From positions 248,001 to 312,000 of the forward strand of contig CALDSU010000004.1 in assembly GCA_937924525.1 (NCBI GenBank): a stretch of 64,000 bases of DNA, written 5' to 3'. Shown one piece after another: positions 1 through 64,000 of this stretch. Origin of the DNA: an uncultured Bryobacteraceae bacterium (lineage in GTDB: Bacteria > Acidobacteriota > Terriglobia > Bryobacterales > Bryobacteraceae). Each line of letters begins with the position of its first letter. Positions within the stretch are counted from its first letter, which is position 1. The translations under genes and the position numbers were made by a program. A model generated the notes under the pieces. It had not been told where the DNA came from. It made no database searches and worked only from the letters and a program-made list of their open reading frames with translations.

Positions 1-1038
1 GACCGCTGCGCCCTGGCCGCGGCGGCGTGCGCGGTCCTGGTGATCGTGAAGGAAACCGGATTGCTGGCGCCGCTGGTCTTCGGCGCCGTGCTGCTCTGGG
101 AAGGACGCCGCCGTGCGGCGCTGTGGTTCCTGCTGCCTGCCATCCCGTTGCTCGCCTGGGTGGCGTACGTCCGGTCGCGAACCGGAAACGCGCTCGGCGA
201 TGAGTACTTCGCCACCTACAATCTGCAATACCTCCTGCACCCGGTGCGCGCGGCGGTGGCGTTCGTCCGCCGGATGTATCACCTGTTGTTCGAGAATTTT
301 CATTGGCTCGGAGCCCTGAGCGTGCTGGCCGCGGTCTGGTACGCGAATCCGTTCCGCACGCGGGGATGGGCTGTGGCGGGGTTGCTGACGGCCGCGCATG
401 TGGCGGCCTTCAGCGTGTTCGGTGGGGCGATCCTCGAGCGCTACCTGCTGCCGGTCCTGCCGCTGGTGCTGATCGCCATCGCCGCAGCGCTGAGCGCCTT
501 GCCGAGCCTGGTTTCCGCCGCCGGAAGCGCCGCGCTCACGGCGGGCCTGGTCCTGTCGCACTTCTGGAATCCGCCGTACCCCTTTCCTTACGAAAACAAC
601 CTGGCCATGGTGGATTTCGTCGAACTCCAGCAAACCGCGGCGCACTACCTCGAACAGAATTACGCCAACGCGCGGATCGCCACCGCCTGGCCGATGAGCG
701 AGGCGCTGCGTAATAAGGACCTGGGCTATGTTTCTTTCGGCCACCCGGTGATTCGCCTGGCCGACTTCTCCCCCCACTCGCTGGATCGCGTGCCGCGCGG
801 CGCGGCGGATGTTTTCGTGGTGTTCTCGCGCGAGTGGAATCCGCCGCACAACCTGCTGCGGATTCCGGCGGTCGAGAAATTCTGGCGGCGGTTCTTCGGA
901 TACCAGGGTCAGGTGTCCGCCGGGTTGATTGAAGCGCGCCTGGGGATGAAACAGGTACAGATGTGGAGCCAGCGCGGGCAGTGGATCATCATCCTGGCGG
1001 CGCGTCAGCCCCGCCCTCCCTTGCATCTGCCCTACTGA
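1..1038 (+). CDS. GT39-like membrane glycosyltransferase, C-terminal part
   Basis: The reading frame is open from the first base, so the true start lies outside the window and only the last 345 or so residues are seen. The first half is a series of hydrophobic membrane segments with short loops; the second half is a soluble, probably extracytoplasmic domain. A segment with ERYLLPVLP at the end of the membrane part is typical of PMT/ArnT-like (GT39) transferases, which move sugars from a polyprenyl-phosphate carrier on the outer face of the membrane. The catalytic N-terminal loop is not in the window, so the family call rests on topology and this motif. A generic membrane protein of unknown function is the alternative. 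It runs convergent to etfA with no gap. Confidence 0.6.
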   Translation, partial: DRCALAAAACAVLVIVKETGLLAPLVFGAVLLWEGRRRAALWFLLPAIPLLAWVAYVRSRTGNALGDEYFATYNLQYLLHPVRAAVAFVRRMYHLLFENFHWLGALSVLAAVWYANPFRTRGWAVAGLLTAAHVAAFSVFGGAILERYLLPVLPLVLIAIAAALSALPSLVSAAGSAALTAGLVLSHFWNPPYPFPYENNLAMVDFVELQQTAAHYLEQNYANARIATAWPMSEALRNKDLGYVSFGHPVIRLADFSPHSLDRVPRGAADVFVVFSREWNPPHNLLRIPAVEKFWRRFFGYQGQVSAGLIEARLGMKQVQMWSQRGQWIIILAARQPRPPLHLPY

Positions 1039-2019
1039 CTATGCGCCCTTGAGTTTGCGGATTTCCGCGGCCAGCGCCGGGACCACCTGGAACAAGTCGC
1101 CTTCGATGCCGTAGTGCGCCGCCTCGAAGATGGGGGCGTCGGGGTCCTTGTTGATGGCCAGAATGCACTTGGAACCCTTCATGCCCACTAGGTGCTGGAT
1201 GGCGCCCGAGATGCCGACGGCGACATAGAGCTTGGGGGCCACGGTCTGCCCGCTGGAGCCCACCTGCCGTTCCATGGGCAACCAGCCGTTATCGCAAATG
1301 GGACGCGAGGCGGCCAATTCGGCGCCCAAGGCCTTCGCCAAGTCCTCGACCACGGGAAGGTTGCCGGCCTCCTTGATGCCTCGCCCCACCGAGACAATGA
1401 TCTCCGCCGTGCTCAAATCGACCGCGCGCGCGGTCTCGCGAAACCGCGGCTCCGGCCGGGTCCGGATCGCCGCGGGATCGAGTTCGGGCGTGAACACCTC
1501 GACGGCGGCAGCGCCGGAAGCGACCGCCTCAGCCCGGTAAGCGCCTGCCTGAAGCGAAACGAACGCCGGCGGCGGCGCCGTAAAACGGACATCCGCGTAC
1601 AGTTTGCCCTGGAACAACTGCCGCACCGCGACAAGGCCGTTCGCCTCCGCCCGGAGGGCCACGACATCGCTGACCAAAGCCCGCCCGCACGCCGCGGCCA
1701 GTTTCGGCGCGAAGTCGCGCACCTGGTAAGTATGGGGAAACAGCACCAGGCGCGGCTGCACCCGGTCCAGCAACTGCCGCAGCGCGGCCGTGAACGCGTC
1801 GGGCGTATAGTCCGCCAGCAGCGCGTGGTCCACCCGCCAGATCGTCTCCGCCTGCCGGGTGGCCGCCTCGCCGGCCAGCGCGGAAAGACCATGCCCCAGC
1901 ACCGCCGCGGCTGCCGGCACGCCCCATTCGCCGGCGACCTGCTGGGCCGCCGCCAGGGTCTCCCACGCCTGCCGGTGCCAGGCCCCGTCCTGCTGTTCCA
2001 ATACCGCCAGGACGCTCAT
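1039..2019 (-). CDS. etfA: Electron transfer flavoprotein, alpha subunit
   Basis: Alpha subunit of the ETF heterodimer, which takes electrons from acyl-CoA and related dehydrogenases and passes them to the quinone pool through ETF dehydrogenase. At 326 residues it has the usual length. The C-terminal third carries the FAD-binding domain, with a [10 protein letters not shown]-like strand-loop, the [11 protein letters not shown] segment and the conserved [10 protein letters not shown] stretch. The N-terminal half is the ETF alpha/beta nucleotide fold. The ATG overlaps the etfB stop by 4 bases (ATGA), so the two are translationally coupled in the order etfB-etfA. Nothing nearby identifies the partner dehydrogenase. 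Confidence 0.95.
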
Positions 2020-2786
2020 AGCACGCGCGCCTCGAATCGCAGCTTTTCCACCACCCGGGCGGCCGCTTCCTTCGGATCGCCCGTGAAGCGCTGGCCCTGC
2101 TTGGATTTTTCGGGCAAGTACACGCGTTCGAGCGCAATGCCGCCCGCCCCCGGCTCCCCGCCTAAATCTGCGGCGGCCAGCCGCTTGATCTCTTTCGTCT
2201 TGGCCCGCTTAATGCCCATCAGCGTCGCGTAGCGCAGCTTGCGGATGCCGGACTGAATCGTCAGCAGCGCGGGCAAGGGCAGGCGCACGCGCTGGAACCA
2301 GCCGTCCTCTAGTTCCCGCTTCACCACCAGGGAGGAACCATCCCATTCCACCTGCATGATGATGGTCGCGTGCGGAATGCCCAGCAGTTCCGCCAGCACC
2401 ACGCCGGTCTGTCCGTAGCCGAGATCGTCCGATTGCAGGCCGGTGAGGATGATGTCAGGCTGCTCGGGCCGCAACGCCGCGGCGATGAGTTGCGCGGTGG
2501 CGAGTGGATCCACCATCACCGACTCGGATTCGATATGGATGGCGCGGTCCGCGCCCTTGGCGAGCGCCTCCCGAATGGTTTGCGCCGCCCGCGCGGGACC
2601 CAGGCACACCACCACCACTTCACTCCCATGCTGATCCTTGAGCTGGAGCCCCTCCTCCAGCGCGTAGGCGTCCGGCTCGTTCATCTCAAAGGCCAGGTCG
2701 GTTTCCTCGATCCACGCGCCGCCGCGGGCCGGGCGCAACCCCGCGTCGCGCGCGGGCGACTGCTTGATGCAAACGGCGATCTTCAT
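2016..2786 (-). CDS. etfB: Electron transfer flavoprotein, beta subunit
   Basis: Beta subunit of ETF, 256 residues, a normal length. It starts MKIAVCIKQ, the standard opening of the family, and contains the LTGLQSDDLGYGQTG segment of the AMP/adenine-binding region. With etfA it forms the soluble FAD electron carrier of fatty-acid and amino-acid oxidation. It begins only a few bases after fabF ends, on the same strand, so acpP, fabF, etfB and etfA could be one transcript joining fatty-acid synthesis and oxidation functions. Confidence 0.95.
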   Translation of the reverse strand: MKIAVCIKQSPARDAGLRPARGGAWIEETDLAFEMNEPDAYALEEGLQLKDQHGSEVVVVCLGPARAAQTIREALAKGADRAIHIESESVMVDPLATAQLIAAALRPEQPDIILTGLQSDDLGYGQTGVVLAELLGIPHATIIMQVEWDGSSLVVKRELEDGWFQRVRLPLPALLTIQSGIRKLRYATLMGIKRAKTKEIKRLAAADLGGEPGAGGIALERVYLPEKSKQGQRFTGDPKEAAARVVEKLRFEARVL

Positions 2787-2792
2787 TTCCAG

Positions 2793-4034
2793 TCAGGCGC
2801 TGTACTGCCGGAACACCACTGCCGCGTTGGTGCCGCCAAAGCCAAAAGAGTTCGACATGGCCGTCCGGATGGTCATCGGACGCGCCCGGCCAGGAACGTA
2901 ATCCAGGTCGCACTCGGGCGAGGGCGTCTCCAGGTTCCTCGTGGGAGGCGCGATCTGATCCCGGATGGCGAGCACCGTCAAGCCGGCTTCCAGCGCCCCC
3001 GCCCCGCCGAGCAGGTGCCCGTGCATGGACTTGGTCGAACTGACGGCCAGCCGGGAGGCGTGCTCCCCAAAACAGCGCTTGATGGCGCGCGTTTCGATCA
3101 GGTCGCCGATTTCGGTCGAGGTGGCGTGCGCGTTGATGTAGTCCACCTCGGAGGGCTCGACGCCCGCGTCCCGCAGAGCGTTGCGCATCATCCGGAAAGC
3201 GCCGTCTCCGTCTTCGGCCGGGGAGGTCACGTGGTAGGCGTCGCCGCTCATGCCATAGCCGATCATCTCGGCCAGGATCTTCGCCCCGCGCGCCTTGGCG
3301 AACTCCAGCTCCTCCAGAATCAGCACGGCCGCGCCCTCGCCGACCACGAACCCGTCGCGCCCCTGGTCCCAAGGCCGGCACGCCGTCTCGGGCGAATCAT
3401 TCCGCGTCGAAAGCGCCCGCATCGCGGCGAACCCGCCGATGCCCATCGGCGAGATGCACGCCTCCGCCCCGCCCGTGATCATGGCGTCGGCATACCCATG
3501 CTGGATCAACCGGAACGAATCGCCGATGGCGTGCGAACTGGTGGCGCAAGCCGTGGCGGTCGCCGAATTCGGCCCCTGCGCCCCCGTCCGAATGGAGACA
3601 TAGCCGGAGGCGAGGTTGATGATCGTGGCCGGAATAAAGAAGGGCGAAATACGGCGCGGACCATGTTGCAGGAACGTCTTGTGCTCCCGCTCAATCACGT
3701 CGAAGCCGCCAATGCCGCTGCCGATGTACACGCCAACCCGCTCGGCGACCTCCGGGGGAAACGACAGCGCGGAAGATTGCAGGGCGAACTCCGTGGCGGC
3801 GATCGCCATTTGGATGAACCGCCCCATCTTCTTGATTTCTTTCTTTTCGATGTAGAGACTCGGGTCGAAGTTCTTCACTTCCCCCGCAATCTGGCAGGCA
3901 AACCCCGTCGTGTCGAACGATTCAATCCGGGTGATGCCGTTGCGGCCTTCCCGGATCGCCTGCCAGGTCTCCTCGGTTCCAATGCCGACCGGAGACAAAA
4001 GCCCCACGCCTGTGACTACTACCCTGCGCGCCAA
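2793..4034 (-). CDS. fabF: 3-oxoacyl-ACP synthase II (KASII)
   Basis: Condensing enzyme of type II fatty-acid synthesis, which extends acyl-ACP with malonyl-ACP. The protein is 413 residues, the usual length. The catalytic triad is present: Cys163 in TACATSSHA, the first His in INAHATSTEIGD and the second in MHGHLLGGAG, followed by a C-terminal SFGFGGTNA loop. The chosen start is TTG, because MARRVVVTGVG is the standard N-terminus and an AGAGGGG Shine-Dalgarno-like stretch lies just upstream. It follows acpP by 45 bases, the common acpP-fabF order. Confidence 0.96.
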   Translation of the reverse strand: MARRVVVTGVGLLSPVGIGTEETWQAIREGRNGITRIESFDTTGFACQIAGEVKNFDPSLYIEKKEIKKMGRFIQMAIAATEFALQSSALSFPPEVAERVGVYIGSGIGGFDVIEREHKTFLQHGPRRISPFFIPATIINLASGYVSIRTGAQGPNSATATACATSSHAIGDSFRLIQHGYADAMITGGAEACISPMGIGGFAAMRALSTRNDSPETACRPWDQGRDGFVVGEGAAVLILEELEFAKARGAKILAEMIGYGMSGDAYHVTSPAEDGDGAFRMMRNALRDAGVEPSEVDYINAHATSTEIGDLIETRAIKRCFGEHASRLAVSSTKSMHGHLLGGAGALEAGLTVLAIRDQIAPPTRNLETPSPECDLDYVPGRARPMTIRTAMSNSFGFGGTNAAVVFRQYSA

Positions 4035-4079
4035 ACCGCCCCTCTTTCGGAATGTATCGAAGGAAACGAGGAAGGAAGC

Positions 4080-4325
4080 CTACTTCTTGGCGGCCTTGCT
4101 CTCGATGTAGTCAAGCGCATCCTTGACGGTGCCGATCTTCTCGGCGTCTTCGTCCGGAATCTCTAACTCGAAGGCTTCTTCGAACGCCATCACCAGTTCG
4201 ACAATATCGAGGGAATCCGCTCCCAGGTCGTCGACGAACGAGGCATCGTTGGTGACCTGGTTCTCGTCAACGCCCAACTGTTCCACAATAATCTGCTTAA
4301 CCTTCTGCTCCACGGGGGATGCCAT
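4080..4325 (-). CDS. acpP: Acyl carrier protein
   Basis: Housekeeping acyl carrier protein of 81 residues. Ser38 in the GADSLD motif is the 4'-phosphopantetheine attachment site, and the protein is strongly acidic, as expected. The open frame extends further upstream, but the ATG used here has a perfect AGGAGG four bases before it, so this start is preferred. It leads the fabF gene on the minus strand. It is clearly different from the second carrier protein at 36522-36755, which belongs to the acylation operon. Confidence 0.97.
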
Positions 4326-4429
4326 GATTCCTCCTAGAATGCGTCCAAACTCATCGATTGTACAGACTGTCGGCACGCACCGCAACTGAACCGGGGAGGC
4401 GCCGGATGTGCCGCCCGGCCGCAACTCGC

Positions 4430-4435
4430 TAAAAT
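4430..4435 (+). promoter_or_regulatory. Possible -10 box of the YheT-like hydrolase
   Basis: TAAAAT, five of six matches to TATAAT, ends 6 bases before the TTG start. No good -35 box is seen and there is no ribosome binding site, so a leaderless start is the simplest reading. Confidence 0.4.
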
Positions 4436-4441
4436 CAAAGG

Positions 4442-5410
4442 TTGGACACGTTCGAACCGATCGTAGCGAATCCCCACTTCCTGACGATCGCGGGCAACTT
4501 CTGGCCGCGCCGCCTGGACACCCGCCGGTTCCCCGTCGACCATTGCCTCTACGATACCGCGCCGGGCATCCAGGTGCTGGTCCAGTCGCAGCGCCCGCCC
4601 GAACCGGTGGGCGGCGAGGTGATTCTGATCCACGGGCTGGAAGGATCGGGGGAGTCCGGCTACATGCGGAGCCTGTCGCAAGCGGGCCTGGAAGCGGGCT
4701 ACGCGATGCACCGGTTTCACATGCGCTCCTGCGGGGGATTGGCCGCTGCCTGCCGGACGCTGTACCACGCCGGTTTGACGCACGATTTGCGCCAGGTGAT
4801 CCTGCGGTGGCACGCCGCAGGCCGGACGCCGGTCTACCTGGCGGGCTTTTCCCTGGGCGGAAACGTGGCCCTGAAGCTGGCCGGCGAACTCGGCGAGGAA
4901 GCGCCGCGCTACCTGGCCGCGGTGTGCGCCGTGTCCACCCCGATTGACCTCGGAGCGTCGGCGCGGCGAATCGGCCGCCGCGACAACGCGCTCTACGAAC
5001 AGCGCTTCGTGCGCCGCATGCTGCGGCGACTGGCCGAGACCGGCCTGTACCAGCCCGCCGACTTCCAGGGCATCCGCTCGATCTTCGAAATCGACGAACG
5101 GATCACCGCGCCTTATTTCGGATTCCACGGTGCAGGCCACTATTATGCGACGCAAAGCGCCGTGCGGTTTCTGGACGCCATCCGGGTCCCCACGCTGGTC
5201 ATCCAGGCGGAGGACGATACGTTTATCCCCTTCGAGATCTTTCACCACCCCGCCTTCAAGAGCAATCCGCATTTAAAACTGCTGGCTACGCGGCGCGGCG
5301 GACATCTTGGCTTCATCGCGAGGCAGCGGCCGCGGTTCTGGGTGGATGGCCAGGTGCTGCGTTGGATCGAGTCCCACCCGGTGCGCAGGGTCACGCTGGC
5401 GAGCCGTTGA
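4442..5410 (+). CDS. YheT-like alpha/beta hydrolase
   Basis: A 322-residue serine hydrolase of the YheT/UPF0017 branch of the alpha/beta fold. The nucleophile elbow is GFSLGGN, the oxyanion strand is [11 protein letters not shown], the acid is probably in VIQAEDDTF and the late His in GGHLGF. Substrates of the family are poorly defined; esterase activity on small or lipid esters is usual. The frame opens at a TTG, and a TAAAAT hexamer ends 6 bases upstream with no Shine-Dalgarno in between, so the transcript may be leaderless. It is divergent from acpP. Confidence 0.85.
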
Positions 5411-5478
5411 CCCAGCCACTACCCTGGTGGGCGGTCCTGCGCCCGCCGGGCGAAACACGGGCCCAGGGAGATGATCAC

Positions 5479-6900
5479 GTGCCTTCGTCCCGCCGGCAGT
5501 TCCTGACGGCTCTCGCCGCCCCCGCCCTGGCCGCGCCCCGCCGCCCGCCCAACTTCGTCTGCATTCTGATTGACGACTACGGCTGGCGCGACTCCGGCTA
5601 CAACGGCAGCACGTTCGACGAAACGCCGTACCTCGACCGCCTCGCGCGCGAGGGCATGATCTTCACCAACGGCTCCTCGGCCAGTCCGGTGTGCTCCCCG
5701 ACCAGGGCCGCCATCATGATCGGCAAATACCCCGCGCGGCTGCACCTGACGGCCCACCTGCAAGGCGCCAGCAACCGCTTTCCCTTCACCAAGGTTTTGC
5801 AGCCCAACGCGCGGCTGGAACTTCCGTTGGAAGAAGTCACGATCGCCGAACTCCTGGGCCGGCGCGGCTACCGCACCGCCAGCATCGGCAAATGGCGTCT
5901 GGGCAAGACCGGGTTTCTGCCGCGCGACCAGGGCTTCGATCTTTCCTTGGCGGGAGACGAGGCCGGATCCACCAGCAGCATCTTCTTTCCGCAGTGGCGG
6001 AAGAGAGTCCCGCTCGACGGCGCCGCCGGCGAGTATCTGACCGACCTGGCGGTGGACTTTATCGAGGAAAACCGCGACCGCCCGTTCTTCCTCTACCTGC
6101 CCCACTTCGCGGCGCACACGCCCATGGAGGGCAAACCGGACAAGGTGCGGAAATACGACGCCAAGTCCCGCCCGGACAACCCGCAGAACTATGGCGAGTA
6201 CGCCGCCATGATCGAAAGCGTCGACGAAAGCGTGGGCAGGGTGCTCGACGCGCTGCGCCGCCTGTGCATCGAGGACAACACGCTGGTCGTGTTCACCGCG
6301 GACAACGGCGGAGTGACGTCACGCGAATGGAGGAACCGGCCGATCACGTCGAACCTGCCCCTGCGCCTGGGCAAGGGGCACTTGTATGAAGGCGGCATCC
6401 GCGTGCCGACGGTGGCGCGCTGGCCGGGAGTTACGCGCGTCCGGGAAGCGTCTGCCACGACCCCGTCCTCAGTATCGATTACGCGCCGAATCTGGCCGAA
6501 CTGGCAGGCGTCCCGCGGGCAACTCTGCCGCGCATGGACGGATGCAGCCTCACGCCCCTGCTGCGCGGCGCGGCCAGCCTGGGCCGAAAGGAAGTTTTCT
6601 GGCAGTACCCGCACTACAGGCCCTAGCTTGGCAAGCCTTCCGCCGCCATGCGCCGCGGCGACGACAAGCTGATCCTGTTCTTCGAGGACAACCGCGCCGA
6701 GCTCTACAACTTGAAACAGGACATCGGCGAAACCCGGGACCTGGCCGCCGAGCAGCCGGAGAAAGCCCGCCAATTTGCGCCGGCGCCTGGAAGCGTGGCT
6801 GCGGGAGACCAACGCCCAACTGCCGGCGCCGAATCCGAACTACGATCCCGCACGCGAGCGGGAGCCAGGACCGCCCTCCGGACCGGTGACGGCGAAATAG
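5479..6900 (+). pseudogene. Broken Tat-exported sulfatase (two frameshifts, one stop, lost His)
   Basis: Remains of a type I sulfatase close in layout to the intact one at 10227-11657. It would start at a GTG with GGGAG upstream and a twin-arginine signal (SSRRQFLTALAA). The formylglycine motif CSPTR (Cys72) is intact. Near base 6440 the frame is lost by one missing base. The sulfatase-like sequence then continues in the next frame (VFWQYPHYR) and meets a TAG at 6624. It resumes as an LFFEDNRAELYNL stretch, and a second shift near 6770 returns to the first frame for the last 40 residues. The usual GKWHLG motif reads GKWRLG, so a catalytic-site His is also lost (CAT to CGT). Four lesions argue for true decay rather than one sequencing error. 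Confidence 0.88.
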
Positions 6901-6924
6901 CCCTTGCCGCACGAGCCGCGGGCT

Positions 6925-8121
6925 CTACCGGTCCAGTTCGGGCAAGTTCTCGCGGTAGATATCGATGTCTTTATCGCCCCGGCCGGAAAGATTAATGACG
7001 AATACCTCGCCGGCCGCGCCGGGCGCGTCTTTGATCGCTTGCGCCACCGCGTGCGCGGATTCGAGGGCGGGGATGATGCCTTCCAGGCGCGACAGACGCT
7101 GGGCCGCGTCGATGGCCTCGGCGTCGGTGGCCGAGACGTATTCGGCGCGTTTGAGTTCGGCCAGACGGGCGTGTTCCGGCCCCACGGAGGCGTAATCGAG
7201 CCCGGCCGACACTGAATGGGTCAACGCAATCTGGCCGTCGTCATCCTGGAGCACATAGCTGTAACAGCCATGCAGCACACCCGGGTGTCCGCCCGCGAAG
7301 CGTGCGGCGTGCTGGCCGAGCTCCGGACTGCGCCCCCCGGCTTCCACGCCGACCAGGCGCACCCCCGCGTCGCCGAGGAACGGATGAAAAATGCCGATGG
7401 CGTTGCTGCCGCCGCCCACGCACGCCAGCACGCGGTCCGGCAGCCTTCCCTCCGCCTCGAGGATCTGCCGGCGGGTCTCTTCGCCGATCACCCGGTGAAA
7501 CTCCCGCACCATCCAGGGATAGGGATGCGAGCCCAACGCCGAGCCCAGCAGGTAATAAGTGGTGGCCACGTTGGTCACCCAATCGCGCATGGCTTCGCTG
7601 ATCGCGTCCTTGAGGGTGCGGCTGCCTGTGGTCACCGCCTCGACGCGCGCGCCGAGCAGGCGCATGCGGAAGACGTTCAGCCGCTGCCGCCGCATGTCCT
7701 CCTCGCCCATATAGACGGTGCAGTCCAGCCCAAGCAGGGCGCAGACGGTCGCCGTGGCCACGCCGTGCTGGCCCGCCCCGGTCTCGGCGATGATCCGCCG
7801 CTTCCCCATGCGGCGCGCCAGCAGGCCCTGTCCCAGCGCGTTGTTGATTTTGTGCGCCCCGGTGTGCAGCAGGTCTTCCCGCTTGAGGTAGATACGCGCC
7901 CCGCCAAGCGCTTCGGTCAGCCGCCGGGCGCAATACAGCGGCGTAGGCCGGCCGGCGTACTGCGCCAGCAGTTGGCGCAGTTCGGCCTGAAAGGACGGAT
8001 CGACGCGCGCCTCAGCAAACGCCTGCTCGAGTTCTTCGAGCGGCGCCATGAGCACCTCGGGCACGTAGCGCCCGCCGTATACGCCGAAATGTCCGCCGCG
8101 ATCGGGTTCAGAAGTCGTCAT
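6925..8121 (-). CDS. trpB: Tryptophan synthase, beta subunit
   Basis: Pyridoxal-phosphate enzyme joining indole and serine to make tryptophan. It is 398 residues long, the usual length for the TrpB1 type. Lys91 in [13 protein letters not shown] is the Schiff-base lysine and GGGSNAIG binds the cofactor phosphate. The start overlaps the trpF stop (ATGA), so it is the last gene of a coupled trpC-trpF-trpB unit. No trpA follows: the next DNA is the broken sulfatase on the other strand, so the alpha subunit must be encoded elsewhere. Confidence 0.97.
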
Positions 8122-8717
8122 GCTGCTTTCACCGCCTGGAGAAATGCGGCCATCTTCCGGAGATCTTTGTACCCCGGCTGCGTTTCGATGCGCGAGCAGA
8201 CGTCGACGCCCCAGGGTTGCGCCAGCCGGATGGCCTCGGCGACGTTGCCGGCATCCAGACCGCCCGCCAGAATGATGCGGTGCGGCAGGCCGGCGGCGCG
8301 CCGCCAGTCGAACGTGCGGCCCGTGCCGCCGTAGGCGTCGCCCGCCGCGGCGTCGAGCAGGAAGGCCTCCGCCGGATAGTCCGCGAGGCGCCCGGCATCG
8401 AACGTTTCATCCACCCGGAACGCCTTCCACACGCGGAGACCGGCCGGAACATCGGCCGGCTTCTCGTCGCCGTGTAACTGTACGATATCCAGCCCGGCCT
8501 GTCCGGCGAGGTCGGCGACGCGCTCGGGCGGCTCGTTGACAAACACGCCCACTTTCCACACTTCTTCCGGCAGGCGAGAACCGATGGCTCGCGCCGCTTC
8601 CGGCGGAACAAACCGCGGGCTTTTCGGAAAGAAATTGAACCCTACGGCCTGCGCCCCGTAAGAGGCCGCCGCCAGTCCATCGCGAAGACTGGTGATGCCG
8701 CACACCTTGACGATCAT
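8118..8717 (-). CDS. trpF: Phosphoribosylanthranilate isomerase
   Basis: Third step of tryptophan synthesis, an Amadori rearrangement in a TIM barrel. It has 199 residues from the ATG giving MIVKVCGIT, where Cys in KVCGIT is the family's general base. The catalytic Asp lies in [19 protein letters not shown], which also shows the phosphate-binding GTGRTFDW segment. The open frame continues far upstream but that part is trpC read in another frame. The start overlaps the trpC stop by 4 bases and the stop overlaps the trpB start, giving full translational coupling. Confidence 0.95.
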
Positions 8718-9499
8718 GGCGCGCTCCGCAGGCGCCGCAGCGCGTCCGCCGGGGCGCCCGACCGCATCAGGTGCTCGCCAACGAGAAACGCCTGGAAGCC
8801 GGCGTCCATCAACCGCCGTACGTCTGCGGCGGATTCCATTCCGCTCTCGCTCACCTTCACGACGTGGTCCGGGATGCGCCCGGCCAGTCGGAGCGACGTC
8901 TCCAGCGTGACCCGGAAGGTCCGCAGGTCGCGGTTGTTCACCCCGACGATCTCCGCGCCCGACGCCAGCGCCACCTCGAGTTCGGCGTCGCTGTGCACCT
9001 CGACAAGTGCCGCCATGCCGTAGCGGGCGGCCAGTTCCCGGTAATCGCGCAACTGGCGCTCCGTAAGGATCGCCACAATCAGCAGGATCGCGTCCGCCCC
9101 GTGCGCCGCCGCCTCCAGCACCTGCACCGGGTCGATGGTGAAATCCTTCCGGAGCGCCGGCAACTCGGTCACGGCGCGCGCCGCCGCCAGATCGGCGAGG
9201 CTCCCTTGAAAGAACGGGCCGTCGGTGAGCACTGATAAGGCCGCGGCGCCGCCCTCCTCGTAAGCCTTTGCCAGGCGGGCGGGATCGAAATCCGCTTGCA
9301 GCACGCCTTTGCTGGGCGAGGCCTTCTTCACCTCGGCAATGATCGCGGGACGGCATGCCGCCAGCGCCGCGCGGAAGTCGCGCCGTGCCGCCTGGGCCTG
9401 CGCGGCGCGCGCTTCCAGCCCGTCGCGGACCAGCGTATCCACTTCTTCCCGTTTGCGGGAGACAATGCGGCTCAGGATATCGGGAAGCGCGGTGACCAA
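8714..9499 (-). CDS. trpC: Indole-3-glycerol phosphate synthase
   Basis: Closes the indole ring from CdRP in a TIM barrel. It is 261 residues long. Characteristic segments are IIAEVKKASPSKG (catalytic Lys), ALRKDFTIDP, VGVNNRDLRTF and VSESGM. The longest frame starts at TTG, and a GTG at the next codon is equally possible; no clear Shine-Dalgarno is seen. It heads the trpCFB unit. A TAGCAT hexamer on the minus strand 21 bases upstream could be a -10 box. No leader peptide or attenuator-like Trp-rich ORF was seen upstream. Confidence 0.95.
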   Translation of the reverse strand: MVTALPDILSRIVSRKREEVDTLVRDGLEARAAQAQAARRDFRAALAACRPAIIAEVKKASPSKGVLQADFDPARLAKAYEEGGAAALSVLTDGPFFQGSLADLAAARAVTELPALRKDFTIDPVQVLEAAAHGADAILLIVAILTERQLRDYRELAARYGMAALVEVHSDAELEVALASGAEIVGVNNRDLRTFRVTLETSLRLAGRIPDHVVKVSESGMESAADVRRLMDAGFQAFLVGEHLMRSGAPADALRRLRSAP

Positions 9500-9547
9500 A
9501 GCTGGAGCCCTGAAAACTCTATGCTACCAAACGCCACCCGCGCCGCC

Positions 9548-9633
9548 GAGCCGCGACCGGCAGGGAGCGGGCCGGAAGGCCGCCACAGTCCCCAATGCCT
9601 GGCCGACTCGCTTCCGCTCGTGGCTCGGAACGT
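9548..9633. repeat. Dispersed inverted-repeat element, copy 1
   Basis: A GAGCC...GAGCGG block (9548-9570) and a CCGCTCGTGGCTC block inside 9606-9633 are partly complementary and could form a cruciform. The first 23 bases recur exactly at 41572-41594. The last 28 recur with one mismatch at 34411-34438. These look like REP-type intergenic repeats. Confidence 0.65.
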
Positions 9634-9728
9634 GGTTCGGAACAATCGAGGCCCGCGCCGCGCGCGCGGCCGCGACCGTGACGGAATCGCTGGTCTGACC
9701 CCCAACCCCAAGGTGGACGGCCGCCGTG

Positions 9729-9749
9729 GGGCAAGTCTCCGACTTGCCC
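9729..9749. repeat. Perfect hairpin, GGGCAAGT / ACTTGCCC
   Basis: An 8-bp perfect stem with a 5-base loop followed by TTTGAGTTT. A similar half (GTGGGGCAAGT) lies at about 44600. It could be a dispersed palindromic repeat or a terminator. It is too far from trpC, and in the wrong orientation, to end that transcript. Confidence 0.5.
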
Positions 9750-9884
9750 TTTGAGTTTCTGGATTCCTGTCCCGGCTGTAAGTCGGCGGCGCCGTCGGAG
9801 ACGGGCGCCACGTGGCCCCGCGGGCCACTCCGCGATCCGCGTACTCCGCATTTCCCATCCCCAAAAGAGGTTTCGTGGCGCTGC

Positions 9885-9890
9885 TATCAT
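9885..9890 (+). promoter_or_regulatory. Possible -10 box of the cupin gene
   Basis: TATCAT, five of six matches to TATAAT, ends 9 bases before the ATG. There is only a weak GGA in the gap, so the message may have almost no leader. Confidence 0.4.
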
Positions 9891-9899
9891 TGCGGAGAC

Positions 9900-10220
9900 A
9901 TGATTCTTCGCGACCCCGCGGCGCGGGCGGTTTTCTCTGCGGACAAGATGGGCAAGGTTACGTTGGGCGCCGGTGAGCGGCTGTTCGTTGGACTGAATTG
10001 CTTCGAGCCTGGGCAAAGCCACCAGGCGCATGTGCACCCGGATCAGGATAAGTTATATGTGATTCTGGCGGGCGCGGGCGAGGCCGAAGTAGGCCAGGAA
10101 CGCGCTCGGGTCAGCGCGGGGGACGTGATTCTGGCCCCGGCGGGCGTGCCGCACGGCCTCGCCAATCGCGGCCCGGAACGGTTGACGGCGCTGGTGGTGT
10201 TTTCTCCTCCGCCGCGTTGA
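9900..10220 (+). CDS. Small single-domain cupin protein
   Basis: A 106-residue beta-barrel protein of the cupin_2 type. Metal ligands fit the family pattern: His-x-His in HVHPDQDK within motif 1, and the His of VPHGL in motif 2. The usual motif-1 Glu is not obvious. Such proteins bind metals or small ligands and can be isomerases, dioxygenases or sensors; nothing here decides between them. The start was chosen because the family's first strand begins there and a -10-like box sits just upstream. It is followed after 6 bases by an intact sulfatase, so the two may be co-transcribed. Confidence 0.85.
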   Translation: MILRDPAARAVFSADKMGKVTLGAGERLFVGLNCFEPGQSHQAHVHPDQDKLYVILAGAGEAEVGQERARVSAGDVILAPAGVPHGLANRGPERLTALVVFSPPPR

Positions 10221-10226
10221 TTTGCT

Positions 10227-11657
10227 ATGACTTCGCGGAGAGGCTTCCTGCAAACCCTGGGCGGCGCCGCCCTGGCGGGGTGCGGCAAGTCGAAGGGGCG
10301 GCCGCCGAACCTGATTCTGTTCGTCGCCGACGATCTCGGTTGGGCGGATCTGGGCTGCTACGGCAACCGGTTTCACGAGACTCCGCACCTTGACAGCCTG
10401 GCCGCGCGCGGCATGCGCTTCCAACAAGCCTATGCGGCGTCGCCGGTGTGCTCGCCGACCCGGGCCAGCATCATGACCGGCCGCCACCCGGCGCGCCTGC
10501 GCATCACCAACTGGCTGCCGGGACCGCACCAATTCCCGCACTCGAAGTTAATCCCTCCGGCGAACCTGCGGACGCACCTGCCGCTGGCGGCTACGACACT
10601 GGCGGAAATGCTGAAGAAATCCGGCTACGCCACCGCGCATGTAGGAAAGTGGCATCTGGGCGGCGAGGGCTTTCTCCCCGAGCAGCAGGGTTTCGATTTC
10701 AATGCGGGCGGCGGCGAGTGGGGCGCGCCCGCCAGTTACTTCTATCCGGCGTGGGGAGAGCGGCCCAAATTGGCCGCCCGGCCGGGCGATTACCTCAATG
10801 ACCGGTTGACCGAGGAAGCGCTGGGCTTTCTGGACCGCCGCGGACGGGAACCGTTCTTTTTGCACTTCGCCTTCTACGACGTGCACATTCCGTTGGAGGC
10901 CAGGGAGGAGCGGGCGCGTTATTTCGCCGCCAAACTGCGCCCGCAGGACCGTGCGCGGAACGCAACCTACGCCGCCATGCTGGCGGCCGTGGACGACAGC
11001 GTGGGCAAGGTCCGGGAGAAGTTGCGGGCGCTGGGCGTGGCCGAGCGCACCCTGATCGCGTTCACTTCGGACAACGGCGGCCTGCACGTGCCGGAATCGC
11101 GCTGCGCAATTGCTACCAGCAACGCCCCGCTGCGCGCCGGCAAGGGGCACTTGTACGAGGGCGGCATCCGGGTGCCGCTGCTGGTCGAGTGGCCGGGCGT
11201 GACCCGGGCGGGGTCGGTCTCGGACGTGCCGGTGATGAGCACGGATTTCTTCGCCACCTTCGGCGAGATTGTGGAGACCAGCGTGCGCATTCCGCGCGAC
11301 AGCGTGAGCCTGACGCCCCTGCTGCGGGGCGGCACATCTTTGCCGCGCCAAGAACTGTTCTGGCACTACCCGCACTACAGCAACCAGGGAGGCCGCCCTG
11401 CGGCGGCGGTGCGGCAGGGCCGCTTTAAACTGGTGCGCTTTTTCGAGGATCAGCGGAGCGAACTGTACGACTTGGCCGCCGACCCTGGCGAAGTGGTCAG
11501 CCTGGCGAACCAGAACCGCCCGCTCGCCTCACGCCTGCTGCTGCGGCTGAACGGCTGGATGGAAGAAGTCGGGGCGCCGCTGATGGAGCGGAACCCGGAC
11601 TATGATCCGCGGGTTCCGGTCGAGTTGCCTTGGCAGCGCAACTGCCCGGCCAGTTGA
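10227..11657 (+). CDS. Exported type I sulfatase (arylsulfatase A family)
   Basis: Hydrolyses sulfate esters, probably on carbohydrate. The 476-residue protein starts with a twin-arginine signal (TSRRGFLQTLGG) ending in LAGC, so it is likely a Tat-exported lipoprotein. The first metal ligands are in FVADDLGW. CSPTR holds Cys75, which becomes formylglycine. GKWHLG gives Lys141 and His143, and FTSDNGG supplies the later metal ligands. The maturase is not in the window. It is the intact relative of the broken sulfatase at 5479-6900. It ends one base before the convergent redoxin gene. Confidence 0.93.
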   Translation: MTSRRGFLQTLGGAALAGCGKSKGRPPNLILFVADDLGWADLGCYGNRFHETPHLDSLAARGMRFQQAYAASPVCSPTRASIMTGRHPARLRITNWLPGPHQFPHSKLIPPANLRTHLPLAATTLAEMLKKSGYATAHVGKWHLGGEGFLPEQQGFDFNAGGGEWGAPASYFYPAWGERPKLAARPGDYLNDRLTEEALGFLDRRGREPFFLHFAFYDVHIPLEAREERARYFAAKLRPQDRARNATYAAMLAAVDDSVGKVREKLRALGVAERTLIAFTSDNGGLHVPESRCAIATSNAPLRAGKGHLYEGGIRVPLLVEWPGVTRAGSVSDVPVMSTDFFATFGEIVETSVRIPRDSVSLTPLLRGGTSLPRQELFWHYPHYSNQGGRPAAAVRQGRFKLVRFFEDQRSELYDLAADPGEVVSLANQNRPLASRLLLRLNGWMEEVGAPLMERNPDYDPRVPVELPWQRNCPAS

Positions 11658-11658
11658 G

Positions 11659-12213
11659 CTAGTTGCGGAGCGGCAGCGGAGCGATGTAGCAACCGACCGC
11701 GGTCGTGCGCGCCACCGAAACGGGGCGCCCGGCGAGGATCTCGTCCAGGGCGAGGCGCAGGTCGCGGCGACGGGGCGCGGGACGCGTGCGCAGCCAGCCC
11801 GCGTGCCGGTCGTCGATGCGGCCCCGATAGAGCACGCTGCCTCCCGGTCCGACCACGGCCACCTCGGGCGTCCGGGTGACGCCGGTGCGGGCGACCCAGC
11901 GGTGCGCGCGGTCGTGCGCCGCGTCCAGTTGCTCGAGTCCGAAAGCGGCCTGATGCGACCTGCGGTCCTCCTCGCTCAGCAAGGAATCCGGGTAGAGCAG
12001 GACGCAAGCGACTCCCCGCGGACGGTATGCGGCGCAGATGCGGCGAATTTCCGGCGCGTACCGGTTGGAGATCGGACAATCGGGGGCCACGAAGAAAAGC
12101 ACCCGCGCCCGGACGCCCTCCAGGTTGAACCAGTCGGGTTCCGGGCCCTGGGCGCCGGCCGGGAAACCGCAGGCCAACGCCGCCACGGCCAAGCTCATCC
12201 GCACGTTCGCCAC
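11659..12213 (-). CDS. Exported redoxin / thioredoxin-like protein
   Basis: A 184-residue thioredoxin-fold protein of the AhpC/TSA-redoxin type, with a cleavable signal ([14 protein letters not shown]). The active-site stretch is [13 protein letters not shown], a CxxS form with a single Cys, common in acidobacterial and planctomycete redoxin-cytochrome proteins. A TTAVGCYI segment near the end is also typical of that group. No haem motif is present. The start is a GTG; a CATAAT hexamer on the minus strand ends 8 bases upstream. It is divergent from the microcompartment shell gene with 68 bases between starts. Confidence 0.8.
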
Positions 12214-12221
12214 GCTCTTCC

Positions 12222-12227
12222 ATTATG
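12222..12227 (-). promoter_or_regulatory. Possible -10 box of the redoxin gene
   Basis: CATAAT on the minus strand, five of six to consensus, 8 bases from the GTG start. The gap (GGAAGAGC) contains a weak purine run, so leaderless and short-leader models are both possible. Confidence 0.35.
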
Positions 12228-12281
12228 GTTTGCCGCTGTCGCGAGCGGTGTGTTACGGTGAAAACTTACATGGAGGAATGG

Positions 12282-12575
12282 ATGGAGGCGTTAGGCCTGA
12301 TCGAGACCAAGGGACTGGTGGGCGCCATCGAAGCGGCGGACGCCATGGTGAAGACCGCGAACGTGGTGTTGCAGGGCAAGGAGTTCACGGGCGCCGGCTA
12401 CGTGTGCATCACCGTGCGCGGCGACGTGGGCGCGGTGAAGGCGGCCACCGACGCGGGCGCCGCCGCGGCGCGCCGGGTGGGGGAACTGGTGGCGGTTCAC
12501 GTGATTCCGCGCCCGCATGACGAAGTCGCTAAGGTGCTGCCCGGCGCGAACAAAGCCAAGGGCTCTCTCGGATAG
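12282..12575 (+). CDS. Bacterial microcompartment shell protein, BMC-H type
   Basis: A 97-residue hexamer-forming shell protein (Pf00936 fold). It begins [20 protein letters not shown], the classic first strand and helix, and contains the [13 protein letters not shown] helix and a VIPRPHDEV end. Upstream in-frame ATGs exist, but this one has GGAGG five bases before it and gives the normal length. It is followed after 32 bases by a microcompartment-type aldehyde dehydrogenase. No pentamer (BMC-P) or trimer (BMC-T) gene is in the window, so either the rest of the shell is elsewhere or this is a satellite locus. Confidence 0.95.
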
Positions 12576-12607
12576 GCCGGGCTGCGCGCCTGCCCGTTCG
12601 GTGACTC

Positions 12608-14455
12608 ATGCTGCAAGATAAAGACCTCCTTTCCATTCAAGAGGTCCGCACCAAAGTCGAAAAAGCCCACGCGGCCGCTCAGAAATACCGGCACTTCACC
12701 CAGGAGCAGGTAGACCAGATCGTGGAGCGGATGGCGGCGGCCGCCCGGGCGCAGGCGCGGCGGCTGGCGGAACTGGCGGTGCAGGAAACCGGCTACGGCA
12801 ACGTGCCCGACAAGATCGCCAAGAATTTGCTGAACGCGGACATCTTGCCGCGGCGGATGCGTGGCATGAAGACCATCGGCCTGCTGCGGGAACTGCCCGA
12901 CGAAAAAGTGATTGAAGTGGGCGTGCCGATGGGAGTGGTGGCTGCCATTCTGCCCACCACCAACCCGACCTCCACCGCCATTTTCAAGACGCTGATCTCG
13001 CTGAAGGCGGGCAACGCCATCGTCCTCAGCCCGCATCCCAACGCGAAAGAGTCCACCTGCGAGACGGCGGGTATCCTGTACCAGGCGGCGCTGGAGGCGG
13101 GCGCGCCGGAAGATATTATTCAGTGCATTCTGACGCCCACCAGTGAAGCCACCCACGCGCTGATGCATCACGAACGCGTGGGCGTCATTCTGGCCACCGG
13201 CGGTTCGGCCATGGTAACCGCGGCGTACTCGAGCGGCACGCCCGCGCTGGGCGTCGGGCCGGGGAACGTACCGGTCCTGTTCGAACGCAGCGCCGACGTG
13301 GTGGACGCGGTGCGCAAGGTGGTGGCCGGCAAGTCGTTCGACTATGGCACGGTGTGCTCGAGCGAGCAGGCGATCGTAGCCGAGGAGGTGCTGCGCGACC
13401 AGGTGATTCTCCAACTGAAAGCGGAGAAGGCGTATTTCTGCAACGAGGCGGAAAAGGACGCGCTGCGCCGGATTCTGCTGACGCCGCGTTGGACTGTGAA
13501 TCCGCAGTGCGTCGGGCAGTCGCCCACGCGCATCGCCGAACTGGCGGGATTCCGGGTGCCGGACGACACTCGGATCCTGGTGGCGGAGATCGCGCAGGTG
13601 GGCAAGAGCGAGCCGTTGTCGGCGGAAAAACTTTCGCCGGTGCTGGCGCTCTATTTTGTGAAGGACTTTGCCGAAGGCCTGGCGCGGTGCGAGTCGCTGC
13701 TGCGGTTCGGCGGGCTGGGCCATACCTGCGTGATCTACTCGAAGGACGACGCGAAGATCCGCGAGTTCGGGATGCGCATGCCGGCGTTCCGGGTGCTGGT
13801 GAACACGCCCGCGCCGCAGGGTTCCACCGGCATCACGACCAACGTGTTCCCCTCGATGACGCTCGGCTGCGGCGCGCTGAGCGGCAACAGCACCAGCGAC
13901 AACGTGGGCCCGCAGCACCTGTTCAACATTAAGCGCATTGCGTACGCGGTGCGCTCCGCCGAGGAGGCGTTTGAATACAAACCGGAGCAGGCGGCGGCCC
14001 CGGCGGCGCCCGACCGGGCCGCCGTGGCGGCGGCGGTGGACCGGTTCCTGGCGCAACGCGGCCTTTCCTTGAGCGCTGAACCGGCGCCGGCGGCGGCCAT
14101 GGCCACCGCCGCGCCCACGCCGGCAACCAGTGCGGCGGTCGGAACCGTCGCGGCGCAGGTGGTGGACCGGTTCCTCGCGGCACGCCAGGGCGCGCCGCCG
14201 CCCGCGCCCGCCGCCCCCACCTGCGGCTGCGAGTTGAAATTCGCTTCTCCGGCGCCTGCCGTGTCCGCCGCCGAGCCGCCGGCCGCAATTCCCGCGCCGC
14301 CGCCGCCGGCCATCGTGGATTTTGTCTGTGAGGACGATGTCCGGCGCGCGCTGGCCGGCGGACGGAAAATTTTCATCGGCCCCCGGACAATCGTCACGCC
14401 CAGCGCTCGCGACCTGGCAAATCAGCACGACGTGCTGGTGGCCGCCCAGAGATAA
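12608..14455 (+). CDS. Microcompartment-type CoA-acylating aldehyde dehydrogenase with long tail
   Basis: Oxidises an aldehyde to acyl-CoA, as PduP/EutE do inside metabolosomes. Residues 1-455 are the ALDH domain, with LPTTNPTST and catalytic Cys250 in YGTVCSSEQ. The protein is 615 residues, about 150 longer than PduP. The extra part is an Ala/Pro-rich linker holding two similar amphipathic helices, about 468-484 and 511-526, both ending VDRFLA.R. It then ends in a small domain (about 569-612, with [14 protein letters not shown]). The helices resemble encapsulation peptides that tether enzymes to the shell, but here they are internal. The end domain is not recognised. Confidence 0.9.
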
Positions 14456-14458
14456 CCC

Positions 14459-14962
14459 GTGGATCTTAATCTTGACAGCTTGAAACAGGAAATCCTTGAC
14501 CAGCTTGCGGCCGAGGAGTTCACGGTCTTTCGCGCCAAACCGGGCGGCAGCGAGGATGTGCCGGTCCTGATGTGGGACGTCGAACGCCATCCGGAGTTTC
14601 AGGGATTTCTCAACGCGGCCAAATCGGTCAACTCACGCCTGATCTGCTTCGCGACGCGGGATTTCACCATGGAGCAGATCGAGGAAGCCCAATACCTGCT
14701 GGAATCCAGCGCCCTGGCGCGCGACGAAGTGCGCTCCATCGCCAAGGGGCTGGAAGAACTCAAGGTATTCACCGGGTTGACTGCCTCCGTGGAGTTGAGT
14801 TTCCACTACCAGGGATTGATGTACGTCTTCGAGGCGATCGCCGACTGGTATGAGACCTACCTCAACCTCACCGACGCCATCGAGTCCTCAGACTACCTGG
14901 GAGGGGAAGACGACGAAGAGGACGAAGAGGGACCGCTCGGCGGCTATTACTCGAAGAACTGA
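14459..14962 (+). CDS. Conserved small acidic protein, function unknown
   Basis: A 167-residue soluble protein with no signal or membrane segment. It starts at a GTG 3 bases after the ALDH stop and is probably translated with it. The body reads as a mixed alpha/beta domain with aromatic-rich helices near residues 115-140 (FHYQGLMYVFEAIADWYETY). It ends in a very acidic stretch (GGEDDEEDEE) before GGYYSKN. I do not recognise the family. The tight link to the shell-associated ALDH suggests a microcompartment accessory role, but the next gene, recJ, is housekeeping, so a chance neighbour is possible. Confidence 0.75.
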   Translation: MDLNLDSLKQEILDQLAAEEFTVFRAKPGGSEDVPVLMWDVERHPEFQGFLNAAKSVNSRLICFATRDFTMEQIEEAQYLLESSALARDEVRSIAKGLEELKVFTGLTASVELSFHYQGLMYVFEAIADWYETYLNLTDAIESSDYLGGEDDEEDEEGPLGGYYSKN

Positions 14963-14988
14963 GTTCGGATTTCCCGGAGCGCCGTGAA

Positions 14989-16743
14989 GTGAGATATTTG
15001 CGCCAGCCAGGCGCGGGCGCGGCCCGCTGGAAGTTTGCGCCGATTCCCCCCGGGGCGGCGGAGCGGCTGGGCGCGGTGCTGGGCGTCGCCCCGGTGACCG
15101 CCCGTTTGCTTGCCGGACGCGACTTACGGGAGGCGGCGGAGGCAGCGCGCTTTCTGGACCCATCCCTGGACGACTTGCACGACCCGTTCCTGATGCGCGG
15201 CATGCGCCCCGCGGTGGACCGCATTCTCGGCGCCATCGCACGGCGGGAACGCATCCTGATCTACGGCGATTACGACGTCGATGGGACCACGTCGATCGTC
15301 ATTCTGAGCAAGGCGATCGAATTGGCGGGCGGGCGGGCGGAGTTTTACGTGCCCCACCGGCTGCGCGACGGCTACGGGATGCGCGGCGAGGTGATCGAGC
15401 AGGCGGCGCGGGACGGCGTCAAGCTGGTGGTGAGCGTAGACACCGGCATCCGCGCGGCGGAGGCGGTGGCGCGCGGCCGGGATGCGGGCGTGGACATCAT
15501 CGTGACCGACCATCACCTGCCGGAAGCCGAGTTGCCGCCCGCGCTGGCGGTGCTCAACCCCAATCAGCCCGGCTGCGCGTACCCGGAAAAGAACCTGTGC
15601 GGCGTGGGGGTGGTGTTCAAACTGGCGCAGGCGCTGCTCGAGTCGCTGGGCTGGCCGCCGGCGCGCCTGCGGCGCGTGCTGGCGTCGTTTCTCAAGCTGG
15701 TGGCGATCGGGACGGTGGCCGATGTGGTGCCGCTGACCGGCGAAAACCGCATCATCGTCAAACACGGCCTGGCGGGGCTGCAAAGCGTCAACAATCCCGG
15801 TCTGCGGGAGTTGCTGCGCGTGGCCAGCTTGGCCGAGGGCGTCCCGCCCACGGCGGAGCAGGTGGCGTTCCGGGTGGCGCCCCGCATCAACGCCGCCGGG
15901 CGCATGGCAACGGCCGACGACGTGATCGAGCTGTTCACCACCGCCGGGGAGGCCCGGGCGCGGGAGATCGCCGAGCTGCTGCACGGGCTCAACGCCGACC
16001 GGCGGCAGACGGAAACGGAGATCGTCCGGGAGATTCTCGCCGAATGCGAGAAGACGCCGGTCACCACGGAGCAGGCCGCGCTGGTGTTCGCGGGCGAAGG
16101 CTGGCATCGCGGAGTGCTGGGCATTGTCGCCTCGCGCCTGGTGGAACGGTTCTGCCGCCCGGTGTTGGTGCTCGGGATCGAGGACGGGCTGGCGCAGGGC
16201 TCGGGCCGCAGCGTCGAGCAGTTTCACCTGTTGGAAGCCCTGGAAGCGGTTCGCGACCTCTTCGTGAAGTTCGGCGGCCACCAGCACGCCGCGGGCGTGA
16301 CGTTGGAGTCGGCGCGCGTCGGCGAGTTGCGGAACCGGCTGAACGCTTACGCTGCCGCACGGCTCACGCCCGACGACTTCGTGCCCGTGCTCGACATCGA
16401 CACGCACGCGGGCCTGGCGGAGTTGAGCTCGGAGACCATCGAGGAGGTCATGCGGCTGGCGCCGTTCGGCCATGGCAACGATGCTCCCGTGCTGGTCTGC
16501 CGCGGCGTGGAGGTAGCCACGGCCCCGTCCATCGTCAAGGAAAAGCATCTTCGGCTGCCGCTGCGGCAGGATGGCCGCCTGCTGTGGATGAACGCCTGGA
16601 ATGCCGTTGAGCATGCCGGCGCGTTCCCGCCCGGCCAGCGGCTCGATGTCGTGTTCCGGCTGGACGAGGACCCCTATTCGCGCTCCCGCGGCTTCCCGGG
16701 CTGGTCGCTGACGGTGGTGGACTGGCGGCCGGCGAGCAGCTAG
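14989..16743 (+). CDS. recJ: Single-stranded-DNA-specific exonuclease RecJ
   Basis: 5'-3' exonuclease of the DHH superfamily acting in recombination and mismatch repair. The 584-residue protein is the usual length. Motifs appear in order: DYDVDGTTS (metal site), VSVDTGI, VTDHHLPEAE (the DHH), APRINAAGRM, then the DHHA1 domain with GWHRGVLGIVASRL and FGGHQHAAG, and an OB-like end. The start is a GTG giving MRYLRQPG. It follows the small acidic protein by 26 bases. Confidence 0.95.
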   Translation: MRYLRQPGAGAARWKFAPIPPGAAERLGAVLGVAPVTARLLAGRDLREAAEAARFLDPSLDDLHDPFLMRGMRPAVDRILGAIARRERILIYGDYDVDGTTSIVILSKAIELAGGRAEFYVPHRLRDGYGMRGEVIEQAARDGVKLVVSVDTGIRAAEAVARGRDAGVDIIVTDHHLPEAELPPALAVLNPNQPGCAYPEKNLCGVGVVFKLAQALLESLGWPPARLRRVLASFLKLVAIGTVADVVPLTGENRIIVKHGLAGLQSVNNPGLRELLRVASLAEGVPPTAEQVAFRVAPRINAAGRMATADDVIELFTTAGEARAREIAELLHGLNADRRQTETEIVREILAECEKTPVTTEQAALVFAGEGWHRGVLGIVASRLVERFCRPVLVLGIEDGLAQGSGRSVEQFHLLEALEAVRDLFVKFGGHQHAAGVTLESARVGELRNRLNAYAAARLTPDDFVPVLDIDTHAGLAELSSETIEEVMRLAPFGHGNDAPVLVCRGVEVATAPSIVKEKHLRLPLRQDGRLLWMNAWNAVEHAGAFPPGQRLDVVFRLDEDPYSRSRGFPGWSLTVVDWRPASS

Positions 16744-16761
16744 CGGCTAGCGCGCCCGCCA

Positions 16762-18705
16762 TCATTCCACCTCGACGATCAGGTCGAACCACTCGCCATA
16801 GCGCTTGCCGTCCAGGGTGACATCGAATGCCACGATGGCCACGCCCGCGGAGGCCGACTCCGGCGCGCGCAGCCGCACCGGGAAACCCTTACGCCCGGCC
16901 GCTTCCAGCGCTCCTTCGACTGCCGCCGGGGTCGCGCTCCATCCCTCCGGCGCATGCACGGCGATGCGGTGCGTCTGCTGGGCCGGGCGGAAATTGCGGA
17001 CGTGCAGAGTGACGTTCGCCTCCTGGCCGCGGCGCAGCTTGAGGCGGTACGGCTCGGCGCGTACCCAGTAGGGGTCAAACCAGTAACGGTAATCGGGATC
17101 GCTGCTCAGGTCGGCGAACGCGGCCCGCAGGTCGTAAGCCCAACTCCGGTAGCGTTCGATCAGGCCGGCGGGCTGATCCATCACGTAGGAGTGGCCCCCC
17201 AGAATCAGATCAGGCTGGATGCGGCGCAAGTACTCGGCGCCGTAAATGTAACCTTCCTCGAGGATGCCGCTGTTGCGAGCGACGACGGCCTCGTGCCCGC
17301 TCTGCGCCGGGTCGAGCGGATCGCCAAAGAGGTTGTCGCCGGTGAAGACCACCTGGCGGCCGTCGATGTGGCCGCGCAGCGCTAGGGCGAACTCGGTCTG
17401 GCCCGGCATCCAGTCGACGGTCAGCGCGTAGCCTTCCCACGTGAACGCCTCCCCATCGCGGAACACGCGGTCGATTTTCAGCGCGGCGGGAGCGCGCGGG
17501 TAGGCGGGAAGGGCGGCGGCGTAGTCGTAGCGCTCCGGATGCTCGACCGGCCCCACCATGCGGTCGAGGGCCCAGACCTGCGCGCCCCATTTGGCGCGCA
17601 GGTGCTCGGCTTCCAGCATGTGGTCGCCGTGCATGTGGGTGATCACGCAGGCGTCGATCTGCTTCAGGCCCACTTGGCGCTGCATGCGCTCGATCGCCTG
17701 GTCGAGAAAGCCGTGGTCGAGCAGGCCGCAATCGATGGCGAGCGCGCGGCCGCTCGGGGCCAGCAGCAGGTAGAAATTGGGATAGAAGTTTGGGCCCTTG
17801 AATTTGTACAGGTGGGGCGAGACCTGCCAGACGTGGGGGATCGCGGTGGGACGCGAGACGCGGTCCTGCATGGCGCCGGAAAACCGGAAGACCGGATAGC
17901 CGCGCACGTACAGTTTTTCGAGCGCCTCCAGTTTGCGCCGGAAGGCGGCCAGTTGGGAGGCCGGATTTGCGATGGGAGGACCGTGGGAGGGAAACAACCA
18001 GCGCGGGCCGTAACGTTCCAGCAGCGCCGCCGATTCGTGCAGCGCGTAAATGCCGGCGGCGAATCCGTAGTCCCACTCCGTGTCGAACCAGTTGTGCATC
18101 CGTGCGCCCTCCAGCATCACGTCGCCGGAGAAGGCGAGCCACGCGCCGGCATGAGGCAGCAGGTACGACAGCGAGCCGGGGCTGTTGCCCTTGGTTTCGA
18201 CGACGTGCAAGGAGAAGCCGCGCCAGGTGAAGTCGTCCATGCGCCCGAAAGCGCGGTCGACGGGGATGGGCTCCACGCCGGGCCGGACGTAACTGGCGCC
18301 GTGCACGGCGAAATGATCGCTCAGCGCGGGCTTGACTTTGCGGAAGCGGGACGGGCTTTCGAACAACTCGCGCTCGGCCAGGGGAGCGCCGATGCGCGCG
18401 CCGGAGCCCCGCAGACGGCGGTAACCTTGGGTCTGCTCGCGGTGGTGGTGCGTGAACAGCACCCACTCCACCTGCCGGACCCCGAGCGAGGGAAGGTGAT
18501 CCAGCACGCTTCCGTCGCCGAGGTCGACGAGCAGGGCGCGGTCGCCGTCGCGCAACACGTAGACATTGGCCGTGTCGGACCAGAGGTGAAGGTCGGCTTC
18601 GCCGCTGGGCGTCAGGGTGAGCAGTTTGCGGAAGCCGGGGTGCGGCGTCTGGCCGGCCAGGGGCAACGCCAGGACGAAAAGCAAGAGGGAGCGGACACGG
18701 TGCAT
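16762..18705 (-). CDS. Exported protein with two metallo-beta-lactamase domains
   Basis: A 647-residue secreted protein with signal HRVRSLLLFVLALPLAG. Residues about 25-290 form a first MBL domain whose metal motif is THHHREQ, missing the canonical Asp-His of HxHxDH. Residues about 310-540 form a second MBL domain with an intact THMHGDH. The end is a beta-sandwich-like region. This suggests one working hydrolase site plus one degenerate or substrate-binding domain. The start chosen has AGGAA upstream; an earlier ATG lacks a ribosome site. It is convergent to recJ and downstream of a secreted S15-type hydrolase. Confidence 0.85.
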   Translation of the reverse strand: MHRVRSLLLFVLALPLAGQTPHPGFRKLLTLTPSGEADLHLWSDTANVYVLRDGDRALLVDLGDGSVLDHLPSLGVRQVEWVLFTHHHREQTQGYRRLRGSGARIGAPLAERELFESPSRFRKVKPALSDHFAVHGASYVRPGVEPIPVDRAFGRMDDFTWRGFSLHVVETKGNSPGSLSYLLPHAGAWLAFSGDVMLEGARMHNWFDTEWDYGFAAGIYALHESAALLERYGPRWLFPSHGPPIANPASQLAAFRRKLEALEKLYVRGYPVFRFSGAMQDRVSRPTAIPHVWQVSPHLYKFKGPNFYPNFYLLLAPSGRALAIDCGLLDHGFLDQAIERMQRQVGLKQIDACVITHMHGDHMLEAEHLRAKWGAQVWALDRMVGPVEHPERYDYAAALPAYPRAPAALKIDRVFRDGEAFTWEGYALTVDWMPGQTEFALALRGHIDGRQVVFTGDNLFGDPLDPAQSGHEAVVARNSGILEEGYIYGAEYLRRIQPDLILGGHSYVMDQPAGLIERYRSWAYDLRAAFADLSSDPDYRYWFDPYWVRAEPYRLKLRRGQEANVTLHVRNFRPAQQTHRIAVHAPEGWSATPAAVEGALEAAGRKGFPVRLRAPESASAGVAIVAFDVTLDGKRYGEWFDLIVEVE

Positions 18706-18744
18706 GCCGGTTCCTATTTTGCTCCACCGCATCCGCCGGCGCGA

Positions 18745-20526
18745 TTACCGCGGGATCACCGGCAGAAGAATGTGCGAGGCGCGCCGCGCGTCGTGATAGA
18801 CCGTTTGCTGCGCGACGCGCACCGCGGCCGACGTGCCGAACGGTTCGCCCGTGTTCGGGTTGCGGTCGAATTGCGGGAAGTGGCTGCTGGTAAGGTCGAC
18901 CCGCAGGCGGTGGCCCTTGCGGAACAGGTTGCTGGTGCCGACCAGGTCAATCGTGAACTCGTAGATCTTGCCGGGCTCCATCAGTTTCGGCCGGCTGAGC
19001 GACTCGCGATAGCGGGCGCGGACGATGCCCTCGGCCATCTGATAGGCGTGGCCGTCGGGATAGACGTCCACCAGTTTGGCGACGAAGTCGGTGTCAGGCG
19101 CATCGGACGAAGCGTGGAGGACCACCTTGACCGGGCCGGTGACTTCCAGATCCTCCGTCAGGAAATCCGAGGTGTACACGAGGACATCGGGACGGGCTTC
19201 GATCGGACGCTGGTCCATGGGACCGGCGGGCGTCGGGGTGCCGCAGCAATTGTTGCCGCCGATGCTCGGCACGGGGTGGTCGGGGTCGTAGCGAAAACGG
19301 TCGGCGGGCGAGGAGGCAGGCGGGAGGTCCCAGGAAAGCCGCCCGTCGCCGCGATCGCTGTTGGCGCGTCCGCTGGAATGGAAGTACATCTTGCGGTATT
19401 GGGTGCGCGCGAGCGGATATTCGTTTTCCTGCCGCCACACGTTCTCGCCCATCACAAAGAGGGTCACCGGCGGTTCCCCGTCGAGGCCGTTGCGCACCCC
19501 TTTCAGCCAGTAGTCGAAGAAGCGCAGCGCCACCGCGTCCACGTCCACGTGGGCGGTGGGACCGAAATCCAGGTCGCCGAACTTGCGCGAGGAACCGTGA
19601 CCCCAGGCGCCGATGAGCAGACGGCTCTGGCGGCGCGCCGTTTCGGACTTGCCCTGCTGGGCCATCCCGGTGTAGCCGTTCAGCGTGCCCTGGCTGAAAA
19701 TGTCGAACCAGCCGCCCGCCGAGTAGGCCGGGATCTCCAGCTGGTCGAACACCTCCTCGACGTTGATTTTCTTCCAGTAGTCGTCGTAATCGGGATGGGC
19801 GATCCAGTCGCGCCAGAACTGGGCGCGCCGGCCGAGCAGTTCCTGCATGTGCAGCAGGGGCAGGTGCCAGAGCACTTTGTCGTAGCTCAAGCTGGCGGGT
19901 CCGCCCGGCAGCGTGTGGGGGCCGGTGTTCTGCATCACGCGCGACTCTTGGCGGACGGGTCCCCAGCCGAAGTTGAACGAAAGCCGCCAGCCGCCGTTGA
20001 GCGTGATCCAGTTGTGATAGAGGCTGGTGGAGGCCACGCGCGGGAAGATGCAGACCAGGTGGGGCGGCTTGGCCATCGCCGCGCGCCACTGCACATGGCC
20101 GAGGTACGAGCCGCCTTCCATGCCGACCTTGCCGTTGGACCATTCCTGCTTGGCCGCCCATTCGACCGTGTCGTAACCGTCTTCGATGTCGTTGCGAAAC
20201 GGTTCCCACTTGCCTTCGGATTCGTGGCGTCCGCGGACGTCCTGCAAAACGAAGACGTAGCCGCGGCGGGCGTAGAACACCGCGTCGGAAAAAGCGCTGG
20301 GATAGCGTTCCGAAGAATACGGCGTGCGGCTGACCAGCACCGGGTATTTGCCCGGCTGAGCCGGCCGGTAGATGTCGGCAAAGAGCTTTACGCCGTCGCG
20401 CATCGGGATGGGCGCCAGATTTTCCATGACGACATCGTTGGTGGGCGGATAAGCCTCGGGGAACCGGACGGGCGCGGCGGCCCAGGCCACCGTGGAGACA
20501 GCGACCAGAACAGAAAGGCGCAACAT
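18745..20526 (-). CDS. CocE/NonD-type secreted serine hydrolase (S15 family)
   Basis: A 593-residue alpha/beta hydrolase with a C-terminal jelly-roll, like cocaine esterase and X-Pro dipeptidyl-peptidases. It has a signal peptide (MLRLSVLVAVSTVAWA). The nucleophile lies in GMEGGSYLGH, the acid is probably in SDAPDTDFVAKL and the His in SSHFPQFDRN. Related proteins cleave acyl esters or N-acylated amino acids, or remove X-Pro dipeptides. The substrate cannot be told from sequence. It is followed on the same strand by the two-domain MBL protein after 39 bases. Confidence 0.9.
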   Translation of the reverse strand: MLRLSVLVAVSTVAWAAAPVRFPEAYPPTNDVVMENLAPIPMRDGVKLFADIYRPAQPGKYPVLVSRTPYSSERYPSAFSDAVFYARRGYVFVLQDVRGRHESEGKWEPFRNDIEDGYDTVEWAAKQEWSNGKVGMEGGSYLGHVQWRAAMAKPPHLVCIFPRVASTSLYHNWITLNGGWRLSFNFGWGPVRQESRVMQNTGPHTLPGGPASLSYDKVLWHLPLLHMQELLGRRAQFWRDWIAHPDYDDYWKKINVEEVFDQLEIPAYSAGGWFDIFSQGTLNGYTGMAQQGKSETARRQSRLLIGAWGHGSSRKFGDLDFGPTAHVDVDAVALRFFDYWLKGVRNGLDGEPPVTLFVMGENVWRQENEYPLARTQYRKMYFHSSGRANSDRGDGRLSWDLPPASSPADRFRYDPDHPVPSIGGNNCCGTPTPAGPMDQRPIEARPDVLVYTSDFLTEDLEVTGPVKVVLHASSDAPDTDFVAKLVDVYPDGHAYQMAEGIVRARYRESLSRPKLMEPGKIYEFTIDLVGTSNLFRKGHRLRVDLTSSHFPQFDRNPNTGEPFGTSAAVRVAQQTVYHDARRASHILLPVIPR

Positions 20527-20664
20527 AGAAGAGAAAACGCTACCAGACGCGGGCCTGCCTCGGCAACTCCCGTTGGCTAGCCGTGGCGAAGGTGCATGGG
20601 CATCCGCCGGCCCTGGGGAAGCAAAGGGGAAAGACGCCGCGGAGGCGCGCCAAAGCGCTCATGC

Positions 20665-20670
20665 TATACT
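20665..20670 (+). promoter_or_regulatory. Possible -10 box before the zinc-ribbon gene
   Basis: TATACT, five of six to consensus, 23 bases upstream of the preferred ATG. No strong -35 box was recognised. Confidence 0.35.
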
Positions 20671-20693
20671 CCGGGCGAGGTCGCAGACGCTCG

Positions 20694-21590
20694 ATGCAGT
20701 GTTCGCAGTGTGGAACGGTTTCGACGCCTGGGTCAAGGTTTTGTGAAGGTTGCGGGAGCAAGTTGGAGGCGGCGAGCGCACCCTTTCCGGCGAAGCCCGC
20801 CGCCCCGCCCGGCGGTGTACCGGCGCCTCGTCAGGCGCCGGGCGTTCCGAAGGCTTTGGTCGTTTCCATTCTGTTCCTCCTGGTAGGCGGGGCGGCGGGC
20901 TATTACGGCTACCAGGTGTATCGCACGCGGCTGGCGAGGCAAGCGGCGGAACCGACGCCGCCCCCGCTGGCCGTGGCGGAACCGGTCGCTCCGGCGGCGG
21001 AAACTCCCATTCCAGCAGTCCCGGTTCCCGAAGCGCCGGTGACCGCGGAGGCGCCACCACCCGCTCCGCCTCCGGTTCGCGCTCCGGAACCGGCCCCCTC
21101 CCGGCCTGCGCCGTCACGACCGAGGCAGCCCATGGCCTCCGCGCCGGCAATCCCGGCGGTGGCGGGGGCGGTGGCTGATGACCCTGAGCCGGCGCCGGCG
21201 CCACAGTTGCCCGCCGTTGCTTCGCCTGCTCCCGCGCCCGCCCCCACCCGGGTGGAAATCCTCAAACCGGATCCCGGCAGCCAGAGTCCGGCTCCGCCTC
21301 CCGTTACCCCTGCGCCGCCGAAGCCCGCTTACACCGGGCCCCCCGCAGGAACCATCATCTGGTCCGGCCGGGTGGACAAGGGAGAAACGATCGAGATTAG
21401 CGGCGGTCAGGCATCGTCCGGGTCCGTGCATGGAAAGCTTCCCGGCGTTCCGGTTTCGATCAATCTGGATGTCCGGGAGTTTGCGATCGCGGAAGCGCCC
21501 GGACCTCGCAACAACTGGTCCAAACTGGTGTTTCGCAGCCGCAACCGCCGTCATACCGTCGTGACGGTGGAGTGGAAGGTGCTCAACTGA
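20694..21590 (+). CDS. Zinc-ribbon membrane protein with long Pro-rich region
   Basis: A 298-residue protein with three parts. Residues 1-25 are a zinc ribbon (CSQCGTV...CEGCG). A single membrane segment (ALVVSILFLLVGGAAGYYGY) follows at about 50-75. About 130 residues of Ala/Pro repeats then lead to a C-terminal beta-rich domain of about 75 residues with IIWSGRVDKGETIEI. The layout suggests the ribbon in the cytoplasm and the C-terminal domain outside on a Pro-rich stalk. Function is unknown. An upstream in-frame ATG exists but has no ribosome site. It is followed at once by a glycine-zipper protein, perhaps in the same transcript. Confidence 0.8.
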   Translation: MQCSQCGTVSTPGSRFCEGCGSKLEAASAPFPAKPAAPPGGVPAPRQAPGVPKALVVSILFLLVGGAAGYYGYQVYRTRLARQAAEPTPPPLAVAEPVAPAAETPIPAVPVPEAPVTAEAPPPAPPPVRAPEPAPSRPAPSRPRQPMASAPAIPAVAGAVADDPEPAPAPQLPAVASPAPAPAPTRVEILKPDPGSQSPAPPPVTPAPPKPAYTGPPAGTIIWSGRVDKGETIEISGGQASSGSVHGKLPGVPVSINLDVREFAIAEAPGPRNNWSKLVFRSRNRRHTVVTVEWKVLN

Positions 21591-21609
21591 TACCAAAGGA
21601 AACGTGATT

Positions 21610-22191
21610 ATGGCGTGGAAATATGCAATCGCGCTGGCGGGCGCATGGCTGCTCTGGACTCCCGGAGTCCGCGCGGCGGACCTTTCGCAGGATACCGCCT
21701 TCCGGGTGAAACTGCTGAGCCCCATCAGCACGGAAACGAACAAGAAGGGCGACCGGATCAACGCGCAGGTGCTCAGCCCGGCCGAATTTCAGGGCGCTAT
21801 TCTGGAGGGCGAGGTCAAGGAATCGAAGAGCGGCGCCAAGCTCAAGGGCACCTCGGTGCTGAACTTCACCTTTGACACGCTGAACCATCAGTCGCAGGCA
21901 ATTCCCGTCCGTTCCACCATCACTTCGATGGTGAACTCCAAGGGCAAAGAGAACGTCGACGAGGAAGGCCGGGTGATCCGCAAGAAGAACAACCTGGGAA
22001 AGGCGGCCGCGGCGACTGCGGGCGGAGCGCTGCTCGGAGCCATCATCGGCGGCGGTAAGGGCGCGGCGATCGGCGCGGGCGTGGGCGCGGCGGCATCCAT
22101 CGCCCTGATTCAGTTCGGCACGCGCGGGCCGAACATCACCTTCGCCGAAGGCAGCGAGTTCCGGCTCATGGTGCAGGAAATCAAGCGGTAG
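21610..22191 (+). CDS. Exported glycine-zipper protein
   Basis: A 193-residue protein with a signal peptide (MAWKYAIALAGAWLLWTPGVRA). The middle (about 27-115) is a beta-rich domain with regular hydrophobic alternation. Residues about 133-172 are a Gly/Ala zipper (GGALLGAIIGGGKGAAIGAG) typical of outer-membrane-associated or membrane-inserting proteins. The ATG is preferred over the GTG two codons earlier because AAAGGA lies 9 bases before it. The function is not known; it may act with the zinc-ribbon protein upstream. Confidence 0.8.
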   Translation: MAWKYAIALAGAWLLWTPGVRAADLSQDTAFRVKLLSPISTETNKKGDRINAQVLSPAEFQGAILEGEVKESKSGAKLKGTSVLNFTFDTLNHQSQAIPVRSTITSMVNSKGKENVDEEGRVIRKKNNLGKAAAATAGGALLGAIIGGGKGAAIGAGVGAAASIALIQFGTRGPNITFAEGSEFRLMVQEIKR

Positions 22192-22295
22192 CGTCAACCC
22201 CGCCCGGCCCGCCGGTAACGGCGGCCGGAGCGGGTAACCAGCGCCGCTCCATGGCAGAGACCGGGTCGGCTCGGGCGCTTCCCCGGACCTCTCCG

Positions 22296-23060
22296 CTATG
22301 CTTCCTCGGCGACCACCGGGTTGGAAAGCCGGCCCAGCCCGGCGATTTCCACCGTCACGGTTTGTCCTGGACGCATGGGTCCGACGCCCGCCGGTGTACC
22401 GGTCAGCACCAGGTCCCCAGGCTCCAGGGTAAGGAAAGCGGTCATATACGCCAGCACGCGCGGGACCGAAAAAATCATATCGGTTACCGGCCCGTCCTGT
22501 TTCACTTCCCCGTCCAGCAGCGTGCGGACCCGCAGTTGCTCGAAGGGCACCTCCTGCCGGCGCAGGATTTCCGGACCGCACGGGCAGAAGGTGTCGAACC
22601 CCTTGCCGCGGGTCCACTGGCCGTCCTTGCGCTGCAGGTCGCGCGCGGTTACGTCGTTGGCGCAGGTGAATCCCAGAACGAAGTCCCAGGCCTCTTCTTC
22701 CCGGAGTTTCCGCGCCCGCCGGCCCATCACCAGCGCCAGTTCGCCCTCGAAGTGGACATTCTCTGAGAGACGCGGCGCGACAATGGGATCGCCGTCTCCG
22801 ATCAGCGAAGACGGCGGCTTCAGAAAGATCAGCGGCTCCTCCGGCACCGGATTGCCCAACTCTTTGGCGTGGTCCACGTAGTTGCGTCCCACGCACACGA
22901 TTTTGGAGGGGGCGCAGGGCGCCAGCAGCTTGACGTCGCCGAGCGGATGGGCCCGCCCGCGGGCGGCCGCCAGCAGCGATGCTGTTTCGTATACGGTATT
23001 TCCCTCGCGTACGCCGAAGCCTTCGTAACCGGCGGTGCGGAAACGTACCAGTGATTCCAT
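22296..23060 (-). CDS. Fumarylacetoacetate hydrolase-family enzyme
   Basis: A 254-residue FAH-domain protein. Metal ligands sit in [12 protein letters not shown] (the Glu pair) and [12 protein letters not shown] (the Asp). [12 protein letters not shown] and [14 protein letters not shown] are family hallmarks. Members cleave C-C bonds or isomerise and hydrate keto acids: acylpyruvases, 2-hydroxyhepta-2,4-diene-1,7-dioate isomerases, and sugar-acid lyases acting on 2-keto-3-deoxy acids. The neighbours do not settle the substrate. The frame runs upstream for 68 codons with no start signal, so the ATG giving MESLVRF was chosen. Confidence 0.9.
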
Positions 23061-23146
23061 ACGGGTGTTTGCTCTCCTGGCCACAACGGGTATCCGCCGG
23101 CCGGTGGCCCGCGGAAACTTCCATGCTCGCACGGTTCGAGTGGACC

Positions 23147-23272
23147 TTAGGAGCTTGTTCAAAAACGCGGGGACGGGCAACTCTGCCCACTCGGGTTGAG
23201 CATAGGCCTCTGATTTTCGCTTGTTGCGCCTCGGGGCGGAGCATCCTGTCCCGGTTTTCCACAAGCTCTTAG
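23147..23272. mobile_element. Possible small inverted-repeat element (MITE-like) with TTAG flanks
   Basis: A 118-base unit from GAGCTTGT (23151) to ACAAGCTC (23268), perfect 8-bp terminal inverted repeats. The match continues imperfectly inward as TTCAAAAACGCGGGGAC against GTCCCGGTTTTCC. TTAG occurs on both sides (23147-23150 and 23269-23272), like a 4-base target duplication. Inside is a GGGCA/TGCCC hairpin and no gene. The right TTAG overlaps the possible -10 box of the next gene. A single copy is seen, so mobility is inferred. Confidence 0.45.
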
Positions 23273-23281
23273 AATGGGGTC

Positions 23282-23491
23282 ATGGGGCGGATGTTGATAA
23301 CCGCGGGAATCATCCTGGTGATCATTGGCCTGATTGTCATGTTCGGCGAACGGCTTCCCCTGCGATTGGGCCGCCTCCCGGGCGACATCGAAGTGCGGGG
23401 CAAAAACTCGGTTTTCTATTTCCCTCTCATGACCTGCGTCCTGCTGAGCGTGGTGCTGTCGGTGGTGATGTGGCTGCTGCGCAAGTTCTGA
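23282..23491 (+). CDS. DUF2905 small membrane protein
   Basis: A 69-residue protein with two membrane segments (residues about 4-22 and 46-64) separated by a basic loop with RLPGDIEVRG, the hallmark of DUF2905. The length fits the family. Its function is unknown in any organism I know of. A TAGAAT hexamer ends 6 bases before the ATG with no Shine-Dalgarno, and it overlaps the right edge of the possible inverted-repeat element. Confidence 0.92.
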   Translation: MGRMLITAGIILVIIGLIVMFGERLPLRLGRLPGDIEVRGKNSVFYFPLMTCVLLSVVLSVVMWLLRKF

Positions 23492-23527
23492 CCGGCGCGG
23501 CCGGCCGCGTGATAGCTTAGTCGAAGC

Positions 23528-24412
23528 ATGACTCGCCGCACCGTTCTCGGCACGCTTGCCGCAGCATCCGCCATGGCCGACTCCAAACCTGCTTACCGGA
23601 TTTACGATCCGCACGTGCACATCTGGGTGCGGAGCCCCCAATACCCGTGGGCCGAGGAAACCACGCATCCGCCCACCGAAGACCGGACGCCGGAGATGCT
23701 GCTGGAGTTGATGCGCGAGAACGGCGTGGCCGGCACCGTGCTCATCCAGGTGATCCATTACCGCTGGGACAACCGCTACGTCGCCGACACGCTGAAGAAG
23801 TACCCCGGGCTGTTCCGCGGCGTGGCCCGCGTCAATCCGCAGGACCCGGCCGCCCCGGATCATCTTTCCCGCCTGGTGGAGGAGCAGGGCTTTCACGGCG
23901 TGCGCATCAGCCCCGGCGCCGACGCGAGCGGCGACTGGATCCGCGGTCCGCTGATGCCCCCGCTTTGGCGGCGCTGCCTCGATCTCCAAACGCCCATGAC
24001 CGTGCTGGCGCCCGTGGTCCGCATGCCCGACGTGGAGAAACTGATCGAGCGCTATCCCGAGCTCACCGTGGTGATCGATCACATGGCCGACTCGCCCGTG
24101 GACCGGCCCGCCGAACTCGACAAACTGCTGGCCCTCCAGCGCTACCCCAGGGTGTTCGTCAAGATCTCGCACACCTGGTCGCTGTCGAAACAGGCATACC
24201 CCTGGCGGGACACCCACGCCCAGGTCAAGCGGCTCTATGACACGTTCGGGCCGCAGCGCCTGATGTGGGGCACCGACTGGCCCGTCAGCCTGCGCCACGC
24301 CACCTACGCCCAGACACTGCACCTGGTGCAGAAGGAACTCGCCTTCCTCAATGAAGACGACAAGGCGTGGATTCTGTCGAAAACCGTAGAGCGGGTCTGG
24401 CCGTTCTCCTGA
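23528..24412 (+). CDS. Amidohydrolase-2 family metal-dependent hydrolase
   Basis: A 294-residue TIM-barrel hydrolase (PF04909). It has a probable twin-arginine signal (MTRRTVLGTLAAASA). Metal ligands are DPHVHIW near the N-terminus, the His of VVIDHMAD and the Asp of LMWGTDWP. Relatives act on lactones and on dicarboxylic and aromatic acids, such as pyrone lactonases and L-fuconolactone or sugar lactone hydrolases. A sugar-lactone substrate would fit the carbohydrate genes nearby, but that is inference. It converges on selB. Confidence 0.88.
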   Translation: MTRRTVLGTLAAASAMADSKPAYRIYDPHVHIWVRSPQYPWAEETTHPPTEDRTPEMLLELMRENGVAGTVLIQVIHYRWDNRYVADTLKKYPGLFRGVARVNPQDPAAPDHLSRLVEEQGFHGVRISPGADASGDWIRGPLMPPLWRRCLDLQTPMTVLAPVVRMPDVEKLIERYPELTVVIDHMADSPVDRPAELDKLLALQRYPRVFVKISHTWSLSKQAYPWRDTHAQVKRLYDTFGPQRLMWGTDWPVSLRHATYAQTLHLVQKELAFLNEDDKAWILSKTVERVWPFS

Positions 24413-24511
24413 GCGGGCGAGCGATCCGCTCTGACTCATGATGGTCGGGTGGCGCGGGCGCCTAAGCCCTCCCGTGGGGCGGGTCTTGCCCGGCGGAGCG
24501 GCAGGGCTACG

Positions 24512-26386
24512 CTACAGCACCACGCGGGCGTCGCCGTCGCGGCGCGTCACCCGTTCGCGGTCCAGGTATTCCAGCAGCGGGATGGCGTACTTGCGCGAGA
24601 TTCCGGTCCAGTCCTTGAACTGGGGCACCAGAAACCGTTCTCCTTTGCGCCCGGCCAGCAGCGCTCGCAGGGAGGCGATCGCGGTCTGGTGAAACACCAG
24701 GTCCTCGCTGATTCGGGTCAGCCGTCCCTCGCGGATGAGGATTTGCAACAACGACCGCGCGCGTCCGGACTCTACACCGGCGGCGGCCAGCACTTCGGCG
24801 ACCGGAGGCACGGCCAGCCCCGCCGACCGGAAAGCCTCTTCGATAGCGGCGCGCGCTCGCTCCTCGTCTTCCCTCAAGACCAGTTTGTGGCTCGCCAGCC
24901 GGACCAGATCGCCGGCGGCGACTACGTGGTTCGCCGCCGCCAGCAGGGCGTCGACTACGAAAAGGGGCGCGCCCGCCAGTTCCCCGGTCCGCACTTCCTG
25001 CTTCGGCATCCCCGGCAAGAGGGGGTTGGCCCGGTGGAACGCGCTCAGCGCTTGGGTAATCCGCGCCGCCTGCGCGCGGAACCATTCCGCGTCCAGCAGC
25101 CAGAACTCGGGTTGCCTGAGGCAAACCACCGCGGGCGAGGCGGCCGCCGCTTCCAGTTCACGCTCCGTCATGCCGGTGCGGGCGATCAACCAGGCGCGGC
25201 CGCAGCCGAACTTCGCCTCCCGCACGAGCAGCGCAGCGCGCTCAGCGGGCGTGCCGGTCCGCAGCGTTCGCAGCCGCGCATCGAGATCGTCGGCGCGGCG
25301 GTAGCGGCGGACGCCCAAATCCACCACCACGCCGCCTCCGATCGTGACGACCGGCGAAAAGCGCCGGATGATGAAGCGGTCTCCGGGGAGCAGCTGGGCC
25401 GGGTCCCGCAGCACCAGGCGCGCGAATGCGGACTGGCCCGGCTCCAGCGCCGTGCGCCCCCGGAAAAACCGGACCTCCGCCTCAATCTCGGCCGCCGCGG
25501 CGTGCAGGTGGACCGGCGTCCGGGAACGCATGGCTTTGCCCGCCGACGGCAGCAGGTGCAACTCGGCTTCGAACGCCTGCACGGGCGGGAACAGCCCGAC
25601 GTGCGTCAGCGTCATGCCGCGGTGGAGTTCGGAAGTCTCGACGTCCGCCAGGTTCAAGGCGGTGCGTTGCCCGGCGACCGCGCGCGCAGCCGCCTGCCCG
25701 TGCACCTGGATCCCCCGCACCCGCACCCGCCGGCCCAAGGGATGGATCTCCACCTCGTCGTCCTTGCCCACCGAGCCGGATACGAGCGTGCCGGTCACCA
25801 CGGTGCCGAAACCCCGCATCGTGAAGGCGCGATCCACCGGGAGGCGGAACCACCGGGAAGCATCCTTCTCGCGAACCTCGCCCGCCAGGCGAATCAATTC
25901 CGCGCGCAGGCGGTCTAAACCTTGGCCGGTGATTGCGCTGACGGGCACCACAGGCGCGCCCTCCAAAAACGAACCGGCGACGAACTCCTCCACCTCCATC
26001 CGAACCAGTTCGACCAGTTCCGCCTCCACCAGGTCGCACTTGGTCAGCACCACCACCCCGCGCTGGATGCCGAGCATGCGGCAGATCTCGAAGTGCTCGC
26101 GGGTTTGCGGCTTGATCGATTCATCGGCCGCCACCACCAGCAGCACCAGGTCGATGCCGCCCGCCCCGGCCAGCATGTTCCGGACGAAACGTTCGTGCCC
26201 GGGAACATCGACGAAACCGATGCGGATCTCCGGCGTCAGCTCCAAGTGAGCGAAGCCCAAGTCGATGGTGATGCCCCGGCGTTTCTCTTCTGCCAGGCGG
26301 TCCGGATCGATTCCCGTCAGCGCCCGCACCAGCGCGCTCTTGCCGTGGTCGATGTGCCCGGCGGTCCCGGCGATAATATGTTTCAT
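24512..26386 (-). CDS. selB: Selenocysteine-specific elongation factor SelB
   Basis: Delivers selenocysteinyl-tRNA to UGA codons marked by a SECIS hairpin. The 624-residue protein has the GTPase motifs [19 protein letters not shown] and TKCD, EF-Tu-like domains II and III, and C-terminal winged helices that read the SECIS, ending near [17 protein letters not shown]. No selA, selC, selD or interrupted selenoprotein gene is visible in the window. The start codon overlaps the divergent VWFA gene's ATG by 2 bases, so the selB promoter must lie inside that gene. The frame extends 65 codons upstream without support. Confidence 0.94.
26372..26377 (+). promoter_or_regulatory. Possible -10 box of the VWFA gene
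   Basis: GATAAT, five of six to consensus, ends 7 bases before the ATG with no Shine-Dalgarno, and lies inside the first codons of selB on the other strand. This supports the chosen start and a leaderless message. Confidence 0.4.
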
Positions 26387-27338
26387 GCCCGTCGTCCTCA
26401 TGCTACTACTGGCGGCCGGCGCCGCTCGGGCGCAGCCGCCGGAGGAGCAGGTTCCCGTCTTCCGCGCGGGCGTCGCCCTGGTGCGCGTGGACGCGCAAGT
26501 AGTGGGGAAGAACGGCCAGCCGCTGGCCGGTCTCCGGCAGGAGGATTTCCTGGTGGAAGACGAAGGCCAGGCGCAGCGCATTGCCTATTTCGGCCGTGAA
26601 TCCGACCCGCTGGACGTGCTGCTGCTGTTGGACGTCAGCGGCAGCATGCGGAAGTCGCTGGAGGAACTGGCCGGCGCGGCGCACGCGGCCCTGCGGGCCC
26701 TCCACCCGCAGGACCGCGCCGCGGTCATGCTGTTCTCCCGCCGCACGGAGGTGGCGCAGGACTTTACCGCGCAAACCGCGGCCCTCGAGCAGGCCCTGCG
26801 CTCGGCCTTGCGCGAAGGCCGGCTCGGTGCGGGAACCCTGTTGAATCCCTGTCTGCGGGAAGCCGCTCGCTTCATGGCGGACCAACCGGTCCGCGGCCGC
26901 CGCGCCATACTGGTGGTCACCGACAACGAGGGTCTGAATTACCAGAGTCCCGACGAGGAGGTGATTGACCAACTGCTGGCCGCCGACACGGTGCTGAACG
27001 CGCTGGTCGTCCGGAACAGCAAACCGTCCAAACCCCGGACCATCGTCAATCCGGACTTCACGCCAGCCAATGTCTTCGGCATCGCCGAAGCGACGGGCGG
27101 CGAGGCGCTGGCGGCGCGGGCCGGGAGCGCCTTCGCGCCGCTGCTTGAGCGGATGCGAACCCGCTACCTGCTGCAATACCCCGCGCCTCAGGCCGAGGCG
27201 GGCGCGTTCCGCCGCATCCGCGTCGATCTGTCCCCCGCGGCCCGCCAGCGTTATCCCGGCGCTCGCGTGCGCGCCCGCTCGGGATACTCCCTCCGCGCGG
27301 CATCATCGGGACCGTCCCCGCAGAGCCCGCCGCCATGA
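26385..27338 (+). CDS. Exported acidobacterial VWFA-related protein
   Basis: A 317-residue secreted protein (signal [15 protein letters not shown]) of the TIGR03436 type, an Acidobacteria-enriched family. Residues about 25-75 form the short leading domain ([27 protein letters not shown] style). A von Willebrand A domain follows, with MIDAS motif DVSGS, then a threonine-type site and a Val/Asn strand further on. A role in protein-protein or surface adhesion is likely. Its stop overlaps the start of the sialidase-like gene (ATGA), linking the two. A second ATG 5 codons later is an alternative start. Confidence 0.88.
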
Positions 27339-28447
27339 TCGAATACCTCGAAAGCCGCATGGTCTATGAGAATCCCCGGCCGCACGTGCATAGCCGCCAT
27401 GGCTACTTCCCCGGCATGGTGCACCTCGGCGGCGACGAACTGCTCTGTCTGTTCGTCCGCTCCGCAGCGTTCGAATCGCCCGACGCCACCACGTGGATCA
27501 CGCGGTCGCGCGACCTGGGCCGCTCCTGGACGCTGGTAGGCCCTCTCTATGACAAGCGCGCCGTGGGGTTCGAAACCAGCGACTCTTTCAAGGCCACCCG
27601 GCTGCGGGACGGTTCGCTGGTGGCGATGGGCTACCGGTTCCACCGGCTGGACCCGGAACAGGGGATCGCTCTGGAAGAGACCGGCGGCATCCTGCCCGGC
27701 GATGTCGTGGTGACGTTCTCCCGCGACCAGGGAACCACCTGGGAGACACCCGCCGTCGTTCCGCGCTCGCGGCCGGAACTTTACGAGGTATCGGGCCCGT
27801 GCGTGGAGACTTCCTCCGGCGCGCTTCTCGCGGTGGGGGCGCTGTTCAAACTGCCGGACGGGACCAACCCCTCCGGACAATGCGGCGTCCTGCTGCGCAG
27901 CCTGGATGGGGGGCGCACCTGGGACGATCGGACGGTGTATTTCCGCGCGCCGCTCGGGAACCTGACCCCATTCGAGGCGCGGCTTTGCGAGATGCAGCCT
28001 GGACGGCTGGTGGCGTTGGTGTGGGCCTACGACTACGCCACCGACCGGCATCACCCCAATCACTTTGCCGTCTCGCACGATGGCGGAGCGACGTGGTCCG
28101 CTCCCATCGACACCGGCAATCCAGGCCAGGCCTCCGGCCTGTTGTACGCGGGCGGCGACCGCCTGCTGACCATCCACGCCCACCGCGGCAGCGAGGCCGG
28201 GATCTTCGTCAGAGTGGTGGATCTTTCCGGCGACGAGTGGCGTCCGGTGGAGGAGTTTAATCTGTTCGGCGCCAACCTCCGCCAGACGCGGGAAGGAATG
28301 TCGATGCGCGAGATGTTCTCGTCCCTGCGCTTCGGGCAGCCGTCGCTGCTGCGCCTGGAAGGCGACGAGTACCTGGCCACCCACTGGAGCGTCGAGGACG
28401 GGCAGGGGAAGATCCGTTCCCACCGGCTGCGAATTCGCTGGCGTTAG
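27335..28447 (+). CDS. Sialidase-like BNR-propeller protein, cytoplasmic
   Basis: A 370-residue six-bladed propeller with at least four Asp boxes ([32 protein letters not shown]). There is no signal peptide. The Arg triad and nucleophile Tyr of true sialidases are not obvious, so exo-sialidase activity is not assured; many such proteins in soil bacteria act on other sugars or are uncharacterised. It overlaps the VWFA gene by 4 bases and precedes an exported relative. Confidence 0.82.
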
Positions 28448-28514
28448 CCGGCTCGTTTCACCGCGCCCGCCGCCCACGCCGCGGCCTGCGTGGAACGGTA
28501 GTAAGCTTGCGGTG

Positions 28515-29759
28515 ATGAAATCTCTGCTCCTGTCGGTTCCTCTCCTGCTCCATGCGCAAGCGCCCTTGGTGACCGTCATTCCTTCGCCGGAGCCCACGCA
28601 GCACCTCGCCTACCGGCGCACTTTGGTCGGTCCCGGCGTTAACCAACCGGCCGCCTACCCGGGCTATCTCGGCTTCGTCGGATGGGAATCGGTGGTGCGG
28701 ACCCGGACCGGCGCGCTGGTGATGACCTTCACTTCCGGGTATTGGCACGCCTCCTTCCCGACGCCGTATCGCGGCGTGGATCCGCGGGACATCGAACGGT
28801 ACCTACAGATGGGCATGCCCGAGGTGGAGGCGCCGCGGGGCGGCCGCGCCGAAGTGATGCGTTCGGAGGACGGAGGAAAGACGTGGAGCAAGCCGGCGGT
28901 GATGATCGACACGGAGTTTGACGACCGCTCGCCTGCGGCCGCGCTGCTGCCGGACGGCACACTGGTGGCGACCCTGTTTACCTACCCGCACGACGGGTGC
29001 GGGCGCGCCGGCGTGATCCGCTCCTTCGACGACGGGCGCACGTGGGAGCAGACCGTTCGATATCTGCCGGGCTTTGCCTGCTCTTCGGGCGACGGTCCCC
29101 CTTTAGTGATGCCCGACGGCTCGATCCTGGTCGTCATGGAAGGCGCGAACCGGGCCCGCGGCGACAACCGCACGATCGGAGTCTGGCGTTCGCGGGACAA
29201 AGGCGCAAGCTGGGAGCTGACCGGCGTCATCCGCGCCGAATTCGAACAATACGAGCCCAGCGTCGCCCGCCTGCCCGACGGCAAGCTGATCGTGATTACG
29301 CGGCGCGAAGGCGCCTTGTCCTGGTCCAGCGACGAAGGCGCGACGTGGACGCCGCCGGTCAGATTGCCCTTCAAGATGTTCGACCCCTGGCTGCTGCTGT
29401 TGCGCGACGGCACGCTGCTGTGCGTGCACGGCTCGTATCACCAGAACAAGCGCGGCGTGCGAGCGATCCTGTCGCGCGATGGCGGCAAGAGTTGGAGCGC
29501 CGCCGGCGAAGACTTCGGGTTCGGCATCGATCCGTCCACTTACGGTTATTCGCGCGGCATTCAACTTCCGGACGGGAGCATCTACCTGGTGTATATCCAC
29601 ACCGGAGGCCACAAAACCGAGGACGCGAAAAACCAAGCGATCTTCGCCTTGCGCTTCCGCGTGCGGCCGGACGCGTCCGGCGTTGAGTTGCTCCCGGCGC
29701 CGGGCGGCGCCAAGCCCGGCAAGCCACGAAGCGCCACGCTGCCCAGCAAACATATCTGA
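28515..29759 (+). CDS. Sialidase-like BNR-propeller protein, exported
   Basis: A 414-residue propeller with a signal peptide (KSLLLSVPLLLHAQA). Asp-box motifs include SEDGGKTW, SFDDGRTW, SRDKGASW, SSDEGATW and SRDGGKSW. Repeated LPDG turns (LLPDGTLVA, MPDGSILV, LPDGKLIV, LPDGSIYL) mark the blades. It is related to the preceding protein but exported. The GTG one codon earlier is an alternative start. Together the pair could act on a sugar polymer and its cytoplasmic product, but substrate is unknown. Confidence 0.82.
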   Translation: MKSLLLSVPLLLHAQAPLVTVIPSPEPTQHLAYRRTLVGPGVNQPAAYPGYLGFVGWESVVRTRTGALVMTFTSGYWHASFPTPYRGVDPRDIERYLQMGMPEVEAPRGGRAEVMRSEDGGKTWSKPAVMIDTEFDDRSPAAALLPDGTLVATLFTYPHDGCGRAGVIRSFDDGRTWEQTVRYLPGFACSSGDGPPLVMPDGSILVVMEGANRARGDNRTIGVWRSRDKGASWELTGVIRAEFEQYEPSVARLPDGKLIVITRREGALSWSSDEGATWTPPVRLPFKMFDPWLLLLRDGTLLCVHGSYHQNKRGVRAILSRDGGKSWSAAGEDFGFGIDPSTYGYSRGIQLPDGSIYLVYIHTGGHKTEDAKNQAIFALRFRVRPDASGVELLPAPGGAKPGKPRSATLPSKHI

Positions 29760-29781
29760 ACTCTCCTCACCCAATCAGACC

Positions 29782-29794
29782 GAGCCGCGAGCGG
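29782..29794. repeat. Fragment of the dispersed GAGCC...GAGCGG repeat
   Basis: GAGCCGCGAGCGG resembles a shortened form of the repeat at 9548 and 41572. It lies in the 210-base gap between the sialidase-like and MFS genes. Confidence 0.35.
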
Positions 29795-29905
29795 AATAGG
29801 CTGTGAAAACTGAGGACCGAGGGCCTTTTTCAAGCGGCGAACAGGCGCGGCAGCAGCGATGGGTGGCTCGAAATAGGTGTGAGTCCCCTCACCTACCCGG
29901 AAGCG

Positions 29906-29922
29906 GGCCGGCCGCTCCGGCC
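29906..29922. terminator. Hairpin between convergent genes
   Basis: GGCCGG and CCGGCC form a perfect 6-bp stem with a 5-base loop in the gap between the exported sialidase-like gene and the convergent MFS gene. No T-run follows, so it is only a possible terminator. Confidence 0.3.
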
Positions 29923-29969
29923 GTGATCTACTGCCCGCCCTCTGCTTCCCACTGACCCCCAGAAGGCGG

Positions 29970-31172
29970 CTACGCGGCGACCGGATCGCCTTCGCGCATC
30001 CACAGCCACAGGGCCGCCGCGCCCAGCGGTTCCAGCAGCAGGAACGCCAGGAAGACCAGCCCGTACTGCGCGTTCGCGCTCCAATGGCCGGCGAGGCTGT
30101 TGAAGAGCAGCCCGCCGATCGCGCCGGCCGATCCGGCCAGGCCGTACGCTGTTCCCACGCCGCGCGGCGGGAAGGCGTCGGCGGCCAGGCCGTGCAGGTT
30201 GCCGGCCCAGATGCCCACTCCGAACGCCGACACAGCAAGGATGGACAGCACCGCCCACGGCCGCATCACGAACAGCGACCCCGCCCCGGTGGAGACGATG
30301 ACCGCCGCGGCGCTCATCAAAATCTTGCGGGCGCGCACGGGATTCCATCCGCTGGCGGCCAGGCGGCTGGCCAGCCAGCCGCCCGTCACCGGACCGGCGT
30401 CGTAGGCCAGGTAGGGAATCCAGGCCAAGGTGCCCAGCATGACAAAACTGAACTGCTTCACCGAGGTCAGGTAATCGGGAATCCAAAACAGAAAGAAATA
30501 CCCCGAGCTGTCGCCGAAGAAACGGACCAGCACGTAAGCCAGGACGCGCCGCTGGCGGAGCAGCGGCCAGGTTTCCTTCCAGCTCAGGCGCGGGACGGCC
30601 GCCGGCGCCACACGCTCGCGCGTGGCCGCCAGCCACAGCGGCAGCCAGAGGAAGCCTGCCAGGCTGGGAACCAGGAACGCGAGGCGCCAGCCGTAGTGTA
30701 CGCTCAAGAACACCACCAGGGGCGGCGTGAGAAAGGTGGCGACGCTCGCGCCGCAGGTGAAGACGCCGGCGGCCAGCCCGCGCTGCACCGGAGTGAAGCG
30801 CTCGGAGATCGTCTTCACGGCGCCGGTCCACCCGCCCGGCTCGAAGAGGCCGAGCAGAAAGCGCAGGGCGGCCAAGTCGGCCAGGCCGCGAATGCCGGCG
30901 TGCGCCGCGCTGACCAGCGACCACCCGGCCAGAAAGAACGCCAGCCCGGCGCGCGAGCCCAGCCGGTCGAGCACGACGCCGGAGCCCACGTACATCAGCG
31001 CATACGCCGCCAGGAAGGCGTTCACCGCCAGGGCGTAGTCGCTCTGGCTGAGGCCGATCTCCTGGCGCAGCAAAGGCGCGAGAATCGAGAGCACCTGCCG
31101 GTCGACATAGTTGAGCAGCGCCACCAGAAACAACAGCGCCATCAGCGCCACTTGCCTGCGGGAAAAACGCAT
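29970..31172 (-). CDS. MFS transporter, hexuronate (ACS) type
   Basis: A 400-residue 12-helix permease. The N-terminus, RFSRRQVALMALLFLVALLNYVDR, is the signature opening of the anion:cation symporter family, whose ExuT/UxuT members bring in glucuronate or galacturonate. The FEPGGWTGAVKTISERF segment between helices 4 and 5 is also typical. The frame extends 47 codons upstream into the DUF429 gene, but the ATG used gives the family N-terminus and leaves an 8-base gap. Uronate use fits the KDG kinase, KDPG aldolase and mannonate dehydratase genes elsewhere in the window. Confidence 0.85.
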   Translation of the reverse strand: MRFSRRQVALMALLFLVALLNYVDRQVLSILAPLLRQEIGLSQSDYALAVNAFLAAYALMYVGSGVVLDRLGSRAGLAFFLAGWSLVSAAHAGIRGLADLAALRFLLGLFEPGGWTGAVKTISERFTPVQRGLAAGVFTCGASVATFLTPPLVVFLSVHYGWRLAFLVPSLAGFLWLPLWLAATRERVAPAAVPRLSWKETWPLLRQRRVLAYVLVRFFGDSSGYFFLFWIPDYLTSVKQFSFVMLGTLAWIPYLAYDAGPVTGGWLASRLAASGWNPVRARKILMSAAAVIVSTGAGSLFVMRPWAVLSILAVSAFGVGIWAGNLHGLAADAFPPRGVGTAYGLAGSAGAIGGLLFNSLAGHWSANAQYGLVFLAFLLLEPLGAAALWLWMREGDPVAA

Positions 31173-31180
31173 CGGATTGC

Positions 31181-31927
31181 TCAGTGTATCGGAATGCGGC
31201 GCCCGCCGGGCTCCGGAGGGGCGGGGACCACGATATATCCCTCCGCGCGGCTTCCCAGCAGGCGATTGCGCGCCCTTCCCCAGCGCCACCAATGCGCGGC
31301 GATGTACGCGCACAACAGGGCGTCAAGCTGGTCTTCCAACTCTTTCAGGCGCGGCCCGGTGTCCGGAATCGGGGGCAGGGAAACCAGGCGCAACCGCGGA
31401 TCGCTTCGCGGCAACTCCGTCAACAGCAGCCTGCGGAACCGCGCCAGTTCGGATTTCCGGGCGGCCACGCGGCCCTTCTTGTAGCGCAGGATCCGGTCCA
31501 GCCGGAACAACTCGATCGCCGCGGCGTGCGGATACACCTCGATCTGAAACCGCGCCGGCGCGCCGGGCGCGAGCGCCTCGCCGTGCGAAAAGCCGAGGTT
31601 TACGAGAGCGCGGGAGAACGCCAGGACGCGCGCGGCGAAAGGCCGGCCGAGATTTGCCGGGTAGCAGCCGGCATGGCGCTTGCCATAGAGCACATGGGTT
31701 AGCCGGTCCGCCTCGCGCATGCCGGTGGGGTTGGGAATGACCAGCGGCGCGTCGACAGCGACGCCCGCCGGACGCCCGGCCGTGCGCGCCGCGATCCAAT
31801 CGGCGGCCTGTGCCGGTTCGGCGACCCGGTCCAACTCGCGCAAGTGCAGCGCCGCATCCTCCCAGTCCACCACCGCCAGGCCGGTAGGCTGGGACTGCCA
31901 TCCGAAATCCACGCCGATAAACCGCAT
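31181..31927 (-). CDS. DUF429 protein
   Basis: A 248-residue protein starting RFIGVDFGWQ and holding the AVDAPLVIPNPTGMREADR stretch, both family hallmarks of DUF429, an RNase H-like fold. Members are thought to be predicted nucleases, but no reaction is established. It lies 8 bases upstream of the MFS gene and 5 bases downstream of the DCC-family gene, all minus strand, so it is in the same apparent operon. A long upstream extension of the frame is a shadow. Confidence 0.82.
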   Translation of the reverse strand: MRFIGVDFGWQSQPTGLAVVDWEDAALHLRELDRVAEPAQAADWIAARTAGRPAGVAVDAPLVIPNPTGMREADRLTHVLYGKRHAGCYPANLGRPFAARVLAFSRALVNLGFSHGEALAPGAPARFQIEVYPHAAAIELFRLDRILRYKKGRVAARKSELARFRRLLLTELPRSDPRLRLVSLPPIPDTGPRLKELEDQLDALLCAYIAAHWWRWGRARNRLLGSRAEGYIVVPAPPEPGGRRIPIH

Positions 31928-31932
31928 TGAGT

Positions 31933-32337
31933 TTACGGATCGAACCGCTTGGCGAAGCCCGGCGGCAGCACCGGGCAGGATTGCCGCGGGCGGGCGAACA
32001 GCCGCCGACGGGCGCGGGCCACGGCGTCGTAAACTGCGTCCCGCACGCCCGCCGGCATCAGCGCCCCGGCGCGGGCCAGCAGCGCCCAGCCGCCTCCCAG
32101 TTCCCGCAGGGCGCGCAGGACGGCCGCGGAGCGGACGTACAGGCCGCCGTCCTCGGCCAGCAGCACGAGACTGTCCGGCAGGCGGCCGCGCGCCTCGGAC
32201 GGGACCAGCGCCGCGAAGGTCTCCCCGCCCAAGGGCGCAAAGCGCAACCGGCCAGCGCGGTCCCGGCGGACCAGGAAGCGAACCGCGCCGTGGCACAGGC
32301 CGCAGTCGCCATCGTAGAAGATCCGCGCCGGCGCCAT
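31933..32337 (-). CDS. DCC-family thiol-disulfide oxidoreductase (DUF393)
   Basis: A 134-residue thioredoxin-like protein. YDGDCGLCHGAVRFLVRRD is the family motif, with the DxDCxLC active site near residue 10. Later ARRRLF... segments fit the DCC fold. Its partner substrate is unknown. It starts 8 bases after glutamate dehydrogenase ends and runs into DUF429 and the MFS gene. Confidence 0.88.
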   Translation of the reverse strand: MAPARIFYDGDCGLCHGAVRFLVRRDRAGRLRFAPLGGETFAALVPSEARGRLPDSLVLLAEDGGLYVRSAAVLRALRELGGGWALLARAGALMPAGVRDAVYDAVARARRRLFARPRQSCPVLPPGFAKRFDP

Positions 32338-32345
32338 GGGTCCGG

Positions 32346-33722
<1,377 letters not shown>

Positions 33723-33724
33723 TC

Positions 33725-34378
33725 ATGGCCGATAGAACCCAAATCGTTCGTCTATTGAAAGAGACTGGAGTGGTGGCGGTCATCCGCGCGGATAAGGCCG
33801 ACGACCTGGTGGACGTCGGCCGCGCCTTGCGGGAGGGCGGCGTGAAGTTCATCGAGATCACCATGACCGTGCCCGGCGCCCTCGCCGTCATCGAGAAGGC
33901 CACCTCCGCCCTTCAGGGCGATGACGTTTACATCGGCGCCGGCACCGTGCTTGACGCCGAGACCGCCCGGCAAGCGATTCTGGCAGGCGCGAACTATGTC
34001 GTTTCGCCGGTCTTCCGGCCTGGCATCGTCGCCCTGTGCAAGCGCTACCGCGTGGCGGTGACGCCCGGCGCGCTGACGCCCACCGAAGTGCTGAACGCCT
34101 GGGACGCCGGCGCGGATATCGTGAAGATTTTTCCCGCCGGCGTGGGCGGCCCGCAATTCTTCAAAGATCTCAAGGGGCCCTTCCCCCACATCGAGATCAT
34201 GCCGACCGGCGCGGTGAACCGGAAGACGTGCCCGGAGTTCATTCAGGCGGGAGCGTGCGCGGTCGGCGTGGGCGGCGAACTGGTGGGCAAGCCGCTCATC
34301 GCCGCCCGCGATTTCGCCGCCATTACCCGCAACGCCCAAGATTTCGTCGCGCTCGTCGCCCAGGCGCGGAACCGGTAG
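33725..34378 (+). CDS. eda: KDPG / KHG aldolase
   Basis: Splits 2-keto-3-deoxy-6-phosphogluconate into pyruvate and glyceraldehyde-3-phosphate, the last step of uronate and Entner-Doudoroff catabolism. The 217-residue protein has FIEITMTVPGAL with the catalytic Glu, GAGTVLD, and the Schiff-base Lys in DIVKIFPAG. AGGAG lies about 15 bases upstream, a little far; an ATG 11 codons earlier is an alternative. It is followed after 148 bases by KDG kinase, so the two steps are adjacent. Confidence 0.93.
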   Translation: MADRTQIVRLLKETGVVAVIRADKADDLVDVGRALREGGVKFIEITMTVPGALAVIEKATSALQGDDVYIGAGTVLDAETARQAILAGANYVVSPVFRPGIVALCKRYRVAVTPGALTPTEVLNAWDAGADIVKIFPAGVGGPQFFKDLKGPFPHIEIMPTGAVNRKTCPEFIQAGACAVGVGGELVGKPLIAARDFAAITRNAQDFVALVAQARNR

Positions 34379-34410
34379 CCGCTCGAGTCTGCCGCGCGTG
34401 AAGCCATCAC

Positions 34411-34438
34411 ACTCGCTCCCGCTCGTGGCTCGGAACGT
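34411..34438. repeat. Dispersed repeat, copy 2 (CCGCTCGTGGCTCGG type)
   Basis: These 28 bases match 9606-9633 with one mismatch. A GCCGCGACCGCCAGCGAGGAGCC-like block follows about 20 bases later, so both halves of the repeat are present but in the reverse order to copy 1. Confidence 0.65.
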
Positions 34439-34526
34439 ACGAAACTCCACCGCGCGCCGCGACCGCCAGCGAGGAGCCCCAACAGGCCCAAGACACACTC
34501 TGCTAGCCTAGCCCTGGAGAAGAGGC

Positions 34527-35558
34527 ATGAATGGACAGAAGAGCGCTGTCTTTTTTGGAGAACTGCTCATGCGCCTGGCCACCAAGCGCTACGAGCGCTT
34601 CGTGCAAGCCCGGGAATTCGAGGTTGCCTATACCGGCGCGGAAGCCAACGCCGCCGTGTCGGTGGCGAACTTCGGGCTCGGCGCGTGGGTAGTCTCGGTA
34701 GTGCCGGACACGGAGATCGGGCAGGCGTGCATCAATTTCATCCGCCAGTTCGGCGTGCACACCGAGTTTGTGCTGCGGCGGGGCAAGCGCCTGGGCGCGT
34801 TCTACCTGGAAACCGGGGCCTCTCAGCGTCCTTCCAAGGTCATCTACGACCGCGCCGGCAGCGCGATTACCGAACTGGGCCCGGGCCAGGTGAACTGGGC
34901 GGACGTGTTCGCGGGCAAGCACTGGTTCCATTGGTCGGGGACCGCGCCCGCGCTCAGCGACCAGATGGCCGCGACGACCCGTGAAGCCTGCCAGGCCGCC
35001 CGCGCTCGCGGTCTCACCGTAAGCTGCGATCTCAACTACCGCCGCAAGCTATGGTCCCCGGAAAAAGCCCGCGCCGTGATGACCGACCTGATGCAGTACG
35101 TCGACGTGCTCATCGGGAACGAAGAAGATTCAGCGCTGGTTCTCGGCGTGGAAGCCAAGGGCGTGGACGTGGCCCAGGGCGCGCTGGAAGCCGCGCGCTA
35201 TGAGGAAGTCGCGCGGGAACTCCAGCGCCGGTTCGGCTTCCGGTACGTGGCCACCACGCTGCGGGAGAGCATTTCCGCCTCGGAAAACGGCTGGTCCTGC
35301 CTGCTGTTCGACGGGCGTCAATGCCACGTGAGCCGGAAATACCGGATCTGGATGGTCGACCGGGTGGGCGGCGGCGACTCGTTCGCCGGTGGCCTGATTT
35401 ACGGCTTGCTGACCGGGATGGGCGGCCAGGAAACGGTGGAGTTCGCCGCGGCCGCTTCCTGCCTGAAACACTCGATCCACGGCGACTTCAACCACGTGTC
35501 GAAGGAGGAAGTGCTGGCGCTGATGGCGGGAGCCGGTTCCGGACGCATCCAACGGTAG
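34527..35558 (+). CDS. kdgK: 2-Keto-3-deoxygluconate kinase (PfkB family)
   Basis: Phosphorylates KDG to KDPG. The 343-residue protein opens with GELLMRLA and the GAEANAAVSVANFG substrate loop of KDG kinases, and ends with the PfkB signature VDRVGGGDSFAGGLI holding the catalytic Asp. GGAGAAGAGG lies just before the ATG. Coming directly after KDPG aldolase, it gives the last two steps of hexuronate breakdown. Its substrate could also be made by the mannonate dehydratase at 44768-45862. Confidence 0.92.
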   Translation: MNGQKSAVFFGELLMRLATKRYERFVQAREFEVAYTGAEANAAVSVANFGLGAWVVSVVPDTEIGQACINFIRQFGVHTEFVLRRGKRLGAFYLETGASQRPSKVIYDRAGSAITELGPGQVNWADVFAGKHWFHWSGTAPALSDQMAATTREACQAARARGLTVSCDLNYRRKLWSPEKARAVMTDLMQYVDVLIGNEEDSALVLGVEAKGVDVAQGALEAARYEEVARELQRRFGFRYVATTLRESISASENGWSCLLFDGRQCHVSRKYRIWMVDRVGGGDSFAGGLIYGLLTGMGGQETVEFAAAASCLKHSIHGDFNHVSKEEVLALMAGAGSGRIQR

Positions 35559-35585
35559 CCCGGCGCCCGGGAGGCCGCCCCGGTC

Positions 35586-36518
35586 TCAACACCCTTCCGC
35601 CAGCAGCGCCCCCCAATGAAAGCCCGCGCCAAAAGCGGCGAAGACCACGGGCTCGCCGTGGCGGAATCCGTGCGCATCGCTCCACTCCCGGGCCGCGATG
35701 AGCAAGGACGCCGAAGAGGTGTTGCCGTACAGATGGATGTTCGAGAAGAACCTTTCCGGCGGGACCGCCAGGGCTTCCGCGATGCGGACGATCAGGTGCT
35801 GGTTGGCCTGATGCATCAGGAAACAAGCAATCTCCGCGGGAGCCCGCCCGGCCGCGCTGAGCAGTTCCTCGATCGCGCGGGGGACCTTGCGCGAGGCCTG
35901 CAAAATGACGCTCCGGCCGTTCATCTCGAGCGGCTTGCCGAATTCGAGGCGGAGATCTTCGGCGTAAGCGCCATCGGAGTGCAACACGGAGGAGACCACC
36001 CGCGCGATGCCGCCGGCCGCCGACAGCAGCGCCGCCCCCGCGCCGTCGCCGAACAGCATCGCCGTGCCTCGGTTCGTCGCGTCGAGCTGCACGGCGGAGG
36101 ACATCTTTTCCGCGGCCACTACCAGCACCGTGCCATAGGCGTCGCATAATTGCGCTCCCAAGGCGAGCGCAAACAGCGAACCGGCGCTTGCCAGCGGCAC
36201 GTCCAGCGCCGGCGTTTCCCCGAGGCCTAACGCGGCGGCGACCGAAGCCGCCGGTCCGGGAAACCGGCGTTCCGCCGAACCGCTGGCCACCAGCAGGAGT
36301 CGCACCTGACCGGGCGCCACCCCGCACCGTTGCAGGCAATCCTGCCCCGCGCTTACCGCCAGCGCCGCCACCGTTTCCTCCTCGGCGGCATAGCGGCGCT
36401 CCTCGATGCCGGACACGTTGCGGATCCACTCTTCGGTGGTCTCCATCAACGGAGCGATCTCCGCGTTGCGGACCACGCGTACGGGAGCATAGGAGCCAAA
36501 CCCTCGGAAAAAAGCCAC
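35586..36518 (-). CDS. KASIII/FabH-like protein with Ser in place of catalytic Cys
   Basis: A 310-residue thiolase-fold protein like FabH. Aligned by eye to FabH, the nucleophile site DVAAACAGF is DVPLASAGS, so the Cys is Ser111. The other catalytic residues remain: His236 in MHQANQ and Asn266 in YGNTSSAS, and the GDGAGAA loop is normal. Ser-type KASIII homologues such as DpsC act as acyltransferases that move an acyl group from CoA to a carrier protein rather than condensing. It is the last gene of the MBOAT-SGNH-SGNH-ACP operon, so I infer it loads that ACP. Confidence 0.88.
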   Translation of the reverse strand: MAFFRGFGSYAPVRVVRNAEIAPLMETTEEWIRNVSGIEERRYAAEEETVAALAVSAGQDCLQRCGVAPGQVRLLLVASGSAERRFPGPAASVAAALGLGETPALDVPLASAGSLFALALGAQLCDAYGTVLVVAAEKMSSAVQLDATNRGTAMLFGDGAGAALLSAAGGIARVVSSVLHSDGAYAEDLRLEFGKPLEMNGRSVILQASRKVPRAIEELLSAAGRAPAEIACFLMHQANQHLIVRIAEALAVPPERFFSNIHLYGNTSSASLLIAAREWSDAHGFRHGEPVVFAAFGAGFHWGALLAEGC

Positions 36519-36521
36519 GAT

Positions 36522-36755
36522 TTACCGGCGCGACTCCAGATAGGCCTCAATGCGCGCGAGCGATTCGAATTTCCGCGGCGCCAGGTCGGCGTCCGGTATG
36601 GAGATGCCGAACTCCTTTTCCAAGCGGCTCACCAGATCGGGGAGCGCGAACGAATCCAACACGCCGGAGTCGAACAGCGACTCCTCCGGGTCCGGGGGAA
36701 GCGGCTTCTTGGCGACCTGCTTGACGATCTCACTGATCTGCGCTTGGGGGTTCAT
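36522..36755 (-). CDS. Dedicated acyl carrier protein of the acylation operon
   Basis: A 77-residue carrier protein. Ser35 in GVLDSFAL is the likely phosphopantetheine site, and the LFDSGVLDS lead and LEKEFGI helix are those of DltC/NRPS-type carriers more than of AcpP. It is encoded between a KASIII-like gene (3-base gap) and an SGNH gene whose end it overlaps by 26 bases. Its job is probably to hold the acyl group used by the membrane acyltransferase. Confidence 0.88.
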   Translation of the reverse strand: MNPQAQISEIVKQVAKKPLPPDPEESLFDSGVLDSFALPDLVSRLEKEFGISIPDADLAPRKFESLARIEAYLESRR

Positions 36756-38193
36756 CGACGTCCGCCGGGTCCTGCGGAAGAGGAAAGGCCTGTCCCAACC
36801 GCTCTTCGCGAACCTTCAGGAATCTCCGATAATTGTACATCAGGTCCTCGAAAAGCGCCGCGCCGATGCGGCGGTAACCGGCCGAGGTGAAGTGCACATG
36901 ATCGCCCTGCGCCAAGCCCGCGTATACCCAGGAGCGCATGGCGCCTGCGCCGCCCATCTTTTCGCGCAGATCCCAGAACGCGCACCCGCTCGCCCAAGCC
37001 GCTTCCCGCTGGGCGGCGATGATGCGGTCGACCCGGGCATAGGGCGCCCAGCGGCCGCGCACCCGGGAATAACGGTCCGGAGGCCCTATCACCAGAATCG
37101 AAGCCGCCGGCGCGGCGGCGCGGAATTTGGCCAGCAGCGCGGCGAACATCTCGCGGTAGGTCTCCTGCGTCCACTCGGGATTGCCCGCCTCGTTGGTGCC
37201 ATAGGCGAGCACGATCAGGGCCGGATTCCGCCGCGCCAACTGGCTGGCCAACAGATCGGCGTCCCACCGAAACACAATAGAGGCTTGCGCCCCGTTGATC
37301 CCCAGCGCCTCGTACGTCACGCCGCGGTCCTCTTCGGTAACCCAGCCAAACAGCCGGACCGGCGCCGCCTGCACAGTCCGCAGCTCGAACCGGTGCCAGC
37401 CGGGCTCCACGGCCAGCGAATAATAACCGGGGCCCAACTCCCCGGCCGTTTCCACCGTGCCGGCCTCCACGCCATTGTCGAACAGCGTCAGAGCGCCTCC
37501 GCCGGGCTGCCGCAAGTATAGAATTTCGAGCCGCGCGCACTCGGCTTCCAGCGTGACGAATTCGTGGGGCCGCGTCGTTGAGATGCTGACCCCGCCCAGC
37601 CCCCAAAGTCCGTCCCCTTCCCGCGCCAGCAGGCCTTCGGATTTCCAGTTGCGCGAAGCGCCGGTCTTCAAATCCCACCGGCGGTAGCCCGCAAAGGGGC
37701 GCCCGGCCAACGAGAAGCCGCTGCCGCCGCGGCCGAACTCTGCCTGGAGCAACTCCCGGATCTGGTGCGTCCAGTCGTCGGCGGCGGTATGCGAATCGCC
37801 GTAGTGAAGAATCCGCAGCGGTTCGCCGCCCGGCGTTTGTTGCGCGCGGTAAAGCTGCTCGAAGAAAGGCACCAGGGCGCGCGGGTTCTCGATCGCTACG
37901 GTTTCGCTGGTCCGTTGCAAGGTGGCCGCTACGGCCTCAGCGGCTTCCGCGCGCTGGGCAGCCGCTACGCGCACGGCGGGCGTTCGCCGGACCAGGCGGG
38001 CTCTGCGTTTCACAGCGGCCCGGCGGGGATTCTTCGCTGCCGGCTGCTTCGCGGCGGCGGGCGCCGCCGAGGCCCTTCGCGCCGCAGTGCGGGAGGCTTT
38101 CTTTTTGGCCGCCGTCACGGCTTCTCCCTGAGCCACCCAAACAGGCAGGATCGCCAGCCAAAAGCCCACCGCCTGCCTGCGCGCAAACCTCAT
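36730..38193 (-). CDS. SGNH/GDSL-family protein B, exported, with basic linker
   Basis: A 487-residue protein with an N-terminal membrane anchor or signal, then about 80 residues rich in Lys, Arg and Ala, then an SGNH hydrolase domain. Block I is YGDSHTAAD (Ser134), the Asn/Gly blocks include AYGTNEAG, and the catalytic Asp-His is in GDHVHFTSAGY. A beta-sandwich-like insert lies between block I and the rest. Such proteins (AlgX, AlgJ, DltD) move acyl groups onto outside glycans. It is a paralogue of the next gene, with a similar order of motifs. Confidence 0.88.
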   Translation of the reverse strand: MRFARRQAVGFWLAILPVWVAQGEAVTAAKKKASRTAARRASAAPAAAKQPAAKNPRRAAVKRRARLVRRTPAVRVAAAQRAEAAEAVAATLQRTSETVAIENPRALVPFFEQLYRAQQTPGGEPLRILHYGDSHTAADDWTHQIRELLQAEFGRGGSGFSLAGRPFAGYRRWDLKTGASRNWKSEGLLAREGDGLWGLGGVSISTTRPHEFVTLEAECARLEILYLRQPGGGALTLFDNGVEAGTVETAGELGPGYYSLAVEPGWHRFELRTVQAAPVRLFGWVTEEDRGVTYEALGINGAQASIVFRWDADLLASQLARRNPALIVLAYGTNEAGNPEWTQETYREMFAALLAKFRAAAPAASILVIGPPDRYSRVRGRWAPYARVDRIIAAQREAAWASGCAFWDLREKMGGAGAMRSWVYAGLAQGDHVHFTSAGYRRIGAALFEDLMYNYRRFLKVREERLGQAFPLPQDPADVDEPPSADQ

Positions 38194-38196
38194 CGG

Positions 38197-39588
38197 CTAC
38201 CGGCGCCCCGTCCTTTCGGCCGGCCGAACCCCGGCTTGGGTGAACCGCTGTTGCATCTTTCGCACCTTATATCGATTGAACCCTTCGAGCAGCGCTTGGT
38301 ACATCAGCTTGCCGACGATGCGCGCCCCTGCCGGCAGCGGGTGGATGAAATCGCCGGCTACCAGCCGCGGCTCCGCCTCGTACCAGCGGCCCATCGTGCC
38401 CGGTCCTCCCATCGCCTGGTAGGTGTCGAAGAAAGCGCAGCCGGTTTCCAGCGCCACCTGCCGTTGAATCGCCGCCAGTTTGGGGATGCCCGGGAGCGTC
38501 CCGATGGCGCCGCCCGGCTCCCGCTGGCCCCGGTCCATGGGACTCATGATCAGAATCGAAGCTTGCGGCGTCGCAGCGCGCACGCGCCGAATGATCTCCT
38601 TTAGCTCCTTAGTGTAGTACTGATCAATATACGACAGATAGCCGCTCTCATTGGTGCCGTAATTGATCACCACCAGGTCCGGCCGCGCCCGCGCCAGTTG
38701 GGCCGCCCAATGCCGCTCGTGGAAAATGCGCGCCAGGATGTACACGGAAGCGCCGTTCAGGCCGATACTGTCGTACATCACACCCGCGTTCTGCTTGCGG
38801 AACACCGCGCCAAACAGGCGGACCGGCCCTTCGGCGTGCGCCTCGAATTCCCGCGCTGGCCGGGGCGTCCGCAACTCGGTGAAACCGGGGGAAACCGCCG
38901 CGGACGCGGTCTCCACCTTCCCCAGCATCTGCCCGTCGGCCACGATGCGCACGGCGCCGCCGCCCGGCTGGGTCAGGTATGAAAGTTCCAGCGACGTGTG
39001 GCCCGGATCGCGGAAAGTCCAGCGCGCCCATGCGCCCGCGGCTCCGCGAAAACTGACGCCGCCCAGCCCGTAGAACCCGTCGCGGGTCCGGTTCATCGTC
39101 GCCGCTTCCATCTCCCAGCCCGCAGCACGTAAGGTGACGCCCGCGTGGTCGTACCAGGCCCATGGCTTCGCCAGCAGGCAAAACCCGTGCCCCGCGTCGC
39201 CAAACTGGCGTTGCAGCAGACGGCGGACGTCCCCGGTGATCAGGTCGGCCGTCGTGGGCGAGTCCCCGTAATGCAGAACGCGCGCTACCGCCCCGGGCTG
39301 GCGTAATTCAGTCTGGTGCAACGCTTCGTAGAACGCGTCCAGGGCCCCTTCCGCTCCCGTGATGCGGAACACGGGAGCGCCGCCGGCGACGCGCTCGGTG
39401 GAAACCCGCGGTTCTTCCTCTGCCGCCGCAGCCGCGGGGTTTACCCGGGGCTGGAAGTCCACCACCGCCGGAATCCTCCGCCAGTCCAGCAACTGATAGT
39501 CCTGCAATTGCTCCACCTGGTGCGGCACGGCGAGTAAGACGGCCAGCGTCAGGATAACCAGCGACGGCTTGGACGGGGGCAGGCGCAT
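38197..39588 (-). CDS. SGNH/GDSL-family protein A, exported
   Basis: A 463-residue protein with one N-terminal membrane segment (LVILTLAVLLAVPH). The SGNH blocks are YGDSPTTAD (Ser110), NYGTNESG and GDFIHPLPAG. It shares with protein B the DGxxGLGGVS and YLTQPGGGA/YLRQPGGGA stretches, showing recent or functional duplication. It has no basic linker. It starts 6 bases after the MBOAT gene ends, and is separated from protein B by 3 bases, as expected for proteins acting with the membrane acyltransferase. Confidence 0.88.
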   Translation of the reverse strand: MRLPPSKPSLVILTLAVLLAVPHQVEQLQDYQLLDWRRIPAVVDFQPRVNPAAAAAEEEPRVSTERVAGGAPVFRITGAEGALDAFYEALHQTELRQPGAVARVLHYGDSPTTADLITGDVRRLLQRQFGDAGHGFCLLAKPWAWYDHAGVTLRAAGWEMEAATMNRTRDGFYGLGGVSFRGAAGAWARWTFRDPGHTSLELSYLTQPGGGAVRIVADGQMLGKVETASAAVSPGFTELRTPRPAREFEAHAEGPVRLFGAVFRKQNAGVMYDSIGLNGASVYILARIFHERHWAAQLARARPDLVVINYGTNESGYLSYIDQYYTKELKEIIRRVRAATPQASILIMSPMDRGQREPGGAIGTLPGIPKLAAIQRQVALETGCAFFDTYQAMGGPGTMGRWYEAEPRLVAGDFIHPLPAGARIVGKLMYQALLEGFNRYKVRKMQQRFTQAGVRPAERTGRR

Positions 39589-39594
39589 GGACCT

Positions 39595-40998
39595 TCAGAA
39601 CTGCGTGTAAATGAACGGGGCGGCCCCCGTCCCGGCCACGTGTTGCAACGCCATGGCCAGCAACATGAGCGTAGCAGCCTGGGCGTAGAACGGGATGCGG
39701 GCGTACTGGCGCTGCGACCACTGATACCAGCCCGCGGGCAGGTAATGCGCCACGGCGGCGATCGCCATCACCAGCGCCAGGCCGGGGGAAATGTTGGCGA
39801 ACGAAACGGTGGCGGACCCGATCTGCTCCAGGATCGCTCGCGCCGTCGCCAGGTCCGGCGCCCGGAACGGAATCCACGCCAGCACCACGAAGTGCCCGGT
39901 AAGCAGCGCCGCTGCCAGTTTGCCGGCGCGGCTCGTCGGTCCTTCGCCGCGCCACGTCCGCCATGCCCGCTGCACGGCCAGCGCCGCCCCGTGCAGCGCG
40001 CCCCACAGCACAAAATTCCAGCTTGCCCCGTGCCACAGCCCGCCCAGCGTCATGGTCACCAGCAGGTTCACGTAGGTGAAGATCTTGGACGGGGAACGCA
40101 ACCCGGGCAGGGAGAAATACAAGTAGTCCCGCAGCCAGTTGGATAACGTAATGTGCCACCGGCGCCAGAAATCGGCGATGTTCGCCGCGGCGTACGGCCG
40201 GTTAAAATTGGCCGGCAGCTTCAGCCCCAGCAGCAGCGCCGAACCGATCGCCAGGTCGGTGTATCCCGAGAAATCATAGTAGAGCTGCAGCGCATAACCG
40301 TACACGCCGATGGCCACCTCCGTCGCCGCGTACAGCTTTGGCAGGTCAAAAACGCGGTTGACCAGGTTGTCCGCCAGGTAGTCCGCAATCAGCAGTTTCT
40401 TGATGAGACCCAGTGCGATCAGGAACAGAGCGCGGCCGCTGTCTGCCGCGTCCAGCGTGCCCCCGGTTTTCTCGAGTTGCGGCATCAGCACCGCCGGCCG
40501 CGTGATCGGACCAGCCAGCGTGGTGGGGAAGAACGACACCGCGCTCAGGTAGGCCAGCAGGCTGCGCGCCGGCGGCGCGTCGCGGCGGTAGACGTCGATC
40601 GTATACGTCAGCGACTGGAAACAGTAAAACGAGATGCCCAGCGGGAAGGTCCAGTGCCAGGCGGGCGCCGGTTGCCCGGTGAGCGCGGCGTAGTTTTCCA
40701 GCAAGAACGCCATGTACTTGAACGACGCCAGCACGCCAAGATTCAGCAGCAGACTGGCCACGACCAGCGCCCGCCGGACCAGCGCCGAGCGGGTAGCCCC
40801 CATGCCGCGCGCGAGCAGGTAATCGACCGTCGACGCAGCGGGAATCAGCCCCAGGTAGAACAGGTCCCACTTGGCGTAGAAGAAATAGTTGGCGAAAAGG
40901 ATGACGGCCAGACCCGCCGCCCGCCAGCGCGACAGCGGCCAGTAGAGAAAAAATACTCCTGCCAGGAAGATGAAATAGGCGCTTCCGGAGAGGACCAT
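39595..40998 (-). CDS. MBOAT-family membrane O-acyltransferase (AlgI/DltB-like)
   Basis: A 467-residue protein with about 10-12 membrane segments. DFWRRWHITLSNWLRDYLY and GGLWHGASWNFVLWGALHG are the diagnostic motifs, with the catalytic His337 in the latter (His323 is also conserved). AlgI-type proteins carry acyl groups across the membrane to sugar acceptors, while DltB moves D-alanyl groups from DltC. It is the first gene of the operon with two SGNH proteins, an ACP and a KASIII-like protein. No polymer biosynthesis genes lie beside it. Confidence 0.93.
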   Translation of the reverse strand: MVLSGSAYFIFLAGVFFLYWPLSRWRAAGLAVILFANYFFYAKWDLFYLGLIPAASTVDYLLARGMGATRSALVRRALVVASLLLNLGVLASFKYMAFLLENYAALTGQPAPAWHWTFPLGISFYCFQSLTYTIDVYRRDAPPARSLLAYLSAVSFFPTTLAGPITRPAVLMPQLEKTGGTLDAADSGRALFLIALGLIKKLLIADYLADNLVNRVFDLPKLYAATEVAIGVYGYALQLYYDFSGYTDLAIGSALLLGLKLPANFNRPYAAANIADFWRRWHITLSNWLRDYLYFSLPGLRSPSKIFTYVNLLVTMTLGGLWHGASWNFVLWGALHGAALAVQRAWRTWRGEGPTSRAGKLAAALLTGHFVVLAWIPFRAPDLATARAILEQIGSATVSFANISPGLALVMAIAAVAHYLPAGWYQWSQRQYARIPFYAQAATLMLLAMALQHVAGTGAAPFIYTQF

Positions 40999-41013
40999 CG
41001 AGGCCGGCTTCTC

Positions 41014-41019
41014 ATTATA
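41014..41019 (-). promoter_or_regulatory. Consensus -10 box of the MBOAT operon
   Basis: TATAAT on the minus strand, 15 bases before the MBOAT ATG. Transcription would begin about 7 bases downstream, leaving a very short leader. No matching -35 box was found in the GC-rich upstream sequence. Confidence 0.5.
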
Positions 41020-41072
41020 CTGGGAGCGGGTTCCCCTGCGCCGCGTGCGCGGCCGCGCGACCCCTCGCTCGC

Positions 41073-41552
41073 ATGACGAAAACCAACGCGGTCCGGATGC
41101 TGGACCGCCTCCAGATCGCGTACGAGTTGCGCGAATACGCCGTCGACCCCGACGACCTCAGCGCCGAAACCGTGGCCGCCAAAATCGGTCTCCCGCCTGG
41201 GCAGGTCTTCAAGACGCTGGTCGCGGTGGGCGACCGGCACGGCGTCTGTCTGGCGGTTATCCCCGGAGACGCGCAACTGGACCTGAAAGCGCTGGCCCGC
41301 GCCACGGGCGACCGAAAAATCGACACGGCTCCCCTCAAGGAAGTTCAGCGCTTGACCGGTTATGTGCGCGGCGCGGTCACGGCCTTGGCTGGCAAGAAAG
41401 ACTATCCGGTGTACGTCGACGAAACAGCGCAACTCTACGAGGTGATCTCCGTGTCGGCGGGCCAGCGCGGGATGCAGATCCTGCTGGCCCCAGACGATTA
41501 CCTCCGGGCGGTGGTCGGCCGGTATGTTCCCATCGCCAAACCCAAGTCCTAA
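41073..41552 (+). CDS. ybaK: Cys-tRNA(Pro)/Cys-tRNA deacylase, YbaK type
   Basis: Removes misacylated Cys from tRNA(Pro). The 159-residue protein has the YbaK/EbsC domain, with the catalytic Lys in GQVFKTLVA and the AVIPGDAQLDLKALA segment. The family is trans-editing, working with prolyl-tRNA synthetase. It is divergent from the MBOAT operon, 74 bases between starts. Downstream is a 191-base repeat-bearing gap. Confidence 0.93.
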   Translation: MTKTNAVRMLDRLQIAYELREYAVDPDDLSAETVAAKIGLPPGQVFKTLVAVGDRHGVCLAVIPGDAQLDLKALARATGDRKIDTAPLKEVQRLTGYVRGAVTALAGKKDYPVYVDETAQLYEVISVSAGQRGMQILLAPDDYLRAVVGRYVPIAKPKS

Positions 41553-41571
41553 GACCTCCGCACTCCTCGCG

Positions 41572-41594
41572 GAGCCGCGACCGGCAGGGAGCGG
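41572..41594. repeat. Dispersed repeat, copy 3 (GAGCC...GAGCGG type)
   Basis: These 23 bases are identical to 9548-9570. A further CGACCGCTCGCGGCCGAG block lies about 45 bases on, and the whole 41553-41743 gap is GC-rich with several inverted segments and no gene. Confidence 0.65.
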
Positions 41595-41743
41595 CCCGGA
41601 TGCGGGGGCCTGAGGCGGCCGCCCCCCCCTGCCCGGCCCACTCGCGACCGCTCGCGGCCGAGACAAGCTGGTCACGGGCTGCCAGGATGCCGCTCCTTGC
41701 CCTGAAAACTGATAAGCTGTCGGCGCAGAGGGAGGAGGCGCTC

Positions 41744-43324
41744 ATGGGCCATCATCGTCATCTCAGCCGCCGCGAGATCTTCGAACGGATCACTTTCCTG
41801 GGAGCCGGCTCGCTCCTGCTGCCACTGGGCGGAGTGCGCGGCGAGAAGCCGGACACCAGCGCCCCGGCCATCATCCGCGGACGCTTGACCGACTCGGCCG
41901 GCCGGCCCGTTCCGGCCAAGGTCCGTGTGGTGGACACGGCCACCGGCCGCGCCTGCTTCCCTGAACGCGCCATCCGCACCATGCCGAAAGTCGAGGGGCC
42001 GCACATCCGGCACTACTTCTACGCGCGCGGCCAGTACGAGATCGCCGTCCCGCCGGGCCGGTATTCCATCGAGGTGGTGCGCGGACTCAACTGCGAGACG
42101 GTGACGGAGTTCACCGAGGTCGGCAGCGGCATCACGCACGTCCACGACTTCACCATCCCGCCGCTGGGTAAGTGGCGGGAACTGGGCTGGTATTCGGGCA
42201 ACACTCACACGCACTACCATCTCCAGATCGACGAGGATCCCGACGAGCGGCTCCGCCTCGTCCCGCCGGCGGAAGCCTTGGATGTCAGCGTCATCAGCTA
42301 CCTGATCCGCAACGATTCGCCCTATATCACCAACCGGTATCCGGTCGGCCGCCTGCCGCAGTTTTCGCGCGACGGCACCATCATGGACATGGGCGAAGAG
42401 GCCCGCAACAACCGCACGTTCGGCGACTTCGGCTACGGGCACTGCCTGTTTCTCAACATCCCGCGGGCGGTCGAGCCGGTCTCGACCGGGCTGCTGTCGA
42501 AGGACGGCAAGGCGCCGGATTTTCCCACCCTCTCGATGTTGTGCGCCGAGGCGCAGCGGATTGGCGGCACCACGGTCTGGTGCCACAACGGCGGCGGCAT
42601 GGAACTCCCCGTGGCGGCGGCGCTCGGCAACCTCCACGCGTTTAATCTCGCCGACGGGCTCGACGCCGACTATGCGCGCTATTACGACTTGCTCAACTGC
42701 GGATTCCGCATGCCCGCCTCCAGCGGAACCGACTGGTGGATCTACGACCACAACCGCGTCTTCGTGCAGGTCGCCGGCGACTTTCATTACGACTCGTGGA
42801 TCGCGGGTTTGCGCTCCGGCCGCACCTTCGTGACGAATGGCCCGCTGCTCGATTTCAAGGTGGAGGGCCAGGGTCCGGGCGCGTGGGTGGCGCGGGACGC
42901 CCCCACCGTGGCGCGCGTCGAAGTGCGGGCGCTGTCGCGCGTGCCCTTCGACACAGTGGAGGTGGTGCAGGATGGCGTGGTGGTGGCGGCGCAGCCCGCG
43001 GTGGGCGGCCGGGAAGCCCGCCTGGAGCGCGAGATCCCACTGTGGCGGGGCGGATGGCTGGCGGCGCGGGTGCAATCGAGCGCGAGGTCCCACGGCGGGG
43101 CTCGCGTGTTCGCCCACACCAGCCCGGTCTACGTCCGCATCGCCGGCGTTCCGGCCCGCCGTGCGGAAGCCGCGGGCCGCTTCATCGATGAACTCGAGGA
43201 ATCGCAGTCCTTCATCCGTAAGAGCTACCGCTTTGCTTCCGACGCGGACCGGGCCGTTGCGGTGGGCCGCTTCGGCTCGGCGCTGGCCATCTACCACAAA
43301 ATCGCCGCGGCGTCCGAAGCGTAG
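41744..43324 (+). CDS. Exported CehA/McbA-type PHP-domain metallohydrolase
   Basis: A 526-residue protein with a Tat-like leader (SRREIFERITFLGAGSLLL). Residues about 40-145 form a carboxypeptidase-regulatory-like beta domain (RGRLTDSAGRPVPAKVRV). A PHP-type metal domain begins with SGNTHTHYHL and continues to SGTDWWIYDHN. CehA and McbA hydrolyse carbamate esters, but most homologues in soil bacteria are uncharacterised. GGAGGAGG precedes the ATG, so the 233-codon upstream frame is not coding. The next exported gene follows after 76 bases. Confidence 0.85.
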   Translation: MGHHRHLSRREIFERITFLGAGSLLLPLGGVRGEKPDTSAPAIIRGRLTDSAGRPVPAKVRVVDTATGRACFPERAIRTMPKVEGPHIRHYFYARGQYEIAVPPGRYSIEVVRGLNCETVTEFTEVGSGITHVHDFTIPPLGKWRELGWYSGNTHTHYHLQIDEDPDERLRLVPPAEALDVSVISYLIRNDSPYITNRYPVGRLPQFSRDGTIMDMGEEARNNRTFGDFGYGHCLFLNIPRAVEPVSTGLLSKDGKAPDFPTLSMLCAEAQRIGGTTVWCHNGGGMELPVAAALGNLHAFNLADGLDADYARYYDLLNCGFRMPASSGTDWWIYDHNRVFVQVAGDFHYDSWIAGLRSGRTFVTNGPLLDFKVEGQGPGAWVARDAPTVARVEVRALSRVPFDTVEVVQDGVVVAAQPAVGGREARLEREIPLWRGGWLAARVQSSARSHGGARVFAHTSPVYVRIAGVPARRAEAAGRFIDELEESQSFIRKSYRFASDADRAVAVGRFGSALAIYHKIAAASEA

Positions 43325-43400
43325 CGTGCCCGGCGATACCCTGGCGTCCCGCACGCTGCCTCCCTACACTGAAGCTGACCAAGCGATCCAAGGAAAACGC

Positions 43401-44576
43401 ATGATCAGCAGAAGGGTTTTTCTGGGCGGCGCGGCCGCCGCGGCGGCCGCGGGCAAGGCCTTCCTCGCCGAGCACGGTTTCTGGGACTACACCACTCCCG
43501 GCGCGGGCGGCATGGAAGCGTATGGCCGGGACGACTATGCCTGGCTGCTGGACGATATGGCCGAAGCCGGCATGAACTCCCTGCTGGTGTGCCCGCGCTG
43601 GTTCACCACCGGGTACCGCTCCCGGCTGCCTTACCTGGATCAGCTCTCCTCGAACAAGGTGATCGCCTCTGGCAACGAACTGCTGCGGTGGACGCTCGAG
43701 GAGGCGCGCCGCCGGAAAATCAAAACGTGGCTCAGCGCCTTCGTCTGCGGTTTCGAGCCGGGGGCGTACGGCCAGACCCCCTACCGGACGGTTGAAGTCC
43801 CGGTCGAAGGCGGGCCCCTTCTGCGGATTGGCCTCTACGACATCGACACGCCCGGGTTAGAAGAGCGCGCCGTCGAGATCTTCGATGAACTGGTCGGCGA
43901 ATTCCCGATGGTGGACGCGCTCGACGTCGAACTCGAAGACTCCGGCATCGAGCGCCCGCACCGCGTCCCGCTGTACGAGAAATGGGCTAAGGAAAACGGT
44001 CGGCCGCCCTTCGCCCAGTTGGGCCGGCCCCTCAATCCCCGCCTCTACGACATCCCGGCTTGGCGGGACTTCAATACCCACCGCCGGATTCAGATCCTGC
44101 GCCAGATCGAAAAGGCGGTGCGTGCCCGGGGGTTCCGCGGCAGCCTGGCGATGATTTGCGAAACGGCGAATTCCCGTTTCAGCATCACCCAGGAGGTCAA
44201 CTTTGAGGAGTTCCGCGCGCAGCTTCCCCACTGGATCGCGGTCACGTACGAATACGACAAGTGGCGGCACCGCTATGGCGTGATGGATCTGTCGATCGCC
44301 ACGCCCAAGCAGTACGGGGTGACGGTTTACTACCTTCCCCGCGGCGTCATGACCTGGGGTCGCTGGCCGCTGCCCATCACCCTGGAAGAAAGCTGGCGGA
44401 TGGACCTCGAGGATGTGGAGACGTTCCAGCCCAACGGACTGTGGTGGTTCGGCTCGGGCGGGAACAACGAAGGTTTGCACGTGAGTCGGAAACGGCTTCG
44501 CGAGGCGGGCTACGCCGACGGGCGGCAGGCGCGCCGGGCGCTGCTTGCCAGGGTGAAGGGGCTCCGCCCGGGTTGA
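43401..44576 (+). CDS. Tat-exported TIM-barrel-like protein, function unknown
   Basis: A 391-residue protein with a twin-arginine signal (ISRRVFLGGAAAAAAAG). The body has the alternating strands of a TIM barrel resembling glycoside-hydrolase-like or putative sugar-processing proteins, with Asp/Glu-rich turns (LYDIDTPG, VDALDVELEDSG) and Trp-rich ends (GLWWFGSGGNNEG). I cannot name the family. AAGGA lies before the ATG. It sits between the CehA-type hydrolase and mannonate dehydratase, all plus strand, so it may handle a sugar acid. Confidence 0.75.
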   Translation: MISRRVFLGGAAAAAAAGKAFLAEHGFWDYTTPGAGGMEAYGRDDYAWLLDDMAEAGMNSLLVCPRWFTTGYRSRLPYLDQLSSNKVIASGNELLRWTLEEARRRKIKTWLSAFVCGFEPGAYGQTPYRTVEVPVEGGPLLRIGLYDIDTPGLEERAVEIFDELVGEFPMVDALDVELEDSGIERPHRVPLYEKWAKENGRPPFAQLGRPLNPRLYDIPAWRDFNTHRRIQILRQIEKAVRARGFRGSLAMICETANSRFSITQEVNFEEFRAQLPHWIAVTYEYDKWRHRYGVMDLSIATPKQYGVTVYYLPRGVMTWGRWPLPITLEESWRMDLEDVETFQPNGLWWFGSGGNNEGLHVSRKRLREAGYADGRQARRALLARVKGLRPG

Positions 44577-44767
44577 GGTCTCGACAGGAGGGGAACCGTG
44601 GGGCAAGTTCCCGGCTGGCTCACGTGTGGAGAGGCGTATCGGCAAGGTGGCGGACGCTTCCAGGCGCAAAGGAGGGTTCGCTCCCCCGCTCCGGCGTCAC
44701 CCGGGACGCTTCCCCTGCACCCCCGCGCGTGATAATTTCTCAGGGTTTCCAGGAAGGGAGGTCCGCC

Positions 44768-45862
44768 ATGAAAGACACGTTCACCCGCCGCAACGCTCTG
44801 CGCGCGAGCGCCGGCGCGGCCCTGATTGCCGGCCCCGGCGCGCACGCCGCGGGCACGGCGTGGCCGGTCCGCGAAGGGGAAACCACGCCCAAACTGTGCC
44901 TGGGAGTGCCGCTCCAGATCGAGGAGGCGCGCCTGCGCCACCTCAGCCAGATCGGCGTCGGCTATGCCCTTTCCGGGGGGCCGCCAATCCCCTGGCGCGA
45001 GGAGGAACTGCGGGCGCACAGGGAGCGCTTCCGCGCCCACGGACTCGAGCTTTGCAATCTGATGATCCACGGTTTCCCCAACACGATTTACGGGAGGCCC
45101 GGCCGCGATGAGGAAATCGAAAAAGTGGTCCAGTCGATTCGTGCGGCTGGTGCGGCCGGCCTGCCGGTGGTGGAATACAACTTCTACGCGCACCGCCTGG
45201 TGGAAGGCTACTACGAAGAGAAAGGCCGGGCGGGATCCGGACTCACCGCGTTCACCTACAGCCGGGTGAAGGACCTGCCGCCGCTGCCCGGCATCGGGGC
45301 GCACAGCCTGGAAGACCAATGGAAGAACATCACCTACTTCCTCAAAGCGGTCGTCCCCGTGGCGGAGAAGGCGGGCGTGCGCCTGGCGCTGCACCCGAAC
45401 GATCCGCCCGCCCCTCTCAGCCGCGGCTCGGGTCAGATCATGAGCACCCTGGCCGGTTGGAAGCGCCTGATCTCCATCGTGGACAGCCCGGCCAATGGGA
45501 TCACCTACGATTGCGGCGTGACGCGGGAACTGGGTGAAGACCCCGTGGAAGTGGCGCGCTACTTTGGCTCGCGCGACCGGATCAACCACGCGCACTACCG
45601 CAACGTGCGGCTTCGGAAGCCCTACGAGGATTACACCGAAGTATGGCTGGACGAAGGGGAGGTGGACATGTTCGCGGTCATGCGCGAACTGGTCCGGCTC
45701 AAGTATCCGCGCTACCTCTATCCGGAGCATCCGCGCGCCATCGACCTCGATCGCGCCTGTTCAAGCGCCAAACCCTACTATCCAGGCGGAGGAAGCGTGG
45801 CCAGCGAAGTGTACAACGTCGCCTATGCTCGCGCGATGCTGCAAGCGGCGCTCTCGCAGTAG
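44768..45862 (+). CDS. uxuA: Mannonate dehydratase, Tat-leader form
   Basis: Dehydrates D-mannonate to 2-keto-3-deoxygluconate, feeding KDG kinase. The 364-residue TIM-barrel protein shows LHPNDPP, DSPANGITYDCG and RNVR segments and EGEVDMFAVMRELV, as in UxuA. Oddly, it begins with a twin-arginine-like leader (FTRRNALRASAGAALIAG); the enzyme is cytoplasmic in E. coli, so it may be exported here or the leader may be non-functional. GGGAGG lies 6 bases before the ATG. A GATAAT hexamer about 30 bases upstream may be its -10 box. The FabF-type core genes are unrelated. Confidence 0.75.
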   Translation: MKDTFTRRNALRASAGAALIAGPGAHAAGTAWPVREGETTPKLCLGVPLQIEEARLRHLSQIGVGYALSGGPPIPWREEELRAHRERFRAHGLELCNLMIHGFPNTIYGRPGRDEEIEKVVQSIRAAGAAGLPVVEYNFYAHRLVEGYYEEKGRAGSGLTAFTYSRVKDLPPLPGIGAHSLEDQWKNITYFLKAVVPVAEKAGVRLALHPNDPPAPLSRGSGQIMSTLAGWKRLISIVDSPANGITYDCGVTRELGEDPVEVARYFGSRDRINHAHYRNVRLRKPYEDYTEVWLDEGEVDMFAVMRELVRLKYPRYLYPEHPRAIDLDRACSSAKPYYPGGGSVASEVYNVAYARAMLQAALSQ

Positions 45863-45943
45863 CGTGGCAGAACCGTGTGCGCCGTCCGAAAACGCTCAGC
45901 GGTGGACCCCTGGGCGCAAGCCCGGAAGCCGGAATGAACCGTC

Positions 45944-45962
45944 GCGCCTGAAAACAGGGCGC
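45944..45962. terminator. Hairpin between uxuA and the convergent TrmB-type gene
   Basis: GCGCCTG and CAGGGCGC pair with one bulged base around an AAAA loop. It lies between two convergent genes and could end both transcripts. No T-run follows. Confidence 0.35.
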
Positions 45963-45980
45963 TCCGGTTGGCCCTTCATC

Positions 45981-46802
45981 TCAGGCCAGCGGGATGCCGC
46001 GTTTCCAGTGGTCTTCAAACAGCCCGCTCATGGCTTCGCCCATGCCTTCGTGGTCAAAGACCACCGCGGTCCAGGAGGGGCGCGTGAGCACCGGGTCGAG
46101 CAGGGCGATCATGCCGCGCCGGCCATCGAACACCGCCAGTTTCATCGGCAGGGACTCCGCCTGGCGCACGTCGACGCCGGCGGCGATGTACTCGCCCAGG
46201 CGCAGGCGGTGCGCTTCATCCAGGGCGCCGGCTTCCATCAGCAGACGGCACGTCACGCCGCGGGCGCGCGCCAGTTTCACCAGCTTTTCGTCCAGCGGGT
46301 CGACGGCGTAGGGCGGGCGTGAAAACTCGACGTATTCGCGCTCGACTTCCCCGAGCATCCGCCGGTATTCCGCCGCGGTCTGCGACGGTTCGGCCACGAT
46401 GCGCAGAAAATCCAAGGTCCCGCGGCCGCCCTGCCCGTTGGCGAACAAGACGCCCAAGTCCTCGATCAAACCGGTAGCGTAACGGTGCTGGTCGGTCAAT
46501 TCCTGCTCCAGCAGTTGCCGGCGCCGCGCCAGATAACCGGGGATCGCCAGCGTGGGCTCCACCGCGGAAAACAGCTTGGTCTTTTCCTGGATGACGCGCG
46601 CGAAGCCTTTTTCCACCAGACTGTCCAGCACTTCGTAAATCTTCTGCCGGGGGACGTGCGCCCGCGCGGCCAGTTCCAACGCCTTGAAGCGCGGATGCCC
46701 AAGCAGCACCAGATAAGAACGCGATTCGTAAGCGTTCAGGCCCAGGTTCTGCAACCGCCGCCAGGAACGCTCGAATTCCACTCCGCCGATATCATCCCCC
46801 AT
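45981..46802 (-). CDS. TrmB-family transcriptional regulator
   Basis: A 273-residue protein. Residues about 15-80 form the winged helix of TrmB (NLGLNAYESRSYLVLLG...VPRQKIYEVLDSLVEKGF), and the C-terminal part is the TrmB-like ligand domain. In archaea TrmB senses sugars and controls sugar uptake and glycolysis. This one is bacterial, and lies between uxuA (convergent) and an SDR gene (divergent, 62 bases). GGAGG precedes the ATG. A sugar-related ligand and control of uxuA or the SDR are possible but not shown. Confidence 0.88.
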   Translation of the reverse strand: MGDDIGGVEFERSWRRLQNLGLNAYESRSYLVLLGHPRFKALELAARAHVPRQKIYEVLDSLVEKGFARVIQEKTKLFSAVEPTLAIPGYLARRRQLLEQELTDQHRYATGLIEDLGVLFANGQGGRGTLDFLRIVAEPSQTAAEYRRMLGEVEREYVEFSRPPYAVDPLDEKLVKLARARGVTCRLLMEAGALDEAHRLRLGEYIAAGVDVRQAESLPMKLAVFDGRRGMIALLDPVLTRPSWTAVVFDHEGMGEAMSGLFEDHWKRGIPLA

Positions 46803-46826
46803 GTCCCCGCCTCCGGATCCAATCCC

Positions 46827-46856
46827 GTGACGAAACCGGAACCCAAAGTATATACT
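46827..46856 (+). promoter_or_regulatory. Promoter of the SDR gene
   Basis: GTGACG (-35, four of six) and TATACT (-10, five of six), 18 bases apart. The -10 box ends 8 bases before the GTG start, giving a leaderless or near-leaderless message. The TrmB-type regulator is divergent and could bind here. Confidence 0.5.
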
Positions 46857-46864
46857 GAACCACC

Positions 46865-47662
46865 GTGTTTCGTGATCGCATTTTCCAAGACCAGGTGGCC
46901 GTCATCACGGGGGGAGGCACAGGACTGGGCCGCGCCTTTTCCCTCCGTTTCGCCGAGCTGGGCGCGCGGGTGGCGCTCGCCAGCCGCAATCCCGAGCATC
47001 TGGCGGCGACGCGCGACGAGATTCGCCGCGCGGGCGGCCAGGCGCTTGCCATGCCCGCCGACGTCCGCAAGCCCGAGGACGTGGAGGCAGTGATGCGCGC
47101 CGCCAAGGACGAGTTCGGAGGCATCGACATGCTGATCAACAACGCCGCCGGCAATTTCCTGTGCCGCGCCGAAAAGCTCAGCTACAACGGTTGGCGCTCG
47201 GTCGTCGACATTGTGCTGAACGGAACCTTCTATTGCTGTCGGGCCGCATTTCCCTACCTGCGCGAGCGCCATCCCGGACGCATCCTGAACATCCTGGCCA
47301 CCTACGCGGAGGGCGCCAGTCCCGGCACCGTGCATTCGGCGGCGGCCAAGGCCGGCGTGCTGGCGCTGACGCGCACGCTCGCGGTCGAGTGGGCCGAGTA
47401 CGGTATCCAGGTGAAGGCCATCGCGCCGGGCCTGTTCCCGACGCCGGGAGCGGCCGAACGCCTCTGGCCGGGCGACCCGGCCGGGCAGGAGGCGCGCATG
47501 CGGCAGATGATCCCCGCCGGGCGCGCCGGGCGTCACGACGAACTCGCCAACCTTGCGGCTTACCTTTGCTCTCCCTACGCCAGCTACATTACCGGGGAGG
47601 CCGTCGTCATCGATGGCGGCATGAGCTGGAATCACCCGTTGTTCGATTGGCGCAGCGTCTGA
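46865..47662 (+). CDS. SDR oxidoreductase, 2,4-dienoyl-CoA reductase-like
   Basis: A 265-residue short-chain dehydrogenase with the NADP-binding TGGGTGLG and NNAAGN. The active site reads HSAAAKAGV, where the usual YxxxK Tyr is missing. This Tyr-less form, with Lys kept, is that of peroxisomal/mitochondrial-type 2,4-dienoyl-CoA reductases, which remove double bonds at even positions in fatty acyl-CoA oxidation. The start is a GTG fixed by the promoter just upstream. Its last 31 bases overlap the AlaX-type gene on the other strand. Confidence 0.88.
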   Translation: MFRDRIFQDQVAVITGGGTGLGRAFSLRFAELGARVALASRNPEHLAATRDEIRRAGGQALAMPADVRKPEDVEAVMRAAKDEFGGIDMLINNAAGNFLCRAEKLSYNGWRSVVDIVLNGTFYCCRAAFPYLRERHPGRILNILATYAEGASPGTVHSAAAKAGVLALTRTLAVEWAEYGIQVKAIAPGLFPTPGAAERLWPGDPAGQEARMRQMIPAGRAGRHDELANLAAYLCSPYASYITGEAVVIDGGMSWNHPLFDWRSV

Positions 47663-48828
47663 ATGCGGTCCCGCAGACACGCGAGCGCCGCTTCCAGTTG
47701 CGCCGGGGGGACGCTCCCCTGGGCCAGGCGGGCGTTGCCGCCGCCCCGGCCGCCGGCGGCTTCGAGCGCGAGTTTCAAGATTCGTCCGGCGTCCAGGCCG
47801 CTGTCGGCGGAAGCAGCCAGGAGGATCGCGCCCGTCGCCCGCACCGCGGCCAGCGCCACCGCCCGGCTTCCGGCGCAGAAGCTTTGCGCCACGGCCCGCG
47901 CCTCATCCACGGAACCGTCCGCGGCGATCGCCTCCCAGCGCCGCACCCCATGCTCGTCCGGGATGGCCGCCTGGTAGGCTTCGCGTCCGCGATGCCCCGC
48001 GATGTCCGCCGCCAGCGTCCGCGCTTGTTTTTCCGCCGCGCGCAGAGCGTCGTGCTGCCGCCTCGCCTGCGCGGGGACGTCATCGAGACCGCAGGCATAG
48101 AGCTGCGCCACCTGGCCCAGGGCCTCGGCGTCCGCCCGCGCGCGTGCGAGCGCGCGCCCGCCGCAGACGAATTCCAGCCTCACCAGGGCGCGGATTTTCT
48201 CCTGCCGCCGCAACAACACCAGGCCGATTTCGCCGGTCGAGCGCACGTGCGTGCCGCCGCAGGCGCTGCGATCCAGCCCTTCGATGGCGACGATGCGCAG
48301 CGTGCCGGCCCGGGCGGGCGCCTTGCGTAAATTCAACTCGCCAGCCGCGTCGGCGAACTCGATCCGCAACGGGCGGTTCTCCCAGGCCAGTTCGTTGACC
48401 CGCCGTTCCAGCCGCACCAGCAGGGCGGGAGAGATCGCGGCCGTCTCCAGGTCCACCGTTGAGACCGTGTCCCCGAGATGCACGCTCACGGTGGCCCAAC
48501 CGAACTCGTTCGCGCACACCGCCGAGAGCAGGTGCTGCCCGCTGTGCTGCTGCATCAGGTCGTAGCGGCGTTCCCAATCGATCCGGCAGGCGGTGTCCGC
48601 CGAGGTCAGCGGCGCGGCCAGCAGATGCGCAACCCGCCCATCTTCGTCCTCCTGGACGTCTTCCACCGCGACGCCGTTGATCCAGCCCCGGTCCGCCGCC
48701 TGTCCGCCGGATTCCGGGTAGAAGGCCGTCCGGTCCAGGTAGACCCGGCGGCCGTCGTCCGCCACTTCCGTCACCCGGGCGGTGAAGTCGCACAGGTAGC
48801 AGTCGGTGTAGTAAAGCCTGGCGGTCAT
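47632..48828 (-). CDS. AlaX-type alanyl-tRNA editing protein with DHHA1 end
   Basis: A free-standing editing protein related to alanyl-tRNA synthetase that removes Ser or Gly from tRNA(Ala). The 398-residue length is the long AlaX form. The zinc motif is HxxxH in QQHSGQHLLS with CGGTHV later. The last third is a DHHA1 domain. Its stop lies inside the SDR gene's 3' end on the other strand. The ATG overlaps the stop of the TIGR03437 protein (ATGA), so the two are coupled although unrelated in function. Confidence 0.9.
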   Translation of the reverse strand: MTARLYYTDCYLCDFTARVTEVADDGRRVYLDRTAFYPESGGQAADRGWINGVAVEDVQEDEDGRVAHLLAAPLTSADTACRIDWERRYDLMQQHSGQHLLSAVCANEFGWATVSVHLGDTVSTVDLETAAISPALLVRLERRVNELAWENRPLRIEFADAAGELNLRKAPARAGTLRIVAIEGLDRSACGGTHVRSTGEIGLVLLRRQEKIRALVRLEFVCGGRALARARADAEALGQVAQLYACGLDDVPAQARRQHDALRAAEKQARTLAADIAGHRGREAYQAAIPDEHGVRRWEAIAADGSVDEARAVAQSFCAGSRAVALAAVRATGAILLAASADSGLDAGRILKLALEAAGGRGGGNARLAQGSVPPAQLEAALACLRDRIQTLRQSNNG

Positions 48829-50552
48829 TCGATGGCCAGCGTTACCTGGTTGCTGAGGGCGCCCACACCTTGGTCCAGGCTCAGCGGCACCGCCCGCCCG
48901 GTGGGGGCCTCCGGGGGGACAAATACGTTGATCTGGTAAAGTCCAACAAATCCGGGCGTGAGCCCGACGAAGAATGGTGTGACGGCTACCGGCGTGCCGC
49001 CAAAACCCCCGCCAAAGACGACTTGCGGGACGGGATCGACACGCGCCAGCGGTTCGGCGGCGGGCGCCGCGGTCCCGGCGGTCACGGCGGGAGTGGTCTG
49101 TCCGAGCCCGATGGCATAGACGGTGAGCGCGTCGCCGGGACGCGCCGGCCGGCTGGCGATGCCTGGCGTCGCCGGCAGGGGGAAGGTCCCGTCCTGGTTG
49201 ACGATGATGCCGTAGTCCGCGATGCCGAGCCGCAGCAGGCGGGGCGCGCGTTCCACTACCTCTACGGCCACGGCGTTCCCCCTTTGCCCCTCGCGTTCCA
49301 CGCGCACCTCCACCACTCCGGACGGCGTGTCATAGGGAATCTGAAAGTTGATCTGGTCGTCCTGCACATAGTACACCGGCGCCGGCCGGCCGTTGAGCAG
49401 CACCCGCGCGCCGCCCAGTTCGGTTCCCAGCGGCAGCGAGGGCGCCAGCACGGGGTCGCCGCTCCGGAACTGAAGTCCGAACACCGCCGCGATCGCGCCC
49501 CGCGCCAGCGGCGCGCCTCGGGCGAAGGTCGCATTGTCGAGCACGCCCTGATACGTTACCTCCGGCGCGCCCGCAGCCACAACTTCCAGCTCCACTTCAA
49601 TCGGTTGCGGCCCGTTGGCCGCGTTGCTCACCGCGTTCACGCGGCCCCGGTAACGCCCGGGGCTCAGTCCGGTAGCGTCCACCGTCACCGGTACGAAACC
49701 GCTCACCTGCGGACCGGTCTTCAACCAGTTGCCCCCGGAAACCGTCGTGGGATCAGCGCCGCCGGTGACCGTGAGCGTGCCCAGCCCCGCGTTTTCCAAA
49801 GCCACATACCGTGTCGCCGGGCCCGAATTCGCCACGCGCCGGACGCGAACCGCCGGCGTTGTGAGCCGGGCGATCGGTTGCTCCGTCACCACCAGGGAAA
49901 CCGCGATCGCCCGGTTGTCCGCCGCAAAGGTGGACCCGGAGATCGTCAAGGCGCCACTGTACGAGCCCCTGCCGAGGTCCGCAGGGTTGGCGCGCACCCG
50001 GTAACCCCGCACGAAATCGAAACTCCCACCCCCGTCGACCGCCAGCGAGAGCCAGGGCTGATTGGTCAGAGCCTGAATCGGGCTGTTGGTGGTGAAGCGG
50101 CTCTCGACGGGCAGTCCGCCCGGCGTGGCGAACAGCTCGACGCGGGCCGGAACATTCCCGCCAATCGCCACGGTGACGGTGATGCTCTGGGGCGCATCCA
50201 CTGCGTTCGGATCGCGCACGGTCACTTCCGCGGTTTGCAGACCCGCTGGCAGCGAGCTGGTCTGGAGCGCGAGCGTGATCGGCAGGCAGGTCTGGCCCGG
50301 GTTCCAGTTCCCGCAAGGCCGGGCGGCCCCCGCCGATGCCGCCACCCAGGTAGCCGAGGAAGTAAACGAGAGGTTCAGGGCGCCATCACCCGCGTTGGCC
50401 GCCTCCACGATTTGCGAGGGTCCGTTCTGTCCGGGCGCGATGGAAACCGGACCGGCCACCGCGGTCTGCAGCCGCAGCCGCGGAGCAGCCAACCCGCTTG
50501 TAACAATAACAAAATAAAAGAGTAATAGGCCAAAGCCGCGGGTGCAAAACAT
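48825..50552 (-). CDS. Exported TIGR03437-type surface protein
   Basis: A 575-residue protein with an N-terminal signal (FCTRGFGLLLFYFVIVTSGLAA). The first half is beta-sandwich modules with Ser/Thr-rich strands. The second half is the Solibacter-type C-terminal domain, including GARVLLNGRPAPVYYVQDDQ and GLYQINVFVPPEAPTG. It is likely surface-exposed; a binding or structural role is inferred. It shares this end domain with the next two genes but has fewer repeats. A TATAGT hexamer lies 6 bases before the ATG. An upstream frame extension of 36 codons was not used. Confidence 0.85.
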   Translation of the reverse strand: MFCTRGFGLLLFYFVIVTSGLAAPRLRLQTAVAGPVSIAPGQNGPSQIVEAANAGDGALNLSFTSSATWVAASAGAARPCGNWNPGQTCLPITLALQTSSLPAGLQTAEVTVRDPNAVDAPQSITVTVAIGGNVPARVELFATPGGLPVESRFTTNSPIQALTNQPWLSLAVDGGGSFDFVRGYRVRANPADLGRGSYSGALTISGSTFAADNRAIAVSLVVTEQPIARLTTPAVRVRRVANSGPATRYVALENAGLGTLTVTGGADPTTVSGGNWLKTGPQVSGFVPVTVDATGLSPGRYRGRVNAVSNAANGPQPIEVELEVVAAGAPEVTYQGVLDNATFARGAPLARGAIAAVFGLQFRSGDPVLAPSLPLGTELGGARVLLNGRPAPVYYVQDDQINFQIPYDTPSGVVEVRVEREGQRGNAVAVEVVERAPRLLRLGIADYGIIVNQDGTFPLPATPGIASRPARPGDALTVYAIGLGQTTPAVTAGTAAPAAEPLARVDPVPQVVFGGGFGGTPVAVTPFFVGLTPGFVGLYQINVFVPPEAPTGRAVPLSLDQGVGALSNQVTLAIE

Positions 50553-50558
50553 GCTCTT

Positions 50559-50564
50559 ACTATA
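50559..50564 (-). promoter_or_regulatory. Possible -10 box of the minus-strand TIGR03437 gene
   Basis: TATAGT on the minus strand, five of six to consensus, 6 bases from the ATG. AAGAGC fills the gap, so a weak ribosome site cannot be excluded. Confidence 0.35.
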
Positions 50565-50659
50565 CCATCCGCCGGATCCCGTCCCGTGAATGCATAACCA
50601 TCCGCCATCCCGGCTTTGATACAGTGAAACGGTTCGCAGCGACCTCGAGGAGGACAACA

Positions 50660-52951
50660 TTGAGGCAGGGCAGCGACCGAGGGACGTGTCTCTTCATCGC
50701 GGGCTGGGCGATTGTCGCGCTGGCCACTGCAAGCCAGGCGCGAGCGCAGCTGTCCCCATCGCCAAGTTCGCTGACGTTTTCCAACTGCCGGGGGGGAGGC
50801 GGGATTCTTCAGCAGACGCTGAACTTGAACACGCCGGGCGAGAAGATCCCGTTTGCAGCGAACGTCATCGAGAATCAGGGCAGGGGGTGGCTGAGCGTCA
50901 CTCCTGAAAGCGACTCCGCGCCGGCATCCGTGAGCGTGCGGGTGAACACCAACGTTCTCGCTGGCGGGGTGTTCACCGGCGCCGTGCGGTATTTTTACCA
51001 GGCAGGGGGCGTCGACCGGCTGTTGCAGGTGAACGTGACGGCAATCTGCGCCACCGAGCCGCCCCGCCTGACCAGCCTGAACCCTGCCAGCGGCCTGCCG
51101 GGACAGAGCTTCACGCTCACCGTGACAGGCTCAAACTTCCTGCCCGGGATCGTGGTCTTTTTAAACGGGCAGGCGCTCGCCACGACGCGCGACTCCACCA
51201 CGGAGATGCGGGCGCAGGTGCGCGGCGATCTGATTCTGACTCCGGGCGCGTACGCCATTACCGCGCAGAATCCGGGCAGCGCGCTGTCGAATCAGCTGAA
51301 CCTTCCCGTGGCCGGACCGTCGGCGCGCATCCTGACCAATGCGCCTCCGGAGGGATTATTCTTCAATGCCTTGGCCGGCAGCGCCTCGCCGCAAACGCTT
51401 TCGCTCAGCTACGCCGCCTCCGACGGCAGCAACCGCGCGCTGAGCGCGCAGGCGCAGAGCTCCGGCTGGCTGGCAGTGGAGCTGAGCGCGAACCAGACCC
51501 CCGGGACGGCGCAGGTCCGGGCGAATCCGGCAGGCTTGGCGGCGGGGAACTACAGCGGCGCGGTGATCTTCACGTCGGCGGTGGTGATCAACAGTCCGGT
51601 GATCGTCCCGGTCACGCTGACGGTGACCAATGTGCCCAACCTGACGGCGAATCCGCCGCACATCGAGTTCAGCGTCCAACCGGGCGGCGCCGCGCAGACC
51701 GCGCGGGTCAGCCTGGCCTCCGGCGGCACTTCCTTGCCGCTCCAGGCTTCCGCGCAGAGCCCCGGGTGGCTCGGGGCGAACCTCGGCGCGGGCGCCAGTC
51801 CGGCGACGCTCACGGTCACCGCCACCCCCGGCACGCTCGCGGCGGGAGTCTATCCAGCGTCGGTGCAGATTTCGGCGCCGGGCGCCGCCAACAGCCCGCT
51901 GACCATTCCGGTGACGCTGACCGTGGGCACGCAGAATCACGTTTCGGTCAGCGAACCGGCGCTGGCGTTTTCGACCGCCGCCGGGCAGAGCCCGGCGCCG
52001 CGGGCGCTCGCCGTTAGTTCGACGATCAGCGGGCTGCCATTCACGGTGCGTTCGGACGCCACGTGGCTGAGCGCCGGCTCCGGAACCACTCCGGCCAATG
52101 TGCCCGTCGCGGTCAACATGGCGGGGCTTACGCCGGGCCAGTACACCGGCTCGCTGTCCATCTCCGCAGCGGGAGCGGCGAATAGTCCGGTGACGGTGAA
52201 CGTGACCCTCACCGTGTCGCCGGCGGGCGCCCGGCCGTCGATCGCCGCGGTGGCGAATGGGGCCAGTTTTGGCGAGGCCATCGCGCCTGGCATGTGGATC
52301 ACGATCCGCGGCGCGAACCTTTCTCCGGTGACGCGAGAGATTCGCCGTGATGAATTCGTGGGAGGGCGCCGTCCGACCGAGGCGGACGGCGTGAGCGCGG
52401 AGGTGAACGGCCGCCCGGCCTTCCTGCATTTCTTGAGCCCCACGCAACTCAATGTGGTCTCGCCGGACGACAGCGCGACCGGACCGGTCAACGTCACCGT
52501 GACGGTCAACGGCCAGGCCAGCGCCGCGTTTACCGCCACGTTGCAACGCGTTGCTCCCGCGTTTTTCTTGTGGCCGGACCGCCAGGTGGTGGCCACCAGC
52601 GCCGATTTCCAGTGGCGGGTCCGCAACGGCACCTTCCCCGGCGTAACGACCACCGCCGCCCGGCCCGGCGAGGTGGTCATCTTGTGGGGCGCCGGCTTTG
52701 GTCCGGTGTCGCCGCCGGTGCCGGCAGGGGCGGTAGCAACCGGCGCGTCGCTGGTGGCGGGCGCAGTCCGCGTCACCGTTGGAGGCGTGGAAGCGCCGTA
52801 CTTCGGGGGAGCGCTGGCGCCGGGTTTCACGGCCCTTTATCAGCTCGCCATTCAGATCCCGGCGAATGCGCCGGAGGGCGACCTGCCCGTGATCGCGACC
52901 GTGGATGGCATATCATCCCCCGCGACGGCGGTGATTTCCGTCAGACGCTAG
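50660..52951 (+). CDS. Exported BACON-repeat/TIGR03437 protein, paralogue 1
   Basis: A 763-residue secreted protein (signal GTCLFIAGWAIVALATASQARA). Next comes a module with a single paired-Cys-like FSNC, then an IPT/TIG-like domain (PASGLPGQSFTLTVTGSNF). Three BACON-like repeats follow, each closing with a NSPVxxPVTLTV strand, and then the Solibacter C-terminal domain with PAFFLWPDRQVVATSADF. BACON domains are thought to bind carbohydrate or mucin. TTG is the chosen start, because GAGGAGG lies before it at the same place as the ATG in the tandem paralogue. A GTG 12 codons earlier is the alternative. Confidence 0.86.
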   Translation: MRQGSDRGTCLFIAGWAIVALATASQARAQLSPSPSSLTFSNCRGGGGILQQTLNLNTPGEKIPFAANVIENQGRGWLSVTPESDSAPASVSVRVNTNVLAGGVFTGAVRYFYQAGGVDRLLQVNVTAICATEPPRLTSLNPASGLPGQSFTLTVTGSNFLPGIVVFLNGQALATTRDSTTEMRAQVRGDLILTPGAYAITAQNPGSALSNQLNLPVAGPSARILTNAPPEGLFFNALAGSASPQTLSLSYAASDGSNRALSAQAQSSGWLAVELSANQTPGTAQVRANPAGLAAGNYSGAVIFTSAVVINSPVIVPVTLTVTNVPNLTANPPHIEFSVQPGGAAQTARVSLASGGTSLPLQASAQSPGWLGANLGAGASPATLTVTATPGTLAAGVYPASVQISAPGAANSPLTIPVTLTVGTQNHVSVSEPALAFSTAAGQSPAPRALAVSSTISGLPFTVRSDATWLSAGSGTTPANVPVAVNMAGLTPGQYTGSLSISAAGAANSPVTVNVTLTVSPAGARPSIAAVANGASFGEAIAPGMWITIRGANLSPVTREIRRDEFVGGRRPTEADGVSAEVNGRPAFLHFLSPTQLNVVSPDDSATGPVNVTVTVNGQASAAFTATLQRVAPAFFLWPDRQVVATSADFQWRVRNGTFPGVTTTAARPGEVVILWGAGFGPVSPPVPAGAVATGASLVAGAVRVTVGGVEAPYFGGALAPGFTALYQLAIQIPANAPEGDLPVIATVDGISSPATAVISVRR

Positions 52952-52983
52952 CGCCGCCGAGCGCTTCGTGACGGTTCCGGGAG

Positions 52984-53008
52984 CCGCCGGGTCCGCCCGG
53001 CGGGCTTT
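52984..53008 (+). terminator. Hairpin terminator of BACON paralogue 1
   Basis: CCGCCGGG and CCCGGCGG form a perfect 8-bp stem around a TCCG tetraloop, followed by GCTTT. It lies 33 bases after the stop and within about 70 bases of the next gene's start, so it overlaps that gene's probable promoter (TTGATAGAGTG). Confidence 0.6.
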
Positions 53009-53050
53009 GATAGAGTGAGAGAATTTGCGGGTCTTGCGAGGAGGAGATCG

Positions 53051-56000
53051 ATGCGGCGAGGCGGAATCCACGGTCAGGGTCTCTTCATCGCGGGCTGGGC
53101 GATCGGGGCTCTCGCCTTCCCAACAGGGGCACAGGCGCAGCTTTCCGCGTCACCGAGTTCGCTGAACTTCTCAAATTGTCAAGTTGGAACCGGGAACATC
53201 CAGCAGACCCTCAACATCAACAGCTCCGCGGGCCCTATCAACTTCACCGTCGCAACCGGCGTGAATCTGGGCAGCGGCTGGCTCAGCATCAGCCCGACCT
53301 CCGCCGTTGCGCCGGCTTCGTTGACGGCAAGGGTCAATACCAATCTGGTTCCCGTCGGACCCGCCACCGGATTTTTCCTGTTCCGTTACGTTTTCGGCGG
53401 GGTAAACCGGCAGTTCGCGGTCAACGTAAACGTGAATTGCCAAAGCGAACCGCCGCAACTGTTCAGTCTCGACCCGCCGAACGTGCCACCCGGGCTGACC
53501 TTTTTCCTGACGATCCTGGGCTCGAATTTCCAGAACGGAGTGGTGGTTTTCCTCAATGGTCAATCCTTAAGCACGACGCGGGACAGCGCGGGGCAGGTGC
53601 GAGCGACCGTCCCGGGAGGGCTGATTGCCAATCCAGGCGCGTACACGGTTACGGCGCAGAATCCGAACAGTCCGCTTTCGAATGCGCTTGGCTTAGGCGT
53701 GGGACCGATCGGTCAACTCGTGACGAGCGCGCCCGCCCAAGGTTTGTCCTTCAGTGTGCCCGTCAACACGGGAACGGTGCGAACGCTTTCTTTTACCTAC
53801 GCTGCGTCCGATGGCAGCAATCGCGCGGTGAGCATCCAACCGCAAGGCGGCGGGTGGCTGTCCGTCGAAGCCAGCAGCAACCAGACGCCCGGCGCCGCGC
53901 AGGTGCGGGCCAATCCATCGGGGCTCGCGGTTGGAAATTATAGTGGGTCGATCACGCTGGTTTCGCCGACGCTCACCAACAGCCCGGTGGTGATTCCGGT
54001 GACGCTGACGGTGACGGCTGTCATCAACCTGACCGCGAATCCCGCGCAGATCAACTTCGCGACGCAGCCAGGGGGAGCCCCACAGACCGTCTCGGTGAGT
54101 TTGGCGTCAGGCGGCGCGCTGTTGCCCTTTCTGGCCTCCCCGCAGAGTGCGGGCGGGTGGCTGACGGTAAGCCCGGGCTCCGGCACCACGCCGGCGACCC
54201 TCAGCGTGACCGCCAACCCGGGACAACTGGCGGCTGGTGTTTACAACGGCTCGGTGCAAGTCACTTCCGTCAGCGCCGCCAATAGCCCGCTCTCGATCCC
54301 GGCGACGCTGACCGTCGGCACAGCGAACAGCCTCAGCGTGAACCCGCCGTCGCTGTCGTTCTCGGCCACGGCGGGACAGAACCCGGCTCCGCAGCCGTTG
54401 AGCGTCGTCTCGACCACCGGCGGACTGGCGTTCAGCGTGACTTCGAATGCCGCGTGGCTCAGCGCGGGATCCGGCTCGACCCCGGCCAATGTATCGGTGT
54501 CGGTCAACGCGGCGGGACTGGCGCCAGGCCAGTACACGGCTGCCCTGAGCGTTTCGGCCGCAGGCGCGACGAACAGTCCCGTGACGGTGAACGTAACGCT
54601 CACCGTGAGCCAGGCGCAGACGCCGTCGCTGCTGGCGCAGCCCGGTTCGTTAAGCTTGTCCGCGCAAGCCGGAGCGAACGCGAGCGCCGCAATCAGCGTG
54701 ACCTCCCGCGGCGCCGTGCTTACTTTTGCGGCATCCGCCGGCGCGCCCTGGCTCTCGGTTCAGACCTCCAGCAACACGACGCCCGCCAACGTGACCGTCG
54801 CGGCCAACGCGGCTACTCTCAGCGCCGGCGCCTATCACGCGGCGATCACCCTGACCGCCCAGGGGGTCGCGAACAGTCCGGTGACGGTCCCGGTGACGTT
54901 CACGGTCACCGGCGCGGCGCTGCCCACCCTGTCGGTAAGCCAGAACCCGGTAAACTTCACCCTGGCGCCAGGCGGCAATCCGCAAGCGCAGACCATCGCC
55001 GTGACTTCGAGTGGCGCCGCGCTTTCGTACACCTCCACCGTGGGTCCTGGGGCGAACTGGTTGGCCGTGTCCGGCGGCGGTTCGGCGCCCGGGCCCTTGA
55101 CTCTCACTGCGAATCCGGGGGGACTCGCGCCGGGTTCCTATGCGGCCACGGTAACCCTCAGCGCGGCCGGCGCCGCGAATAGTCCTGTTACCCTCAGTGT
55201 GAACCTGACGGTGACCAGCGGAGCGACGCCCGCCCTGAGCGCCGCGCCGCCAGCGTTGAGCCTGACAGCCGCCGTGGGCGGACCGCCTGTTTCCCAGAAC
55301 GTAACGATTTCCTCGAGTGGCGCCCAGGTCGCCTTCGTGGCCACCGCGACGGCAGGCTGGCTGAGCGTGTCCGCACCGGGAGGCACGACGCCCGCCACCC
55401 TCGCCGTGACGGCCAATGCCACGGGTCTCGCAGCCGGCGAACACAGCGCCGCGCTCACCGTAACGGCGCAGGGGACCGCCAACTCGCCCCTGACCATCAC
55501 GGTGCGCCTGACGGTTTCCGCCAGTGGCGCCCGCCCGGCCGTGTCGCGCGTCGAGCATGGCGCCAGTTTCGCCGATGTCATCGCTCCCGCCTCCTGGATC
55601 ACCATTCGCGGCGCCAACCTCTCGCCGGTGACCAGGGAAATCCGCAGCGGTGAATTTGTCGGAGGGCGGCGGCCGACGCAGGCCGAGGGGGTCAGTGTCC
55701 AGGTGAACAACCGTCCGGCGTTTCTGCACTACCTCAGCCCCGCGCAACTCAACGTGGTTTCTCCGGACGATGATGCGGTGGGGCCCGTCACGGTCACCGT
55801 GACGGTGAACGGCCAAACCAGCGCGTCGTCCACCGCGAGTCTGCGGCGGGTGGCGCCCGCGTTTTTCCTGTGGCCGGAGAATCAGGTGGTGGCCACCAGC
55901 GTGGATTTCCAACTGCGGGCGCGTAATGGCACGTTTCCCGGCGCGGCCACTAAGGCGGTCGCTCCCGGCGAGGTCATCATCCTTTGGGGAAGCGGGTTCG

Positions 56001-56251
56001 GCGCCGTGAGCCCCCCCGTGCCCGCAGGCGCGGCGGCCGTGGGCGCCTCGCTCATTACCGGAACCTTGCGCGTGACCGTGGGCGGCCTCGAGACGATCCA
56101 CTTTGGCGCAGCCCTCGCCCCGGGCTTCACCGCGCTTTTCCAACTGGCAATCCAAATCCCGCCGGATGCGCCCGATGGCGAACTACCCGTCATCGCCACG
56201 TTGGATGGAGTGGCCTCGCCGGCGAACGCCGTGATCTCGGTCCGGAGGTAA
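53051..56251 (+). CDS. Exported BACON-repeat/TIGR03437 protein, paralogue 2
   Basis: A 1066-residue secreted protein very similar to the preceding one: the same signal (GLFIAGWAIGALAFPTGAQA), FSNC module, IPT-like domain and C-terminal domain. It has six NSP...LTV repeats against three, the extra ones inserted before the C-terminal domain. Its ATG has GAGGAGG before it. The close match at both ends with different repeat numbers shows tandem duplication followed by repeat gain or loss. It probably stays on the cell surface, but no anchor motif was seen. Confidence 0.86.
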   Translation: MRRGGIHGQGLFIAGWAIGALAFPTGAQAQLSASPSSLNFSNCQVGTGNIQQTLNINSSAGPINFTVATGVNLGSGWLSISPTSAVAPASLTARVNTNLVPVGPATGFFLFRYVFGGVNRQFAVNVNVNCQSEPPQLFSLDPPNVPPGLTFFLTILGSNFQNGVVVFLNGQSLSTTRDSAGQVRATVPGGLIANPGAYTVTAQNPNSPLSNALGLGVGPIGQLVTSAPAQGLSFSVPVNTGTVRTLSFTYAASDGSNRAVSIQPQGGGWLSVEASSNQTPGAAQVRANPSGLAVGNYSGSITLVSPTLTNSPVVIPVTLTVTAVINLTANPAQINFATQPGGAPQTVSVSLASGGALLPFLASPQSAGGWLTVSPGSGTTPATLSVTANPGQLAAGVYNGSVQVTSVSAANSPLSIPATLTVGTANSLSVNPPSLSFSATAGQNPAPQPLSVVSTTGGLAFSVTSNAAWLSAGSGSTPANVSVSVNAAGLAPGQYTAALSVSAAGATNSPVTVNVTLTVSQAQTPSLLAQPGSLSLSAQAGANASAAISVTSRGAVLTFAASAGAPWLSVQTSSNTTPANVTVAANAATLSAGAYHAAITLTAQGVANSPVTVPVTFTVTGAALPTLSVSQNPVNFTLAPGGNPQAQTIAVTSSGAALSYTSTVGPGANWLAVSGGGSAPGPLTLTANPGGLAPGSYAATVTLSAAGAANSPVTLSVNLTVTSGATPALSAAPPALSLTAAVGGPPVSQNVTISSSGAQVAFVATATAGWLSVSAPGGTTPATLAVTANATGLAAGEHSAALTVTAQGTANSPLTITVRLTVSASGARPAVSRVEHGASFADVIAPASWITIRGANLSPVTREIRSGEFVGGRRPTQAEGVSVQVNNRPAFLHYLSPAQLNVVSPDDDAVGPVTVTVTVNGQTSASSTASLRRVAPAFFLWPENQVVATSVDFQLRARNGTFPGAATKAVAPGEVIILWGSGFGAVSPPVPAGAAAVGASLITGTLRVTVGGLETIHFGAALAPGFTALFQLAIQIPPDAPDGELPVIATLDGVASPANAVISVRR

Positions 56252-56270
56252 CGGCGCGGCTAGCGCGCCG
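56252..56270. terminator. Hairpin between convergent BACON paralogue 2 and GH127 gene
   Basis: CGGCGCG and CGCGCCG form a perfect 7-bp stem with a GCTAG loop, starting right after the TAA of the BACON gene and covering the stop of the GH127 gene. It is well placed to end both transcripts, though no T-run follows. Confidence 0.45.
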
Positions 56271-58218
56271 GAATCCACACCTGCATGGGCGTGGCCTCGC
56301 GGTTGGCGAAGGTGTAGTACGGGATGAGCGTGATCCGCCCGGGCGTCGCCTTGGCGGTCGTCCACATCGGGTAGGCCGCGTAAAGGGGCTGGCGCGCGGG
56401 TTCGCCGGACGGCCGCACGGCGTTGGCCTCCAGCCGGGTGATGCCGCCCAACTGCGCGGCTTGCCAAGCTTCGCGCCACTGCGGCGCATCGGCCCGCAGA
56501 TACCAGTCGAACGCATGCGTTCCCGGCGGCTGGTCTAAGCCTTCCATGCAATACACCAGCGGTCCACGCTCCACCGCGACTTTGCCCAGATTCTCCCGCA
56601 CGCGCGGATTCGCCTGGGTCAGCCTCGGCGCGACGTTGAGTGTCAATCGCACCCGGTCGCCAGGCTGCCAGGTTCGCTTCAGGGGCAGATAAGCGCCTGG
56701 CTTCACCGGCTCCCGCCAGGGCGCCCCGTTGACCGTTACCGACGCGGGCGACGCCCACGCGGGAATGCGCAGGTGCAGGGTAAATGCCGCGGCGCGCGCC
56801 GGATGAACGGTCAGGTCTACCTCGCCTTTCCAGGGGTATCCGGTCTGCTGGTCCACGCGCAAGACCGTCCCGTCCTCCAGTTTCCAGTCCAGTCGCGAGG
56901 CGTGATAGAGGTGGACCCACAGGCCGTCCCGCGAAGTCGAATAGACATAGCCGGGCAGCGACGCCAGGATGCGCTGGAGGTTCGGCGGGCAGCAGGTAGT
57001 GTCGTACCACGGGTTGCGGATCTGGTCTTCCGGATTGCCGGTGAGCTCGAGCGGATTCCGGTAGCAGTACAGCCGGCCGTCCAGCGACAGGCCGGCGTTG
57101 GCGCCGTTGTAGAGCGCGCGCTCGAAATTGTCCATGTATTTCGCTTCCGGCCAGGCGTGGACCATGCGCCAGTTCCAGAACATCGTCGAAATGGCCGCGC
57201 ACGATTCGGTGTAGGCCTGCTGATTGGGCAGTTCGTAGGGTTCGCCGAAGGCTTCCCCCTGCGCGCGGGAGCCGATGCCGCCGGTCAGGTACTGCTTGCG
57301 CGCGGTCATGTCCTCCCACAGCCGCTGCAGCGTGGCGGCGTAGGCCGCCTCGCCGGTTTCCAGATAGTAGTCGGCGGCGCCCGAGCAGGCGTAGCCGGCG
57401 CGGACCGCGTGCCCCTCCATCCGCGTGCGCGAGGTGAACGGTTTAATCGTGAACAGGTACACGAACTCGCGCGGCGGCACGTCCGCTTCGTTGCGCGGAT
57501 CGCCCTGGAGCAGATAGGCGGCCAGCGCGAGATACTTCCGGTCGCCGGTCGAGCGGTAGAGCTCGGCCAGCGCCAATTCGATCTCCGGGTGCCCTTCGAA
57601 GATCGGCCGGCGGTTCGGCCCAAACTCGCGGTCGACGTAATCGGCCATGCGCCGTCCTACTTCGAGCAGCCGCGTCTCGCCCGTCGCGCGCTGCCAGGCG
57701 ATGCCCGCCTGAATCAGGTGGCCCAGGCAGTACAACTCGTGCCCGTGACGCATGTTCTTGTGCCTCTCGCCGCGGTTCTCGCGGGAGTAGTAGGTGTTCA
57801 GGTAGCCGGAAGGTTCCTGGGCGGCGGCAATCTCCTGAATCACCCGCGCGGCCGACTGCCGCAGCGCGGGATGATCGCGTTCCTGGAGGACGAACGCCAC
57901 CGCCTCGAGCCACTTATACACGTCCGAATCGGTGAACAGCGGCCCGCGGCGCCGGACCTCCTTCTTCCCGGAAAGGCGGCGGAAGTTGTCGATGATCCCC
58001 TTCTGCTCGAACAACTCCAGCAGCGTGGGCAGGCTGACATCCACCACCGCCTGCCGCCGGGGCGCCCAGAAACCATCCCCGAAGCGGACGGCGGAGATTG
58101 GCACTCCGCGGAGCGCCGCGTGAGGAGATCGCGCCGTGTCGAGCACGGGCCGCGATCGCTGATCCTTCGCCAGCAGCGCCATAGCCGCCGCCAAGACAAT
58201 CAGAAGCGACCGTTTCAC
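56260..58218 (-). CDS. GH127 (DUF1680) beta-L-arabinofuranosidase-like enzyme
   Basis: A 652-residue exported protein with a signal peptide (KRSLLIVLAAAMALLA). The catalytic zinc-Cys site of GH127 is present: the YTESCAAIS segment gives a Glu and a Cys, and the TTCCPPNLQR segment gives the Cys pair, one being the nucleophile. An alpha/alpha barrel precedes a beta-sandwich. GH127 removes L-arabinofuranose from plant glycans, but DUF1680 relatives vary. The start is GTG with AAGGAGG before it. A TATACT/TTGAGC promoter lies just upstream. Confidence 0.9.
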   Translation of the reverse strand: MKRSLLIVLAAAMALLAKDQRSRPVLDTARSPHAALRGVPISAVRFGDGFWAPRRQAVVDVSLPTLLELFEQKGIIDNFRRLSGKKEVRRRGPLFTDSDVYKWLEAVAFVLQERDHPALRQSAARVIQEIAAAQEPSGYLNTYYSRENRGERHKNMRHGHELYCLGHLIQAGIAWQRATGETRLLEVGRRMADYVDREFGPNRRPIFEGHPEIELALAELYRSTGDRKYLALAAYLLQGDPRNEADVPPREFVYLFTIKPFTSRTRMEGHAVRAGYACSGAADYYLETGEAAYAATLQRLWEDMTARKQYLTGGIGSRAQGEAFGEPYELPNQQAYTESCAAISTMFWNWRMVHAWPEAKYMDNFERALYNGANAGLSLDGRLYCYRNPLELTGNPEDQIRNPWYDTTCCPPNLQRILASLPGYVYSTSRDGLWVHLYHASRLDWKLEDGTVLRVDQQTGYPWKGEVDLTVHPARAAAFTLHLRIPAWASPASVTVNGAPWREPVKPGAYLPLKRTWQPGDRVRLTLNVAPRLTQANPRVRENLGKVAVERGPLVYCMEGLDQPPGTHAFDWYLRADAPQWREAWQAAQLGGITRLEANAVRPSGEPARQPLYAAYPMWTTAKATPGRITLIPYYTFANREATPMQVWIPAR

Positions 58219-58538
58219 TTGTTCCTCCTTGAGCTGCCGGTTGCGCCGGAACCCTCCACAGTATAGAAACCGCCGAAGGCGGGCTCAATCCCGCAAACGC
58301 CGCGGCGGGACGGCCAGGCTGTTTCGAACCCTCTACTCTGCTTCCCTGCGCCGGAGTCGATGGTTCGCCGGAGCGCTCTGGATACCGGCGTCGCCGCTTT
58401 CTCACGGGGCGATGCCGGGCCGCAGGAGTGCGGGAACCTCGCGCGGCCAGCGAGATTCGTAGGGTGCGGTGGAAAGGGCGGGAGTTCTGCGTAGGGAGTT
58501 GCGGAGAAATGCCTTCCTGCCTGATTCCAGACGAGAGA
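58219..58538. other. 320-base gap between the GH127 and DUF2961 genes
   Basis: Both neighbours run on the minus strand. Apart from the GH127 promoter near 58260-58288 and a CCGCC-GAA-GGCGG hairpin in its spacer, I see no gene, repeat copy or RNA in this stretch. Confidence 0.6.
58260..58288 (-). promoter_or_regulatory. Promoter of the GH127 gene
   Basis: On the minus strand, TTGAGC (-35, 58283-58288) and TATACT (-10, 58260-58265) are 17 bases apart, the best sigma-70-type match seen in the window. The leader to the GTG is about 35 bases and has a strong Shine-Dalgarno. A short CCGCC/GGCGG inverted repeat lies in the spacer. Confidence 0.6.
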
Positions 58539-59705
58539 TTAACCCGCGCCGCCAGGGCCTTTCACGGCTTTGACCCGCGGGATGCGCTCCGCTACCGGCG
58601 GCAGCGGCGGGAAATCCGTGAACGGCTCGCGCTGGTACCAATACGCGCACGAATAGAAATTGTCCGCCCGATGATTGGCGTGTCCATGCTCCATGGTGTG
58701 CTTCAGCGAGCGCGTGAAGGTGACCGGATTGTCCGCGTGCCAGCGGTAGAGCACGTACCGTCCCCCGGTATGCTCCGGCAGTTGCATAAATGAGGCGCCG
58801 TTGTAGAGGTGAGCGAAAGCGGTGGCGCCTTCCCGGCCTCCAAAATTCCAGGCCCCGCAGAAGTAGTCCTCCGAACCGGTGCCGATGATGCTGGGCTGGG
58901 CTTCGCCGTCGATGAAGATCATGTCGTCTCCTTCGCCCATCCAGAAATCCTGGTTTTGGACCACCCCCAGCGTCACGCCCAGCAGATGCCCCTGACCGCG
59001 GGTTTCCAGGAACACGTAGTTGCCCTGGCCCGTTGGATTCTTCAAGCGGTTGGCGTCGCCATTGTGCCGCCAGTCGAAAGTGGCGGCGGGGTTGGGCGCG
59101 GCCTGGCGGTACTGCGCGTGGAAATACATGGCGTCGGCGGGAAGCGCCGGCGTCTGCTGATAGTCGGTATTGATGTAGAACGCCCGGACTTCGTCGGCGC
59201 CCTCGTTGGTGGCCGTCAGCAGCGCGGATTTGCGGTACGGCATCGCGAAATAGCAGTTGAGCGCCTTGACCGCCGAGCAGTTGAGAAATGCCGATTGATA
59301 AATGAAATAGTGGCCCAGGTTCAATCCGAAAAAGTCCCCGACCGGAACCTCAACGCTGGGCCGCGCGTTGCCATCCCAGTACGCGCGGAGGACGATCTCT
59401 TTGAGATGATGCAAACTTGCGGCGCTCATCGTAATCCAGATGTGGGTGATGACGCCCGGGCCATCCGCGCGAAAGATTTCCTGCGTGGCGCCGCCGGGAA
59501 TCCGGTAGTAGTCGGCATTGCCGCCGTCGCGCTGGTGGCTCGACTGTTTGCGCGACTGATAGTGCTGAAGCCGCGCATAGGAGGGCAGAGTTCCCGTCAT
59601 GCCCGCATCCCGCGTTTGGGCCGCGCCCGCAGCGGACGAGGCGGCGGCCAGGCCGCCCAACTCCAGAAAGCGGCGCAAGAAACCTCGACGTTTGTTTTCG
59701 GCCAT
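58539..59705 (-). CDS. DUF2961 (GH172-type) exported protein
   Basis: A 388-residue protein with a Tat-like leader (ENKRRGFLRRFLELGGLAAASSA). The DUF2961 hallmarks are ADGPGVITHIWIT and GTGSEDYFCGAWNF. Characterised relatives are GH172 enzymes acting on fructofuranosides or arabinofuranosides. It follows the GH127 gene in the same orientation, and an arabinose-type substrate would suit both. AGGAG lies 8 bases before the ATG; a longer frame adds 17 codons without support. Confidence 0.85.
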   Translation of the reverse strand: MAENKRRGFLRRFLELGGLAAASSAAGAAQTRDAGMTGTLPSYARLQHYQSRKQSSHQRDGGNADYYRIPGGATQEIFRADGPGVITHIWITMSAASLHHLKEIVLRAYWDGNARPSVEVPVGDFFGLNLGHYFIYQSAFLNCSAVKALNCYFAMPYRKSALLTATNEGADEVRAFYINTDYQQTPALPADAMYFHAQYRQAAPNPAATFDWRHNGDANRLKNPTGQGNYVFLETRGQGHLLGVTLGVVQNQDFWMGEGDDMIFIDGEAQPSIIGTGSEDYFCGAWNFGGREGATAFAHLYNGASFMQLPEHTGGRYVLYRWHADNPVTFTRSLKHTMEHGHANHRADNFYSCAYWYQREPFTDFPPLPPVAERIPRVKAVKGPGGAG

Positions 59706-59771
59706 GTCACTTGCTCCTGAAGGGGCAGTGTACCCGTTCCGCGGACGGAGCGTCATCCCCCCGGCGGGTGG

Positions 59772-60257
59772 CTACCAGCCCGCGGAGCCGGGACCGCCTT
59801 TGAATGGGCCCTCGATCCAGGACGTGATCCAGCCGCCGTAGAAGTCCCCAGGCTGTGGCCGCACCCGCTCGCCCGCGACAGAGCAAGCATCCATCCGCCC
59901 GGCGTAGAAGGCGAAGTGATCGCGAATGCTCGCGAAGGCCGGCCGCGGGTTTGGGTAACTCCAGGCCGCATGAACCGCGGCGCGATTCCCGACGCGCACT
60001 GTCCAATACCTCGCCTCTCCCTTGAATTCGCAGTACGAGCGCCCGGACCCGGGCAAGAGAAACGCCAGCGCGACGTCGGCCGCCGGGATGTAATACACCG
60101 GCGGATGGCTGGTTTCCAGCACGCGCCAGGCCCGCGTGGTTTCCGCGATCACCTCGCCGTGAAACTCGACCCGGATTAGGTCCGTGGAGGGTTCCACGCG
60201 GGGCGGACGCGGATAATCCCAAACGGACTCACGGCGGCGGTCAGGATGGCTCTCCAT
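59772..60257 (-). CDS. DUF427 protein
   Basis: A 161-residue protein of the DUF427 beta-sandwich family. Its RVFFHGEVIAET-like opening (RVEFHGEVIAET), the ETSHPPVYYIPAADV segment and SYCEFKGEARYW are the standard motifs. The function of the family is not established. No signal peptide is seen. It lies on the same strand between the DUF2961 gene (66 bases) and the PQQ-propeller gene (48 bases). Confidence 0.88.
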   Translation of the reverse strand: MESHPDRRRESVWDYPRPPRVEPSTDLIRVEFHGEVIAETTRAWRVLETSHPPVYYIPAADVALAFLLPGSGRSYCEFKGEARYWTVRVGNRAAVHAAWSYPNPRPAFASIRDHFAFYAGRMDACSVAGERVRPQPGDFYGGWITSWIEGPFKGGPGSAGW

Positions 60258-60305
60258 ACATCGGCGGATGACGGCGGGCAGGCGGACGGTGCAGAAGGTG
60301 ACCGT

Positions 60306-61526
60306 TCAAACCGTCCAGAGCGTCAGGTGATGCAGGTCCTTGATCAAAATCCCTTCCGGAAGCACGAGCGGATGCGCCCAGGTTTCGGTCTCGGCCACCG
60401 GGTACGTGCGGACGATCTCCAAGCCGTTGGGCGAGCAACGCGCGATGGTGAGCTCGCCGCTCGTGTGGAGCGAAAACAGTTGCCCGCCGGCGAGCAGGAG
60501 AGCCGCGTTCTCGCCTTGCCGGCCCGGACCGCTCCACAGCAGTTTTCCAGTGCGCGCGTCCATGGCGAAGTGCATCCCGCGATTCCGGTTGCTGAAGCCG
60601 TAGAGCGTGTCGCCGGCGAGTACCGGCGAACTCATGTACAGGCTGAGCTCCTTGTTGTGCCAAACCGCGGGCGCGGCGACGCGGGCCCCGGCGCGCTCCG
60701 GGCGGAGCGCCCAGATGCCGTTCGCCAGCCCCGAACAGATCAGCAGGTCGCGGTACAGCAGGGGAGTCACCGCGTTCTGTACATAAGGCGTCACCAGCGG
60801 AGTCTTCCACAACAGTGCGCCGTCCTTCCGGGCCACACTCACGATGAACTGCTGGGTGGGCGTGACAACCTGCCGGACGCCGGCCAGATCCGCGACCAGC
60901 GGCGAAGCGTACCCCGGCCCGTCGCCCTCCCACCGCCAGCGCACTTGTCCGGTGGAGGCGTCGAAGGCGGCCAGCGCGCCCTGGTCGTTCCCGCCCACGT
61001 GCGCGAACAGCAGGCCCTGATCCGCCGCCGGCGACAACGCCGTTCCGTAGAGAGGCGAAGTTTCCCGGTACTGGCGGGAGAAATCCATGCGCCAGAGGGC
61101 CTTCCCGGACTGGGCGTCCCAAGCGGACAGCAGGCCCGAGATGCCGAACGTGAACAGACGTCCCTCGGCGAGCAAGGGCGTTGACTTGGGGCCCTTGCCA
61201 TGATGCGTAGCCGCCGCGTTCATCTGATACGGCGCCGGATAGCGCTGGGTCCAGAGCGTCTTGCCGGCGGCGGGATCGATCGCCCGCACCGTCTCGTCTT
61301 CGCCTTGCCGGGCAAAAACAAAAACGCGCCCGCCGCCGCACACGGGAGAGGCATGGCCGGCGCCGATTTCCACGCGCCATTTGCGCTTCAGCTGCGCCGG
61401 CCAGGGGTCCGGCAGCGGGAAATCCGGCAACACCCCATCGCGCTGCGGACCTCGCCACTGCGGAAACTCGACCGCCGCCCCTAGCGGCGACCCGGCGAGG
61501 GCAAGCAAGAAGCGGCGGGTGATCAT
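60306..61526 (-). CDS. Exported PQQ-type beta-propeller protein
   Basis: A 406-residue secreted protein with a twin-arginine-like leader (ITRRFLLALAGSPLG). It has repeats of the PQQ_2/PQQ_3 type, such as DPAAGKTLW, DAQSGKALW, DASTGQVRW and DARTGKLLW, each ending a blade. Proteins of this kind scaffold assemblies (as BamB does) or oxidise alcohols and sugars with a quinone cofactor; catalytic residues for the latter were not seen. A possible TACCAT box lies 6 bases before the ATG. Confidence 0.87.
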   Translation of the reverse strand: MITRRFLLALAGSPLGAAVEFPQWRGPQRDGVLPDFPLPDPWPAQLKRKWRVEIGAGHASPVCGGGRVFVFARQGEDETVRAIDPAAGKTLWTQRYPAPYQMNAAATHHGKGPKSTPLLAEGRLFTFGISGLLSAWDAQSGKALWRMDFSRQYRETSPLYGTALSPAADQGLLFAHVGGNDQGALAAFDASTGQVRWRWEGDGPGYASPLVADLAGVRQVVTPTQQFIVSVARKDGALLWKTPLVTPYVQNAVTPLLYRDLLICSGLANGIWALRPERAGARVAAPAVWHNKELSLYMSSPVLAGDTLYGFSNRNRGMHFAMDARTGKLLWSGPGRQGENAALLLAGGQLFSLHTSGELTIARCSPNGLEIVRTYPVAETETWAHPLVLPEGILIKDLHHLTLWTV

Positions 61527-61552
61527 GTCCTGATGGTACGACGGAGGCGCGC

Positions 61553-62518
61553 TCAGGCGGACAGGGCCACCTGCCGTCGGAATTCCTCGATCTCTTCGTA
61601 GTCTTCGTCCGGCAGGCGAAAATGGAGCGCACCGATCACCCCGTCCACCTGCTGCGCGTTGCGCACGCCCACAATAGCGCCGGTCACCGCCGGATGCCGC
61701 AGGGTCCATGCGATCGCCACTTCACCGGCGGAACGTCCGTGCCGCCGGCCGATCTGGCCAAGCAGGTCCGCATACGCCAGGTTGCGCGAAAGCAGCGGCT
61801 CCTGGAAGTGCGGATTCCGGCGGCGGAAATCCTCTTCTGGAAGCGCGGCGATCCGCTCGCGCGTCATCTGGCCGGTCAGCAGTCCGTTCTTCATGGGCGA
61901 GTAGACAATCACGCCGATGCCGCGCGAAAGAGCATACGGCAGCACGTCCGCCTCCGCCTCGGGCGACGCCAGCGAGTAGGGCGGCTGCGTGGAGGTCACC
62001 GGAGCGATCGCCTCGGCGCGCTGAGTCTGCGCCACGCTGAAATTCGACACGCCGATATAACGGACCTTGCCCTCCCGCTGCAATTGCGTCAGCGTGGCCC
62101 AGCCTTCTTCAACGTCCTCATCGGGTTCCGGCCAATGGATCTGATAAAGGTCGATGACGTCCACCCGCAGACGGCGGAGGCTGTTCTCGCATTCCTGTCG
62201 GATCGCATCCCGCTTCAGACATTTCACAATCTCGCGCTGCGGGTTCCAATTGCGGCCGCACTTGGTGAAGACGTACGGGCGGGGCGAAATCCCTTGGAGG
62301 GCGCGGCCCACCACTTCCTCGGCATGACCCAAGCCGTAGACCGCCGCGGTGTCAATCCAGTTGACGCCGCGGTCGAGCATGGCGCGGATGGCGGCGATCG
62401 AGTCGGCGTCATCCTGGGGTCCCCAGGAGAAAGCCCACCCGCTGCCGCCCATCGCCCACGCGCCGACACCGATGGGAGTGATCGCCAGATCGCTGTTTCC
62501 TAAGTTCCTGGTTTGCAT
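61553..62518 (-). CDS. Aldo/keto reductase
   Basis: A 321-residue NADPH-dependent TIM-barrel reductase. The catalytic tetrad is Asp in WIDTAAVYG, Tyr in the same segment, Lys in VFTKCG and His in YQIHWPEPDED. The start giving MQTRNLGNSDL is the usual family opening; the 75 codons upstream are not coding. The substrate is unknown; AKRs of this branch act on sugars and aldehydes. The next gene upstream on this strand begins about 60 bases away. Confidence 0.92.
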   Translation of the reverse strand: MQTRNLGNSDLAITPIGVGAWAMGGSGWAFSWGPQDDADSIAAIRAMLDRGVNWIDTAAVYGLGHAEEVVGRALQGISPRPYVFTKCGRNWNPQREIVKCLKRDAIRQECENSLRRLRVDVIDLYQIHWPEPDEDVEEGWATLTQLQREGKVRYIGVSNFSVAQTQRAEAIAPVTSTQPPYSLASPEAEADVLPYALSRGIGVIVYSPMKNGLLTGQMTRERIAALPEEDFRRRNPHFQEPLLSRNLAYADLLGQIGRRHGRSAGEVAIAWTLRHPAVTGAIVGVRNAQQVDGVIGALHFRLPDEDYEEIEEFRRQVALSA

Positions 62519-62577
62519 AGGGACAGGTTCAGGACTTAGGATAGCGCGGGGAATCCGAGGAGCGCGCCGGCGGGCGG

Positions 62578-63003
62578 TCAACCGCGAGGAAGCGACGGGT
62601 GGGGCTCGCCGGACGAGGTGGAGGGAGGGCGGGCGCCAGCCATGGTTTCCAACTGTTCCGCCAGCTGTCCCAAGGATTCCTGTTGCGCAGGAGTTTCCGT
62701 CAGGCCGCTGGTAGCCGGCGTGGCGGGCAGCAAGCCGAGCCATTTTTTTGCCGTGCGCACCAGGCTACAGGTGACATCCCGCTGACTGGCGAGCGTCGTT
62801 TGAGTGGCCAGCGCCAGTTCGTCGTTCAGCCACTGCACCCGGCGCACGTTGCCGGTCAGGCGGGCGTGTACGAAGAAGCGCTCGCGTTCCTGAAAAAGCT
62901 GCTGGGAAACCCGTTGGCAAAACCGGCGCTCGAGCCAGGAGAGAAGCTTCTTTCGGACGCGGGCTGCCACCAGGGTGGCCCAGCAGCCACCGTTTTCCAT
63001 CAC
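62578..63003 (-). CDS. Small protein, function unknown
   Basis: A 141-residue protein with no recognised domain. The N-terminal two thirds are helical and rich in Arg, Leu and Gln; the end is Pro/Ser-rich and probably disordered. A strong AAGGAGG lies 8 bases before the GTG start (an ATG is the next codon), which is the main evidence that it is real. A plus-strand frame over the same DNA lacks such a signal and was rejected. No membrane segment or signal peptide is clear. Confidence 0.55.
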   Translation of the reverse strand: MMENGGCWATLVAARVRKKLLSWLERRFCQRVSQQLFQERERFFVHARLTGNVRRVQWLNDELALATQTTLASQRDVTCSLVRTAKKWLGLLPATPATSGLTETPAQQESLGQLAEQLETMAGARPPSTSSGEPHPSLPRG

Positions 63004-63236
63004 GCCAATGACCTCCTTGTTCCGCCCTTCGGGCAGGCCGCTGCGGGCTCATCCCGAGAGCCAACCCTTGCTGTCTGTTATCGGCTCAAACCGCGGCGAT
63101 TTGAGCGTGGGATCCGAGTTGTTGGATGAACGCAGGTAAACTTTTCTGCGCCGCGCCACGTCCCAATCAAGTAGGTGGGCGAGGGCCGGGACCGAATCCA
63201 AAACCGCGCGGGAGGCTATCCTGGAAGCGTAACGCC

Positions 63237-64000
63237 ATGAAGATCCAGACCTTTTGCTGGCTGATCGGGCTGTGTCTGCCCGCCCTGCTGTCGGCCAACG
63301 GAAGCGGCTGTCCAGCGGGCCGCCCGATCGGTGAGTTTCGCCTCGCCGCGGTGCCGCCCGGCGGCGGGGTGGCCTTGCCCGTGCAAACGCTGCAAACCCT
63401 GCCGGGCGGCGCGAACCTCCTGTACTTCCCGGGCAGCACCCTGGCCCCGCAGGAGGGACAGGTCGCCGTGCTGGTCGCGCCGGAAGGCGATGCTCCTCTG
63501 CAACTGCTGGAACCCCGGCAGTTGAATCAACCCGCCTCCTGGACGACGCCCTACCCGGTCACCGCGCTGGCGCTGATCTGGGGTCCGGACGGCCTCGACC
63601 GCGAGAAGATTGTGGCGTGGGGCAAACGCGACCGCGAAGTTATCGACCACCTGGCGCGCTATGCCGAGCAGACCGCGCAGACCGAAGCGCTGATTCAGGC
63701 GCTGTCGGGTTCGCACCAGGATCTCGGGCGGGACCTGGACGTGGCCATCCGCAGTTTCGCCAACCAATACGGGGCGGGGGGACGGTTGAACCGGGACGCG
63801 CCGATCGACCAGCAGACCCTGACGATGCTGCGGGCGCTGAACCCTGCGCTGGCCACCTACGATCCGCTGCGCAAGGACAGCCGGGAGCGGATGCAGCAGT
63901 CGGCGACGCTGGCCGCGTCCGTCGCCGGGCTGTTTTTTGGCAGCACGGTGGGACTCGGGGCCGGCGGCGCGGCCCTGCTGATGAACCTGCGCACGCTGGC
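63237..64000 (+). CDS. Exported protein, C-terminus outside the window
   Basis: The frame is open to the last base, so at least 254 residues are seen and the end is missing. It opens with a signal peptide (MKIQTFCWLIGLCLPALLSA) followed by a beta-rich region with regular hydrophobic strands, then helices. A Gly/Ala-rich membrane-like segment (SVAGLFFGSTVGLGAGG) comes near the window end. No family was recognised. There is no good Shine-Dalgarno. A TATCCT hexamer 14 bases upstream could be its -10 box. Confidence 0.7.
   Translation, partial: MKIQTFCWLIGLCLPALLSANGSGCPAGRPIGEFRLAAVPPGGGVALPVQTLQTLPGGANLLYFPGSTLAPQEGQVAVLVAPEGDAPLQLLEPRQLNQPASWTTPYPVTALALIWGPDGLDREKIVAWGKRDREVIDHLARYAEQTAQTEALIQALSGSHQDLGRDLDVAIRSFANQYGAGGRLNRDAPIDQQTLTMLRALNPALATYDPLRKDSRERMQQSATLAASVAGLFFGSTVGLGAGGAALLMNLRTL

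Follow-up and report, generated by a model that had tools for sequence, protein, structure and literature searches.

A five-gene operon of Acidobacteriota joins putative PatA/Ape1-like envelope acylation genes to an acyl carrier protein and a Ser-type KASIII homologue

Acylation machinery that pairs an MBOAT acyltransferase with SGNH proteins is already known from several systems. In PatA-PatB-Ape1, which O-acetylates the peptidoglycan of Gram-negative bacteria, PatA takes acetyl-CoA directly, and a C-terminal acyl-shuttle motif, FxYxxF, carries the acyl group (PMC12148441). Dlt D-alanylation (DltA, DltB, DltC, DltD, and DltX) includes a ligase, DltA, and MBOAT-SGNH pathways other than Dlt are stated to have no carrier protein (PMC12148441). 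Outside this machinery, the viosamine island of Pseudomonas syringae dedicates the KASIII VioS, together with an ACP, to the acyl group on flagellin glycan (PMC3927599), and DpsC is a priming ketosynthase with a Ser nucleophile (PMC12664062). Here we describe an operon that is likely to be a new combination, a PatA/Ape1-type acylation set with its own carrier and a Ser-type KASIII, in which use of the carrier is inferred. We found no paper joining MBOAT, SGNH, ACP, and KASIII in the open-licence literature searched, and within that literature the claim of a sequence-only reading of the locus that no named system has this gene set held.

The window that we analyzed is a stretch of 64,000 nucleotides from an uncultured Bryobacteraceae bacterium (GCA_937924525.1, contig CALDSU010000004.1, positions 248,001–312,000, forward strand). 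The ORF list places five tightly packed minus-strand genes at 35586–40998 of the window, encoding an MBOAT acyltransferase, two SGNH proteins (SGNH1 and SGNH2), an ACP, and a KASIII-like enzyme. Gaps of 6, 3, and 3 bases separate MBOAT from SGNH1, SGNH1 from SGNH2, and ACP from KASIII, respectively, and SGNH2 and ACP overlap by 26 bases. Pfam matches support each family assignment (MBOAT, E 8e-29; Lipase_GDSL_2, E 5.4e-19 and 2.6e-17 for the SGNH pair; PP-binding, E 1.3e-10; ACP_syn_III_C, E 1.1e-23). The operon is flanked by a divergent gene for an aminoacyl-tRNA editing domain protein and by convergent genes for a PfkB kinase and a KDPG aldolase, and the flank annotation shows no polymer biosynthesis genes adjoining it. 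Thus the sequence-only reading held for the gene layout, the five family calls, and the absence of polymer genes beside the operon.

To determine how widely the set is conserved, we scanned 84,980 species genomes and retained the 80 best loci. All are titled as Acidobacteriota except one (L082), which is titled "Bordetella parapertussis" but is Bryobacterales-like and most likely mistitled. All five genes occur together in 41 of the 80 loci, and 40 of these 41 share one order as judged by ORF-start coordinates. The ACP and KASIII genes adjoin SGNH2 in 58/80 loci; KASIII is missing at 21/80, at least three of which are truncated by a contig end. Among 41 closely related genomes (the window genome and 40 relatives), 10 encode the SGNH pair, and eight of them, among them the window genome, have the five genes side by side (in one of the eight, G003, the KASIII at L022 runs past its contig end). 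In other Acidobacteriota families, the five genes stay together but are arranged as SGNH2-MBOAT-SGNH1-ACP-KASIII, or ACP-KASIII is encoded on the other strand. Two loci (L148 and L149) have an extra gene of ~180–190 amino acids between SGNH1 and ACP, and the L148 copy has no Pfam match. We conclude that the set is spread across Acidobacteriota and not confined to Solibacter, and because it is conserved across many genomes, the operon is not a chance arrangement. The sequence-only reading had called the genes certainly one unit, which packing and conservation support; its proposed check, co-occurrence beyond Solibacter, came out positive, and the outcome it had named as refuting, a set not conserved together in relatives, did not arise.

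The MBOAT (39595–40998, minus strand, 467 amino acids) has its catalytic His323 in GLWHG and ends in FIYTQF, which contains Tyr464. The catalytic His and an F.Y..F end recur among the MBOATs across the 80 loci, with F.Y..F present in every complete MBOAT. These features are shared with PatA, and the C-terminal motif also with the AlgI-type MBOAT of alginate and cellulose O-acetylation (AlgI, AlgJ, and AlgX; Wss), although those systems have no carrier protein and their SGNH is of the AlgX type. In Dlt, the MBOAT lacks this motif and DltX is separate; the operon encodes no DltX, its MBOAT bearing the C-terminal motif itself. The MBOAT scored 173 against the DltB model, for which the cut-off is 375; a profile search of the PDB returned DltB only, and the segment with which DltB binds DltC is not conserved in the operon MBOAT. 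From sequence alone, we infer that the enzyme is likely of the PatA/AlgI sort, bearing its own shuttle motif. In the MBOAT tree, the carrier-linked MBOATs form one clade (support 99), which includes one row of unknown type (L160); the MBOATs of three-gene operons from Bacteroides, Sphingomonas, and other Acidobacteriota fall outside it. We considered loss of LGGNR as a mark of carrier use and rejected it: the motif is absent from 69/69 readable carrier-linked MBOATs but also from 3/8 readable others, and because these three share the loss, it is only suggestive.

Both SGNH proteins retain Ser, Asp, and His. SGNH1 (38197–39588, minus strand, 463 amino acids; Ser110, Asp413, and His416) has an N-terminal membrane anchor (by inspection) and a beta-sandwich insert, and the five best PDB matches of its structure model (pLDDT 80.0) are all Ape1 peptidoglycan O-acetylesterases, including 4k3u, which we take to be Neisseria meningitidis Ape1 (TMt 0.87), and two Campylobacter jejuni entries. 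SGNH2 (36730–38193, minus strand, 487 amino acids; Ser134, Asp431, and His434) has a signal sequence and a basic Ala/Lys/Arg linker (by inspection), and its profile ranks Ape1 first (4k3u, E 1.2e-51), with Ape1 likeness over the full catalytic part. The operon therefore resembles PatA-PatB-Ape1 in having SGNH partners, an Ape1-like fold with a carbohydrate-binding insert, and no polymer genes nearby. It differs in that both of its SGNH proteins are Ape1-like and neither matched a PatB structure: 7TJB and 8TLB are absent from both the profile and the fold match lists of the SGNH proteins. Because neither search listed the PatB structures, we cannot assign transferase and esterase roles between SGNH1 and SGNH2. 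The most probable acceptor is peptidoglycan, given the Ape1 architecture of both SGNH proteins, including its carbohydrate-binding insert, and the lack of neighboring polymer genes; this assignment rests on analogy with Ape1 and not on wall chemistry. The sequence-only reading had proposed an acyl group on an outside polysaccharide, with the acceptor unknown; the Ape1 likeness now points to peptidoglycan, but the acceptor remains inferred.

The ACP (36522–36755, minus strand, 77 amino acids) has its phosphopantetheine Ser35 in LDSF. DltC is the best-fitting named carrier model for the family (NCBIfam), matched by 9/9 members (best E 4.2e-14), although the window ACP, at 33.8 bits, scores far under the 68-bit cut-off. 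This likeness to Dlt is accompanied by two differences, in that a KASIII-like protein stands in place of the ligase DltA and the SGNH proteins are Ape1-like. A ligase-driven Dlt system was rejected because the operon contains no ligase gene. We also excluded a spurious ACP or a frameshifted FabH for the following reasons: dozens of genomes keep the ACP and KASIII with all catalytic residues, and a separate FabH and a housekeeping ACP are present. The window genome has its own housekeeping ACP and encodes a separate Cys-type FabH.

The KASIII-like enzyme (35586–36518, minus strand, 310 amino acids, GTG start) has the triad Ser111-His236-Asn266, with Ser111 in LASAG where FabH has Cys (AACAG). 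The substitution is uniform among Ser-type relatives (Ser in 84/84, His in 84/84, and Asn in 83/83). The enzyme remains close to FabH in fold (TM 0.92; model pLDDT 88.8), retains the triad His and Asn, and exceeds the NCBIfam PRK09352 cut-off; it differs from FabH in its nucleophile, in having no equivalents of Arg36 and Arg249, and in falling in a separate clade. In E. coli FabH, Arg36 contacts CoA and Arg249 contacts ACP. FabH homologues from the same phylum retain Cys, Arg36, and Arg249 (Arg249 in 18/18), whereas equivalents of both arginines are missing in 89/89 operon-lineage KASIIIs; loss of Arg249 is as would be expected if the carrier partner had changed. FabH Phe87 caps the pocket and has been proposed to favor acetyl (PMC12664062); 80/84 Ser types also have Phe at this position. 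In the KASIII tree, the operon lineage (Ser and Cys types) is one clade apart from FabH (SH-aLRT 99), with the caveat that the FabH rows are those retrieved with this KASIII query and are not a neutral sample. Within the lineage, Ser types and Cys types each form one clade, so one nucleophile change suffices, and because the sister clade has Cys, the switch to Ser took place inside the lineage to which the operon KASIII belongs. The Cys types (L148, L150, L151, L179, and L209) are found in operons from Acidobacteriota of other families or, for L179 and L209, elsewhere in a genome holding the SGNH pair.

What reaction this enzyme performs is inferred. DpsC shares its Ser nucleophile and is known to transfer acyl groups to its ACP, but the DpsC triad is Ser-His-Asp (PMC12664062), compared with Ser-His-Asn here (Asn266 at the FabH Asn position), and DpsC is absent from the best 50 fold matches of the KASIII model. 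We favor unchanged transfer of an acyl group to the ACP. A possible alternative is that KASIII condenses an acetyl starter with malonyl-ACP to acetoacetyl-ACP, perhaps reduced by a housekeeping reductase, and that the MBOAT-SGNH proteins attach acetoacetyl or 3-hydroxybutyryl. In support of condensation, all Ser types keep the His and Asn of the FabH triad, Cys is present in the sister clade, which occurs in the same type of operon, DpsC is itself a priming ketosynthase, and VioS and its ACP serve the modification of flagellin glycan with an N-(3-hydroxy-1-oxobutyl) group (PMC3927599). Like the operon, the viosamine island (VioS, ACP, VioR, and VioB) devotes a KASIII and an ACP to a glycan acyl group; unlike the operon, this seven-gene island has a ketoreductase and an N-acyltransferase, and it has no MBOAT-SGNH export step. 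Against condensation, the operon lacks a ketoreductase, the Ser-for-Cys replacement resembles DpsC in its acyl transfer (PMC12664062), and PatA-like MBOATs are known for acetyl. A bolder version, in which the Ser-His-Asn enzyme condenses on the dedicated carrier and the MBOAT-SGNH relay places a four-carbon acyl group (acetoacetyl or 3-hydroxybutyryl) on peptidoglycan, we regard as unlikely; to our knowledge no such modification of peptidoglycan has been described. The suggestion of the sequence-only reading that the acyl group is CoA-derived likewise remains an inference, as does unchanged transfer as opposed to condensation.

If the ACP and KASIII serve the MBOAT-SGNH proteins, the two halves should be inherited together. 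Among the 41 close genomes, Ser-KASIII is encoded by 9/10 with the SGNH pair and 0/31 without it (hypergeometric value 2.9e-8, ignoring ancestry). In 20 genomes whose SGNH locus has no adjacent KASIII, Ser-KASIII is encoded elsewhere in 16, with an ACP directly upstream each time. Across 396 genomes of the phylum, the SGNH set is present in 12 of the 13 with Ser-KASIII, the sole exception being G140. The genome of L023 and L227 has the ACP without an adjacent KASIII (a transposase-like region is found instead) and a Cys-type operon-lineage KASIII on another contig. A plasmid search for Ser-KASIII outside Acidobacteriota gave KASIII matches below 40% identity, and no MBOAT adjoined the one locus inspected. 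An alternative is that the operon houses two independent functions, the MBOAT-SGNH proteins acetylating the envelope from acetyl-CoA and ACP-KASIII making acyl-ACP for something else. Consistent with this, SGNH-SGNH-MBOAT operons without ACP or KASIII occur in Bacteroides, Sphingomonas, and other Acidobacteriota, and as many as a quarter of the loci have the two halves apart. We nevertheless consider it unlikely, given the 16/20 co-occurrence of non-adjacent halves, the lack of Ser-KASIII in each of the 31 relatives that have no SGNH pair, and the correspondence of the main groups between the KASIII and MBOAT trees. Linkage, rearrangement, and co-occurrence thus give good support for coupling of ACP-KASIII to MBOAT-SGNH, with mechanism and acceptor inferred. 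Gene content and co-inheritance likewise support the earlier proposal that the ACP has its own Ser-type KASIII partner in place of a ligase, although loading activity is inferred.

The separately encoded pairs bear on the acceptor. In several genomes, the neighbors of separate ACP-KASIII genes include GDP-fucose synthase, a nucleotidyltransferase, a family 2 glycosyltransferase, flagellin, FliD, or FliW. Six pairs (L213, L217, L220, L222, L225, and L231) lie by flagellin, FliD, or FliW, some also by sugar-nucleotide genes, which suggests a flagellar-glycan link. The ACP and Ser-KASIII of G140 (L226 2943–15610) lie in a sugar-nucleotide cluster with a UDP-GlcNAc 2-epimerase, a DegT aminotransferase, a hexapeptide protein, and an MBOAT of another branch, outside the carrier-linked clade. 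These settings favor a rival in which carrier-linked acylation targets a surface polysaccharide, lipopolysaccharide, or flagellar glycan instead of peptidoglycan. We lean against it, though not strongly, because the window operon has no adjoining polymer genes, flanking ORFs showed no recurrent partner in a rough clustering (many clusters being spurious antisense ORFs), and the SGNH proteins fit a peptidoglycan enzyme. Given the separate-locus neighbors and the viosamine precedent, other glycan targets and condensation therefore remain in play.

Gene content, conservation, catalytic residues, co-occurrence, and family relations are shown by these data. On balance, and by a modest margin, we favor an envelope acylation system of the PatA/Ape1 sort, whose MBOAT would be fed by a dedicated DltC-like carrier that the KASIII-like enzyme loads; activity, acyl group, and acceptor are inferred. 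In this model, AcpS would add phosphopantetheine to Ser35 of the ACP, and the KASIII-like enzyme would take a short acyl group, most likely acetyl, on Ser111 and hand it to the ACP thiol. By inference from PatA and Dlt work, acyl-ACP would dock onto the MBOAT from the cytoplasm, in the way that DltC docks onto DltB, and the MBOAT would use His323 to transfer the acyl group onto Tyr464 within FIYTQF. A periplasmic SGNH protein would then take the acyl group from Tyr onto its own Ser and pass it to a glycan hydroxyl, and the remaining SGNH protein may be a second transferase or a matching esterase. PatAB has neither a dedicated ACP nor a KASIII-like enzyme and uses acetyl-CoA as donor (PMC12148441), and because PatA does so with the same C-terminal motif, carrier use by the operon MBOAT is an inference from linkage.

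The operon is thus a widespread apparent exception, joining a PatA/Ape1 side to a carrier of the Dlt sort that is putatively loaded by an enzyme of the fatty-acid type whose nucleophile has been exchanged, and it provides a naturally occurring Cys-to-Ser replacement in a KASIII of known operon context. The existence of related clades with and without a carrier makes the choice of the MBOAT between CoA and carrier donors testable. Two of the SGNH-SGNH-MBOAT operons without ACP or KASIII are L232 (6728–10497) and L233 (5967–9582), from Bacteroides finegoldii and Sphingomonas, and a cell wall hydrolase gene lies close to the Sphingomonas operon. The window genome also encodes a separate MBOAT adjoining an AlgX-type SGNH protein (L237 1501–4045).
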